From a bacterium (lineage in GTDB: Bacteria > Hydrothermota > Hydrothermia > UBA1063), in NCBI GenBank assembly GCA_030019025.1, contig JASEFR010000001.1, positions 17,761 to 56,420 on the forward strand: a stretch of 38,660 nt of DNA, written 5' to 3'. Positions 1 through 38,660 of this stretch are shown here, one piece after another. The translations under genes were made by a program, and so were the position numbers. Positions within the stretch are counted from its first letter, which is position 1. Every line of letters begins with the position of its first letter. Under the pieces are notes generated by a model. That model did not search any database and had not been told where the DNA came from. It saw only the letters and a list, made by a program, of their open reading frames with translations.

Positions 1-2
1 AC

Positions 3-1064
3 CTATGGAAAATGCCTTTTGAAGCCTTTTATTCCCGAAGTGTAGGAGACTTTGCAGGGGGAGTTAAGCTTGGTTTCAACAAAAATAATTGGAGGTTTCA
101 AGGACTTGTTCTTTACCAAGATACGGTGATTTCGCGGTATAACAACTCTCGCCTTTTATCGGCTTCCGTTTTTAGTTTTAGGCCATCTAAGGCTTTTGAG
201 AACAGGTTGTTTTTTATAACAAAAGGTGATACCCTGGGTGCGGGGATCAATGCCAATTTCTTTCTACCCAATGGATTTAAAGCGAGGGCACAATTTACGA
301 GAGCCCAGGGTAGTGACTTTTATATAGAGCTTAAAAGGTTTTCTAAGACCGGTTTCTGGATTTCTACAGGGGCTGAGAGGCTTGACGCAGATTTTGTCCT
401 TCCGACGGCTTACATATCTTACTTCGAAAATACTATTTCCTACTGGATTTTTTCTGGGGTCACAAGGACCTTTGATAGGAAGTATTTAACTGAAGCCAGC
501 TTCTCCTTTGGCTATACCTATTCTAATTTTCTGAATGGCACGCCCTTTGAAAGGTTTGGAAACCTTTATGCCACTGTTTATCCCGTTAATTCTGTAGAGT
601 TTACTTTTGGTATTGAGCCAATGAAAACCATGTATGAGGGGGAGTATTACAATAACATCAATTATGTTTTATCCACGGCCTTTGGAGTGTCAAAGCCTTC
701 GACGGTTTACCTTGAGTATATCTGGGGTGAAAACTATGGAAATAAGCTTAGCTTTTTGAACCTATGTGGAAATTTTGCATTTTACGGCAAGCTTTACTGT
801 GAAGGTGGAGCGGGATTCCTTAAAGAGGGATTGTCCCGCGACCAGAGAGTGTATCTTCAAGGTTCTTATTCGCCAAGGAATAAGTTATATCTTCGATTTT
901 TCACTCAGAAGAGCACTTTAAGCAATAAATGGGATATCAATTTGATGTTCCAGTATGAATTTTCTGCGGGAAGCAACGTTTTTGTTGTATTAAACAGGAC
1001 AGTAAAAGAAGGCGAAATTTCCTCTCCCATCATGCTAAAGGTTGCATATGAGCTAAGGTTTTGA
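3..1064 (+). CDS. DUF5916-like outer-membrane beta-barrel protein, C-terminal part (5' end outside window)
   Basis: The reading frame is open to the left edge, so this is the 3' part of a longer gene; the ATG at 12 is probably internal. The visible ~350 residues alternate aromatic/hydrophobic and polar residues in short strands with turn residues between them and end in an aromatic residue (ELRF), as in outer-membrane barrels. Near the left edge the peptide FYSRSVGDFAGGVKLGF lines up with the FYSRRIG...GLKYAG region of the DUF5916 protein at 18841-21000, where the barrel begins after the N-terminal carbohydrate-binding-like domain. I infer a paralogue of that protein in the outer membrane; substrate unknown. 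It converges on the MBL-fold gene with a 67-bp gap in which I see no clear terminator. Confidence 0.6.
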   Translation, partial: LWKMPFEAFYSRSVGDFAGGVKLGFNKNNWRFQGLVLYQDTVISRYNNSRLLSASVFSFRPSKAFENRLFFITKGDTLGAGINANFFLPNGFKARAQFTRAQGSDFYIELKRFSKTGFWISTGAERLDADFVLPTAYISYFENTISYWIFSGVTRTFDRKYLTEASFSFGYTYSNFLNGTPFERFGNLYATVYPVNSVEFTFGIEPMKTMYEGEYYNNINYVLSTAFGVSKPSTVYLEYIWGENYGNKLSFLNLCGNFAFYGKLYCEGGAGFLKEGLSRDQRVYLQGSYSPRNKLYLRFFTQKSTLSNKWDINLMFQYEFSAGSNVFVVLNRTVKEGEISSPIMLKVAYELRF

Positions 1065-1131
1065 GGTTTCCTAATTAGTCGAAACTATAATCCTTTAAAG
1101 AATTATGTGCTTGAGTGTTTAAGTTAATGCC

Positions 1132-1758
1132 TTAAAGTTTCAGGAAGGGGTTTTTTGTTCTTATAATGGACATTTTTGCGCTTGCCATATGGCCTGGGTG
1201 GACAGTAATACCGTCGTCAAGTTCTGATAGTTTTTTGAGAGATTTTTCAAGCTTTTCTGGTGCGCTCTCTGGAAAGTCCGTACGGCCGACAGTGTCTACA
1301 AAAAGAGTGTCACCAGAAAAGAGGAAGTTGCAGGTTAAAATACAAATTGATCCCCTTGTATGGCCAGGCGTTTCGATTATTTGAAGGGAGAATGGGCCTA
1401 TGTGAATAGATTCTTCCTCTTCAATCAAAATTGTTTTACCTTCAAAAACAAAGGGTATGCCGAAGAAATCCGAGTGGTTTTTTACTGGATCTAATAGCAT
1501 AGGATGGTCGAGTTTATGAATATAAACTGGAATATCGAAGAGATTTGAGTAATGTCCGATCCCCATAATGTGGTCAAAATGGCCGTGCGTCAGAAAAATA
1601 GCAAGGAGATTGATTTTTTCATTCTTAATGAATTGGTCAATTTTTGCATCTTCTAAACCTGGGTCAATGATAATACCCTCTCTCGATAAGCGGTCAAATA
1701 AAATGTAGCAATTGGTGCTTAAAGGACCTACTTCGAATTTTTTAACTTCTACTCCCAT
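1132..1758 (-). CDS. MBL-fold metallo-hydrolase (glyoxalase II / YcbL-like)
   Basis: 208-aa cytoplasmic metallo-beta-lactamase-fold protein. The metal-binding signature THGHFDH is at residues 57-63, followed by the later conserved elements TPGHTRGSI, SGDTLF and a C-terminal PGH, giving the full set of His/Asp ligands for a binuclear metal site. The N-terminal GPLSTNCYIL and IIDPG are typical of the hydroxyacylglutathione-hydrolase/YcbL group. At ~208 aa it lacks the extra C-terminal helical domain of classical glyoxalase II, so a general thioester or lactone hydrolase is the safest call. It is divergent from glyQ; the 35-bp spacer contains a palindromic AATTATAATT that could serve as -10 on both strands. 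No Shine-Dalgarno is seen before the ATG. Confidence 0.85.
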   Translation of the reverse strand: MGVEVKKFEVGPLSTNCYILFDRLSREGIIIDPGLEDAKIDQFIKNEKINLLAIFLTHGHFDHIMGIGHYSNLFDIPVYIHKLDHPMLLDPVKNHSDFFGIPFVFEGKTILIEEEESIHIGPFSLQIIETPGHTRGSICILTCNFLFSGDTLFVDTVGRTDFPESAPEKLEKSLKKLSELDDGITVHPGHMASAKMSIIRTKNPFLKL

Positions 1759-1786
1759 TGCGAGAACTCGTTGTAGAAATTATAAT
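1758..1786 (+). promoter_or_regulatory. glyQ promoter, predicted leaderless
   Basis: -35 TTGCGA (1758-1763), 17-bp spacer, -10 TATAAT (1781-1786). Only 7 nt separate the -10 from the glyQ ATG at 1794, so transcription should start at or within a base or two of the start codon. The -35 overlaps the start codon of the divergent MBL gene. Confidence 0.6.
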
Positions 1787-1793
1787 TTAAAAC

Positions 1794-2642
1794 ATGCTTA
1801 CGTTCCAGGATTTGATTTTAAAGCTTTCTCGCTACTACGCAGACCTTGGATGTGTAATCGGTCAGCCATATAACTCCGAAGTCGGGGCAGGTACATTTAA
1901 TCCTTTGACTTTTTTGAGATCTCTTGGAAGGAAGCCCTGGAAGGCTGCTTATGTCGAAATTACGAGGCGTCCGAAGGATGGAAGATATGCTGAAAATCCC
2001 AATAGAGTTCAACAATATCATCAGTTCCAGGTTATTTTAAAGCCTGCCCCTGAAAACTCTCAGGAGATTTATTTGAATTCTTTGAGGTACATAGGAATTG
2101 ATATCGAAAAGCATGACATCCGCTTTGTTGAAGATGACTGGGAGTCACCAACCCTTGGGGCCTGGGGGTTGGGTTGGGAAGTGTGGCTTGATGGTCTGGA
2201 AATAACACAGTTTACCTATTTCCAGCAGGTTGGAGGTATAGATCTGGAAGTAATTCCTGTTGAGCTAACTTATGGATTAGAGCGTATTGCGATGTATATT
2301 CAAAAGGTTGATTCGATTTTTGACCTTGTTTGGGCACCTGGGGTGACCTGGGGAGATATTTACAGAAGATTTGAACAAGAGTTTTCGGTTTACAATTACG
2401 AAAAGAGCGATACCAAGTTGCTTATGGAGCTTTTTAAGAAATTTGAAAAGGATGCGGAGCATCTTCTGAAAGAAGGGCTTCTTTACCCGGGTTATGACTT
2501 CGTAATAAAACTTTCTCACATCTTTAATCTCCTTGACGCCAGAGGTGCAATTTCACCATCGGAAAGGCAGTCCTATATTTTGAGAATCAGGAATCTCGCA
2601 AGACTTGCAGCTAAGGTATATCTGGAGGCAGAAAATGAGTGA
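1794..2642 (+). CDS. glyQ: Glycyl-tRNA synthetase alpha subunit
   Basis: 282 aa, the usual length for the alpha chain of the alpha2/beta2 bacterial GlyRS, which charges tRNA-Gly in the cytoplasm. Family landmarks include the N-terminal [16 protein letters not shown], the region [17 protein letters not shown], and [13 protein letters not shown] followed by [18 protein letters not shown], then [20 protein letters not shown] and [12 protein letters not shown]. These form the class II catalytic core that binds glycine and ATP. The 3' end overlaps glyS by 8 bp (glyS ATG at 2635), implying translational coupling for equal subunit output. The start lacks a Shine-Dalgarno and lies 7 nt after a strong -10, so the mRNA is probably leaderless. 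Confidence 0.97.
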
Positions 2643-4710
2643 ATTTTTGTTTGAAGTTGGAGTTGAAGAAATACCTGCTCTTGATGTTTACGATATCGCT
2701 AATCAGTTAAAAGAGATCTTTGAAAGTTTCTTGAAAGAAAATCGTATAAATTTCGGAGAGTTAAAGGTATTTTTTACCCCCCGCAGGTTCGCAGTTTACA
2801 TTAAAGGTTTAAGTGATTTTCAGGAAACCTGGGAGACGGAGGTTACGGGACCTCCTGCCAGGGTCTGCTTTGACGACGAAGGGAAGCCTACAAAAGCCCT
2901 GCTTGGTTTTCTTGGGAGCAGAAATCTCAAGTTGGAAGACGTCTATGTTGAGGAAACGAAAAAAGGAAAATACGTAAAAGCAAAGGTTGAAGAGGGTGGT
3001 AAATCAGTAAAGGATTTGCTGACTCAATTCCTGCCTGAGGTTCTCGATAAAGTAAAAGTGAGAAAATCCATGCGCTGGGATGGGGGCTTCAGATTCTTAC
3101 GACCTGTGAGATGGATCCTGTGCCTTTACGGAAATGAGGTCATGAATATAGAAATTGCGGGTGTCAAAGCATGGGAAAAAACCTACGGAAACAGGGTTAA
3201 GGGAAATCTTCTCCTCGAAGTTAAAGTTCCTTCGGATTATTTAGAGATTTTGCGGAAGAACTACGTTTACGCAGACCCGGAAGAGAGAAGGGGGATCATC
3301 CTCGGGAAAATAGAAAAGATTTGCTCAGAAAAGGGCCTTAAGTGGCAGGAAGACCAGGAACTTCTGGATGAGGTTATAAACCTCGTAGAGTATCCAGGGG
3401 TGATTATCGGGAGTTTCCCTGAGCGATATCTGGATTTACCCGAACCTGTTATTATTACCGCTATGAAACAGCATCAGCGGTACTTCGCTGTGAGAAAGGC
3501 GGACCACAGACTGGCAAATTATTTCATTACTGCTATTAATAATACGGAAGATTATGAACCAGAAATAAGGCCCAATCACGAGAAAGTTCTTAAAGCGAGA
3601 CTCGAAGACGCAGAATTTTATATGCATGAGGACTTAAAAGTACCCCTTGAGAATAGAATTGAAGAACTTAAAAAGGTGGTATTTCTCGAAGGAGTAGGGA
3701 CAGTCTATGATAAAGTAATAAGGGTAGAAAAGCTTTGCGAGTTTCTTATTTCATATTTTGATGGTGTGGATAAGGAATTGCTCTTTAAGGCCGTTAAGCT
3801 GTGTAAAGTTGACTTGACTACGCTGATGATTAAAGATGGGAAAGAATTTACCAAGCTCGGCGGCGTTATCGGAATGGAATACGCTTTAAGGCAGGGGAAG
3901 GATGAAAAGCTTTCTCGTATTATTTACGATCACATATTGCCGAGGTTCCCTGGTGATGAATTGCCACATACTCTTGAGGGAGCTATCATTAGCCTTGCGG
4001 ATAAGGTAGATACTTTAATGGCTTTCTTAAAGGCTGGAGCGGAGATTTCTGCCTCTCAGGATCCTTTTGGGTTGAGGAGAACCCTATACTCAATTTTTGA
4101 ACTGGTGAAGGAGAAAAAGCTGAGATTCAACTTTGTTAGCCTTCTTGAAAAAGCCGCCTTTGAGCTCGAAGTGTCTCAGGAAAGGCTTCAGGAGTTTCTG
4201 AGCTGGGCGTGGGCAAGGCTCGAGAGTTATCTTGAGGAGAAGGAAGGAATTCGGTATGATATCGTAGATTGCGTGGTCTATGCTAACAAGGGTGATATCT
4301 GGGACGTAATTCAAAGGGCAAGGGTTTTGAACAATTATTATCTTGAGAACAAAAAAGAGTTTGAGGAGGTTGTTATCGGCCAGAAAAGGGCAAACAATAT
4401 CTTATCAGGGGTTGAAAATCTACCACCGGTTGATGAGTCTTTATTTGAAAAAGATGAAGAAAAGAATCTTCACAAAGTTTTGAGGGAAAGTGAGCCCTTG
4501 ATTAAAGAAGCCTTAGAAGAAGAGAGATATGAAGAGGCCTTGAAGGTGCTGAGAAACTTAAAGCCTTATATTGATGTTTTCTTCGATAGAGTCTTTGTAA
4601 TGGTTGATGATGAGAAGGTCAGAAACAACCGTCTTGCCCTTCTATATGAGTTGAGGGAGTGTTTTAGACATTACGGAGATTTCTCAAAAATTGTAGTTTC
4701 TACAAATTAA
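2635..4710 (+). CDS. glyS: Glycyl-tRNA synthetase beta subunit
   Basis: 691 aa from the ATG at 2635. I chose this start because [18 protein letters not shown] is the standard beta-subunit N-terminus; an upstream in-frame start lies inside glyQ. Recognisable family elements are the PRRFAVYI region, [29 protein letters not shown], and near the C-terminus [22 protein letters not shown], which belongs to the DALR-like anticodon-binding domain. The subunit binds tRNA-Gly and is needed for aminoacylation with GlyQ. It is coupled to glyQ by the 8-bp overlap, a TGA/ATG arrangement inside the sequence aaaatgagtga. Confidence 0.97.
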
Positions 4711-4719
4711 TTTGAACCC

Positions 4720-4748
4720 TTGATCTTTGCTCTAAATTACCGTACAAT
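4720..4748 (+). promoter_or_regulatory. Promoter of the permease-EIIA gene, predicted leaderless
   Basis: TTGATC (4720-4725), 17-bp spacer, TACAAT (4743-4748), then 8 nt to the ATG at 4757. No Shine-Dalgarno lies between them. Confidence 0.55.
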
Positions 4749-4756
4749 AATCTGAG

Positions 4757-6571
4757 ATGAGACCGGTTTTGAAAAAAGAGTTATCATTTTTCGGGTTATT
4801 TTCCATCGCCACCGGAGCAATGATTAGTTCAGGAATTTTTGTGCTTCCCGGGGTTGCGTACAATATATATGGCCCATATGTATTTATATCCTATGCAATG
4901 GCGGGTATACTGGCTTTTATTGGGCTTTTGAGTTTTCTTGAACTTGCTACTGCAATGCCAAAGGCTGGTGCCGATTATTTTTATACTTCGAGAAGTTTGG
5001 GTCCTTTCATTGGAACTATATCAGGAATTTTTGCATGGGTTGCAATTACATTAAAGTCCGCCTTTGCTATTTTTGGGCTTTCAGTTGTTCTATCAGAGCT
5101 TTTCAGTATTAATTTTTACCTTGTAATCATTGCTGTTACTGTTATCTTTGTAGCATTGAATATTCTTGGCGTAAAAGAGGCAACGATTGTTCAAGTGGTT
5201 CTCGTGACATTGTTGATTTTAGGGATTATTCTGCATATGGTCTTTGGAGTGCGCAATATTAATATGGCCTACTTCAAAAATTCGACAAAAAACTCATCAA
5301 TTGATTTGTTGAAAGGAGCGGCTTTGGTTTTTGTCACATTTGGCGGCCTTATTAAGTCAACTTCCCTTTCGGAAGAAGTGAAGAACCCTGCAAAAGATAT
5401 TCCGATAAGTTTAATATCCTCGGTTCTTTTTGTAACAGTTTTGAGTACTTTATATACCTTTGTTATAATTGGTACTGTGCCACCGGAACAACTCCGGTCT
5501 ACCTTAACGCCGGCTGCTGATTCTGCTAACATTGCTCTGGGGCAGGCAGGTTATTTTATCATAACATTGGTATCAATTCTTGCTTTTGCAACTACCGCAA
5601 ATGCTGGTATAATGTCCGCCTCCAGGTATCTTTTTGCTCTAAGCAGAGACCATCTTATACCTCCTATTTTTTCCGCAACCAGCACTAAGCGAGCAACTCC
5701 ATATTTTTCAGTAATTTTTACTGGTATAGTGATAGTAATGTCCATAGTTACTTTGAAGCTGGAGTATCTTGTAAAGTTTGCATCTGCTACAATTCTTATG
5801 ACTTATGTACTGGGAAGTGTTGTGATTATAATTTTCAGAGAAAGCAAAATCAGGAGCTATGTACCGAAGTTTAAAGTGCCTTTATATCCTTATTTGCCGA
5901 TTTTTTCAATAATTATTTTTACATTTTTATTTATTGAAACGGGCCTCGGCACTATAGAAGTGATTTTTCTTATGTTAATTATTTCAATTCTTGTTTACAG
6001 GTTTTATGGGAGGTCGAGGTCGGCTAAGGATTTTGCTCTTCTTTATGTGATGAAGAGGATTTTAAGCGAGCGGGATGCGGAGGGGCTTTTAGAAACAGAG
6101 CTTGAGGAGATCGTAATTCATAGAGAAGAAATTCCCAAAGATAAATTCCAAGATATGATAAGGAATGCGTTGATCCTTGACATAGATAGGGAGGTGGAAT
6201 TTTCAGAACTGACAGATATTGTTGTTGAGAAAATCCCTTTTGATAGGGAAGAATGTAAGAGTATCCTTGTGAATTCGGAAAAAGTGGAAAATTTCATAAT
6301 CAACGATTATTTTGCCCTCCCTCATGGGATAATTGGGGGTGAAAAAAAGTTTTTAATTGGTGTTGTGAGGAGTAAGAGTGGTATTATTTTTCGTGGGACT
6401 GGGAGAAAAGTAGTCTGTGCGATCTATATCCTTTCTTCTGCAGATATGAGGGAATTTTATTTGAAGGTGCTGGCCTCGATTGCTGAACTCGTGAGGAGCG
6501 AAAACTTCTGGGATAAGTGGCAAAAAGCTCAAAATGTAGATGAAATAAGAAAACTACTTATGAGAGAATAA
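4757..6571 (+). CDS. APC-family amino-acid permease fused to a C-terminal PTS EIIA-type domain
   Basis: 604 aa. Residues ~8-415 form an APC-superfamily amino-acid transporter with about 12 hydrophobic segments; the first carries the family signature FFGLFSIATGAMISSGIF, and SLSEEVKNPAKDIP around residues 203-216 is the conserved loop 6 motif. A charged linker (~420-460) leads to a cytoplasmic domain (~460-600) resembling fructose/mannitol-type EIIA, with a candidate phospho-accepting His523 in ALPHGI. APC carriers are not normally PTS enzymes, so the EIIA-like domain is probably a regulatory sensor of phosphoryl-carrier state; that is inference. No other PTS gene is in the window. The gene stands alone on the plus strand. 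Confidence 0.85.
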   Translation: MRPVLKKELSFFGLFSIATGAMISSGIFVLPGVAYNIYGPYVFISYAMAGILAFIGLLSFLELATAMPKAGADYFYTSRSLGPFIGTISGIFAWVAITLKSAFAIFGLSVVLSELFSINFYLVIIAVTVIFVALNILGVKEATIVQVVLVTLLILGIILHMVFGVRNINMAYFKNSTKNSSIDLLKGAALVFVTFGGLIKSTSLSEEVKNPAKDIPISLISSVLFVTVLSTLYTFVIIGTVPPEQLRSTLTPAADSANIALGQAGYFIITLVSILAFATTANAGIMSASRYLFALSRDHLIPPIFSATSTKRATPYFSVIFTGIVIVMSIVTLKLEYLVKFASATILMTYVLGSVVIIIFRESKIRSYVPKFKVPLYPYLPIFSIIIFTFLFIETGLGTIEVIFLMLIISILVYRFYGRSRSAKDFALLYVMKRILSERDAEGLLETELEEIVIHREEIPKDKFQDMIRNALILDIDREVEFSELTDIVVEKIPFDREECKSILVNSEKVENFIINDYFALPHGIIGGEKKFLIGVVRSKSGIIFRGTGRKVVCAIYILSSADMREFYLKVLASIAELVRSENFWDKWQKAQNVDEIRKLLMRE

Positions 6572-6625
6572 ATAACCCTTCTCAAAGTGATTAAACTGTG
6601 AGTATTTTCAAGTTAATAAATTTTC

Positions 6626-6805
6626 TTATTCTATCGTTTCACCAAGTTTTTCAAGGAGCTTTTTAAGTGTTTCTTTTCTTTTTCTAAGTTCCTCTTTAAA
6701 AACGCTATCGTCTGCTTTTCTTATTTCTGCTCGGAGCTCAAGGATTCTTTCTTTTAAAAGATTTTTAAGAACTTCAAGCTCATCAGCTGTAAGTTCAAGA
6801 TTCAT
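6626..6805 (-). CDS. Small charged helical protein, 59 aa
   Basis: Short gene starting at the ATG complementary to 6803-6805, preceded by a strong Shine-Dalgarno (AGGAGG in GCAGGAGGAGTGGC). The product is almost entirely Leu, Glu, Lys and Arg in heptad-like spacing (LTADELEVLKNLLKERI, LRKRKETLKKLLEKLGE) and should form one or two amphipathic helices, perhaps a coiled-coil dimer. There is no Cys and no signal peptide. I do not recognise a family. It lies downstream of, and on the same strand as, the restriction-modification genes, 74 bp after the nuclease stop. The strong ribosome site and heptad pattern argue that it is real. Confidence 0.6.
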   Translation of the reverse strand: MNLELTADELEVLKNLLKERILELRAEIRKADDSVFKEELRKRKETLKKLLEKLGETIE

Positions 6806-6879
6806 GCCACTCCTCCTGCTGCTTCATTAATTTTAACCCAAGATTCGAGGATATTCACAAACCTTATGGCTCAATGGCT

Positions 6880-7764
6880 TTAGGCACTTCTTAAAATCTT
6901 TTTAATTAAGCCGAGCATTTTATAATTTACTATGTAGTCTATTTTTTCCATAGCTCTTAAAAGTGGCTCTTTCATTGTATGCCAAGCGGGTCCATCAGTT
7001 ACCCAGAGAAAAGTGACATTTCTTTCCTCTGCTGCTTCCTTTAGTTCAACGTAACTTTCGGCTATCGAGATTGGTTTACTTCCACCTACATTGTAGAAGT
7101 TGCACTCAATAATCAATATGGGAATGTTCCCTTTGTATACTACAAAATCGTGGGTTTTACCCTTGTGATTCTGGCTAATGGGCTTATATAAAGAAAAGTT
7201 TTGGTCATTATTCACAATTGTGAAATGGGAGCCTATAAGCCTTTTGATCTTTTCCTGGCACAGCTTTTCAAAGATTTTACCACTTCTGTTTTTCCTGGTG
7301 TTTGAATCTAAACCCACTTCAACTCCTACTAAGTAGTCATATAGGTCCTTTATTTCCTCAAATAGGGATAAAATTCCAGTCTTGTTGCAGAATTCTACTA
7401 TTTTGTTTGCAGTTTCGAAGTCAAGATTTGCAGAATCAAAATTATAGTCAATGAAGGTTTCCAAATCGGGATCAAAAATATTAATTTTGTTTCCCTGAGC
7501 TCTCTCAGCAATAAGCATAGGGATTACTTTGGCGGTTTGAGGATATTTTATGAGAAGTTCTGTGAAATGTTCTTCCCTTTCTTCCGGTTGAATTTTCGTT
7601 AGAGAGTTAAGAAGCGAAAGTTCATTTACGTATCTTTTAACATCTTTCCTTACCTTTTCCCAGTCGACGAAATACTCGTAAGTTTTATTTGATGGCATTA
7701 GGGTTGAGAAAAAGTGGTTTTTATACTCTTCAAAGCTTGTAAATCCGAGGTCTTTAAATCTCAT
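6880..7764 (-). CDS. Type II restriction endonuclease, DpnII-like family
   Basis: 294 aa from the ATG at 7764 (MRFKDLGF). A longer frame exists upstream but lies inside the methyltransferase gene, and the 11-bp overlap with the methyltransferase 3' end is a natural coupled start. The C-terminal half matches the DpnII pattern: GLDSNTRKNRSGKIFEKL, then HDFVVYKG...LIIECNFYNVGGSK followed by AESY. In this family the Asp and the E-x-N of IECNF make up the PD-(D/E)xK-like metal site. Known members cut GATC, but the specificity here is not shown by sequence alone. It would cleave unmethylated foreign DNA, with protection supplied by the neighbour. Expressed last in the pair, as is common for nucleases. 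Confidence 0.8.
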   Translation of the reverse strand: MRFKDLGFTSFEEYKNHFFSTLMPSNKTYEYFVDWEKVRKDVKRYVNELSLLNSLTKIQPEEREEHFTELLIKYPQTAKVIPMLIAERAQGNKINIFDPDLETFIDYNFDSANLDFETANKIVEFCNKTGILSLFEEIKDLYDYLVGVEVGLDSNTRKNRSGKIFEKLCQEKIKRLIGSHFTIVNNDQNFSLYKPISQNHKGKTHDFVVYKGNIPILIIECNFYNVGGSKPISIAESYVELKEAAEERNVTFLWVTDGPAWHTMKEPLLRAMEKIDYIVNYKMLGLIKKILRSA

Positions 7765-8740
7765 TATTCTTCCACCACATTGTACTTTCTTTGAATTTTG
7801 AAATTTTCTCACCCTTTTCAGGTTTTCTGAAAACAAAGAGGTGTTCATGGGCAATCAAGTAAAAATCACTTTTCCTCATTCTCCATAGTATAGTTCCGAC
7901 CATATTATGCTGAGTTTTTATTATGTCTTCTTTTAAAATGAATCCCTCTTCTAAAAAAGCTTGCATTACTCGGAAGGCTATAGGTACGAAATGCTTGTGT
8001 CTCCTTGTGTCTCCAATGAGGACGGCTGCGTATTTTCCTGGCTTTAGAACTCTGAAAAATTCTTTAGCAACTTTTCTCATCTCTTTTACAAACTCTTTAA
8101 TAGAGGTAATCCTTGAGAGGTCATCTTGGGATTGCATTCTTGCTTTTTTGGTATATGAAATTATACTGGCGTAGGGTGGATGAGTAGCAATTAAATCAAT
8201 TTCCTCATTTCCAATTTTATCTAAATTTCTGGCATCTCCTTGGTACAATTTAATGATGGGCCTTACCCACTCAAAATCGCTTTTCTCTTCTTGTAATTGG
8301 TTGGTGTCAGTAAATAGCTCCGAAGACGGAACCTGGTCAGGTTCATAATTAAAATTGAGTCTGTCCCAGGCAAGAATTAAGGCTTCTTTGTTTATATCTA
8401 CACCAATTCCATGCCTACCTAAAAGTTTACATTCAATGAGGGTTGTTCCGCTTCCGAGAAAAGCATCGAGAACGATATCTCCTGCCTTAGAGTATTTTAG
8501 GATTAGATTTCTTGCTACTTGTGGTGCCCAGTTTCCTCTATATTTTGCGTTTAAATAATGGGTGGCCCATTTACCTCTATTGGGGAAACTCCAAACCGTT
8601 GATGTTTCGGGCTTAAAATCAATTGGCTGATACTGCCGGATTCTATATTTTTTTCCTATTTCTAACTTTGCGTCCTCTATAATTACGTATTTGTGTTCTT
8701 TTGTATATTCAAGATATTCTTCAAAAGTTATTTCTTGCAT
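7754..8740 (-). CDS. DNA methyltransferase of the restriction-modification pair (N4-cytosine/N6-adenine type)
   Basis: 328 aa. The SAM-binding motif I is VLDAFLGSGTT (residues ~90-100), followed by GIGVDIN; the catalytic motif IV is THPPYA (~186-191), an HPPY variant of the (D/N/S)PPY box of amino-methyltransferases. An RGNWAPQVARNLI stretch before motif I fits motif X, so the order is X-I-IV. The protein lacks the Dam-type DPPY that usually accompanies DpnII nucleases, which makes the target site uncertain. The 3' end overlaps the nuclease start by 11 bp. Upstream (8741-8780) there is an AT-rich TATAAA about 17 nt from the ATG but no Shine-Dalgarno. Confidence 0.85.
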   Translation of the reverse strand: MQEITFEEYLEYTKEHKYVIIEDAKLEIGKKYRIRQYQPIDFKPETSTVWSFPNRGKWATHYLNAKYRGNWAPQVARNLILKYSKAGDIVLDAFLGSGTTLIECKLLGRHGIGVDINKEALILAWDRLNFNYEPDQVPSSELFTDTNQLQEEKSDFEWVRPIIKLYQGDARNLDKIGNEEIDLIATHPPYASIISYTKKARMQSQDDLSRITSIKEFVKEMRKVAKEFFRVLKPGKYAAVLIGDTRRHKHFVPIAFRVMQAFLEEGFILKEDIIKTQHNMVGTILWRMRKSDFYLIAHEHLFVFRKPEKGEKISKFKESTMWWKNNEI

Positions 8741-8940
8741 TCAGTGTCACTTAATAATTTATAATCTTTTTGCACAAAATCTTGCACTTTCGCTAGTAAG
8801 TGTAAGGTATTGCATCTGTTTATTCAAGTTTAACTATGGTTGCGAAAAGGTTGTTACTTGTTTGTTTCTTGCTGACTTCGTTATTAACTTTTGCAGTGAT
8901 TTGATGATAGTGAAAACATTGCTGTAGATAACCAAACATT

Positions 8941-10311
8941 TTAACTTCTTGGATTTCTTATTTTGTAGGAAATCTGGAAAAGGAAGCTGTCTATTGGGGT
9001 AAGTATAGTTTTTCTTATTTTCCCGAAGTCGAGTTTCTCAACCTTTTTAACTTCTTTTATTGACGGCAATATTATCAGACCCGATAAGAACCTCAGAATT
9101 CCTGATAAAAGAAATACCTGGATGATATTTCCTGCATTCACGTTTTTCAAGATGTTATAAGAAGCAAGGTAACCGCCGATAGTGGCGCCAGCAAAAACAC
9201 TTAGGGAATTTAAAATATTGTAATAAGTAACGCATATTGCAATTTTTTGTCGGGTAACCGCGTCATAGATAAAATTGGAAGATGCAATGTTGAACCCTGC
9301 CCAAAGAGTTCCGGAAAAGGCTTCGATGAAAAAGAGTAAGTAGAAAGCAGTCGTTTTGCTCATCAGAGATGTCGAAGCCCAAATTAATGGAATTAAGGGG
9401 ATTAAAAATCCTGTTATTTTTAAGACTTTTAAGTTCCCATAGCGGTCGCCCAACTTCCCCCAGTATGGCATTGTTAGAAGGCTTGTGGTGGAGGAGGCAA
9501 GACTTACAAGGGTAAATTTTGAATAGGAGAGACCGAGGTGCTTTAACATATATACTGCGAAAAACGGGCCCGCGATGGCTACAGAGAACATGAAAAGATT
9601 TACAAAGGCAGTAAATCTTCCAAAATTACTGTGGGGCATTAGCTTAATAAATTCCCAGAGCGTGAAATAGTAAGATTTATGAGATTTGAATGGTGGTTCA
9701 TGTTGAAGTTTTAAGAGGTAAGCAGAAGTCAAACGAGAAATCATGGCTATGGAGAAGATTACAACAAAACCGATGTATGGATTTACCTTCTTGAAAAGGT
9801 CCAAGAGAAACCCAGCAATTAGCATTGAGGTAAGACTTGCGAAACCAACAATTCTGTTTCTTTTTCCAAAGTAAGAACCGAGTGATTTTTCATCAACCAG
9901 GTCCTTCATCCACGAACTCCATGCAGGTGCAAAGATACTACCCGCTGATACGAGGAAGGTGTAGGCGATTATCAAAATTACAGCTATTGTAGCAGATCTT
10001 TGGTTGAACACGAAATATATAAGGGCGAGTGATATTATGGGAATCCAGGTTAGAGCCTGAGAAAAGGCGCCCCAGAAGGAGAGTTGTTTGCGAGAAATCT
10101 TTTCTCCAAGGATTTTTAGACTCAGGAACTGAATAAAGGCAGAAGCGATTTGTGGTATAGATGTTAAGAATCCGATGACTTTGTTATCAGCACCAAGAAG
10201 GAGGGCGTAAGGAGTAATGTACCTCAATCCCATGCCCTCCATAATGGAATAGGCAACGCCTTCTAAGATGCTGATCTTTAGAGGGTCTTTCTTTTTTGTC
10301 ATTTTGTTCAT
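8941..10311 (-). CDS. Major facilitator superfamily transporter
   Basis: 456 aa with about 12 hydrophobic segments in two halves. The loop between helices 2 and 3 of the second half carries PYWGKLGDRYGNLKVLK, the MFS signature GxxxDRxGxxK; the first half is less canonical (ILGEKISRKQL). The middle loop at ~200-220 is basic and short. It is an inner-membrane carrier, but nothing in the sequence or its lone position identifies the substrate. Two Met codons (10311, 10302) are possible; a TATAAG lies 8 nt before the first, without a convincing -35. The 200 bp between it and the methyltransferase hold no gene that I can see. Confidence 0.85.
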   Translation of the reverse strand: MNKMTKKKDPLKISILEGVAYSIMEGMGLRYITPYALLLGADNKVIGFLTSIPQIASAFIQFLSLKILGEKISRKQLSFWGAFSQALTWIPIISLALIYFVFNQRSATIAVILIIAYTFLVSAGSIFAPAWSSWMKDLVDEKSLGSYFGKRNRIVGFASLTSMLIAGFLLDLFKKVNPYIGFVVIFSIAMISRLTSAYLLKLQHEPPFKSHKSYYFTLWEFIKLMPHSNFGRFTAFVNLFMFSVAIAGPFFAVYMLKHLGLSYSKFTLVSLASSTTSLLTMPYWGKLGDRYGNLKVLKITGFLIPLIPLIWASTSLMSKTTAFYLLFFIEAFSGTLWAGFNIASSNFIYDAVTRQKIAICVTYYNILNSLSVFAGATIGGYLASYNILKNVNAGNIIQVFLLSGILRFLSGLIILPSIKEVKKVEKLDFGKIRKTILTPIDSFLFQISYKIRNPRS

Positions 10312-10570
10312 TGGAATGGCTTATATTGTAATATAGTTTGTTCGAATTGCGAAAAAATTTTTAAAATCCACTTTTTACTTATTGACAAAATTTGGCTTAT
10401 GATTAAGTACTGTAAAAACGGAGAGGAGTATTAGAATACAGAAGCCTATGAGTTTTGGTGATAAGATTTAATTGTCCTGTTCTGGTTAAAATATTTGGAA
10501 ATTGTTATGGAGATCTTTGATGGGCTTTTAAAATTGGAGGTTTTTTGTGTAGTTGATAAAAAGAGTGACT

Positions 10571-10600
10571 TTGAATTGTTCACCTTGTTAACAATATACT
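10571..10600 (+). promoter_or_regulatory. rlmB-type gene promoter, predicted leaderless
   Basis: TTGAAT (10571-10576), 18-bp spacer, TATACT (10595-10600), then only 6 nt to the ATG at 10607. The rest of the 295-bp spacer (10312-10606) between the divergent MFS gene and this one shows no further gene. Confidence 0.5.
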
Positions 10601-10606
10601 TTTCCC

Positions 10607-11332
10607 ATGTATGTTTTTGGTAAGAATCCAGTATTAGAGCTGCTCAAATCCGATCCACAAAAAGTAGAAAAAGTTTTTATTGCTAAGAAAACTCACTTAC
10701 CTGAGTCTTTTTTAGAGCTTTTAGGAAATGCTAACTTTCCCGTTATGTATGTAGAGAGGGAAAAACTCGATAGGATGGCAGGTAACAAGAATCATCAGGG
10801 GATTCTCGCAGTAGTGAGGAAAATAGAATTTACAGATCCTTTGGAACTACTTAGCGAGCTGATTGAAAAGAAGGGGATCTTGATCGCGCTCGATGAGGTT
10901 CAGGATCCTCAAAATCTCGGGAATATTCTGCGTAGTGCTGAGGCTCTTGGTGCAATAGGGGTTGTCGTACCTGCTTTAAGGTCGTCTGGTTTCGCCGAAA
11001 GTGCTATTAAAGCCTCAGCAGGTGCAGTGTTTCACTTAAAACTTGCTGCTGTTTCAAATCTTAAGAATTTTCTCGTGAGGGCTAAAGATTTGGGGACATG
11101 GGTATATTCCTTAGAAGTGGGTGGTATTAATATTTATAGGGCAACCTATAATTTTCCTATGGTACTTGTAGCCGGTGGTGAAGACAAAGGAGTGGGTAAG
11201 ACTATTCTCACTATAAGTGACGTAGTTATAACCATTCCCATGGTTGGGAAGATAAACTCTTTAAATGTTGCATCCAGTGTTGCAATAGCTCTTTCCTGGA
11301 TTAGTGAAGTAAGGAGGAAAGCAAATGGTTAA
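10607..11332 (+). CDS. rlmB: RNA 2'-O-ribose methyltransferase, TrmH/SpoU family (RlmB-like)
   Basis: 241 aa. An N-terminal substrate-binding domain (GKNPVLELLKSDP ... NHQGILAVV) precedes a SPOUT catalytic domain from ~100. The latter carries the three family motifs: motif 1 DEVQDPQNLGNILRSAEALG, motif 2 MVLVAGGEDKGV and motif 3 IPMVGKINSLNVASSVAIAL, which form the knotted SAM site. RlmB methylates G2251 of 23S rRNA; other members modify tRNA G18, so the exact target is inferred from the N-terminal domain. The next gene starts 8 bp before this one ends, so the two are translationally coupled. Confidence 0.85.
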   Translation: MYVFGKNPVLELLKSDPQKVEKVFIAKKTHLPESFLELLGNANFPVMYVEREKLDRMAGNKNHQGILAVVRKIEFTDPLELLSELIEKKGILIALDEVQDPQNLGNILRSAEALGAIGVVVPALRSSGFAESAIKASAGAVFHLKLAAVSNLKNFLVRAKDLGTWVYSLEVGGINIYRATYNFPMVLVAGGEDKGVGKTILTISDVVITIPMVGKINSLNVASSVAIALSWISEVRRKANG

Positions 11333-12296
11333 GAACATTTTTGTGAAAGATTTGCCAAATTTAATAGGAAAGGAAGTTGAAGACCTTTTTCAGATTAGAG
11401 ACCTCCAAGACAAAAGCGGTAAAGAGGGACAGCCCTTCGTTGAACTTACGATTGCAGATGTCTCAGGAACTCTAACGGCAAGAATATTTGACGATGTAGA
11501 TGCCTTAAGGGGGAAGATAGAACGCGGAAGAGTCCATCGTTTGCGGATGCAGGTTTACCAGTTTGCAAATCAACTTGGTCTTAGGGTTTTAGATGTTGAA
11601 AAGGTTGAGCACTATGACATAAGACATTTCTTGCCTTCTAGCAGTGTGAACCCCTCTAAGTTGGAGGAGGACTTAAAGAGTTTTATAAGGAAGATAAACA
11701 ATCCTCAGTTAAAGACTCTTCTCAAGAGGATTTTTCTTGACGATGAGGATTTCAAGAAGAAGTTTTTGTTGGCACCTGCAGCGAGGTTTTATCATCACAA
11801 TTTTGTTGGGGGGCTTGCAGAACATACTCTTCAAATTGCAAGGGTTGCTGAGGCCATTTCTGAATTGTACGATGTGGTTGATAGAGACCTTTTAATTGCT
11901 GGTGCTCTTCTTCACGATATAGGCAAAGTATACGAAATGGAATATACGCCAGATATTGACTTTACCGATGAAGGAAGGCTTTTTGGCCACCTTATCATTG
12001 GCTACGAGATTGTGAGCAAAAAGATTCATGAAATTGAGGTTTTGAATAAATTCCCTGCGGAGCTTCGGATGAAAATTTTGCATATGATTCTCTCTCACCA
12101 TGGAGAGTTACAGTATGGCTCACCGGTGAGACCAATGTTCCTTGAAGCTCAGATCCTGCATTTCCTTGATGATCTTGACGCAAAGGCTGATATGTTCAGA
12201 AAAGCTTCCGATCTAAGGAGTGGGAACAATACAAAATGGAGTGAATTTTCAAAACCCCTTGGCAGATCCGTATTTCTGGGGGAATTGGAAGGGTGA
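11325..12296 (+). CDS. OB-fold/HD-domain 3'-5' exoribonuclease (YhaM-like)
   Basis: 323 aa. Residues ~15-95 look like an OB-fold nucleic-acid-binding domain (FVELTIADVSGTLTARIFD). Residues ~150-280 are an HD metal phosphohydrolase domain with HHNF, GGLAEHTLQ, the defining LLHDIGK (HD at 197-198) and a later ILSHHGE. This order is that of Bacillus YhaM, a 3'-5' exonuclease acting on RNA and DNA. The start is supported by GGAGGAAAGCAA just before the ATG, inside the end of the rlmB-type gene. The pairing with an rRNA methyltransferase fits an RNA-metabolism operon. Confidence 0.85.
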   Translation: MVKNIFVKDLPNLIGKEVEDLFQIRDLQDKSGKEGQPFVELTIADVSGTLTARIFDDVDALRGKIERGRVHRLRMQVYQFANQLGLRVLDVEKVEHYDIRHFLPSSSVNPSKLEEDLKSFIRKINNPQLKTLLKRIFLDDEDFKKKFLLAPAARFYHHNFVGGLAEHTLQIARVAEAISELYDVVDRDLLIAGALLHDIGKVYEMEYTPDIDFTDEGRLFGHLIIGYEIVSKKIHEIEVLNKFPAELRMKILHMILSHHGELQYGSPVRPMFLEAQILHFLDDLDAKADMFRKASDLRSGNNTKWSEFSKPLGRSVFLGELEG

Positions 12297-12299
12297 AAG

Positions 12300-12677
12300 A
12301 TGAAGGATATTTGGCTTGAGAGTGCCACTGAAAATTTAAATAAGGCAAAAAAGATGCTTAACATTGGTGACTATAAAAATGCTTGCATTAACTCAAGAAT
12401 ATCTGCGACCAAAGCAATCTACTCAGCCCTTGTAGATGAGGATGATGTAAAATACAGGGACGAAATTGTTGCACTTTATGAAGTTTACAAATTAAAGAAT
12501 GGTAAAGACGAGGAGATAGAAGAGGCCGTGTTCTTCCTTTCCAGGTTTATTCTTTATGAGGATATCGTAACCCCATATCTTGCTGAGAAGTGGGAAGGTT
12601 TGCCTACAAAAGAGGATGCAGAGAGGGCGGTCGGTTTAGCAGAGAAATTGATTGAAAAGATTTCTAACCTTCCTTAG
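12300..12677 (+). CDS. HEPN-domain-like protein
   Basis: 125 aa, starting 4 bp after the YhaM-like stop with GGAAGG upstream. The pattern of W near the start, ENLNKAKKMLNIGDYKNAC, SRISATKAIYSAL, and a C-terminal PTKEDAERAVGLAEKLIEKI follows the four-helix HEPN fold. The Rx4-6H ribonuclease motif of HEPN toxins is not visible, and no MNT nucleotidyltransferase antitoxin lies beside it. I therefore read it as a non-catalytic or RNA-binding HEPN protein tied to the two RNA enzymes upstream, rather than a classical toxin. Its 3' end overlaps the convergent minus-strand gene by 14 bp. Confidence 0.6.
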   Translation: MKDIWLESATENLNKAKKMLNIGDYKNACINSRISATKAIYSALVDEDDVKYRDEIVALYEVYKLKNGKDEEIEEAVFFLSRFILYEDIVTPYLAEKWEGLPTKEDAERAVGLAEKLIEKISNLP

Positions 12678-13179
12678 AGACCATTTCACTCCATTTCTGT
12701 GCAAGGAGGTCGCGTCTCGGTTTGTAAACAGTTTCAAAAAAGTATCTCTGGGATAGGAGAACCCCTTTATCATAACTCTTGACTATTTCGAGAGCTTCCT
12801 GAAAAGCTTTGTCGAATTTCCCCCTAAATCTACTTTCAATCTGCCTTTTGAAGGCTTCGGGAGTTTGTATTTCGTTTCCTATTATAAAGAAAGGTCTGCC
12901 ATCTATTTCGACAGAATAGGCCTGTTCGTCACCTAAGGAGAAGATTTTGAATTTTTCTTGAAGCTCTTTTATTTTTTCTCTCGGGATTCCTCTTACTTGT
13001 TCAAAGGATGGTTTTATGGGGAATTGTTCGCCCTTTACCGTTTTAAACCCTCTTTTGGCTGCAGCGTAAAATATGGCCCTGTTGAGGCCAAAGGACTTTG
13101 CTGAGTCAAGCGGCAGGCCCAGGACATAAGCCCTTGCAGCCTGCAAAGTTGCCATCACTTGAAATCTTCCAATTTTCAT
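12664..13179 (-). CDS. Unknown 171-aa protein coupled to the ligase-like gene
   Basis: I do not recognise a family. The N-terminus (QVMATLQAARAYVLGLPLDSAKSFGLNRAIFYAAAKRGF) looks helical and Ala-rich. The middle has short strands (AYSVEIDGRPFFIIGNEIQTP), and the C-terminal third is helical and basic with several aromatics (SQRYFFETVYKPRRDLL). There is no signal peptide and no Cys. It starts within the stop codon of the ligase-like gene (ATGA, 4-bp overlap) with GGAGG supplied by that gene's last codons. The coupling implies a joint role, perhaps supplying the DNA-binding or OB-like part the ligase domain lacks. That is speculation. Confidence 0.75.
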   Translation of the reverse strand: MKIGRFQVMATLQAARAYVLGLPLDSAKSFGLNRAIFYAAAKRGFKTVKGEQFPIKPSFEQVRGIPREKIKELQEKFKIFSLGDEQAYSVEIDGRPFFIIGNEIQTPEAFKRQIESRFRGKFDKAFQEALEIVKSYDKGVLLSQRYFFETVYKPRRDLLAQKWSEMVSKEG

Positions 13180-13751
13180 TTTGCCTTCCTCCAGAAAATT
13201 GTTGCGATTGGTCCATCTTTGCCAATTTCATAAGGGGAATATAACATTTTGATCACAATACCTTCATAACCCTTCTTTTTTTCTTCCAAAAGATGGGTCT
13301 TTACATCAGTAGTCAACCTTTTGTATGGCATTAAGTAGAAAGGCTCCTTGAGGTTGAGATTTTCAAGAAAAAGTTTCCTGTCTTTTAGAGGGAGCATAAA
13401 TACCTTTTCTCCGTTGAGGTAGATAACATCAAAAACCATTATTATTGGTTTGACGTCGGGGTTTTTCTTAAAAAGTGAAGGAATAAATCTTCTTCCTTTT
13501 TCTGAATAAAGTTCGGAGTCGAGAATTGTGTTATCGGGAATGTGATGGAGAAAAACCGAGAGGTAATCCAATCTGTCGGTCCAGTTAGGGCTTTTTTCCA
13601 ATCTCCTTCCCCAGAACTGGATCTTGCCCCCAGTTTTTATTATTTGAAGTCTCCAACCATCAACCTTAGGCTCGACAATCCAATCCCCATCTAATTCTTC
13701 TCCCATGTAGGGGATCGGCTGCATGAGCCATACCGGTTGAAGTTCTATCAT
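13176..13751 (-). CDS. Minimal ATP-dependent DNA ligase-like nucleotidyltransferase domain
   Basis: 191 aa carrying the covalent nucleotidyltransferase motifs in order: motif I EPKVDGWR with the AMP-accepting Lys29, motif III LDSELY (Glu80), motif IIIa FDVIYLNG (107-114), motif IV EGIVIK (163-168) and motif V FWRKAK at the very C-terminus. The E-x-KxDG-x-R form is that of DNA rather than RNA ligases. The chain ends at motif V, so the OB-fold with motif VI present in even the smallest typical ATP ligases is missing. This is either a domain working with a separate partner, such as the next gene, or an adenylation enzyme with another acceptor. It overlaps both neighbours by 4 bp. Confidence 0.75.
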   Translation of the reverse strand: MIELQPVWLMQPIPYMGEELDGDWIVEPKVDGWRLQIIKTGGKIQFWGRRLEKSPNWTDRLDYLSVFLHHIPDNTILDSELYSEKGRRFIPSLFKKNPDVKPIIMVFDVIYLNGEKVFMLPLKDRKLFLENLNLKEPFYLMPYKRLTTDVKTHLLEEKKKGYEGIVIKMLYSPYEIGKDGPIATIFWRKAK

Positions 13752-14203
13752 TTTCCATTTAAGAACTCAAATATTTCTCTGAGGTCTGGAAGTTGTTTTA
13801 TTTCATATACCTTGACAAAAATAACCTTCCCTTCTTCATCTACTATTATGTTTGCCCTTTCCGAAAAACCCTCGTTTTCTCTGAATATGCCGAGTGATTT
13901 TGCGACGGCACCGTGCGGCCAGAAATCGGAAAGGATTCTTAATTTCTTTATCCCGAGTTTCTCAGCCCATGCTTGTTTAGAAGGGATCGGATCAACGCTT
14001 ATTCCAACAGGGATCACATTTAGTTTTTCAAACTTCTCGTAATTTTGTTCTAAAGCTTTCATCTGTTGGCTGCAAATCTCAGTAAAGGCTAAGGGATGAA
14101 AGGACAGGAGTATCTTTTTGCCCTTGTGGGAACCTAATAGAAATGGTCCCCCATTCTGGTCTTTCAATGTGAAATCGGGCACAATAGCACCAATTTTTAT
14201 CAT
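13748..14203 (-). CDS. Peroxiredoxin (AhpC/TSA family, single-Cys)
   Basis: 151 aa thioredoxin-fold thiol peroxidase that reduces hydroperoxides in the cytoplasm. The peroxidatic motif PxxxTxxC is PLAFTEIC, with Cys44. No other Cys is present, so there is no internal resolving cysteine and regeneration must use an external thiol. The N-terminal VPDFTLKDQNGGPFLL and central PVGISVDPIPSKQAWAEKL are typical. It is the first gene of a three-gene operon (peroxiredoxin, ligase-like, unknown) with 4-bp overlaps. The start is set by AGGAGG four bases before the ATG. The company of a ligase-like protein hints at oxidative DNA-damage handling, an inference only. Confidence 0.9.
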   Translation of the reverse strand: MIKIGAIVPDFTLKDQNGGPFLLGSHKGKKILLSFHPLAFTEICSQQMKALEQNYEKFEKLNVIPVGISVDPIPSKQAWAEKLGIKKLRILSDFWPHGAVAKSLGIFRENEGFSERANIIVDEEGKVIFVKVYEIKQLPDLREIFEFLNGK

Positions 14204-14239
14204 CTTGCCTCCTATTTTCTCATAAGTTCCACAATAAAA

Positions 14240-14268
14240 ATTTTACTTTTTTAAGGCAAAATTATCAA
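14240..14268 (-). promoter_or_regulatory. Promoter of the peroxiredoxin/ligase-like operon
   Basis: On the minus strand TTGATA (14263-14268), 17-bp spacer, TAAAAT (14240-14245). This gives a leader of about 30 nt containing the AGGAGG ribosome site. It is a leadered promoter, unlike several others in the window. Confidence 0.55.
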
Positions 14269-14341
14269 ACTTCAGCTATTTTTGTCTAATCTTCAGTTTT
14301 TAAATTCACCTCTTGGTTTTACAATACCGTCTTGTGTGTTC

Positions 14342-15127
14342 TTAAATTTCATATGTGCCTGACCCTTGATAAGCTCTGGAGGCGAGTGGGAAAAGGATAC
14401 GGATTAGAAGTATCTGAACTGTTAGCACGGTAATTTGAACAATAAGAAGCTCATGTTCTCCCTCGAGTATGAGAACCGGAAAGTTTGTTACCAGTAAGAT
14501 CGGTATCACGTAGAGGAGGAGTTTCTGAAGTATTACAGGAAATATTTTATACGGGTACTTTGCATATTCCGCTAAGTCGTAGATGATCCAGGTTAGGGCG
14601 GGGAGGTTAACATATTTAAAAGAGAGAAGGCCCAGTAGGAAGTGGAGAAAGGAGTAGATGAAAAAGGACAAAATAACTGAGACATGCCAGAGTAAAAGGT
14701 TTGATATACCCTTAAATCCGGAAGCATTGAGGCCAAGATAGAAAACGAAGAGAGAAGGAATAATGCTGAATAAAGAGGGTATGTTTGCATATCTGAATAG
14801 AATTATAAAAGGGGCCGAAATAGGTTTGGTCAGGTAAAAGTCAACGTTCCCTTTCCTTACGAGGTTAGAGATATTCCCTGAGCCATAATTGCAAAAGGTG
14901 CTGAAGAGTCCAAAAACGACCCCTGCAGTACCAACTAACATCTGGAGAGATGGGCCGTCCCATCCCCCTATGTTATTTGCAAAGGTAAAAACGATTTTGT
15001 AGAAAATAATGTAGCCTATAACCCAGGATGTTTTACCAAGGAACTCAAGCAAAAAAGAGGTTCTGAAAATGGTGAGGTTTCTGAATCTAATTTTAAGTTG
15101 AGTTAGAATGAATTTTAGCTCTTTCAT
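14342..15127 (-). CDS. ABC-2 type transporter permease (DUF990-like), second subunit
   Basis: 261 aa with about six hydrophobic segments and no soluble domain. The N-terminal LTQLKIRFRNLTIFRTSFLLEFLGK and the loop GNISNLVRKGNVDFYLTKPISAPF (residues ~84-107) are typical of the ABC-2/DUF990 permeases that occur in pairs with one ATPase. It starts 3 bp after the stop of the partner permease. With that partner and the ATPase at 15901 it should form an inner-membrane exporter; substrate unknown. Confidence 0.85.
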   Translation of the reverse strand: MKELKFILTQLKIRFRNLTIFRTSFLLEFLGKTSWVIGYIIFYKIVFTFANNIGGWDGPSLQMLVGTAGVVFGLFSTFCNYGSGNISNLVRKGNVDFYLTKPISAPFIILFRYANIPSLFSIIPSLFVFYLGLNASGFKGISNLLLWHVSVILSFFIYSFLHFLLGLLSFKYVNLPALTWIIYDLAEYAKYPYKIFPVILQKLLLYVIPILLVTNFPVLILEGEHELLIVQITVLTVQILLIRILFPLASRAYQGSGTYEI

Positions 15128-15130
15128 AAG

Positions 15131-15904
15131 CTACCCCCCAAAGGCTTCGTATCGTTTTAATCCTTTAGTCCACAGTAGTTTGACAAGCAGCCAGAAAATG
15201 AGGATGTATGATACGCAAACAGTTAGTTCCTTTAAAACATTGGCTACTCCACCCGTGAAAGCTCTTGCATGGGTAAAATATATGTATTTGAACGGGAGGT
15301 ATTGTAAAGCCTTCGGAAGCAAGTCAGCGGGAATAATGGCACCACCCAATAGGCCCAGGGTCATAACGTAAATATCGTAGACCCCGTAAGGGTCACCAAC
15401 GAAAAAGGCGGTAAGGGAGAGGGATAAACCCAAAAAGAGGCTTAAAATGTATCCGAGAATTAAGAAAAGTGCTCCTAACATGATATTCTGTGGTGTAGGA
15501 ATAATAAAATAATTTTTGAGGAAGAAGATTACTGGAGCTGAAGATAGAATGAAGAAGAAAAACCATGCTATCGTTCCTCCAGTTATAAGCCCTATCCAGG
15601 AATACACGAAGTTAATTGGTTTTGAGAGGTAGTGTACAATAACACCGGTCTTAATTTGCTCGACAATCTCATAAGACCCGGTAAATGGCATTGTCGTATA
15701 AGCTAAAAGCGCCCAGAAATAGTATGTGAAAAGCTCTTTGAAGTTGTAATTGCCAAGGTGAAAATTATTTGTATAAAGCAATTTGAAGAAAAAGAAGTAA
15801 CCAAGAAGGGGCAGGAGGAACATTGTACTCTGGAGGATTACATTGGCTCTCCACCTGAACAGATCTTTAATTGTCACAGCGGCAAAGGGAAGATATTTTT
15901 TCAT
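15131..15904 (-). CDS. ABC-2 type transporter permease, first subunit
   Basis: 257 aa, about six membrane segments. VEQIKTGVIVHYLSKPINFVYSW (residues ~84-106) matches the conserved cytoplasmic loop of this permease family and parallels RKGNVDFYLTKPIS in the partner, so the two are probably a heterodimer. The start overlaps the ATPase stop by 4 bp. Gene order ATPase-permease-permease is the known three-gene arrangement (COG4586-COG4587-COG3694 type). Confidence 0.85.
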   Translation of the reverse strand: MKKYLPFAAVTIKDLFRWRANVILQSTMFLLPLLGYFFFFKLLYTNNFHLGNYNFKELFTYYFWALLAYTTMPFTGSYEIVEQIKTGVIVHYLSKPINFVYSWIGLITGGTIAWFFFFILSSAPVIFFLKNYFIIPTPQNIMLGALFLILGYILSLFLGLSLSLTAFFVGDPYGVYDIYVMTLGLLGGAIIPADLLPKALQYLPFKYIYFTHARAFTGGVANVLKELTVCVSYILIFWLLVKLLWTKGLKRYEAFGG

Positions 15905-16878
15905 AAACCACCCTCCGTGTAAATCTTTCTGATCAACGACTCTAAGGGTGGATCTTCGATCTGTACATCCTCTACCCCATTAAGGTTATTAAGAGTTTGA
16001 ATTATTTCTGGTATTTTGGTTCGAAGCACTTCCCCTACAAGACATTCGTCTTTTTGCTCGAAGCCGGGTAAATTTATTTCACAGGAGGGATTACTTACCT
16101 TCACTCTTATGTGCCTTATATCTCCCATGGACTGTTTAATTGTTTCTTTGTCTCCGTCGTAAACTATCCTCCCTCTGTTTATAATTACCACCCTCTTTCC
16201 AAGCTCCTCTAAGTCTCTCACATAGTGGCTTGTAATAAGGATCGTGGCACCTGTCTTTTTATTATAGGTCTTAATAAAGTCCCAAAGATTCTTCTGTGAT
16301 AATAAGTCAAGGCCAATTGTGGGTTCATCAAGGAAAATGTATTCGGGATTATGCAAAATAGCTCCAATGAGCTCAACTTTAGTTCTTTCGCCAAGAGAGA
16401 GCTTTCTGAGAGGTTTGTTTACAATCTCACCAGCTTCCAAAAGCTCGATGAGTTTTGTGAGCCTTGTTTTGAAGGTGTACCTGTCAATGTTATAGATTTC
16501 TCTTATCAATTCGTACCCTTCCCGGGGTTCGATGTCCCATATTATGGTTGAGAGAAATCCTCTTTGTCCGGTGAAGAGTGCAATCTTCTCAAGAAATTTT
16601 TTATCTCTTTTGAATGGTTTAAATCCATCAATCGTTACTGAACCAGAATCGGGATATAAGACACCTGAGAGGATTTTAACGAATGTAGTTTTTCCAGCCC
16701 CATTGGGCCCAATTAAGCCAACCATTTCACCTTTGGATATTGAGAGGGTAATCCCATCGATGGCTACAACTTTTTCGTATTTTCTTTTGAAAAGAGATTT
16801 TATAGCCCCCCATAAACCGGCTTCTACCTGTTCGACTTTATAACTTTTTTTCAAATCGCAAACTTGAATTCCTTCCAT
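15901..16878 (-). CDS. ABC transporter ATP-binding protein (ABC-2 exporter)
   Basis: 325 aa. Walker A is GLIGPNGAGKTT, the signature is LSLGERTKVELIGAIL (LSxGE), Walker B is YIFLDEPTIGLD and the switch His is in ITSHYVRDLEEL. Before the Walker A there is an extra basic segment, GLWGAIKSLFKRKYEKVVAI, typical of the COG4586 subfamily that pairs with DUF990 permeases. The C-terminal ~90 residues form a small accessory domain. The start follows GAGGAGG. It powers export through the two permeases encoded immediately downstream. The 218 bp upstream of this gene (16879-17096) hold nothing I can assign. Confidence 0.92.
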   Translation of the reverse strand: MEGIQVCDLKKSYKVEQVEAGLWGAIKSLFKRKYEKVVAIDGITLSISKGEMVGLIGPNGAGKTTFVKILSGVLYPDSGSVTIDGFKPFKRDKKFLEKIALFTGQRGFLSTIIWDIEPREGYELIREIYNIDRYTFKTRLTKLIELLEAGEIVNKPLRKLSLGERTKVELIGAILHNPEYIFLDEPTIGLDLLSQKNLWDFIKTYNKKTGATILITSHYVRDLEELGKRVVIINRGRIVYDGDKETIKQSMGDIRHIRVKVSNPSCEINLPGFEQKDECLVGEVLRTKIPEIIQTLNNLNGVEDVQIEDPPLESLIRKIYTEGGL

Positions 16879-17096
16879 AATAACCTCCTCAGGGGAAAAT
16901 GATAAATGATATAGATAGTAATAGACAAAGTTTTTACGCTAACCTGATCATCGCAAAACCTCGGTTTTCTGAGATTTTAAACTTTTACGCCCGTATTGTC
17001 AAACTACCGGCTAAATGAAAGGCTGAAAATGAAGTAGTTTCAAGGAAAATTGAGTTTTAACTAAATAAAGTAAAGATAAGGCAACAATTTGGGATA

Positions 17097-17195
17097 TTAT
17101 TTCTTGTATAGGTCGAATCCTCGTATTCCAGAACTATCTGCCCATGAAGCGACATAGTATGTGCCAGCTACATTGCAACAACGATATATACCCAT
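17097..17195 (-). pseudogene. Short remnant of a coding region downstream of the decayed PorV-like gene
   Basis: A 32-codon frame ends in AGTYYVASWADSSGIRGFDLYKK and a TAA. The composition resembles the tail of a secreted or surface protein. Stops lie just upstream in this frame, while the adjoining frame gives NDRWVYIVVAM and then a stop. It may be the end of a decayed gene, or chance. Confidence 0.3.
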
Positions 17196-17213
17196 CTATC
17201 ATTTGAAAAATTT

Positions 17214-18574
17214 TTACCTTGAGTGCAAAGTTTTGCTCAAATCTATAAGGGAATATATGTAAACCCCCGCACCTGAAAGTATGAATGCTGTTTTAGCAAT
17301 GTGTGTTTCCTTTTCCGCGGCCTTGAGGAACAGGTTTGTAAGTCCAAAGAAAAGAATACCCCGGTATTTTTCACCTATAATAAGATGACCACCTCCTGGG
17401 GCAAGTATCCCCATTAACTTTACTGTGTTATTTCTCCCTATTAATTTTTTAATGGTTTTAAGCGATGTTGTATCATCTGTGAGGGTAAGGGATACTCTCC
17501 AGTTTTTTTGGCGTAGGAGAGTTATATATTGCACTGTCATTTGCAAAATTGTATGCAATGTTTCCAAGTTTGAATCCAAATCCATCTGTTTCACCTATTC
17601 TGGCTCCTAACGTGTCTTTGAAAAAGCCCTTTCTAATAGTAAATAGGTTTAAAACATTAATTTCGTATCCTTTCCCCTTCCATGTTTCGCGTAAGTCTCC
17701 AGCTATATCTGTCCAGATTGCTGTGGAATATGTAAATCCAGCGAGATTATTGAGAATTGATAACCTCTCTATACCTGTTATATCTTTTAAAAATTTTATG
17801 AAATCGTAGGAGTTAAAGGATACTTCCTGTCTTATGGAAGTTGGTGGGGGCCATTACTTTGAGAAGTGTATTTTATCGAGTTACCAACGTTAAGAAGGCT
17901 TACTCCATAACGAAGTCCCATCTTTGTATTGGCAATGAGACCGAAATCGTACAAAAATCCTTTTGCTCTACAATCTCCTGTCCCAGAGGAGTCTTCCAAT
18001 ACTTCTTCTGGAGCGAGGTATGAGTCATAGTACTTTGCCCTGATTCCTGCAAGCAACATGGAATCTATATTTGTGCCTATTCCAACTGCCTTTATTTCGT
18101 CGTAGGGTGTCCATTCTATGTAGCGACCTTGAGATGTGGAGTATGAAAAGATGCCGTAAGTGATTTTGAACCTGTAGAATGAAAAGGCTGGAGATGAAAA
18201 TTTCCAGAGGTTTTTTGAGAATGGTTTTATGGTGTATTCATAATAATAAGCACGCATACACGCATATCAGTTGCAAGCCCTGGAAGCCATTGGGGTTGTC
18301 TTGGTATTGCTGAAACGAAGGAATAAATACAATCGACAGGAATCTTACACTGTTCGTTTATATAGGTGATGGACGTTCCCCTGACAGCCAGAAGAGCTAG
18401 GTTTCCGTAGGTGGACACAGTACTCTCAAACAGGGTGATGCCTGAGAAGCCTTGGGCGGTCATTACCGGGTCTAATTCGATCAGTGTGGATGACAGTGTT
18501 AAATCAAAGAATGTTGCCTTTAATAAGGCAGGTACGGACACGAAGATTAACAGTATAGATATGAACTTTTTCAT
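17214..18574 (-). pseudogene. Decayed PorV-like beta-barrel gene with three frameshifts
   Basis: The start at 18574 (MKKFISILLIFVSVPALL...) encodes a signal peptide. The coding signal then runs through four frame segments, each joining naturally to the next. (1) 18574 to ~18258. (2) 18257 to 17832, with RYIEWTPYDEIKAVGIGTN, LAGIRAKYYDSYLAPEEV and FLYDFGLIANTKMGLRYGVS, like PorV/PorQ-type barrels. (3) ~17850 to 17480, unlabelled by any start, with SIRQEVSFNSYDFIKFLKD and TDGFGFKLGNIAYNFANDS. (4) ~17500 to 17214, ending in a hydrophobic DUF5683-like tail (ILAPGGGHLIIGEKYRGILF). The breaks are an 8-bp near-perfect tandem duplication (18250-18265), a C5 run near 17850 and an A7 run near 17500. 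The promoter still looks intact. The homopolymer breaks could be sequencing errors; the duplication is unlikely to be. Confidence 0.7.
18250..18265. repeat. 8-bp tandem duplication that breaks the PorV-like gene
   Basis: On the minus strand ATGCGTGT is followed directly by ATGCGTGC (7 of 8 identical). Removing one copy restores a continuous frame reading TDMRAYYYEYTIKPF. Confidence 0.65.
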
Positions 18575-18580
18575 GGTTGA

Positions 18581-18609
18581 AATATAATGCAAGGTGTTAA
18601 AATGAGCAA
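18581..18609 (-). promoter_or_regulatory. Promoter of the decayed PorV-like gene, predicted leaderless
   Basis: On the minus strand TTGCTC (18604-18609), 17-bp spacer, TATATT (18581-18586), then 6 nt to the ATG at 18574. It is the same layout as the intact leaderless genes, so the gene decayed recently enough to keep its promoter. Confidence 0.45.
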
Positions 18610-18770
18610 GATTCTAATGGTGTAGTTGCCAGTATTTCAGCAGGCTGCATCATGATTGTGGATAGTTGAAAGAAAAATAGAGGCATTTTAAAATGGGGTG
18701 GTAGTAATTTGGGCTGAGATAGCGGTGCGAGTCTTGTTTTACGTATCGTGAAAGGACATGGAAGAGTTTT

Positions 18771-18799
18771 TTGACAATACATGCATTCAACTGTATTAT
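18771..18799 (+). promoter_or_regulatory. Promoter of the DUF5916 gene
   Basis: TTGACA (18771-18776, perfect), 17-bp spacer, TATTAT (18794-18799). Transcription would start near 18806, leaving a ~35-nt leader with the Shine-Dalgarno GGGAGG at 18831-18836. The stretch 18610-18770 shows no gene. Confidence 0.65.
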
Positions 18800-18840
18800 A
18801 TCCATATGACACTAATACAGCTTTAGTATCGGGAGGTTGA

Positions 18841-21000
18841 ATGATGATAGAGGTGTTGCTTGTACTTTCGCTGGTAGGTGTGGGGTTTGAAAAGGATTGG
18901 ATTGAAGTCAAACAGGTGAAAAGTGGTGAAGTAAGAATAGATGGAAAAGCAGACGAAGTGTGGAATGTTGCGGATTCAGTTTTGATAATCAGGCAATTTT
19001 ATCCGTATTATGGTTCTACATCAACCTATCCTACCGTGGCCAAGGTGTTGCAAGATGATGGCAATCTCTATTTCCTTTTCATAACCAATTACAGGGATAT
19101 GAGACCTTCTACATCACTCAGTGGGCACAATGAATCTTACACCGTCTACCTTGATCCTCTTCTTTCGCGTGTTTCTGGATATTACTTTACGGTCACTTCC
19201 TCGGGAGAGCGTGATGATGGTATGGTTCTTGAAGATGGGAGAAGGGTAGACGGCAGCTGGGATGGGGTGTGGGATAGTAAGGTAGGAGTGTTCCAGGATA
19301 AGCAGGGAAATTGGTTTCTTTTTGTGGAATTTAAGATACCATTTAAAAATCTCAGGTTTGCAAAAGATAAAAATGTATGGGGAGTACAATTCGCAGTGTA
19401 CTGCGACGAGAAGAGGGAGACTTCTTACTGGATTCTTCCAGATAAAGATGAAGAAATAAGGGTTTCGAAATTTGGCCTTTTGAAAGGTGTTTCTCCACGT
19501 GTGGTTGGCTCTCCGGTGGAGTTTTATCCTGTGGCACTTGTGAAAAATACTTATAGTGCGGTAACAGATTCTTCAAGGATAGGGGAAATGCATCCGTGGG
19601 CCGGTATAGATGTGACATTTAGAAAAGAAGCATCCACCCTGAATCTTACAATTCTCCCTGACTTTGCTGAAATAGAATCCGATCCTTTCGCAATAAGTCT
19701 TGAGAAGTATGAGATATATTATTCTGAAAGAAGGCCTTTCTTTCTGGAGGGTGCAGAAATCTTTGAAGCTGCTGGATTTGGGAATAATTATGGCTTTTAT
19801 CGGCCTGCAAAAGTATTTTATTCCAGACGGATAGGTAGGAGACTTCGAGATGGTTCAGGTGAAGTTCCAATTTTATTTGGACTTAAGTATGCCGGGAAAT
19901 TGAACAGATGGGAACTTGGATTTCTTAGTTGTCTTACCGATAGGAAATTCGGTGTTTCCGATTCCGCCTGGAAGACATCCTGGAACGTCTTTAGGGCCAA
20001 GAAATATTTCTCCCGAAATTCAGAAATAGGGATTATCCAAACTTACAAAAAAAATCTTGAGAAAAACTACTGGGCTATGGCCTTTGATATCGACGGTGCT
20101 CTCAGGTGGAATAAGAGTCAGGTAGCCTGGCAGGTTGTAATGAACAGGGATACTTCGGAAAATGCAGGTTGCTTATTGCAGGGAGGAGCATATCTTCAGA
20201 TGAATGAGAACTGGAGTGGAATTTTAAAAGGAAGTTTTGCGAATGATTACTTTGATGTAAGCCCAATGGGATATGCTAAACATTCGCCGGGTGATAAAGA
20301 GTTAATTACTGGAATTAACTACATGAATTTTTCGAGTAAGGGGAAGGTCTCTTTTTACAACGTATTTTTGGGAGGGGTTTGGGGTAAGGAAAAAGAAGAT
20401 GAATTCTGGTCTCGGAATTCTTATTTTGAGGTTAATGCAAATTTAAGAGAGCCTGCAAGTATTGGTTTACATTTGTCTGTTGGATATGGAAAGGACTGTG
20501 ACCAGGGCGTTGTGTATACGGGTAAATCCGGTAATTTTAATGCATGGGCCTCTATAAAAAAACTCAGCGTCTGGGCAGGTGGGTTAGCACAATATTGGTG
20601 GAATTACAGGAGAAGTTTCCTTGCCTGGCAGGGGACGATTTGGGGAGGTATGGGGTTCCCTCTATCTCAAAGGTTATCCACTTCTTTCAATTTGGATGGA
20701 TGGATAGAGTTTGATACAACCGGTCACCATCTTGCAACCACTGTAAGCTCGAATGTTTACCTGACATATAGTTTTACACCCTTTATGGAGTTCAGTGTTG
20801 CCTCCAATCCAGTGTTGATTAAGGAAGATGGGAGTAGATGGAATCTCTATCAGGTAAGGGCTGCCGTCTATTACTCCTGGGAAATCAAACCACGTTCAAC
20901 GCTTTATATAGTCCTGAATCAGCTCTTTAATCGGAATGATACGGGCTTTGAGACAGCTGAAAGAATTTATGCTGTGAAGGTTAAGTGGTTGTTCTGGTGA
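18841..21000 (+). CDS. DUF5916 family protein: CBM9-like domain plus outer-membrane barrel
   Basis: 719 aa. A short hydrophobic leader (IEVLLVLSLVGVGF) suggests export. Residues ~25-210 form a family-9 carbohydrate-binding-like domain (GEVRIDGKADEVWNVAD, later WGVQFAVYCDEKRETSYW). The DUF5916 hallmark follows: YYSERRPFFLEGAEIF, then AKVFYSRRIGRRL, and then a long run of amphipathic strands to a C-terminal aromatic (KVKWLFW), as expected for an outer-membrane barrel. Members of this family occur in Bacteroidota-like genomes; the substrate is unknown. Spacing from GGAGG is 4 nt to this ATG and 7 nt to the next in-frame ATG at 18844, so 18844 may be the true start. A paralogue's tail is at the left edge of the window. 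Confidence 0.85.
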   Translation: MMIEVLLVLSLVGVGFEKDWIEVKQVKSGEVRIDGKADEVWNVADSVLIIRQFYPYYGSTSTYPTVAKVLQDDGNLYFLFITNYRDMRPSTSLSGHNESYTVYLDPLLSRVSGYYFTVTSSGERDDGMVLEDGRRVDGSWDGVWDSKVGVFQDKQGNWFLFVEFKIPFKNLRFAKDKNVWGVQFAVYCDEKRETSYWILPDKDEEIRVSKFGLLKGVSPRVVGSPVEFYPVALVKNTYSAVTDSSRIGEMHPWAGIDVTFRKEASTLNLTILPDFAEIESDPFAISLEKYEIYYSERRPFFLEGAEIFEAAGFGNNYGFYRPAKVFYSRRIGRRLRDGSGEVPILFGLKYAGKLNRWELGFLSCLTDRKFGVSDSAWKTSWNVFRAKKYFSRNSEIGIIQTYKKNLEKNYWAMAFDIDGALRWNKSQVAWQVVMNRDTSENAGCLLQGGAYLQMNENWSGILKGSFANDYFDVSPMGYAKHSPGDKELITGINYMNFSSKGKVSFYNVFLGGVWGKEKEDEFWSRNSYFEVNANLREPASIGLHLSVGYGKDCDQGVVYTGKSGNFNAWASIKKLSVWAGGLAQYWWNYRRSFLAWQGTIWGGMGFPLSQRLSTSFNLDGWIEFDTTGHHLATTVSSNVYLTYSFTPFMEFSVASNPVLIKEDGSRWNLYQVRAAVYYSWEIKPRSTLYIVLNQLFNRNDTGFETAERIYAVKVKWLFW

Positions 21001-21085
21001 ACCATTAACGTGTGGTATCATAAATAAAGAATAGTGTATAGCCACACCATTTTTAAAAACGTGGCCTTTGCACAAAAATTATTAT

Positions 21086-22417
21086 ATGAATTTAACGGTG
21101 GTCATTTTTTTTACAACCTATTTTTTAATTCTCATTTTCAGAAAGCATCAGCTTTTAGCCGCATGGGCGGGGGTTCTGGCACTGCTGCTTTTAAAGCTAC
21201 TGCCTTTGAAATATGCATTATTTTCCATAAATCCAAATGTCCTTGCGATTTTTATTGCCACAAGTATAATTACTGCTCTTCTTTATGAAGTTGGCTTTAT
21301 TGATTACGTGGCAATCCGAACCATCAATTTCATTGCAAAAAAGACCAAGGATCCCTTAAGACTTCGACTTTATGTCATGCTTGCTCTTGTTGCCCTCACG
21401 GGATTGATTTCGAGCTTTATGGAGAACGTGGCAACGATTTTACTTCTTTATCCAGTGGGCCTTGAGGTCAGCAAAAAACTAAAAGTGAATCCTTCTAATC
21501 TTCTCATAGGAATGTCAGTAGCTGCGAACCTTGAGGGATCCGCCCTACTTATTGGTGATTCTCCATCAATTCTTACTGCGATGTTCGCTAACATGGATTT
21601 CTTTGATTTTTTCTTTTTAAAGGCAATGAATTATAGACCATCGCTTTTCTTTGCGGTTCAGTTGGGATTCATCTCTGGCCTTTTGGTGCTTTTTCTTCTT
21701 TTTAGGTTAAGCTTCAAGAGGATAGAACATTCAGATTTCAGCGAATTTGTTGAAGAAAAAGGTTTAAAGTCTCGAACACCAATTTTCTTTTTTGCCGGGT
21801 ATGTTCTTGCTCTCGTTTTTAGTTCATTTATACAAAATAAACCGGCTAACTATATTGTTTATATTTGCGCTTTTTTCATTGTAATTTCCGTTGTTTGGAC
21901 TCTTGCTTTTTACCGTAGAAGAGTTAATGAGGAGATTGATCTTTTGAAACATATTGATTTTCAGACCTTCTTTTTCCTTATAGCGATATTTATTCTTGTG
22001 GGGTCTTTGAGTTACAGCGGTTTTATAAAAAATCTTGCAAACTGGTTCGTTTCAATCTCAAAAAACCTTGGTTCAAATCCGGTTCTTGCAGGCTATATTT
22101 TAATTGTAGTAGTGTCAATGGTTGTTTCAGCCTTTGTAGATAATATTCCCTACACGATGGCGATGCTTCCTGTTGCAAAGTTGATGGCAGACTCCTTTGG
22201 TGTAAATATGTATCTATTCATTTTTGGAATGTTACTGGGGACCACCATAGGCGGTAATATCACACCGATTGGTTCTCTCTCTAATGTGACCATTCTGGGT
22301 GTTTTAAAGAGAAATAATTATGAACACAACTTCTGGACTTTCGCAAAGATAGGACTTCCCTTTACGTTGTTTTCTTTGGCAGTGAGTAGTGGGTTTGTAT
22401 ATTTGATTTATCGGTAG
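21086..22417 (+). CDS. ArsB/NhaD/SLC13-type ion transporter (CitMHS fold)
   Basis: 443 aa from the ATG at 21086; a TTG start six codons earlier is also possible. There are about 11-12 hydrophobic segments with the inverted-repeat signatures of the ion-transporter superfamily: SSFMENVATILLLYPV in the first half and SAFVDNIPYTMAMLPV in the second. A GNITPIGSLSNVTILGVL loop near the C-terminus is the conserved substrate/ion-binding re-entrant region. Members carry citrate, sulfate, arsenite or Na+/H+; the sequence does not decide among them. No soluble ATPase partner is present. It ends at a strong terminator whose stem begins on the base after its stop codon. Confidence 0.85.
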   Translation: MNLTVVIFFTTYFLILIFRKHQLLAAWAGVLALLLLKLLPLKYALFSINPNVLAIFIATSIITALLYEVGFIDYVAIRTINFIAKKTKDPLRLRLYVMLALVALTGLISSFMENVATILLLYPVGLEVSKKLKVNPSNLLIGMSVAANLEGSALLIGDSPSILTAMFANMDFFDFFFLKAMNYRPSLFFAVQLGFISGLLVLFLLFRLSFKRIEHSDFSEFVEEKGLKSRTPIFFFAGYVLALVFSSFIQNKPANYIVYICAFFIVISVVWTLAFYRRRVNEEIDLLKHIDFQTFFFLIAIFILVGSLSYSGFIKNLANWFVSISKNLGSNPVLAGYILIVVVSMVVSAFVDNIPYTMAMLPVAKLMADSFGVNMYLFIFGMLLGTTIGGNITPIGSLSNVTILGVLKRNNYEHNFWTFAKIGLPFTLFSLAVSSGFVYLIYR

Positions 22418-22459
22418 AAAACCAAAATGGGCGGGAGAGATCCCGCCCATTTTGGTTTT
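22418..22459. terminator. Bidirectional intrinsic terminator
   Basis: A perfect 19-bp inverted repeat (22418-22436 / 22441-22459) with a GAGA loop and a GGGCGGGA core is bordered by AAAA on the left and TTTT on the right. Each strand therefore reads as a hairpin plus U-run. It fills the whole gap between the stops of the transporter and the clp gene. Confidence 0.92.
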
Positions 22460-25458
22460 TACTCTTCCTTATCTAATTTTTTGATTTCAAATTCGTTTCC
22501 TGCGGCGTCAATTAGGATCGTATCGCCATCTTTAAATTCGTTCTTTAGAAGCATACTGGAGAGTTTGTTTTCTATTTCTTTCTGAATCAGCCTCTTGAGT
22601 GGTCTTGCGCCCATCGTTACGTCAAATCCCTTCCTTGCAATCAAGGAACGGGCAGTATCACTCAGCTTTAGTTTAATGTTCCTTTCTTCAAGTCTCTTTC
22701 TCAAATTGTCGATGAGGATGTCCACAATGGATAGTATCTGGTCCCATTTTAATGGATGGAACACAACGATTTCGTCGATACGGTTAAGAAATTCTGGTCT
22801 GAAGTATCTGTGCACACTTTCGAGAACGAGTTCCTTTGCCTTGTTAAAATCTTCTTCAAACTCTTTTTCCAGTTGTTCTCTTTCTTTACTGAGTCTTTCT
22901 ATTTCTTTTTTATAATACTCTTCGTCAATCAGATTCTCCTTCTTCTTTTCTTCGAGGGCCTGCATTTCAGAAAGAATTTTATCATATTTTGCATTGAACT
23001 TGTTGGAGACTTCTCTCAGGTATTCACTTCCTATGTTAGAAGTCATTATGATTACCGTATTCCTGAAGGAAACAGTTCTACCCTGGGAATCTGTAAGCCG
23101 TCCATCATCCAATACTTGCAGGAATAGGTCAAATACCCTCGGATGCGCCTTTTCAATTTCGTCGAGGAGAATCACCGAATAGGGTTTTCTTCTTACCGCC
23201 TCGGTAAGTTTACCACCTTCCTCATACCCTACATAACCTGGGGGAGCACCAATAAGTTTTGCAATAGAGTGTTCCTCCTTAAATTCTGACATATCAAGTC
23301 TTATGAGTGCATCCTCGTTACCGAATAGAAATTCTGCAAGGGTTTTGGCAAGTTCAGTTTTTCCAACCCCAGTGGGCCCAAGGAATAGGAAAGTTCCGAG
23401 AGGTCTTCTTGGATCAGATATTCCGGCTCTAGCTCTTCTTATGGACTCTGAAACTGCAGTTATGGCCTCATCCTGGGCAACTACTCTCTTGTGGAGATAG
23501 CTTTCCATGTTCAGGAGTTTGTCTTTTTCTTCTTCCATCATCTTAGACACAGGTATTCCTGTCCAGCGAGAAATTACCTCAGCAACATCTTCGTAAGTAA
23601 CTACTGGTTTTGTTGTTTCCTTTTGCTGGGATTTTGCTTTCTGCAATTCTTTCTTGACTTTCTTTAATTCATCTATGACCTTTTCCCATTCTTCAATCTT
23701 ACCTTCTTTGTCTAATTTTTCAGCTTTTTCTTCAAGCTCTTTGATTTTAGCTTCCAGAGATTCAATCTTGCTTTTGTCAGCGGTTTCGCCTTTTACTTTA
23801 ATAGCTTTCCTTGCACAGGCCTGATCAAGAACATCTATCGCCTTATCGGGAAGATTTCTGTCCTGCACATATCTGTGTGAAAGCTTAACTGCAGCTTCTA
23901 TAGCTTCGTCTGAAATTTGTACCTGATGATGCTCTTCGTATTTCGGTTTCAAGCCTTTCAAGATCTGGATCGTGCTTTCAATATCAGGCTCCTCAACCCA
24001 AATGGGCTGGAATCTCCTTTCAAGGGCTGGATCTTTTTCAATGTATTTTCTGTATTCTTCCGGGGTAGTCGCCCCTATGACCTGGAATTCACCACGGGCC
24101 AAGGCTGGCTTAAGGATATTGCCGGCATCCATGGCACCTTCGGCTCTTCCAGCGCCGACGATATTGTGGATTTCGTCGATAAACAATATTACATTTCCAG
24201 CTTCTTTTACCCCGTTAATAACGTTTTTGAGTCTCTCCTCAAAGTCGCCCCTATACCTTGTGCCTGCGAGTAAACCCGCCATGTCAAGCTGAAGAATCCT
24301 CTTGTTTTTAAGCAGTTCTGGAACTTCACCTTTAACAATTTTTTGAGCGAGTCCCTCAACAATTGCGGTTTTTCCAACTCCTGCTTTACCCACTAAAACA
24401 GGATTGTTTTTCTGCCTTCTTGATAGTATTTCTATCATCTGTTCAATTTCCTGCTCCCTTCCTATGACGGGGTCAAGTTTCCCTTCTTTGGCAAGTTTGG
24501 TTAAATCAACCGTGTACTTTTCCAGATCCGGTTTTTCTATTTCCTGAAGTTCACTTTTAACATCTTTCATATTTTCCCTCCTAATATTTTGTAATGATTG
24601 CAAAAGCTGTGAGAGATAAAAACCTCCCACGCTGGAAGTGTTGTTTTTAAGAGCGTCTATTATGCCTGAGATGGTAATTTCACCGTCTTTCTCTGCGTCC
24701 TTTAGGATTTTTTCGAGGTAAAAAGAGTTCTTCACTTCCGGACTTTTGCCATTGATCTCGTATTTCAGTCTTAAAACTATTCTCCTTGAGTCAATGCCAT
24801 TATGATAGAGGTCTACGAGTGTTGACTGCATTCTGTCTTCCATGTCGGTAAGGTCATATATGACTTTATTAGTGGATTCTTCGTCTAAGGAGTGTTGTCT
24901 ACAAACTTCGCGAATTTTATTAACGAAAGACCTAGGCACTCTGATAGTCTCTTCTCGCATCACCCAGTTTCCTGTCGATTCTTGTGGGAAAAATTCCTCA
25001 AAGAAGTCTGAAAAGAAATCTTCCAATATTGAAAAAGTCCTTGACCTTGTTGGGACCCACCTCCTCACTCTAAGAGTAGCGAAGTCCCTTTCCCGTTCAC
25101 CTTTGGCTTCTTTTTCAAGCTGAGTGATAAGGTGATCGAGGAAGGCTTCCATTATTGATTTAGCGAAGGAGACTCCGTGCCTTTCTGATAATTCCCCTTG
25201 CTTTGAGAGCAAAGCTTCTTTAAAGGAATCGGTGATTTTCGAGATCTGGTTCTGAAGATTCGATATGATTTTCTCAATTTCCCTTTCCGCGGCATCGGGG
25301 TTAACTTCGTGCTCCAAAAGCCATTTTCTAAAGGGGTTATCTTCTTTGACTTTAAATAGCGCAAGCAGAAGATGGTCTGTATCAACAACGAAGTCTTTAC
25401 GCCCTTCTGCCAATGACTTTGCAAAATTTAAAATTTCTTGCACCTTTTTATTTTCCAT
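22459..25458 (-). CDS. Clp/Hsp100 AAA+ ATPase (ClpB/ClpC-like) with enlarged N region and coiled-coil insertion
   Basis: 999 aa, longer than ClpB (~860) or ClpC (~820). A first Clp_N-like repeat lies at ~1-65 and a possible second repeat at ~245-290, with about 170 extra residues between them. NBD1 has Walker A GKAGVGKT (357-364) and Walker B ILFIDE (424-429). A short middle coiled coil is at ~555-615. NBD2 has Walker A GPTGVGKT (694-701), Walker B ILLDE (763-767) and sensor MTSNIG (805-810). Between MTSNIG and FRPEFLNR there are ~55 extra charged residues (~815-870) predicted as coiled coil, where ClpC-type proteins carry the ClpP-docking loop; no (I/L/V)GF is seen there. A disaggregase role is therefore more likely than a protease one. 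A Shine-Dalgarno GGGAGG precedes the ATG. Confidence 0.92.
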
Positions 25459-25484
25459 TTCAACCTCCCAAAAGTGTTTTTTAG

Positions 25485-25512
25485 ATTATAGCGATTTAGT
25501 ATGAATTGTAAA
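25485..25512 (-). promoter_or_regulatory. clp gene promoter
   Basis: On the minus strand TTTACA (25507-25512), 16-bp spacer, TATAAT (25485-25490), with a ~20-nt leader holding GGGAGG. No CIRCE-type inverted repeat is seen, so heat-shock control by HrcA is not supported here. Confidence 0.6.
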
Positions 25513-25658
25513 GGTCTTTTGAATTTAAAGAAGGATATAAAGAACCTCGGTGGGCATTTAAAAACTATTGTTTTCTCTGTGTATCAGGATAGATTTTGGT
25601 GCTGAGTTTCTAATGCACACAGCTTTTATAATAGAAATCATTGCAGAGTTCTTACCAC

Positions 25659-25687
25659 TTGAAAGTTTGTGGGTGAAGTGTTATTAT
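25659..25687 (+). promoter_or_regulatory. tRNA-Asp promoter
   Basis: TTGAAA (25659-25664), 17-bp spacer, TATTAT (25682-25687), about 14 nt before the mature tRNA. The 14 bases at 25683-25696 recur exactly before tRNA-Gln (26212-26225). The rest of the ~200-bp spacer from the clp promoter (25513-25658) holds nothing I can assign. Confidence 0.5.
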
Positions 25688-25701
25688 TATACTACTTACA
25701 C

Positions 25702-25777
25702 GGGGCCGTAGTTCAGCCTGGTTTAGAACGCCGGCCTGTCACGCCGGAGGTCGCGAGTTCAAATCTCGTCGGCCCCG
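25702..25777 (+). tRNA. tRNA-Asp (GTC)
   Basis: Full cloverleaf of 76 nt: acceptor GGGGCCG pairs with CGGCCCC (25770-25776), D arm GTTC/GAAC, anticodon arm CCGGC-CTGTCAC-GCCGG with anticodon GTC, T arm CGAG(TTCAAAT)CTCG and discriminator G. CCA is not encoded. A T6 run follows directly and could act as a weak terminator. The GIY-YIG start codon is only 11 nt after the mature 3' end. Confidence 0.95.
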
Positions 25778-25788
25778 TGTTTTTTGTT
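25748..25788 (+). repeat. Direct repeat, left copy (3' part of tRNA-Asp and flank)
   Basis: 41 bp identical to 26063-26103; covers the variable and T arms, the acceptor 3' strand and the T-rich flank up to the base before the GIY-YIG ATG. Confidence 0.9.
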
Positions 25789-26031
25789 ATGCCGTTTTTC
25801 GTCTACGTCATCCAGAGTCTATCCACAGGTAAATTTTACATAGGGCATACAAACAATCTTAAGGAACGACTCAGACGCCATAACCAGGGAAGGTCGAATT
25901 ATACTCGCAACAAGGGTCCTTGGAAACTTGTTGCCTACAAGATATTTGATACAAGAAGAGAGGCTATGCATTTTGAAAAAAGGTTAAAGCGATTGAGTCG
26001 CGAAGATGTCCTCAAAGAAATACTGACGTAG
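25789..26031 (+). CDS. Small GIY-YIG nuclease
   Basis: 80 aa, a single GIY-YIG catalytic domain like the YhbQ/UPF0213 group: VYVIQS (5-10), KFYIGHT (15-21), the catalytic-type Arg in LKERLRRHN, and Glu63 in AMHFEKRLKR. I chose the ATG at 25789; the frame is open upstream, but that part is tRNA. No Shine-Dalgarno is present. The start lies 11 nt beyond the tRNA-Asp 3' end, so processing of a tRNA-mRNA transcript would give an almost leaderless message. The stop codon TAG is made from the first bases of the truncated tRNA copy downstream. It may be a homing-type nuclease of the element it sits in; a repair role is the alternative. Confidence 0.85.
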   Translation: MPFFVYVIQSLSTGKFYIGHTNNLKERLRRHNQGRSNYTRNKGPWKLVAYKIFDTRREAMHFEKRLKRLSREDVLKEILT

Positions 26032-26092
26032 CCTGGTTTAGAACGTCCCCCGTGACGGGGGAAGGTCGCGAGTTCAAATCTCGTCGGCCCCG
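26031..26092 (+). pseudogene. 5'-truncated tRNA-Asp copy with altered anticodon arm
   Basis: Matches tRNA-Asp from the middle of the D arm to the discriminator base. The acceptor 5' strand and the D-stem 5' strand are replaced by the GIY-YIG 3' end. The anticodon arm reads TCCCC-CGTGACG-GGGGA; its loop lacks the U at position 33. It cannot fold a normal acceptor stem, so I regard it as a non-functional remnant. Confidence 0.75.
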
Positions 26093-26103
26093 TGTTTTTT
26101 GTT
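26063..26103 (+). repeat. Direct repeat, right copy
   Basis: 41 bp identical to 25748-25788, offset 315 bp. Confidence 0.9.
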
Positions 26104-26189
26104 TATGGGGTGTTTTTCATTTAAATATTATTCTGATATTGGCCGACATGTACTGAAGGCAATTTAACTCTTCGAGGCGTTTTGTGGAG

Positions 26190-26219
26190 TTTACAGTCTT
26201 TATCCTTTAAAATTATTAT
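26190..26219 (+). promoter_or_regulatory. tRNA-Gln promoter
   Basis: TTTACA (26190-26195), 18-bp spacer, TATTAT (26214-26219), close to the tRNA 5' end. It shares a 14-bp block with the tRNA-Asp promoter. Confidence 0.4.
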
Positions 26220-26224
26220 ACTAC

Positions 26225-26296
26225 TGGGGCGTCGTCCAACTGGCAGGACACAGGATTTTGGATCCTGCAATCGTGGTTCGAATCCACGCGCCCCAG
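26225..26296 (+). tRNA. tRNA-Gln (TTG)
   Basis: Acceptor TGGGGCG pairs with CGCCCCA (26289-26295); D arm GTCC/GGAC; anticodon arm CAGGA-TTTTGGA-TCCTG with anticodon TTG; T arm CGTGG(TTCGAAT)CCACG; discriminator G. CCA is not encoded. U at the first acceptor position is typical of tRNA-Gln. Confidence 0.95.
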
Positions 26297-26328
26297 TGAT
26301 TTTTAGAGTGCCCTGGTGATTTTTAGAG
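26289..26328 (+). repeat. Imperfect 20-bp tandem repeat covering the tRNA-Gln 3' end
   Basis: Two adjacent 20-bp units (26289-26308, 26309-26328), 17 of 20 identical, sharing GTGATTTTTAGAG. The first unit contains the tRNA acceptor 3' strand. Confidence 0.7.
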
Positions 26329-26430
26329 ATTTGCATATTGCTTATTTTTCCATTCTAACTGTCGGTCTCAGGCTGAAAAATTCTGCGAATCCCGTTTCTC
26401 ATTGTTAGCACGCAATCTGGTCTGACCTTA

Positions 26431-26459
26431 TTGACAGAACACAAATCATATGTTAAAAT
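26431..26459 (+). promoter_or_regulatory. arsR operon promoter, predicted leaderless
   Basis: TTGACA (26431-26436, perfect), 17-bp spacer, TAAAAT (26454-26459), 6 nt to the ATG at 26466. Confidence 0.7.
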
Positions 26460-26468
26460 TTACATATG
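26447..26468. promoter_or_regulatory. Probable ArsR operator
   Basis: Perfect 7-bp inverted repeat CATATGT / ACATATG with an 8-bp centre. The -10 hexamer fills the centre and the right arm includes the arsR start codon. A dimeric repressor bound here would block RNA polymerase, which fits autoregulation. Confidence 0.55.
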
Positions 26469-26867
26469 CGCAAATATGCAGATATATTAAAAGTCCTCGG
26501 AGACCCCAAAAGGCTCAAGTTATTTACACTTTTAGCCAAAAAGGGAGATAAATTTTATGTATGTGAACTTGCTGATTCTATCGAAGATACACACTATAAT
26601 ACATCAAGACACCTTAATGAGCTTCGCAAAGCTGGACTTGTTGAAGAACAAAAGATAGGTAGAGGCGTCATGTATTACATTCCAGAGTTTGAAGATCCGT
26701 TTTTTAATCTGCTTGTAGAATTGATAAAGAGTATCCCAGATGAGGCTGTTGGGCGAGAAATGGAACTCTTGGAGAAGAGAGTATCCTTCCGCGGGGAAGA
26801 TCAAAGATGTGTCTTAAAAATTGACCATGATTGGAAATCAGAAAATTTAGAGGATAAAAGGAGGTAA
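26466..26867 (+). CDS. ArsR-family winged-helix repressor
   Basis: 133 aa. ILKVLGDPKRLKLFTLL is the typical first helix pair. YVCELADSIEDTHYNTSRHLNELRKAGLVEEQKIGRGVMYYI is the helix-turn-helix and wing, with the recognition helix around 44-56. Cys33 in YVCELAD is at the position of the ELCVCDL metal box of ArsR/SmtB sensors. Only one Cys is there, and another sits in the C-terminal tail (RCVLKI), so the ligand set differs from classical ArsR. First gene of a five-gene operon; ferredoxin follows after 4 bp with its own AGGAGG. Probably represses the operon through the palindrome over its own start codon. Confidence 0.88.
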   Translation: MRKYADILKVLGDPKRLKLFTLLAKKGDKFYVCELADSIEDTHYNTSRHLNELRKAGLVEEQKIGRGVMYYIPEFEDPFFNLLVELIKSIPDEAVGREMELLEKRVSFRGEDQRCVLKIDHDWKSENLEDKRR

Positions 26868-26871
26868 AATT

Positions 26872-27216
26872 ATGAGCCAAGGAATTAAGCTCGACCCTAA
26901 ATTTGCTACCTGGAAGGGCGTTCCAAGGGAGGAAATTGAATGGTTTCCAACGATTGACCATGAGAAATGTGTTGGATGTGGAATGTGCGTTGTGTCTTGT
27001 GGAAGAAATGTTTTTGATTACGATACCGTAAGGAGAAAGGCTATTGTTGCAAGACCATTAAATTGTATGGTGGGGTGTACTTCTTGTGAAGTATGGTGTA
27101 TTTACGGTGCCATTTCTTTTCCTGATAGGGATATCGTTAAGGAAATCATCAGGAAAAGGCAGGTACTGGTTAGGGTGAAAAAAGAGCTTGAAGAAAAACT
27201 TAAAAACAACAGTTAA
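26872..27216 (+). CDS. Two-cluster ferredoxin-like protein
   Basis: 114 aa. Cys33, 36, 39 and 43 (CVGCGMCVVSC) form a classical CxxCxxCxxxC 4Fe-4S motif; Cys65, 69, 72 and 76 (CMVGCTSCEVWC) form a second, CxxxCxxCxxxC, motif. The N-terminal 30 residues (GIKLDPKFATWKGVPREEIEW) resemble the leader of small ferredoxins found beside redox/metal genes. It probably passes electrons inside the operon's system, perhaps to the DGC protein or the thioredoxin; that pairing is inferred from context. Strong ribosome site AGGAGG. Confidence 0.85.
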   Translation: MSQGIKLDPKFATWKGVPREEIEWFPTIDHEKCVGCGMCVVSCGRNVFDYDTVRRKAIVARPLNCMVGCTSCEVWCIYGAISFPDRDIVKEIIRKRQVLVRVKKELEEKLKNNS

Positions 27217-27228
27217 GGAGGGGGAAAA

Positions 27229-27651
27229 ATGGATGTAAAAGAAAAGAAATGGAATCTCTTACCAGGATGTCACAAAGATGCTGAAGGCCTCGATATAATC
27301 TTTGCTTGCGATGGGGCGGCCAGTGTGGGCCAGGTTGCGAACTATGTTGCAATTGACCTTACAAATAGAAACATTGGAGCGAGAATGTGTTGCACTGCAG
27401 CGGTAGGTGCTGGGTCTGAGACACATATCAATATTGCAAAACGTGCGAAACGGGTTATTGTTATCAATGGATGTGCTTCGAAATGTGTTTCAAAGATTTT
27501 TGAGAAACTTGGAATAAAAATAGATTTTGAATTCGTGATTCAGGATATGGGTGTGAAAAAGATACCGACTCTGGATATTGATGATGAGGAAGCGAGAAGG
27601 ATTGCAGATGAAATTGCAGAAAAAGTAGGATACGGGGAAAGGGCGAATTAA
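27229..27651 (+). CDS. DGC-domain putative metal-binding protein
   Basis: 140 aa, matching the DGC family (PF08859-like), annotated elsewhere as putative zinc-binding. Conserved stretches are IIFACDGAASVGQVANYVA, ARMCCTAAVGAG and VINGCASKCVSKIF, with Cys at 14, 27, 54, 55, 82 and 86 available for metal or disulfide chemistry. No signal peptide. Biochemical function in the family is not established. The start is preceded by AAGGAGGGGG, 12 bp after the ferredoxin stop. Confidence 0.8.
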   Translation: MDVKEKKWNLLPGCHKDAEGLDIIFACDGAASVGQVANYVAIDLTNRNIGARMCCTAAVGAGSETHINIAKRAKRVIVINGCASKCVSKIFEKLGIKIDFEFVIQDMGVKKIPTLDIDDEEARRIADEIAEKVGYGERAN

Positions 27652-27742
27652 TTTAAAAAAGGATACTATGAAAGGAGAAAATCCCAAAGGATATCATTGT
27701 GGAAGATAATTGATTGATATAAAATAAAAAGGAGCGGGTTTA

Positions 27743-28795
27743 ATGGAATTTCTTCTAAAGATTTTGGAAGGTGGGATTTATGCAATAATTGATTATATTG
27801 GAAAACATACAATTACATGCCTTGTTCCTGCCTTTTTCCTTGCGGGAGCGATGGTTACCTTCGTGAATAAGAACAAGGTATTACAATATTTAGGCTCTAC
27901 ATCTCATAAAGCTCTCGCATATATTCTTGCCATTGTCGGAAGTTTTTTAATCGCAGCGTGCTCTTGTACCGTAATTCCCGTTGCCAGTGGACTCTACTTC
28001 GCAGGTGCAACAATAGGTGTTGCATTTATCATTCTGTGGGTTGCACCGGCTGCCAACGTCCTTGCCCTTGCTTACACCGGTTCTATTCTTGGCGCTAAGA
28101 TGGCGGGGGTTAGAATACTCGCAGCGGTGCTTGTAGCAGTTTTAGTGGGATTAGTTATGGATCTTGTCTTTGGTAAGGAAATACGAGATGTTCCTCAAGC
28201 ACCCAAGCATGTTGCAGATGAGCCACTACTTAGTTTAAAGCATCTAATTTTGATGGTACTTGTACTTTTTTCTCTTCTTATGCCAAATTATCTTGTGAGG
28301 ACTGGCCCATATATCTATAAAGTGCTGGTATTTTTAGCTTTTGCATCAGTCGTTGTAGTTTATTCTTTATTCACACTAAAGTCAGAAGAGGTTAAGATCT
28401 GGTTATCGGAGACGTGGTGGTTTGTAAAAATCATATTTCCCCTAATGTTACTGGGTGTTTTCATCGTTGGGATTGTGGGGGTTTTGTTGCCTCATGAGGT
28501 TGTTACCAAATTGGTCGGGAAGAATAATGCAAGCTCTTCCTTCTTCGCTACTTTGTTTGGAGCCATTTCCTATTTTGCCACTATGACGGAAGCGCCTTTT
28601 GTTGATAAATTAATGAAGCTTGGAATGGCAAAGGGGCCTGCGCTGGCTCTTTTGCTCACGGGTCCTGGGCTTTCTCTTCCTAACTGGATTGCCATTGCAA
28701 GAGTATTTGGAGTTAAGAAAGCTCTCCTTTATGTCCCATTGATAGTATTGCTTGGAACATTTTTGGGGGTTATTTTTGGAAAATATATACTGTAA
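27743..28795 (+). CDS. Permease with CSC motif (ArsP/YraQ, DUF318 family)
   Basis: 350 aa, about 8-10 hydrophobic segments in two similar halves. The first half carries the key motif AACSCTVIPVASGLYFAG (Cys73, Cys75); the second has TMTEAPFVDKLMKLGMAKG and LLTGPGLSLPNWIAIARVFG. ArsP members of this family export trivalent organoarsenicals; others have unknown substrates. Operon partners (ArsR, CxxC thioredoxin, ferredoxin, DGC protein) agree with thiol-dependent metal or metalloid export. The start has AAGGAG 10 nt upstream. The 91-bp gap before it contains only a possible 13-codon frame (27668-27709). Confidence 0.88.
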   Translation: MEFLLKILEGGIYAIIDYIGKHTITCLVPAFFLAGAMVTFVNKNKVLQYLGSTSHKALAYILAIVGSFLIAACSCTVIPVASGLYFAGATIGVAFIILWVAPAANVLALAYTGSILGAKMAGVRILAAVLVAVLVGLVMDLVFGKEIRDVPQAPKHVADEPLLSLKHLILMVLVLFSLLMPNYLVRTGPYIYKVLVFLAFASVVVVYSLFTLKSEEVKIWLSETWWFVKIIFPLMLLGVFIVGIVGVLLPHEVVTKLVGKNNASSSFFATLFGAISYFATMTEAPFVDKLMKLGMAKGPALALLLTGPGLSLPNWIAIARVFGVKKALLYVPLIVLLGTFLGVIFGKYIL

Positions 28796-28810
28796 AAGGA
28801 GGAGAAGGCT

Positions 28811-29056
28811 ATGAAGCAGATATTAATACTTGGCTCGGGATGCCCAAAGTGTAAGGCTCTTGAAAAGGTTTTCAGAGATGCAGTGGCCCAGCTTGGTGAT
28901 CATCTGGAGGTAGTTCATGTTTACGATCCCAAGGAGTTTGCTAAATATGGTGTGATGATAACTCCGGCTGCCGTTATTGATGGTAAAGTAGTCGTAGCAG
29001 GAAGAGTTCCCGGGTTGTCAGAGGCAATGGAGATTCTTAAGGCAAATATTGGATAG
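28811..29056 (+). CDS. Small thioredoxin-like protein (CPKC)
   Basis: 81 aa, minimal thioredoxin/glutaredoxin fold of the TM0996/MTH895 type. The active site GCPKCK has Cys11 and Cys14, and the cis-Pro loop is MITPAAVIDG. It starts 15 bp after the permease with AAAAGGAGGAGAAGG upstream. Such proteins commonly sit beside DUF318 permeases; a role in reducing the transported species or the permease cysteines is likely but unproven. Last gene of the operon. Confidence 0.88.
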   Translation: MKQILILGSGCPKCKALEKVFRDAVAQLGDHLEVVHVYDPKEFAKYGVMITPAAVIDGKVVVAGRVPGLSEAMEILKANIG

Positions 29057-29076
29057 CGCCGGTTTTCAAATTTTCA

Positions 29077-29107
29077 TGAGGGGGCAGGGCTTTGCCCTGC
29101 CCCCTCA
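29077..29107 (+). terminator. Terminator of the arsR operon
   Basis: 14-bp perfect GC-rich stem (29077-29090 / 29094-29107) with a TTT loop. Only a short, weak T-run follows (GTCTTATT), but the hairpin is very stable. Confidence 0.75.
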
Positions 29108-29113
29108 GTCTTA

Positions 29114-29142
29114 TTGGAATTACTTGAGCTTTTCTTTAAAAT
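29114..29142 (+). promoter_or_regulatory. Amidase promoter, predicted leaderless with GTG start
   Basis: TTGGAA (29114-29119), 17-bp spacer, TAAAAT (29137-29142), 6 nt to the GTG at 29149; no Shine-Dalgarno. Confidence 0.45.
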
Positions 29143-29148
29143 ATAGAC

Positions 29149-30555
29149 GTGTGGAGTATTTTCTTACAGGTTTTGTTAGCCTTTGAAACGGTAAAATTCA
29201 ACCCACTAAATATTGGTGGTGTTGATTTTATCCCTTATAGAGATGTTGTTAACTTTATTAAATGTAAGTCCTTTGTGTCAGATTCTGTTATTGAGCTTCA
29301 TTCAGCTGCTAAGAAAGCCAGGTTAAATATAGAGAAGAAAAAAGCCTGGCTTGGAAATGATACTATACCCCTCGAGAATGTTTATATTGATGACAGCGCG
29401 GTTTTTCTTGATGCAGAAACATGGGCTTATATTTTAACCTGGTTTTCTGAGGCTCAAACCTACTACTGGGATTATAAAAACAAGCGCTATATTATTTCGA
29501 AATATCCGCCAAGCGTTAAGAGTTTTGTTCTTGATGGGGATTCGTTGAGAATTGATCATAATAAAGACCTTTCACCCCTTGTTTTTCAAAGTGGTGATAC
29601 GGTTTACATTTTCATAAAAAGCGGTTTTTACAGCGGCTTGGCAAGCAGAAAGATATATGGGGAGTTTGTTAAAACTGTTCGTATAAGGCACACTTCTGAG
29701 GGTGTCACCTTTCTTATAACTCTTAATGATGGTGTGAAGTATTCCGTTTCAAAAAGGCCTATGTCACTGGTTTTGACTTTCCAGGAAAGCGTTCCAACAG
29801 AAGTTGGCACTCCTCAAGTTCCTGTTGTTTCTGAAAAAATGGAAGCTCAGTCAGAGAAAACCTATGAAAGAAAAATCAGAGTCGTAGTAATAGACCCTGG
29901 ACACGGTGGACATGACCCGGGGGCGGTGGCAAATGGAGTTAAAGAAAAAGAAGTAGTTTTGGAGATTGCAAGAAAGGTGAAGAAGAGGCTTGAAAAGCTG
30001 GGGATTAAGGTTATTTTAACGAGAAATGGCGATTATTTTGTGACGTTGGGAGAAAGGGCACGGATTGCCCAGAGAAACAAGGCAGACCTTTTTGTTTCGA
30101 TTCACTGTAATTACGCACCTCGAAGTAGTAAGGCACGGGGCATTGAAACTTACTTCCTTTCCGAAGCCAGAACCGAATGGGAAAGATCTGTGGCCGCCTT
30201 TGAAAACTCAGTTATCAAGTATGAAGTTGATAAAAAAGCCGATAATGGTGATATTTTGACCATGATCCTTGGAGATATGGCACAATATGAGTTTTTGAAA
30301 GAATCGCAGGATCTTGCTTATTTCGTGCAGGAGTCACTTGTGAACCTTGGTGGTAGCATTGATAGGGGGGTCAAACAGGCCGGATTTTATGTTTTGCAAG
30401 GAGTTTATGCACCCTCTGTTCTCGTTGAGGTAGGCTTTTTAACCAATAGAGATGAAGCGAGAAGGCTGAAGGATTACAGGTATCAGGAAAAAATTGCAGA
30501 GGCTATAGTCGACGGTATAATAAAGTTTAAAATTGCCTATGAACGAAGCAACTAA
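29149..30555 (+). CDS. N-acetylmuramoyl-L-alanine amidase (AmiC-like, Amidase_3)
   Basis: 468 aa from a GTG start. A short hydrophobic N-terminus (IFLQVLLAF) should direct export. Residues ~20-230 are an N-terminal region resembling copper-amine-oxidase-N/AMIN-type wall-targeting modules. The catalytic domain from ~245 has the zinc residues in IDPGHGGHDPGA, the Glu in KEKEVVLEIA, the His in FVSIHCNYAP and the catalytic Glu in SVLVEVGFLTN. It cleaves the bond between MurNAc and the stem peptide in the periplasm, needed for cell separation. The 3' end overlaps murI by 17 bp; amidase with glutamate racemase fits peptidoglycan metabolism. First gene of a run of nine tightly packed plus-strand genes. 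Confidence 0.9.
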   Translation: MWSIFLQVLLAFETVKFNPLNIGGVDFIPYRDVVNFIKCKSFVSDSVIELHSAAKKARLNIEKKKAWLGNDTIPLENVYIDDSAVFLDAETWAYILTWFSEAQTYYWDYKNKRYIISKYPPSVKSFVLDGDSLRIDHNKDLSPLVFQSGDTVYIFIKSGFYSGLASRKIYGEFVKTVRIRHTSEGVTFLITLNDGVKYSVSKRPMSLVLTFQESVPTEVGTPQVPVVSEKMEAQSEKTYERKIRVVVIDPGHGGHDPGAVANGVKEKEVVLEIARKVKKRLEKLGIKVILTRNGDYFVTLGERARIAQRNKADLFVSIHCNYAPRSSKARGIETYFLSEARTEWERSVAAFENSVIKYEVDKKADNGDILTMILGDMAQYEFLKESQDLAYFVQESLVNLGGSIDRGVKQAGFYVLQGVYAPSVLVEVGFLTNRDEARRLKDYRYQEKIAEAIVDGIIKFKIAYERSN

Positions 30556-31342
30556 TAAAAAACCTATAGGAGTATTTGATTCGGGTATAGGTGGTCTTAC
30601 GGTAGTTAGGGAAATAAGAAAACTTTTGCCGAAGGAAGATATCGTTTACCTTGGTGATTCCGCGCGGGTACCTTATGGAAATAAATCGGTGGAGACGATA
30701 AGGAAATTTGGCTTTCAAGATGCAAATTTTCTTGTAAAGATGGGTGTAAAGCTTATCGTCGTTGCGTGTAATACGGTTTCAAGCGTGGCATTGGGTTATT
30801 TAAAAGAAACTTTTAAGGATGTCCCTTTTTTTGGAGTTGTGGAGCCCGGTGTTAAGGTCGCAATTAAAGAAACCAGGAGTAGGAGAGTTGGAGTGATTGG
30901 AACAATTGCAACAGTGAAAAGTGAGGCCCACAAAAAAATTTTTCCTGAAGGCTATGAAGTCATCGGTAAGGCTTGTCCTCTTTTCGTTCCGCTTGCTGAG
31001 GAAGGAATGACATCTGGACCGATAGCAAAAAGTATTGCTGAACATTATCTTTTTGAATTAAAGGATAAGGTGGATACCGTAATACTTGGGTGTACACATT
31101 ATCCCGTGTTGAAAGCTACAATTAAAGAGGTGTTGGGAGATAAAATAGTACTCGTTGACCCTGCTGAAGAAGTTGCAAAGGAAGTTTATAATTACTTGCA
31201 GGCAAATAGGCTTTTAAATAGTGAGGGTGGAAGCTTGGATTTATACTTAACCGATATTCCACCTCACTATGAAAGTCTTATTAGCCTTTTTCTGGGCGAA
31301 AGGGCGAATAACATTAGAAAGGTTGACATTGAAAATCTATAA
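30539..31342 (+). CDS. murI: Glutamate racemase
   Basis: 267 aa from the ATG at 30539; a TTG two codons earlier is less likely. It makes D-glutamate for peptidoglycan. Active-site landmarks: IGVFDSGIGGLTVVREI (Asp and Ser), YLGDSARVPYG, VVACNTVSSVAL (first catalytic Cys), and LGCTHYPVL (second Cys and His). Length is normal. No Shine-Dalgarno precedes it, so translation probably depends on coupling with the amidase. Confidence 0.95.
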   Translation: MNEATNKKPIGVFDSGIGGLTVVREIRKLLPKEDIVYLGDSARVPYGNKSVETIRKFGFQDANFLVKMGVKLIVVACNTVSSVALGYLKETFKDVPFFGVVEPGVKVAIKETRSRRVGVIGTIATVKSEAHKKIFPEGYEVIGKACPLFVPLAEEGMTSGPIAKSIAEHYLFELKDKVDTVILGCTHYPVLKATIKEVLGDKIVLVDPAEEVAKEVYNYLQANRLLNSEGGSLDLYLTDIPPHYESLISLFLGERANNIRKVDIENL

Positions 31343-31351
31343 GGGGGGAAA

Positions 31352-32689
31352 ATGGAAGTAAAAACAATCCAGAATTTAATTGAGATGGGTGAGATCAGAG
31401 TCGTTGATCTCTGGTTTCAATGCATTCTCGGAAAGTTAAGACATGTCAGTATTGAGCCTTCATACTTTTTGAAGGGGTTTAATAAGGGCATAGGGATTGA
31501 TGGATCGAGTGTGCCTGGATATGCAGAAGTCCATAATTCAGATATGAGGTTGCTACCTGATCTTGAAAGTGCCTTTATCGACCCAGTGAGGGAAGGAGTT
31601 CTTGTAGTCTATTCAGATCTTTATTATTCCGACACCCATGAACCATATCCCGTTTACCCGAGAAATGTACTTCGCAAAGCACTTGAACTTGTAAGGAAAC
31701 TTGATGTAGCGGAAGAGGTTTATATTCTTCCAGAGTTTGAATTCTATGTATTTCAGGAAGTAGATTTTGATGAAACGGGTTATTATATTGAATTTGTGGA
31801 AGGGAAAAGATTGAAATCAAGCTACCATATTGCGGAACCTTACGACGCATTTTTTGAACTCCGGACCGAAATAGTGCAATTCCTTAAGAAAGCTGGAATT
31901 AATGTAAAATACCACCATCATGAGGTGGGAGGGTACGGTCAAAACGAGGTTGAACTGGCATTTGGTAATGCACTCAAGGTATGTGATCAGATCGAAACAG
32001 CCAAATTTGTCATTAAAAGTGTAGCCGAAAAGTATGGTTTTAAGGCCACATTTATGCCTAAGCCCCTTTTCAATGAGCCAGGAAATGGGTTTCATTTTCA
32101 TATCTACTTAGCTAGAAAGGGGGAATCTATTTTCTATGGAAATGAAAGAAACCTTGGCCTCAGTAATACGGCTCTTTATTTTATAGGTGGACTTCTGAGG
32201 CATGCGCGTGCTCTTAGTGCCTTTGTAAATCCTTCTACAAATTCCTATAAGAGGCTTTACTCAGGTTTTGAAGCTCCTGTTGCCATCACTTATGCACTGG
32301 CTAACAGAACAGCAGCGGTCAGAATTCCAGGTTATGCAAAGGGAAAGGATGTAGACATTGAATACAGGCCTCCTGATGCGACAATGAATACCTATCTTGG
32401 GATTGCTGCGATTATTCTTGCAGGTTTGGATGGCATAAGGAATAAATTAGATCCTGGAGAGCCTTTTGAAGGGAAAGTGGACATGGAATCTGTTAAGTCT
32501 GGAAGGGTTCAGCTTCTCCCGTCTAATTTAAAAGAAGCCTTGGATGCCCTTAAAGAAGATCACCAGTTTTTGACTGTGGACGGAGTTTTTACGGAGGATT
32601 TGATCACCAAATGGGTAGATTTGAAGATGGAAGAGTATAATAGGATTAATCTTTTGCCTCATCCGCAGGAATATGTAGATCATTTCTAA
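31352..32689 (+). CDS. glnA: Glutamine synthetase, type I
   Basis: 445 aa. Makes glutamine from glutamate, ammonia and ATP. Visible motifs: GIGIDGSSVPGYA (N-terminal beta-grasp latch), EFEFYVF (metal-binding Glu), HHHEVGGYGQNEVEL, GNGFHFHIYL (ATP/Glu site), NPSTNSYKRLYSGFEAP and EYRPPDATMNTYLG. The short length and lack of an obvious adenylylation Tyr loop point to the GSI-alpha group. Starts 10 bp after murI with AAGGGGGG as ribosome site. Its place before pyrBC fits glutamine supply for pyrimidine and wall synthesis. Confidence 0.95.
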   Translation: MEVKTIQNLIEMGEIRVVDLWFQCILGKLRHVSIEPSYFLKGFNKGIGIDGSSVPGYAEVHNSDMRLLPDLESAFIDPVREGVLVVYSDLYYSDTHEPYPVYPRNVLRKALELVRKLDVAEEVYILPEFEFYVFQEVDFDETGYYIEFVEGKRLKSSYHIAEPYDAFFELRTEIVQFLKKAGINVKYHHHEVGGYGQNEVELAFGNALKVCDQIETAKFVIKSVAEKYGFKATFMPKPLFNEPGNGFHFHIYLARKGESIFYGNERNLGLSNTALYFIGGLLRHARALSAFVNPSTNSYKRLYSGFEAPVAITYALANRTAAVRIPGYAKGKDVDIEYRPPDATMNTYLGIAAIILAGLDGIRNKLDPGEPFEGKVDMESVKSGRVQLLPSNLKEALDALKEDHQFLTVDGVFTEDLITKWVDLKMEEYNRINLLPHPQEYVDHF

Positions 32690-32700
32690 GGAGTTAAAAG

Positions 32701-33651
32701 ATGGAGATGCGAATAAAGAGAAAAGATCTTCTGGGTCTTGAAGACCTTACAAGGGAAGAGATTGAGATTATCCTTGAAACTGCAATATCTATGAGAGAAA
32801 TTCTGGAACGGCCTATTAAGAAAGTTCCTACACTAAAAGGGAAAACCGTTGTGAATATGTTTTTCGAGCCATCTACCAGGACTCAGTCCTCCTTTGATCT
32901 TGCAGCTAAGAGACTTTCTGCTGATACCGTGAGCGTTTCCACGAAGGGTTCAGCGGTTCAAAAAGGTGAATCTCTTCTGGATACCCTGTTGAATATCGAT
33001 GCTATGAAAGCTGATGCTTTTATCATTCGACATTGGGCCTCTGGAGCTCCCCATTTTCTGGCAAGACACACAAAAGCAGCGGTGATAAATGCAGGTGACG
33101 GAACGCACGAACACCCTACTCAGGCTCTTCTCGATATGCTGACGATGCAGGACAGGTTTGGCAAAATTGAAGGCCTGAATGTCTTAATTGTAGGTGATAT
33201 TCTTCATTCAAGGGTTGCTCGATCCAATATTTTCGGACTTAGAAAATTGGGTGCCAATGTGACCTTAGCTGGTCCTCCTCCGCTTTTGCCTGAGTACTTT
33301 AAAGAATTTGGTGTTGAGATTTGCTACGATATTGATGAGGCAGTAAAGGGTAAAGACGTTATTATGGCTCTTAGGATCCAGAGGGAAAGATTAGAAGAAG
33401 CTTATTTCCCAACTATTCGTGAGTACAGAATGTATTTTGGTATAACCAGAGAAAGGTTAAAAAGAGCCAGTAAAAATGCTGTAATCATGCACCCTGGGCC
33501 TGTAAACTGGGGGGTAGAGCTGGACTTTGATCTTCTTCAAGAAAGGGAGTCTTTGATTTTAGACCAGGTTACCAACGGTGTTGCAATAAGGATGGCAGTT
33601 TTGTATCTTTTTATACGAGGAGAAAAAGTCCATGAGGAAAAAGCTCTTTAA
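32701..33651 (+). CDS. pyrB: Aspartate carbamoyltransferase catalytic chain
   Basis: 316 aa. Condenses carbamoyl phosphate and aspartate, the first committed step of pyrimidine synthesis. Motifs: FEPSTRTQSSFDLA (carbamoyl-phosphate site STRT), GTHEHPTQALLDMLT and MHPGPVNWGVE. Starts 12 bp after glnA with TAAGGAG upstream and overlaps pyrC by 20 bp. No pyrI regulatory chain is next to it, as in unregulated or pyrC-associated forms. No PyrR-type attenuator is seen because the gene sits inside a long operon. Confidence 0.95.
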   Translation: MEMRIKRKDLLGLEDLTREEIEIILETAISMREILERPIKKVPTLKGKTVVNMFFEPSTRTQSSFDLAAKRLSADTVSVSTKGSAVQKGESLLDTLLNIDAMKADAFIIRHWASGAPHFLARHTKAAVINAGDGTHEHPTQALLDMLTMQDRFGKIEGLNVLIVGDILHSRVARSNIFGLRKLGANVTLAGPPPLLPEYFKEFGVEICYDIDEAVKGKDVIMALRIQRERLEEAYFPTIREYRMYFGITRERLKRASKNAVIMHPGPVNWGVELDFDLLQERESLILDQVTNGVAIRMAVLYLFIRGEKVHEEKAL

Positions 33652-34909
33652 AGGTGGAATGGTGGTTGATGTAAAGGGGCAAAAAGTTTTAAAAGCTGAT
33701 GTTTTGGTTGATGAAGGGATTATCGTTGCTGTTGAACCTTCCATTGATTTGTCTGATGCAGAAATTATTGATTGCAATGGTCTTATGCTTATTCCTGGAC
33801 TTGTGGACATGCACGCTCATCTTAGAGAGCCTGGAGAAGAGCATAAGGAAGATATTGGAACGGGGACTTTGGCGGCTATTCATGGTGGGTATGTAGCTGT
33901 TGTCTCTATGCCAAACACAAATCCACCTTGCGATAATAGAAGTGTCGTAGAATACATTATAAGAAGGTCTAAGGAAGAGGATAAAGCTGAAGTTTTACCT
34001 TGTGGTGCAATAACAAAGGGTAGAAAGGGTTTGGAATTGGCAGAGCTCGCTGATATGCATGAAGGCGGTGCGGTCGCCTTTTCCGATGATGGAACTTGGG
34101 TTCAGCACAGCGGTGTTATGAGGAGAGCCCTTGAATATGTTAAGTTCTTTAATGGTTTCGTTATTTCTCATGCAGAAGATAAAGCTTTAACCTATATGGG
34201 GCTTGCTAACGAAAGTGCAATCACTACGAAATTGGGTCTTCGAGGGATGCCCGTGGCTGCTGAGACCATAGCCATTTTCAGGGATTTAGAACTCGCAAAA
34301 CTTACAGGCGGTCGTTTGCACATCGCCCATGTGAGTTCTAAAAGCAGTGTTGAACTTATAAGAAAAGCAAAGGAAGAAGGAATAAAAGTGACGGCTGAAG
34401 TTACACCACATCATCTTTTGTTTGATGAAAGTAAGCTTGTTGAATACGATACTAACTACAAAGTTAACCCTCCATTGAGGAGTGCAGAGGATAGAGAAAC
34501 CCTTCTTGAAGCACTCAAGGAAGGAGTTATTGATGTGATTGCAACAGACCATGCTCCGCATGCCGATTTCGAAAAGATGGATGAATTTAATGCTGCGCCC
34601 TTCGGTATGATATGGCTTGATTTTGCTTTTACTGTTTTGTACGACAATCTTGTCAATTCAGGGAAGATAGATCTTTTCAGACTTGTGAAGAGTATGAGCT
34701 TGAGGCCTGCCGAGATATTGGGACTCCAACAACTCGGTGTCATTGAAAAGGGTTACCGAGCCTCTTTCTTCGGGTTTAATCCCGATGCAAAAGTTAGAAT
34801 TGATAGAGAGTTTATTAAATCAAGGGCATATAATACCCCTTTGTATAATTCTGTGGTAAAGGGTAAAATTGAGTGGACAGTCAAAGATGGGAAAATTTAT
34901 AGACACTGA
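33632..34909 (+). CDS. pyrC: Dihydroorotase, class I
   Basis: 425 aa amidohydrolase. Cyclises carbamoyl-aspartate to dihydroorotate. Metal and substrate residues are visible in LVDMHAHLREPGEEHKEDI (HxH), SMPNTNPPCD, HAEDKALT, HIAHVSSKSS and ATDHAPH (the catalytic Asp). GAGGAG precedes the ATG, which lies inside pyrB. The length and EPGxEHKED form mark the monomeric-type class I enzyme found in pyrBC operons. Confidence 0.95.
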   Translation: MRKKLFKGGMVVDVKGQKVLKADVLVDEGIIVAVEPSIDLSDAEIIDCNGLMLIPGLVDMHAHLREPGEEHKEDIGTGTLAAIHGGYVAVVSMPNTNPPCDNRSVVEYIIRRSKEEDKAEVLPCGAITKGRKGLELAELADMHEGGAVAFSDDGTWVQHSGVMRRALEYVKFFNGFVISHAEDKALTYMGLANESAITTKLGLRGMPVAAETIAIFRDLELAKLTGGRLHIAHVSSKSSVELIRKAKEEGIKVTAEVTPHHLLFDESKLVEYDTNYKVNPPLRSAEDRETLLEALKEGVIDVIATDHAPHADFEKMDEFNAAPFGMIWLDFAFTVLYDNLVNSGKIDLFRLVKSMSLRPAEILGLQQLGVIEKGYRASFFGFNPDAKVRIDREFIKSRAYNTPLYNSVVKGKIEWTVKDGKIYRH

Positions 34910-36257
34910 AAGATACCATTCAATTGCTCAGGATATAATTAAGGCTTCAAATGGGCAAGTCGTAGAAGTAATGATCGTTCACTCGATTCAAGACAACGCC
35001 AGATATATGGAGAGCACAATTACCCAGTATGGAAGGATTAATGAACTTTTCGTTACCGTCAGGGTAAGATTTGGGAATAAAAGTGGTGTCGCTACTACCA
35101 ATTGCATTACGAAGGATGGCCTTTTAGAGGTAGTGAAAATGGCTGAAGAAAGTGCATTAAACGCAAAAGAGGATCCATTCCTGCCTGATCCTGAGGAACA
35201 GAAGGAATTGGAGCATGAACAGGTTGACCCTGCTGTGGCTGAAATGGGTTCTGATGATAAGTGTAGGTTTCTTGGTAGAGTCTTTAAAGAATTTTCTGAA
35301 GACTTCATTTTCCACGGCATATTAAGGTCCAGTCTGAATTATGTTGGAGTTTTCAACAATTTAGGTCTGAAAGCCGACTTTTCCTACACTGCTTTAAACC
35401 TGACAATGGTTGTTGAAGATGCGGAAGAAAAAGATACTTTTTGGCTACAACACACGAGTCCCGACCTTGATTCTTTAAATTATGATAAGTATTCTCAGAG
35501 GATAAGGGAATTTCTAAAAATGGCATATCCGGATGTTCATGTAAAACCAGGGAAATATACAGTGATACTTTCACCCTATGCTCTAAAAGAGGTCTTTGAC
35601 TTTATGCAATATGTTGGTTTTTCAGCTTCTGCGCTTGAGATGGGAATATCCTTTTTGAAGGGCATGGAGGGGGAAAAAGTATTTGCCGAAGGTTTTACTT
35701 TAGAAGATAGGCCTTTAAGGAAGGAGAACTTTTCAATGCCTTTTGATTTTGAAGGGGTTAAGAAAAAGAATCTCACTATTTTTGAGAACGGTGTTTTCAA
35801 ACATTTTATCTACGATAAGAAACTTGCAAAAAAGTTGGGAAAGAGAACAACTGGTCATGCTTTCGACCTGATAAATTCATTTCCATTGGCGGGGCATTTG
35901 GAATTGAGGGGTGGTGAAAAGAGCGTACAGAAACTCATTGAAGAGTCACCAGATGTTATATACATAACGAGGCTCCATTACGTTAATGTACTTGATCCCA
36001 CAACATTTACTTTAACAGGGATGACAAGAGATGGAACCTTCAGAGTAAGACACGGGAAGCAATGGTCAAGGCTACCTAACTTGAGATTTCAGGTAAGTTT
36101 TAAGGAACTTTTCAATAATATAACTGGAATTTCAAGGGAGAGGGAGTATGTAGGGCAACCAGAGTCTTACACTTTGGATCTTCCCGCGGCGGATCTTTTA
36201 CCATACATTCGGTGTGAGGGCTTTAACGTGATTGGATTCAGCACAGAAGAGGGTTGA
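34887..36257 (+). CDS. TldE/PmbA-like protein of the TldD/PmbA family
   Basis: 456 aa from the ATG at 34887 (MGKFIDTERYH); an upstream TTG is less likely. Overlaps pyrC by 23 bp. The C-terminal half has the family fold: GKYTVILSPYALKEVFDFMQ, FDFEGVKKKNLTIFENGVFKHFIYD and RTTGHAFDL. I find no HExxxH/HExxxD zinc motif of TldD, so this is the non-catalytic TldE/PmbA side of the heterodimeric protease that trims peptides such as microcin precursors and CcdA. The usual TldD partner is not next to it in this window. Confidence 0.8.
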   Translation: MGKFIDTERYHSIAQDIIKASNGQVVEVMIVHSIQDNARYMESTITQYGRINELFVTVRVRFGNKSGVATTNCITKDGLLEVVKMAEESALNAKEDPFLPDPEEQKELEHEQVDPAVAEMGSDDKCRFLGRVFKEFSEDFIFHGILRSSLNYVGVFNNLGLKADFSYTALNLTMVVEDAEEKDTFWLQHTSPDLDSLNYDKYSQRIREFLKMAYPDVHVKPGKYTVILSPYALKEVFDFMQYVGFSASALEMGISFLKGMEGEKVFAEGFTLEDRPLRKENFSMPFDFEGVKKKNLTIFENGVFKHFIYDKKLAKKLGKRTTGHAFDLINSFPLAGHLELRGGEKSVQKLIEESPDVIYITRLHYVNVLDPTTFTLTGMTRDGTFRVRHGKQWSRLPNLRFQVSFKELFNNITGISREREYVGQPESYTLDLPAADLLPYIRCEGFNVIGFSTEEG

Positions 36258-36991
36258 TGGTTAAGCTTATACTTTTTTTTCAGGCTTTTACCAGTTATCC
36301 TTATGAACGGATAGTGTTTTCGCCCTTTGCAATTGCGAATGAGAGAGGATTTTTGATGCAGGAGTATTATAATCCTTCCGTTTTCTGTGGGATTGTTATT
36401 TACCCTGCGGGGTTAAAGAGTTTTTCCTCGGGTTTAAGCACCAAAAATTTTGGCTTCAATATTGGGCTTCTCTCGACGGGAAAGGTAGAATCTTACGATT
36501 ATTATGGGCAGAAAGTAGGTGATTACAGCGCAGGCATTTTACGAGGCAGTGCGGAGGTTAAGATTTCATCCGACTTAGTGAATTTTAGTTATTCGTTAAA
36601 TGGTATTCGTGCTTACGGCCCCGATTTCAGTGAATCGAGAGCCTGGGTAAATATTGATTTTTACAGAAGTCTTTTTGCTTTTGAAAGCCTGTCTTTGGGA
36701 TTAACTCTATCCTACGAGTCAGCAGTAAGTCTTTATTTGTTTGGCCCTTACCATTTTGTTGGTGGCGATTTTTACAGCGTTAACGATTACGAGGTTAAGT
36801 CAGCCTTTTACTGGTCATCTAAGTTTGCAGGTTTCCTCTTTGGATTTTCATATGCAAACTTATGGGGAGAGAACTTATTTAAGCCCTTTTTTTCCTTAAA
36901 GGTAAGGCACAAAAATCTTGGTATTTACTATTTTTACCGAATTGAAAAAGAAACTAATGACATAGTTGGCATCTTGATTTGCTACGAATAA
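36257..36991 (+). CDS. Putative small outer-membrane beta-barrel protein
   Basis: 244 aa from the ATG at 36257, whose A is also the last base of the previous stop (TGATG). MVKLILFFQAFTSYP is a short export-like leader. The rest is strand-rich with alternating aromatics (SLGLTLSYESAVSLYLFGPYHF, FAGFLFGFSYANLWG) and Gly/Ser turns, like PorV-type or generic 8-10-strand barrels. I do not recognise a specific family. It is tightly coupled between tldE and smpB. Confidence 0.75.
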   Translation: MVKLILFFQAFTSYPYERIVFSPFAIANERGFLMQEYYNPSVFCGIVIYPAGLKSFSSGLSTKNFGFNIGLLSTGKVESYDYYGQKVGDYSAGILRGSAEVKISSDLVNFSYSLNGIRAYGPDFSESRAWVNIDFYRSLFAFESLSLGLTLSYESAVSLYLFGPYHFVGGDFYSVNDYEVKSAFYWSSKFAGFLFGFSYANLWGENLFKPFFSLKVRHKNLGIYYFYRIEKETNDIVGILICYE

Positions 36992-36992
36992 G

Positions 36993-37460
36993 ATGAAGAA
37001 AAAACCTGAAAGAATCATCGTGAAAAACCAGAAAGCCTACCACGATTATGAGATTCTGGAGACTTATGAAGCGGGGATTGTTCTAAGGGGTAGTGAAGTT
37101 AAGTCAATTAAAGAAGGCAAGGTTTCACTGAAAGAGGCATATGCCGACATAATTGATAATGAGCCTTACATTCTCAATATGCACGTGACGCCTTATGAAA
37201 AGGATAAGGTTTCCAAACTAAATCCGACGCGGCCAAGAAAATTATTGCTCCATCGTTATGAGATAAAAAGGCTCATTGGGAAGATTAAGGAGAGGGGACT
37301 AACTTTAATACCCCTGATGATTGTTGAGAAAAGAAACTTAATAAAGGTTGTTCTTGGTCTTGGTCGGGGCAAGAAACTATATGAAAAGCGGGAAGAAATT
37401 AAGAAGAGGATTGTAGAAAGGGAAATTCAAAGGGCTATGAAGAAGGAGTTCGATTACTAA
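36993..37460 (+). CDS. smpB: SsrA-binding protein
   Basis: 155 aa. Binds tmRNA and brings it to stalled ribosomes. Family landmarks: VKNQKAYHDYEILETYEAGIVLRGSEVKSIKEGKVSLKEAY, NMHVTPYE, RPRKLLLHRYEIKRL, GLTLIPL and the C-terminal LGRGKKLYEKRE basic region. Starts one base after the previous stop. No tmRNA gene was recognised in the window. Confidence 0.96.
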   Translation: MKKKPERIIVKNQKAYHDYEILETYEAGIVLRGSEVKSIKEGKVSLKEAYADIIDNEPYILNMHVTPYEKDKVSKLNPTRPRKLLLHRYEIKRLIGKIKERGLTLIPLMIVEKRNLIKVVLGLGRGKKLYEKREEIKKRIVEREIQRAMKKEFDY

Positions 37461-37461
37461 A

Positions 37462-38660
37462 ATGGAATTAAAAATTTTTAAAGGAACCCTTCCCAATGGT
37501 CTCAGAATTGTGGTAAATGAGGATGATGATAGCACAATGATAGCAGCGGCTCTTCTTTACGAAGCCGGAAGTAGAACGGAGCATGAAGGAATTACGGGGA
37601 TTTCGCACATACTGGAACACATGATGTATAAAGGAACAAAAAATATAGGACCAGAAGAGTATTCAAGAAGAATTCAGAGACTTGGTGGATATGACAACGC
37701 CTACACTACAAAGGATTACACTATATATTACGTTTATTTGCCTCCAGGAACTCTCGAGGAATTTCTAAGTATGGAGGCCGATCGAATGGTTAATTTAGAA
37801 TTGAGAGCTTTTAAAGAAGAGATGGAAGTTATAAAGGATGAGAGAAGGTATTCATCGGTAGATAATCCTCTTGAGTATTTTATGGAGGAATTCTGGAAGA
37901 GGCTTTTTAAGGTTCATCCCTATCGTTTCCCAGTTATTGGGCTTGAAAAGGATTTAGACAGAATTAAAGAGGATGATGTACTCGATTATTACAGAAAATT
38001 CTATACCCCCGAAAATGCAATTCTTGCGGTGGCGGGAAAGATAAAGTTTGAAGAAGTTAAAGAATTGGCATATAAATATTTTTCCTCTGTAGAGAAAAAC
38101 AGAAAGCCCGAACTTTCAATACCTGCTGAACCTGAGCAAAATCAAAAAATTGAATTTGAAGTAAAGAGGAAAAATTCAACTCCAATTATTGCTATGGGGT
38201 TCAAGATTGTTTCCTTTGGACATCCTCTTGTGCCCACCTTTGATGTTTTGAGTGAGATGATGTGTGGTGGAAAATGGGGAATTCTCGTTAGAGAGCTGGT
38301 TTATGAAAGAAATATTTTTGCTTCACTAAAGTGCGAAACAAGCTATCTAAAGGATCATGGAATTTTTGTACTGGTGGGATTACCTTATCCTGGAATTGAA
38401 ATTAAAGACGCATTGTCTATTCTTGAAGAAAAATTTTATATGGTCATTAGGAAACTCGATGAAAGTTACTTAATTACGGCGAAAAATAAGCTTCTAACTG
38501 AGTACTATTTTGACCTTGAATCAGTGAGGGATTTGGTTTTTAACCTGGCTGAGTATGAACTTATGGGCAAATTGGAGGATATTACAAGATATCCTGAAAG
38601 TTTGAAAAAAGTTACTTTGGAAGAAGTAAAGGAACTTTTTTCTAAGTATTTCGCTGTGGA
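37462..38660 (+). CDS. M16-family zinc peptidase, N-terminal part (runs off the window)
   Basis: The frame starts at the ATG one base after the smpB stop and is open to the right edge (about 399 codons). The inverted zinc motif HxxEH is HILEH (49-53), and the third-ligand region is KEEMEVIKDERRY (~118-130). GTLPNGLRIVVNE and GISHILEHMMYKGT are typical of the mitochondrial-processing-peptidase/pitrilysin-like N-domain; TPENAILAVAGK continues the fold. M16 peptidases degrade small peptides; many in Gram-negative bacteria act in the periplasm, but no signal peptide is evident here. The rest of the gene lies outside the window. Confidence 0.92.
   Translation, partial: MELKIFKGTLPNGLRIVVNEDDDSTMIAAALLYEAGSRTEHEGITGISHILEHMMYKGTKNIGPEEYSRRIQRLGGYDNAYTTKDYTIYYVYLPPGTLEEFLSMEADRMVNLELRAFKEEMEVIKDERRYSSVDNPLEYFMEEFWKRLFKVHPYRFPVIGLEKDLDRIKEDDVLDYYRKFYTPENAILAVAGKIKFEEVKELAYKYFSSVEKNRKPELSIPAEPEQNQKIEFEVKRKNSTPIIAMGFKIVSFGHPLVPTFDVLSEMMCGGKWGILVRELVYERNIFASLKCETSYLKDHGIFVLVGLPYPGIEIKDALSILEEKFYMVIRKLDESYLITAKNKLLTEYYFDLESVRDLVFNLAEYELMGKLEDITRYPESLKKVTLEEVKELFSKYFAV

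Follow-up and report, generated by a model that had tools for sequence, protein, structure and literature searches.

A small GIY-YIG nuclease gene between tRNA-Asp and its relic: a probable member of a selfish family nested in bacterial RNA genes

Introduction

SegB is a free-standing GIY-YIG homing endonuclease of T4-like phages which, according to excerpts from its description, cuts inside tRNA genes at the motif RAWTSGAAC and drives the tandem amplification of tRNA segments (PMC13096335). The motif resembles the complement of the consensus for the T arm, and in T4 the SegB gene lies within a tRNA cluster, between tRNA-Arg and tRNA-Ile. Integrative elements and genomic islands of the tRNA-targeting kind use tRNA genes as sites and keep a complete tRNA. 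Short dispersed palindromes are found as REP/RAYT systems and as rickettsial palindromic elements; RAYT, a tyrosine (Y1) transposase, is thought to be the mobility enzyme for REPs.

Here we analyzed a stretch of bacterial DNA of 38,660 nucleotides (the window, to which positions refer), in which an 80-codon GIY-YIG gene lies between a tRNA-Asp gene and a damaged copy of the same tRNA. We consider it likely that the window holds one member of a widespread, minimal selfish family of the homing type that is nested in essential structured-RNA genes. Searches of the open-access literature turned up no account of small GIY-YIG genes that are nested in tRNA genes and accompanied by relics, nor anything useful on a link to the 178-bp repeats of E. 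coli tyrT, and this small family of selfish DNA in essential RNA genes is apparently undescribed.

Results

The locus in the window is composed of the following features.

25701 to 25778, plus strand: intact tRNA-Asp(gtc) gene (ARAGORN; Rfam RF00005 at 69.2 bits in locus L001)
25748 to 25788, plus strand: left copy of a 41-bp direct repeat, made of the 3' part of the tRNA and the spacer up to the nuclease start codon (repeat search)
25789 to 26031, plus strand: gene for an 80-aa GIY-YIG nuclease, a UPF0213-like bare catalytic domain (translation; PF01541, E 3e-20; 1zg2, E 4e-12)
26027 to 26093, plus strand: tRNA-Asp relic (repeats in register at +315; alignment to the intact tRNA; 88% genome match)
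26046 to 26062, no strand: 17-bp palindrome TCCCCCGTGACGGGGGA in place of the relic's anticodon arm (sequence and position)
26063 to 26103, plus strand: right copy of the 41-bp direct repeat (repeat search)
26104 to 26120, plus strand: what may be the decayed beginning of another nuclease copy (weak resemblance to the start of the gene)

A sequence-only reading of this DNA had recognized a complete tRNA-Asp on the left, which ARAGORN confirmed, and a GIY-YIG gene as the sole content between the repeats. The latter also held: the unit contains this one ORF and no other, and hence no integrase gene. The 315-bp offset of both repeats and the 41-bp length of the longer one were correctly given, but the shorter block is 16 bp (25715-25730 and 26030-26045) instead of 15 bp. 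The right copy had been described as truncated in the acceptor 5' strand and in part of the D arm. In the relic, the D arm has indeed lost TTCAG and the 5' acceptor strand is gone, and the T arm and 3' acceptor strand are intact; what had been overlooked is that the 17-nt anticodon arm, CCGGCCTGTCACGCCGG, was exactly swapped for a palindrome of equal length. The TAG stop codon of the nuclease gene (26029-26031) coincides with the conserved T8-A9-G10 of the relic tRNA. The tRNA-Asp gene at 25701-25778 was the sole intact copy found in the assembly, and the relic was the only other match. The nuclease frame is open across the entire tRNA-Asp (25669-26031), and automatic annotation could call a 120-aa protein here, the N-terminal part of which would be translated tRNA-Asp.

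The window protein scored 72.7 bits against PF01541, for which the curated cut-off is 22.6 bits, placing it in the GIY-YIG superfamily, and the family consensus retains the Y-x-Y-I, Y-I-G, Arg and Glu positions. Its best solved relatives are the small UPF0213 proteins 1zg2 and 1ywl, with which it has a bare domain of ~80-100 aa in common. The match to 1zg2 (BH0048) covered residues 3-72 with an E value of 4.4e-12 and, judged by sequence, the protein is a member of UPF0213 (single-domain proteins of ~80-100 aa related to BH0048). In the open-access literature we found neither a function for UPF0213 nor a link to RNA genes. Longer relatives with frames of ~200 aa (L071, L074 and L076 in genome G147) form a clade of their own, with no RNA gene found nearby.

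Within the genus of the window, a homologous gene was found at tRNA-Asp in genomes G003 (79% identical over matched residues) and G001 (76%). Both genomes carry a relic with the palindrome TCCCCCGTCACGGGGGA at the same site as that of the window and, directly after the relic, a truncated second nuclease copy, suggesting that the ancestral form in the genus was probably a tandem array. The window element is probably the remains of a tandem array as well, and the few similar bases left at 26104-26120 may represent the start of its second nuclease gene. G001 has an additional upstream 5' relic with the same palindrome type at the end of the contig. The nuclease genes of G003 and G001 differ by a dN of 0.03 and a dS of 0.67, as would be seen if the protein were under purifying selection; comparisons of the window gene with its relatives in the genus were saturated for dS, and dN/dS is therefore given for this pair only.

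Empty sites with a single tRNA-Asp were found among relatives of G446 (upstream likeness 68-78%); in these, a terminator-like hairpin, with no nuclease gene, comes after the tRNA-Asp. A syntenic empty allele of the window locus, however, was not found in the genus: G004-G007 have a clean tRNA-Asp in other genomic contexts, and G002 has no tRNA-Asp match whatsoever, probably owing to an assembly gap. The cassette of tRNA-Asp, nuclease and relic is oriented oppositely in G003 (L002) and in the window (22459-26297) relative to a Clp-type ATPase gene and tRNA-Gln; therefore, an inversion has occurred at this locus within the genus.

Using the window protein as the query, we collected 195 loci with 245 distinct genes; most of the genomes surveyed are metagenome assemblies. 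The hosts belong mainly to three phyla, WOR-3 (the window), Bacteroidota (G149) and Desulfobacterota (G147). The expectation that the 80-aa family would lie next to tRNA genes in related genomes proved right: 133 of the 195 loci have a tRNA or tmRNA gene found by ARAGORN no more than 500 nt away, on the same strand in all 133 cases, although this association of 68% applies to the relatives of the window protein, not to small GIY-YIG genes at large, because the collection was seeded by a tRNA-linked query. As a control, 1.3% of random positions were within 300 nt of a tRNA (800 kb, two genomes). The RNA gene is upstream of the nuclease in 105 loci and downstream in 28, and in 20 of the latter the stop codon of the nuclease falls within the RNA gene. 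The unit had been thought to carry a replacement 3' part of the tRNA; the part that is duplicated can be the 3' one, with the intact tRNA upstream, or the 5' one, with the intact tRNA downstream. No RNA gene was identified at about a quarter of all loci.

Tandem arrays of 2-5 units were found, with a period of about 306-350 bp and one intact tRNA at one end, such as five 315-bp units in G446 and three 317-bp units in G284. Each of these two arrays is on a single long contig, indicating that they are not an artefact of fragmentation. Some arrays include relic units without a nuclease. At L103, nine tandem tRNA-Asp/Gly genes, many of them ~101 bp apart, lie by palindrome-marked relics and a nuclease gene. 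Taken together, the co-directional association with tRNAs across phyla, the arrays of 306-350 bp and the empty sites uphold the proposal of a selfish unit of ~315 bp in tRNA genes, but that proposal had missed the arrays as well as targets other than tRNA, namely tmRNA, RNase P RNA and free-standing hairpins. A phage or plasmid origin was rejected: weak matches were present in only 9 of 50,697 phage records and 10 of 72,556 plasmid records, and a scan of viral contigs confirmed no relatives.

We then analyzed the relics. A relic of the adjacent tRNA was present at 98 of 130 distinct tRNA loci (163 relics) and was not detectable at 32, whereas shuffled tRNAs gave 0 of 130, which excludes chance. 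In a strict count that required arms of at least 6 nt and excluded the arms of intact tRNAs, 95 of the 163 relics, at 65 of the 98 loci, carried a palindrome not found in the intact tRNA, compared with 14.9 relics expected from shuffling. The palindromes replace recurrent segments of the tRNA across unrelated genomes and isotypes. The whole anticodon arm is replaced in Asp, Pro, Val, Gly and Lys (boundaries at 28 and 46 or equivalent), and its 5' half in Asn and others (boundaries at 24-25 and 35-36); the T arm is partly replaced in Asp (boundaries at 51 and 60), and part of the D arm elsewhere. There were 64 different palindromes over the 65 loci, with TCC at the tip in 44. Their interiors vary between loci yet mostly still pair, suggesting that it is pairing, not sequence, that appears to be kept. 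At L217, several different palindromes are stacked in the D loop of a single tRNA relic. Palindrome-marked tRNA-Asp relics without a nuclease were found at L325 and L327, and the relic at L325 has palindromes in the anticodon arm and the T arm alike.

The relic in the window could also be explained as the decayed second gene of an ancestral tRNA-Asp tandem, with the nuclease having arrived by unrelated recombination. Identical tandem tRNAs are indeed found near some family genes (L103), and a complete tRNA-Pro stands on either side of the nuclease in L006. This explanation is hardly credible to us, given that the cuts and palindrome marks of relics from unrelated genomes and isotypes fall at the same tRNA positions, that relatives of the window at the order level carry one clean tRNA-Asp, and that single-copy RNase P genes are occupied likewise.

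Loci without an ARAGORN match were screened against Rfam. RNase P RNA was found at six loci (L018, L045, L209, L233, L243 and L247), and tmRNA adjoined the nuclease gene at L047, L052 and L057 and was about 1 kb off at L212. Group I introns were found near four loci (L029, L042, L056 and L226), which may form a bridge from intron homing to RNA-gene elements. No Rfam group I intron was present at the RNase P loci or tRNA array loci searched, and a self-splicing intron around the ORF was looked for in L001 and L002, with no intron match. Five of the RNase P genes have the ORF between long inverted repeats in what we take to be the P3 loop, by comparison with the layout of type A RNase P; in L045, it lies in a different stem-loop.

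Genomes G206 and G190 provided an occupied and an empty RNase P allele. The 22-nt loop of presumed P3 in G190 is replaced by ~306 bp in G206, and the flanks are 97% identical (305/314 upstream and 447/458 in the RNase P body). A single RNase P gene was seen in G206, so the interrupted copy has to be functional or to undergo processing. Occupied and empty target sites were thus seen in this pair and in tRNA-Asp of G446 compared with its relatives, and homing fits such alleles, the target specificity and the identity of the protein as a GIY-YIG nuclease.

An inverted repeat scoring at least 13 surrounds the gene at 12 of 47 usable non-tRNA loci, whereas 0.05 were expected. For two of these palindromes, short copies that lack the nuclease are dispersed in the genome, 51 in G138 and 10 in G132; reversed control patterns gave 0. 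Those of G138 have the form CC(C/A)GCACATA..TATGTGC(G/T)GG, and some lie within another's loop. At L209, the RNase P gene contains the nuclease-bearing form of the palindrome and, at a second place, a short copy. These data, together with the P3 insertions between long inverted repeats, argue for an explanation in which the hairpin is the mobile unit and is mobilized by the small GIY-YIG nuclease, in the manner proposed for REPs and RAYT. Full copies would hold the nuclease in the hairpin loop, short copies would be bare palindromes, and RNA genes would be targeted for the hairpin loops that they encode. There is overlap with the homing explanation, the difference being in what moves. In the tRNA arrays, however, the nuclease is beside the palindrome and not inside it, and the sequence of the palindrome varies by locus (64 of 65 distinct). 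The palindromes were also rejected as a genome-wide repeat in hosts of the tRNA type, as none comparable are dispersed in the sampled parts of G446 and G003. We regard a mobile hairpin as possible, and hold to it only tentatively.

In L132, short inverted repeats flank a related nuclease inside a gene that, judged by eye, appears to encode a protein, possibly of the four-helix-bundle (23S intervening-sequence) type.

The relation of nuclease lineage to RNA target was analyzed on a tree of 190 proteins, the alignment of which has few columns, so that single branches are unreliable. The RNA target changed 59 times on this tree compared with 106 times after shuffling (shuffle minimum 98), and the palindrome site changed 16 times compared with 21.9 (shuffle minimum 18). 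The RNase P copies of two phyla cluster closely. Since target and site changed less often than in the shuffles, nuclease lineage predicts the target, with repeated switches; on the sequence evidence, such a match is what homing would require.

It could be argued that the nuclease has been domesticated and works for the host, with tRNA processing, the control of gene dose or recombination at RNA genes as conceivable roles; strict co-orientation with the RNA gene and the low dN/dS within the genus would agree with this. But its presence is patchy (15 of 60 relatives), the RNase P allele is empty in a genome nearly identical to an occupied one (G190 and G206), the nuclease switches among RNA targets, and copies are amplified in tandem and broken. 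We therefore judge a domesticated function very unlikely.

Discussion

Our data support a mobile selfish family with specificity for RNA genes. In the mechanism that we propose, the element would consist of a bare GIY-YIG nuclease of ~80-85 aa residing in the genes of many tRNA isotypes, of tmRNA and of RNase P RNA. The nuclease would cut one arm or loop of an intact target gene for such an RNA, possibly recognizing hairpin structure itself in place of a separate DNA-binding domain, and repair would copy the element into the cut site. The spare RNA-gene sequence brought in would leave one functional RNA gene, and the host would survive. The split copy would become a relic in which the cut arm is swapped for a palindrome, so that it would no longer be a functional or cleavable target, and repeated rounds or unequal exchange would produce tandem arrays. 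The likeness to a miniature integrative element, suggested by the sequence-only reading, was not borne out: because there is neither an integrase nor an att-type site, we model the element as homing-like instead.

Several points argue against the homing model: the intact adjacent tRNA retains the arm that should be the target, a mark of resistance need not be a palindrome with a covarying interior, a relic was not detectable at 32 of the 130 tRNA loci, about a quarter of all loci gave no RNA gene, and the genus yielded no syntenic empty allele of the window locus. The palindrome would be either the mark of a destroyed target or itself a mobile end, and the RNase P and G138 data favor the second for part of the family. 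We entertain with reserve a new class of mobile elements in which hairpins are moved by a bare, structure-recognizing GIY-YIG domain into the hairpin loops of RNA genes and into each other. Somewhat speculatively, the targets of this class might be tRNA arms, tmRNA and P3 of RNase P, with the nuclease borne by autonomous copies, either inside the hairpin or next to it, and with short copies dispersing through the genome. Such a class would provide a mobility enzyme for dispersed palindromes without RAYT.

If the homing explanation is true, a selfish element of ~300 bp, close to the minimum for a mobile element that encodes a protein, exploits highly essential and conserved bacterial genes and persists by supplying its victim with spare parts. 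It would then become testable how dispersed palindromes move without a transposase, and by what means specific RNA genes are found by a nuclease that has no DNA-binding domain. The family recurs in many uncultivated lineages and breaks assemblies, and it may lead to misannotation of tRNAs and to proteins that are read across tRNA genes.

Among known systems, SegB shows the nearest behavior, its gene being, like that of the window, a GIY-YIG nuclease gene among tRNAs. SegB differs in that it is phage-borne and has 221 aa, compared with 80 aa for the window protein, and neither a tRNA relic nor a palindrome is described in the excerpts from PMC13096335. Homology with SegB beyond the Pfam domain was rejected, as BLASTP gave no alignment with the window protein at E ≤ 100. 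Group I introns with GIY-YIG homing endonucleases likewise have their endonuclease ORF within structural RNA genes or next to them. The window element has in common with tRNA-targeting integrative elements that a tRNA gene is the site and that a complete tRNA is kept; unlike them, the family described here has no integrase, has a unit of ~300 bp and a palindrome-marked relic, and also occupies RNase P RNA and tmRNA genes. A resemblance to REP/RAYT systems and rickettsial palindromic elements is seen in some genomes: in G138 and G132, short palindromes are dispersed and a related enzyme gene is flanked by the same palindrome, but the sampled parts of G446 and G003 have no comparable dispersed ones. 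The enzyme, moreover, is a GIY-YIG nuclease and not a tyrosine (Y1) transposase, and arms of tRNA relics are replaced by the palindromes.
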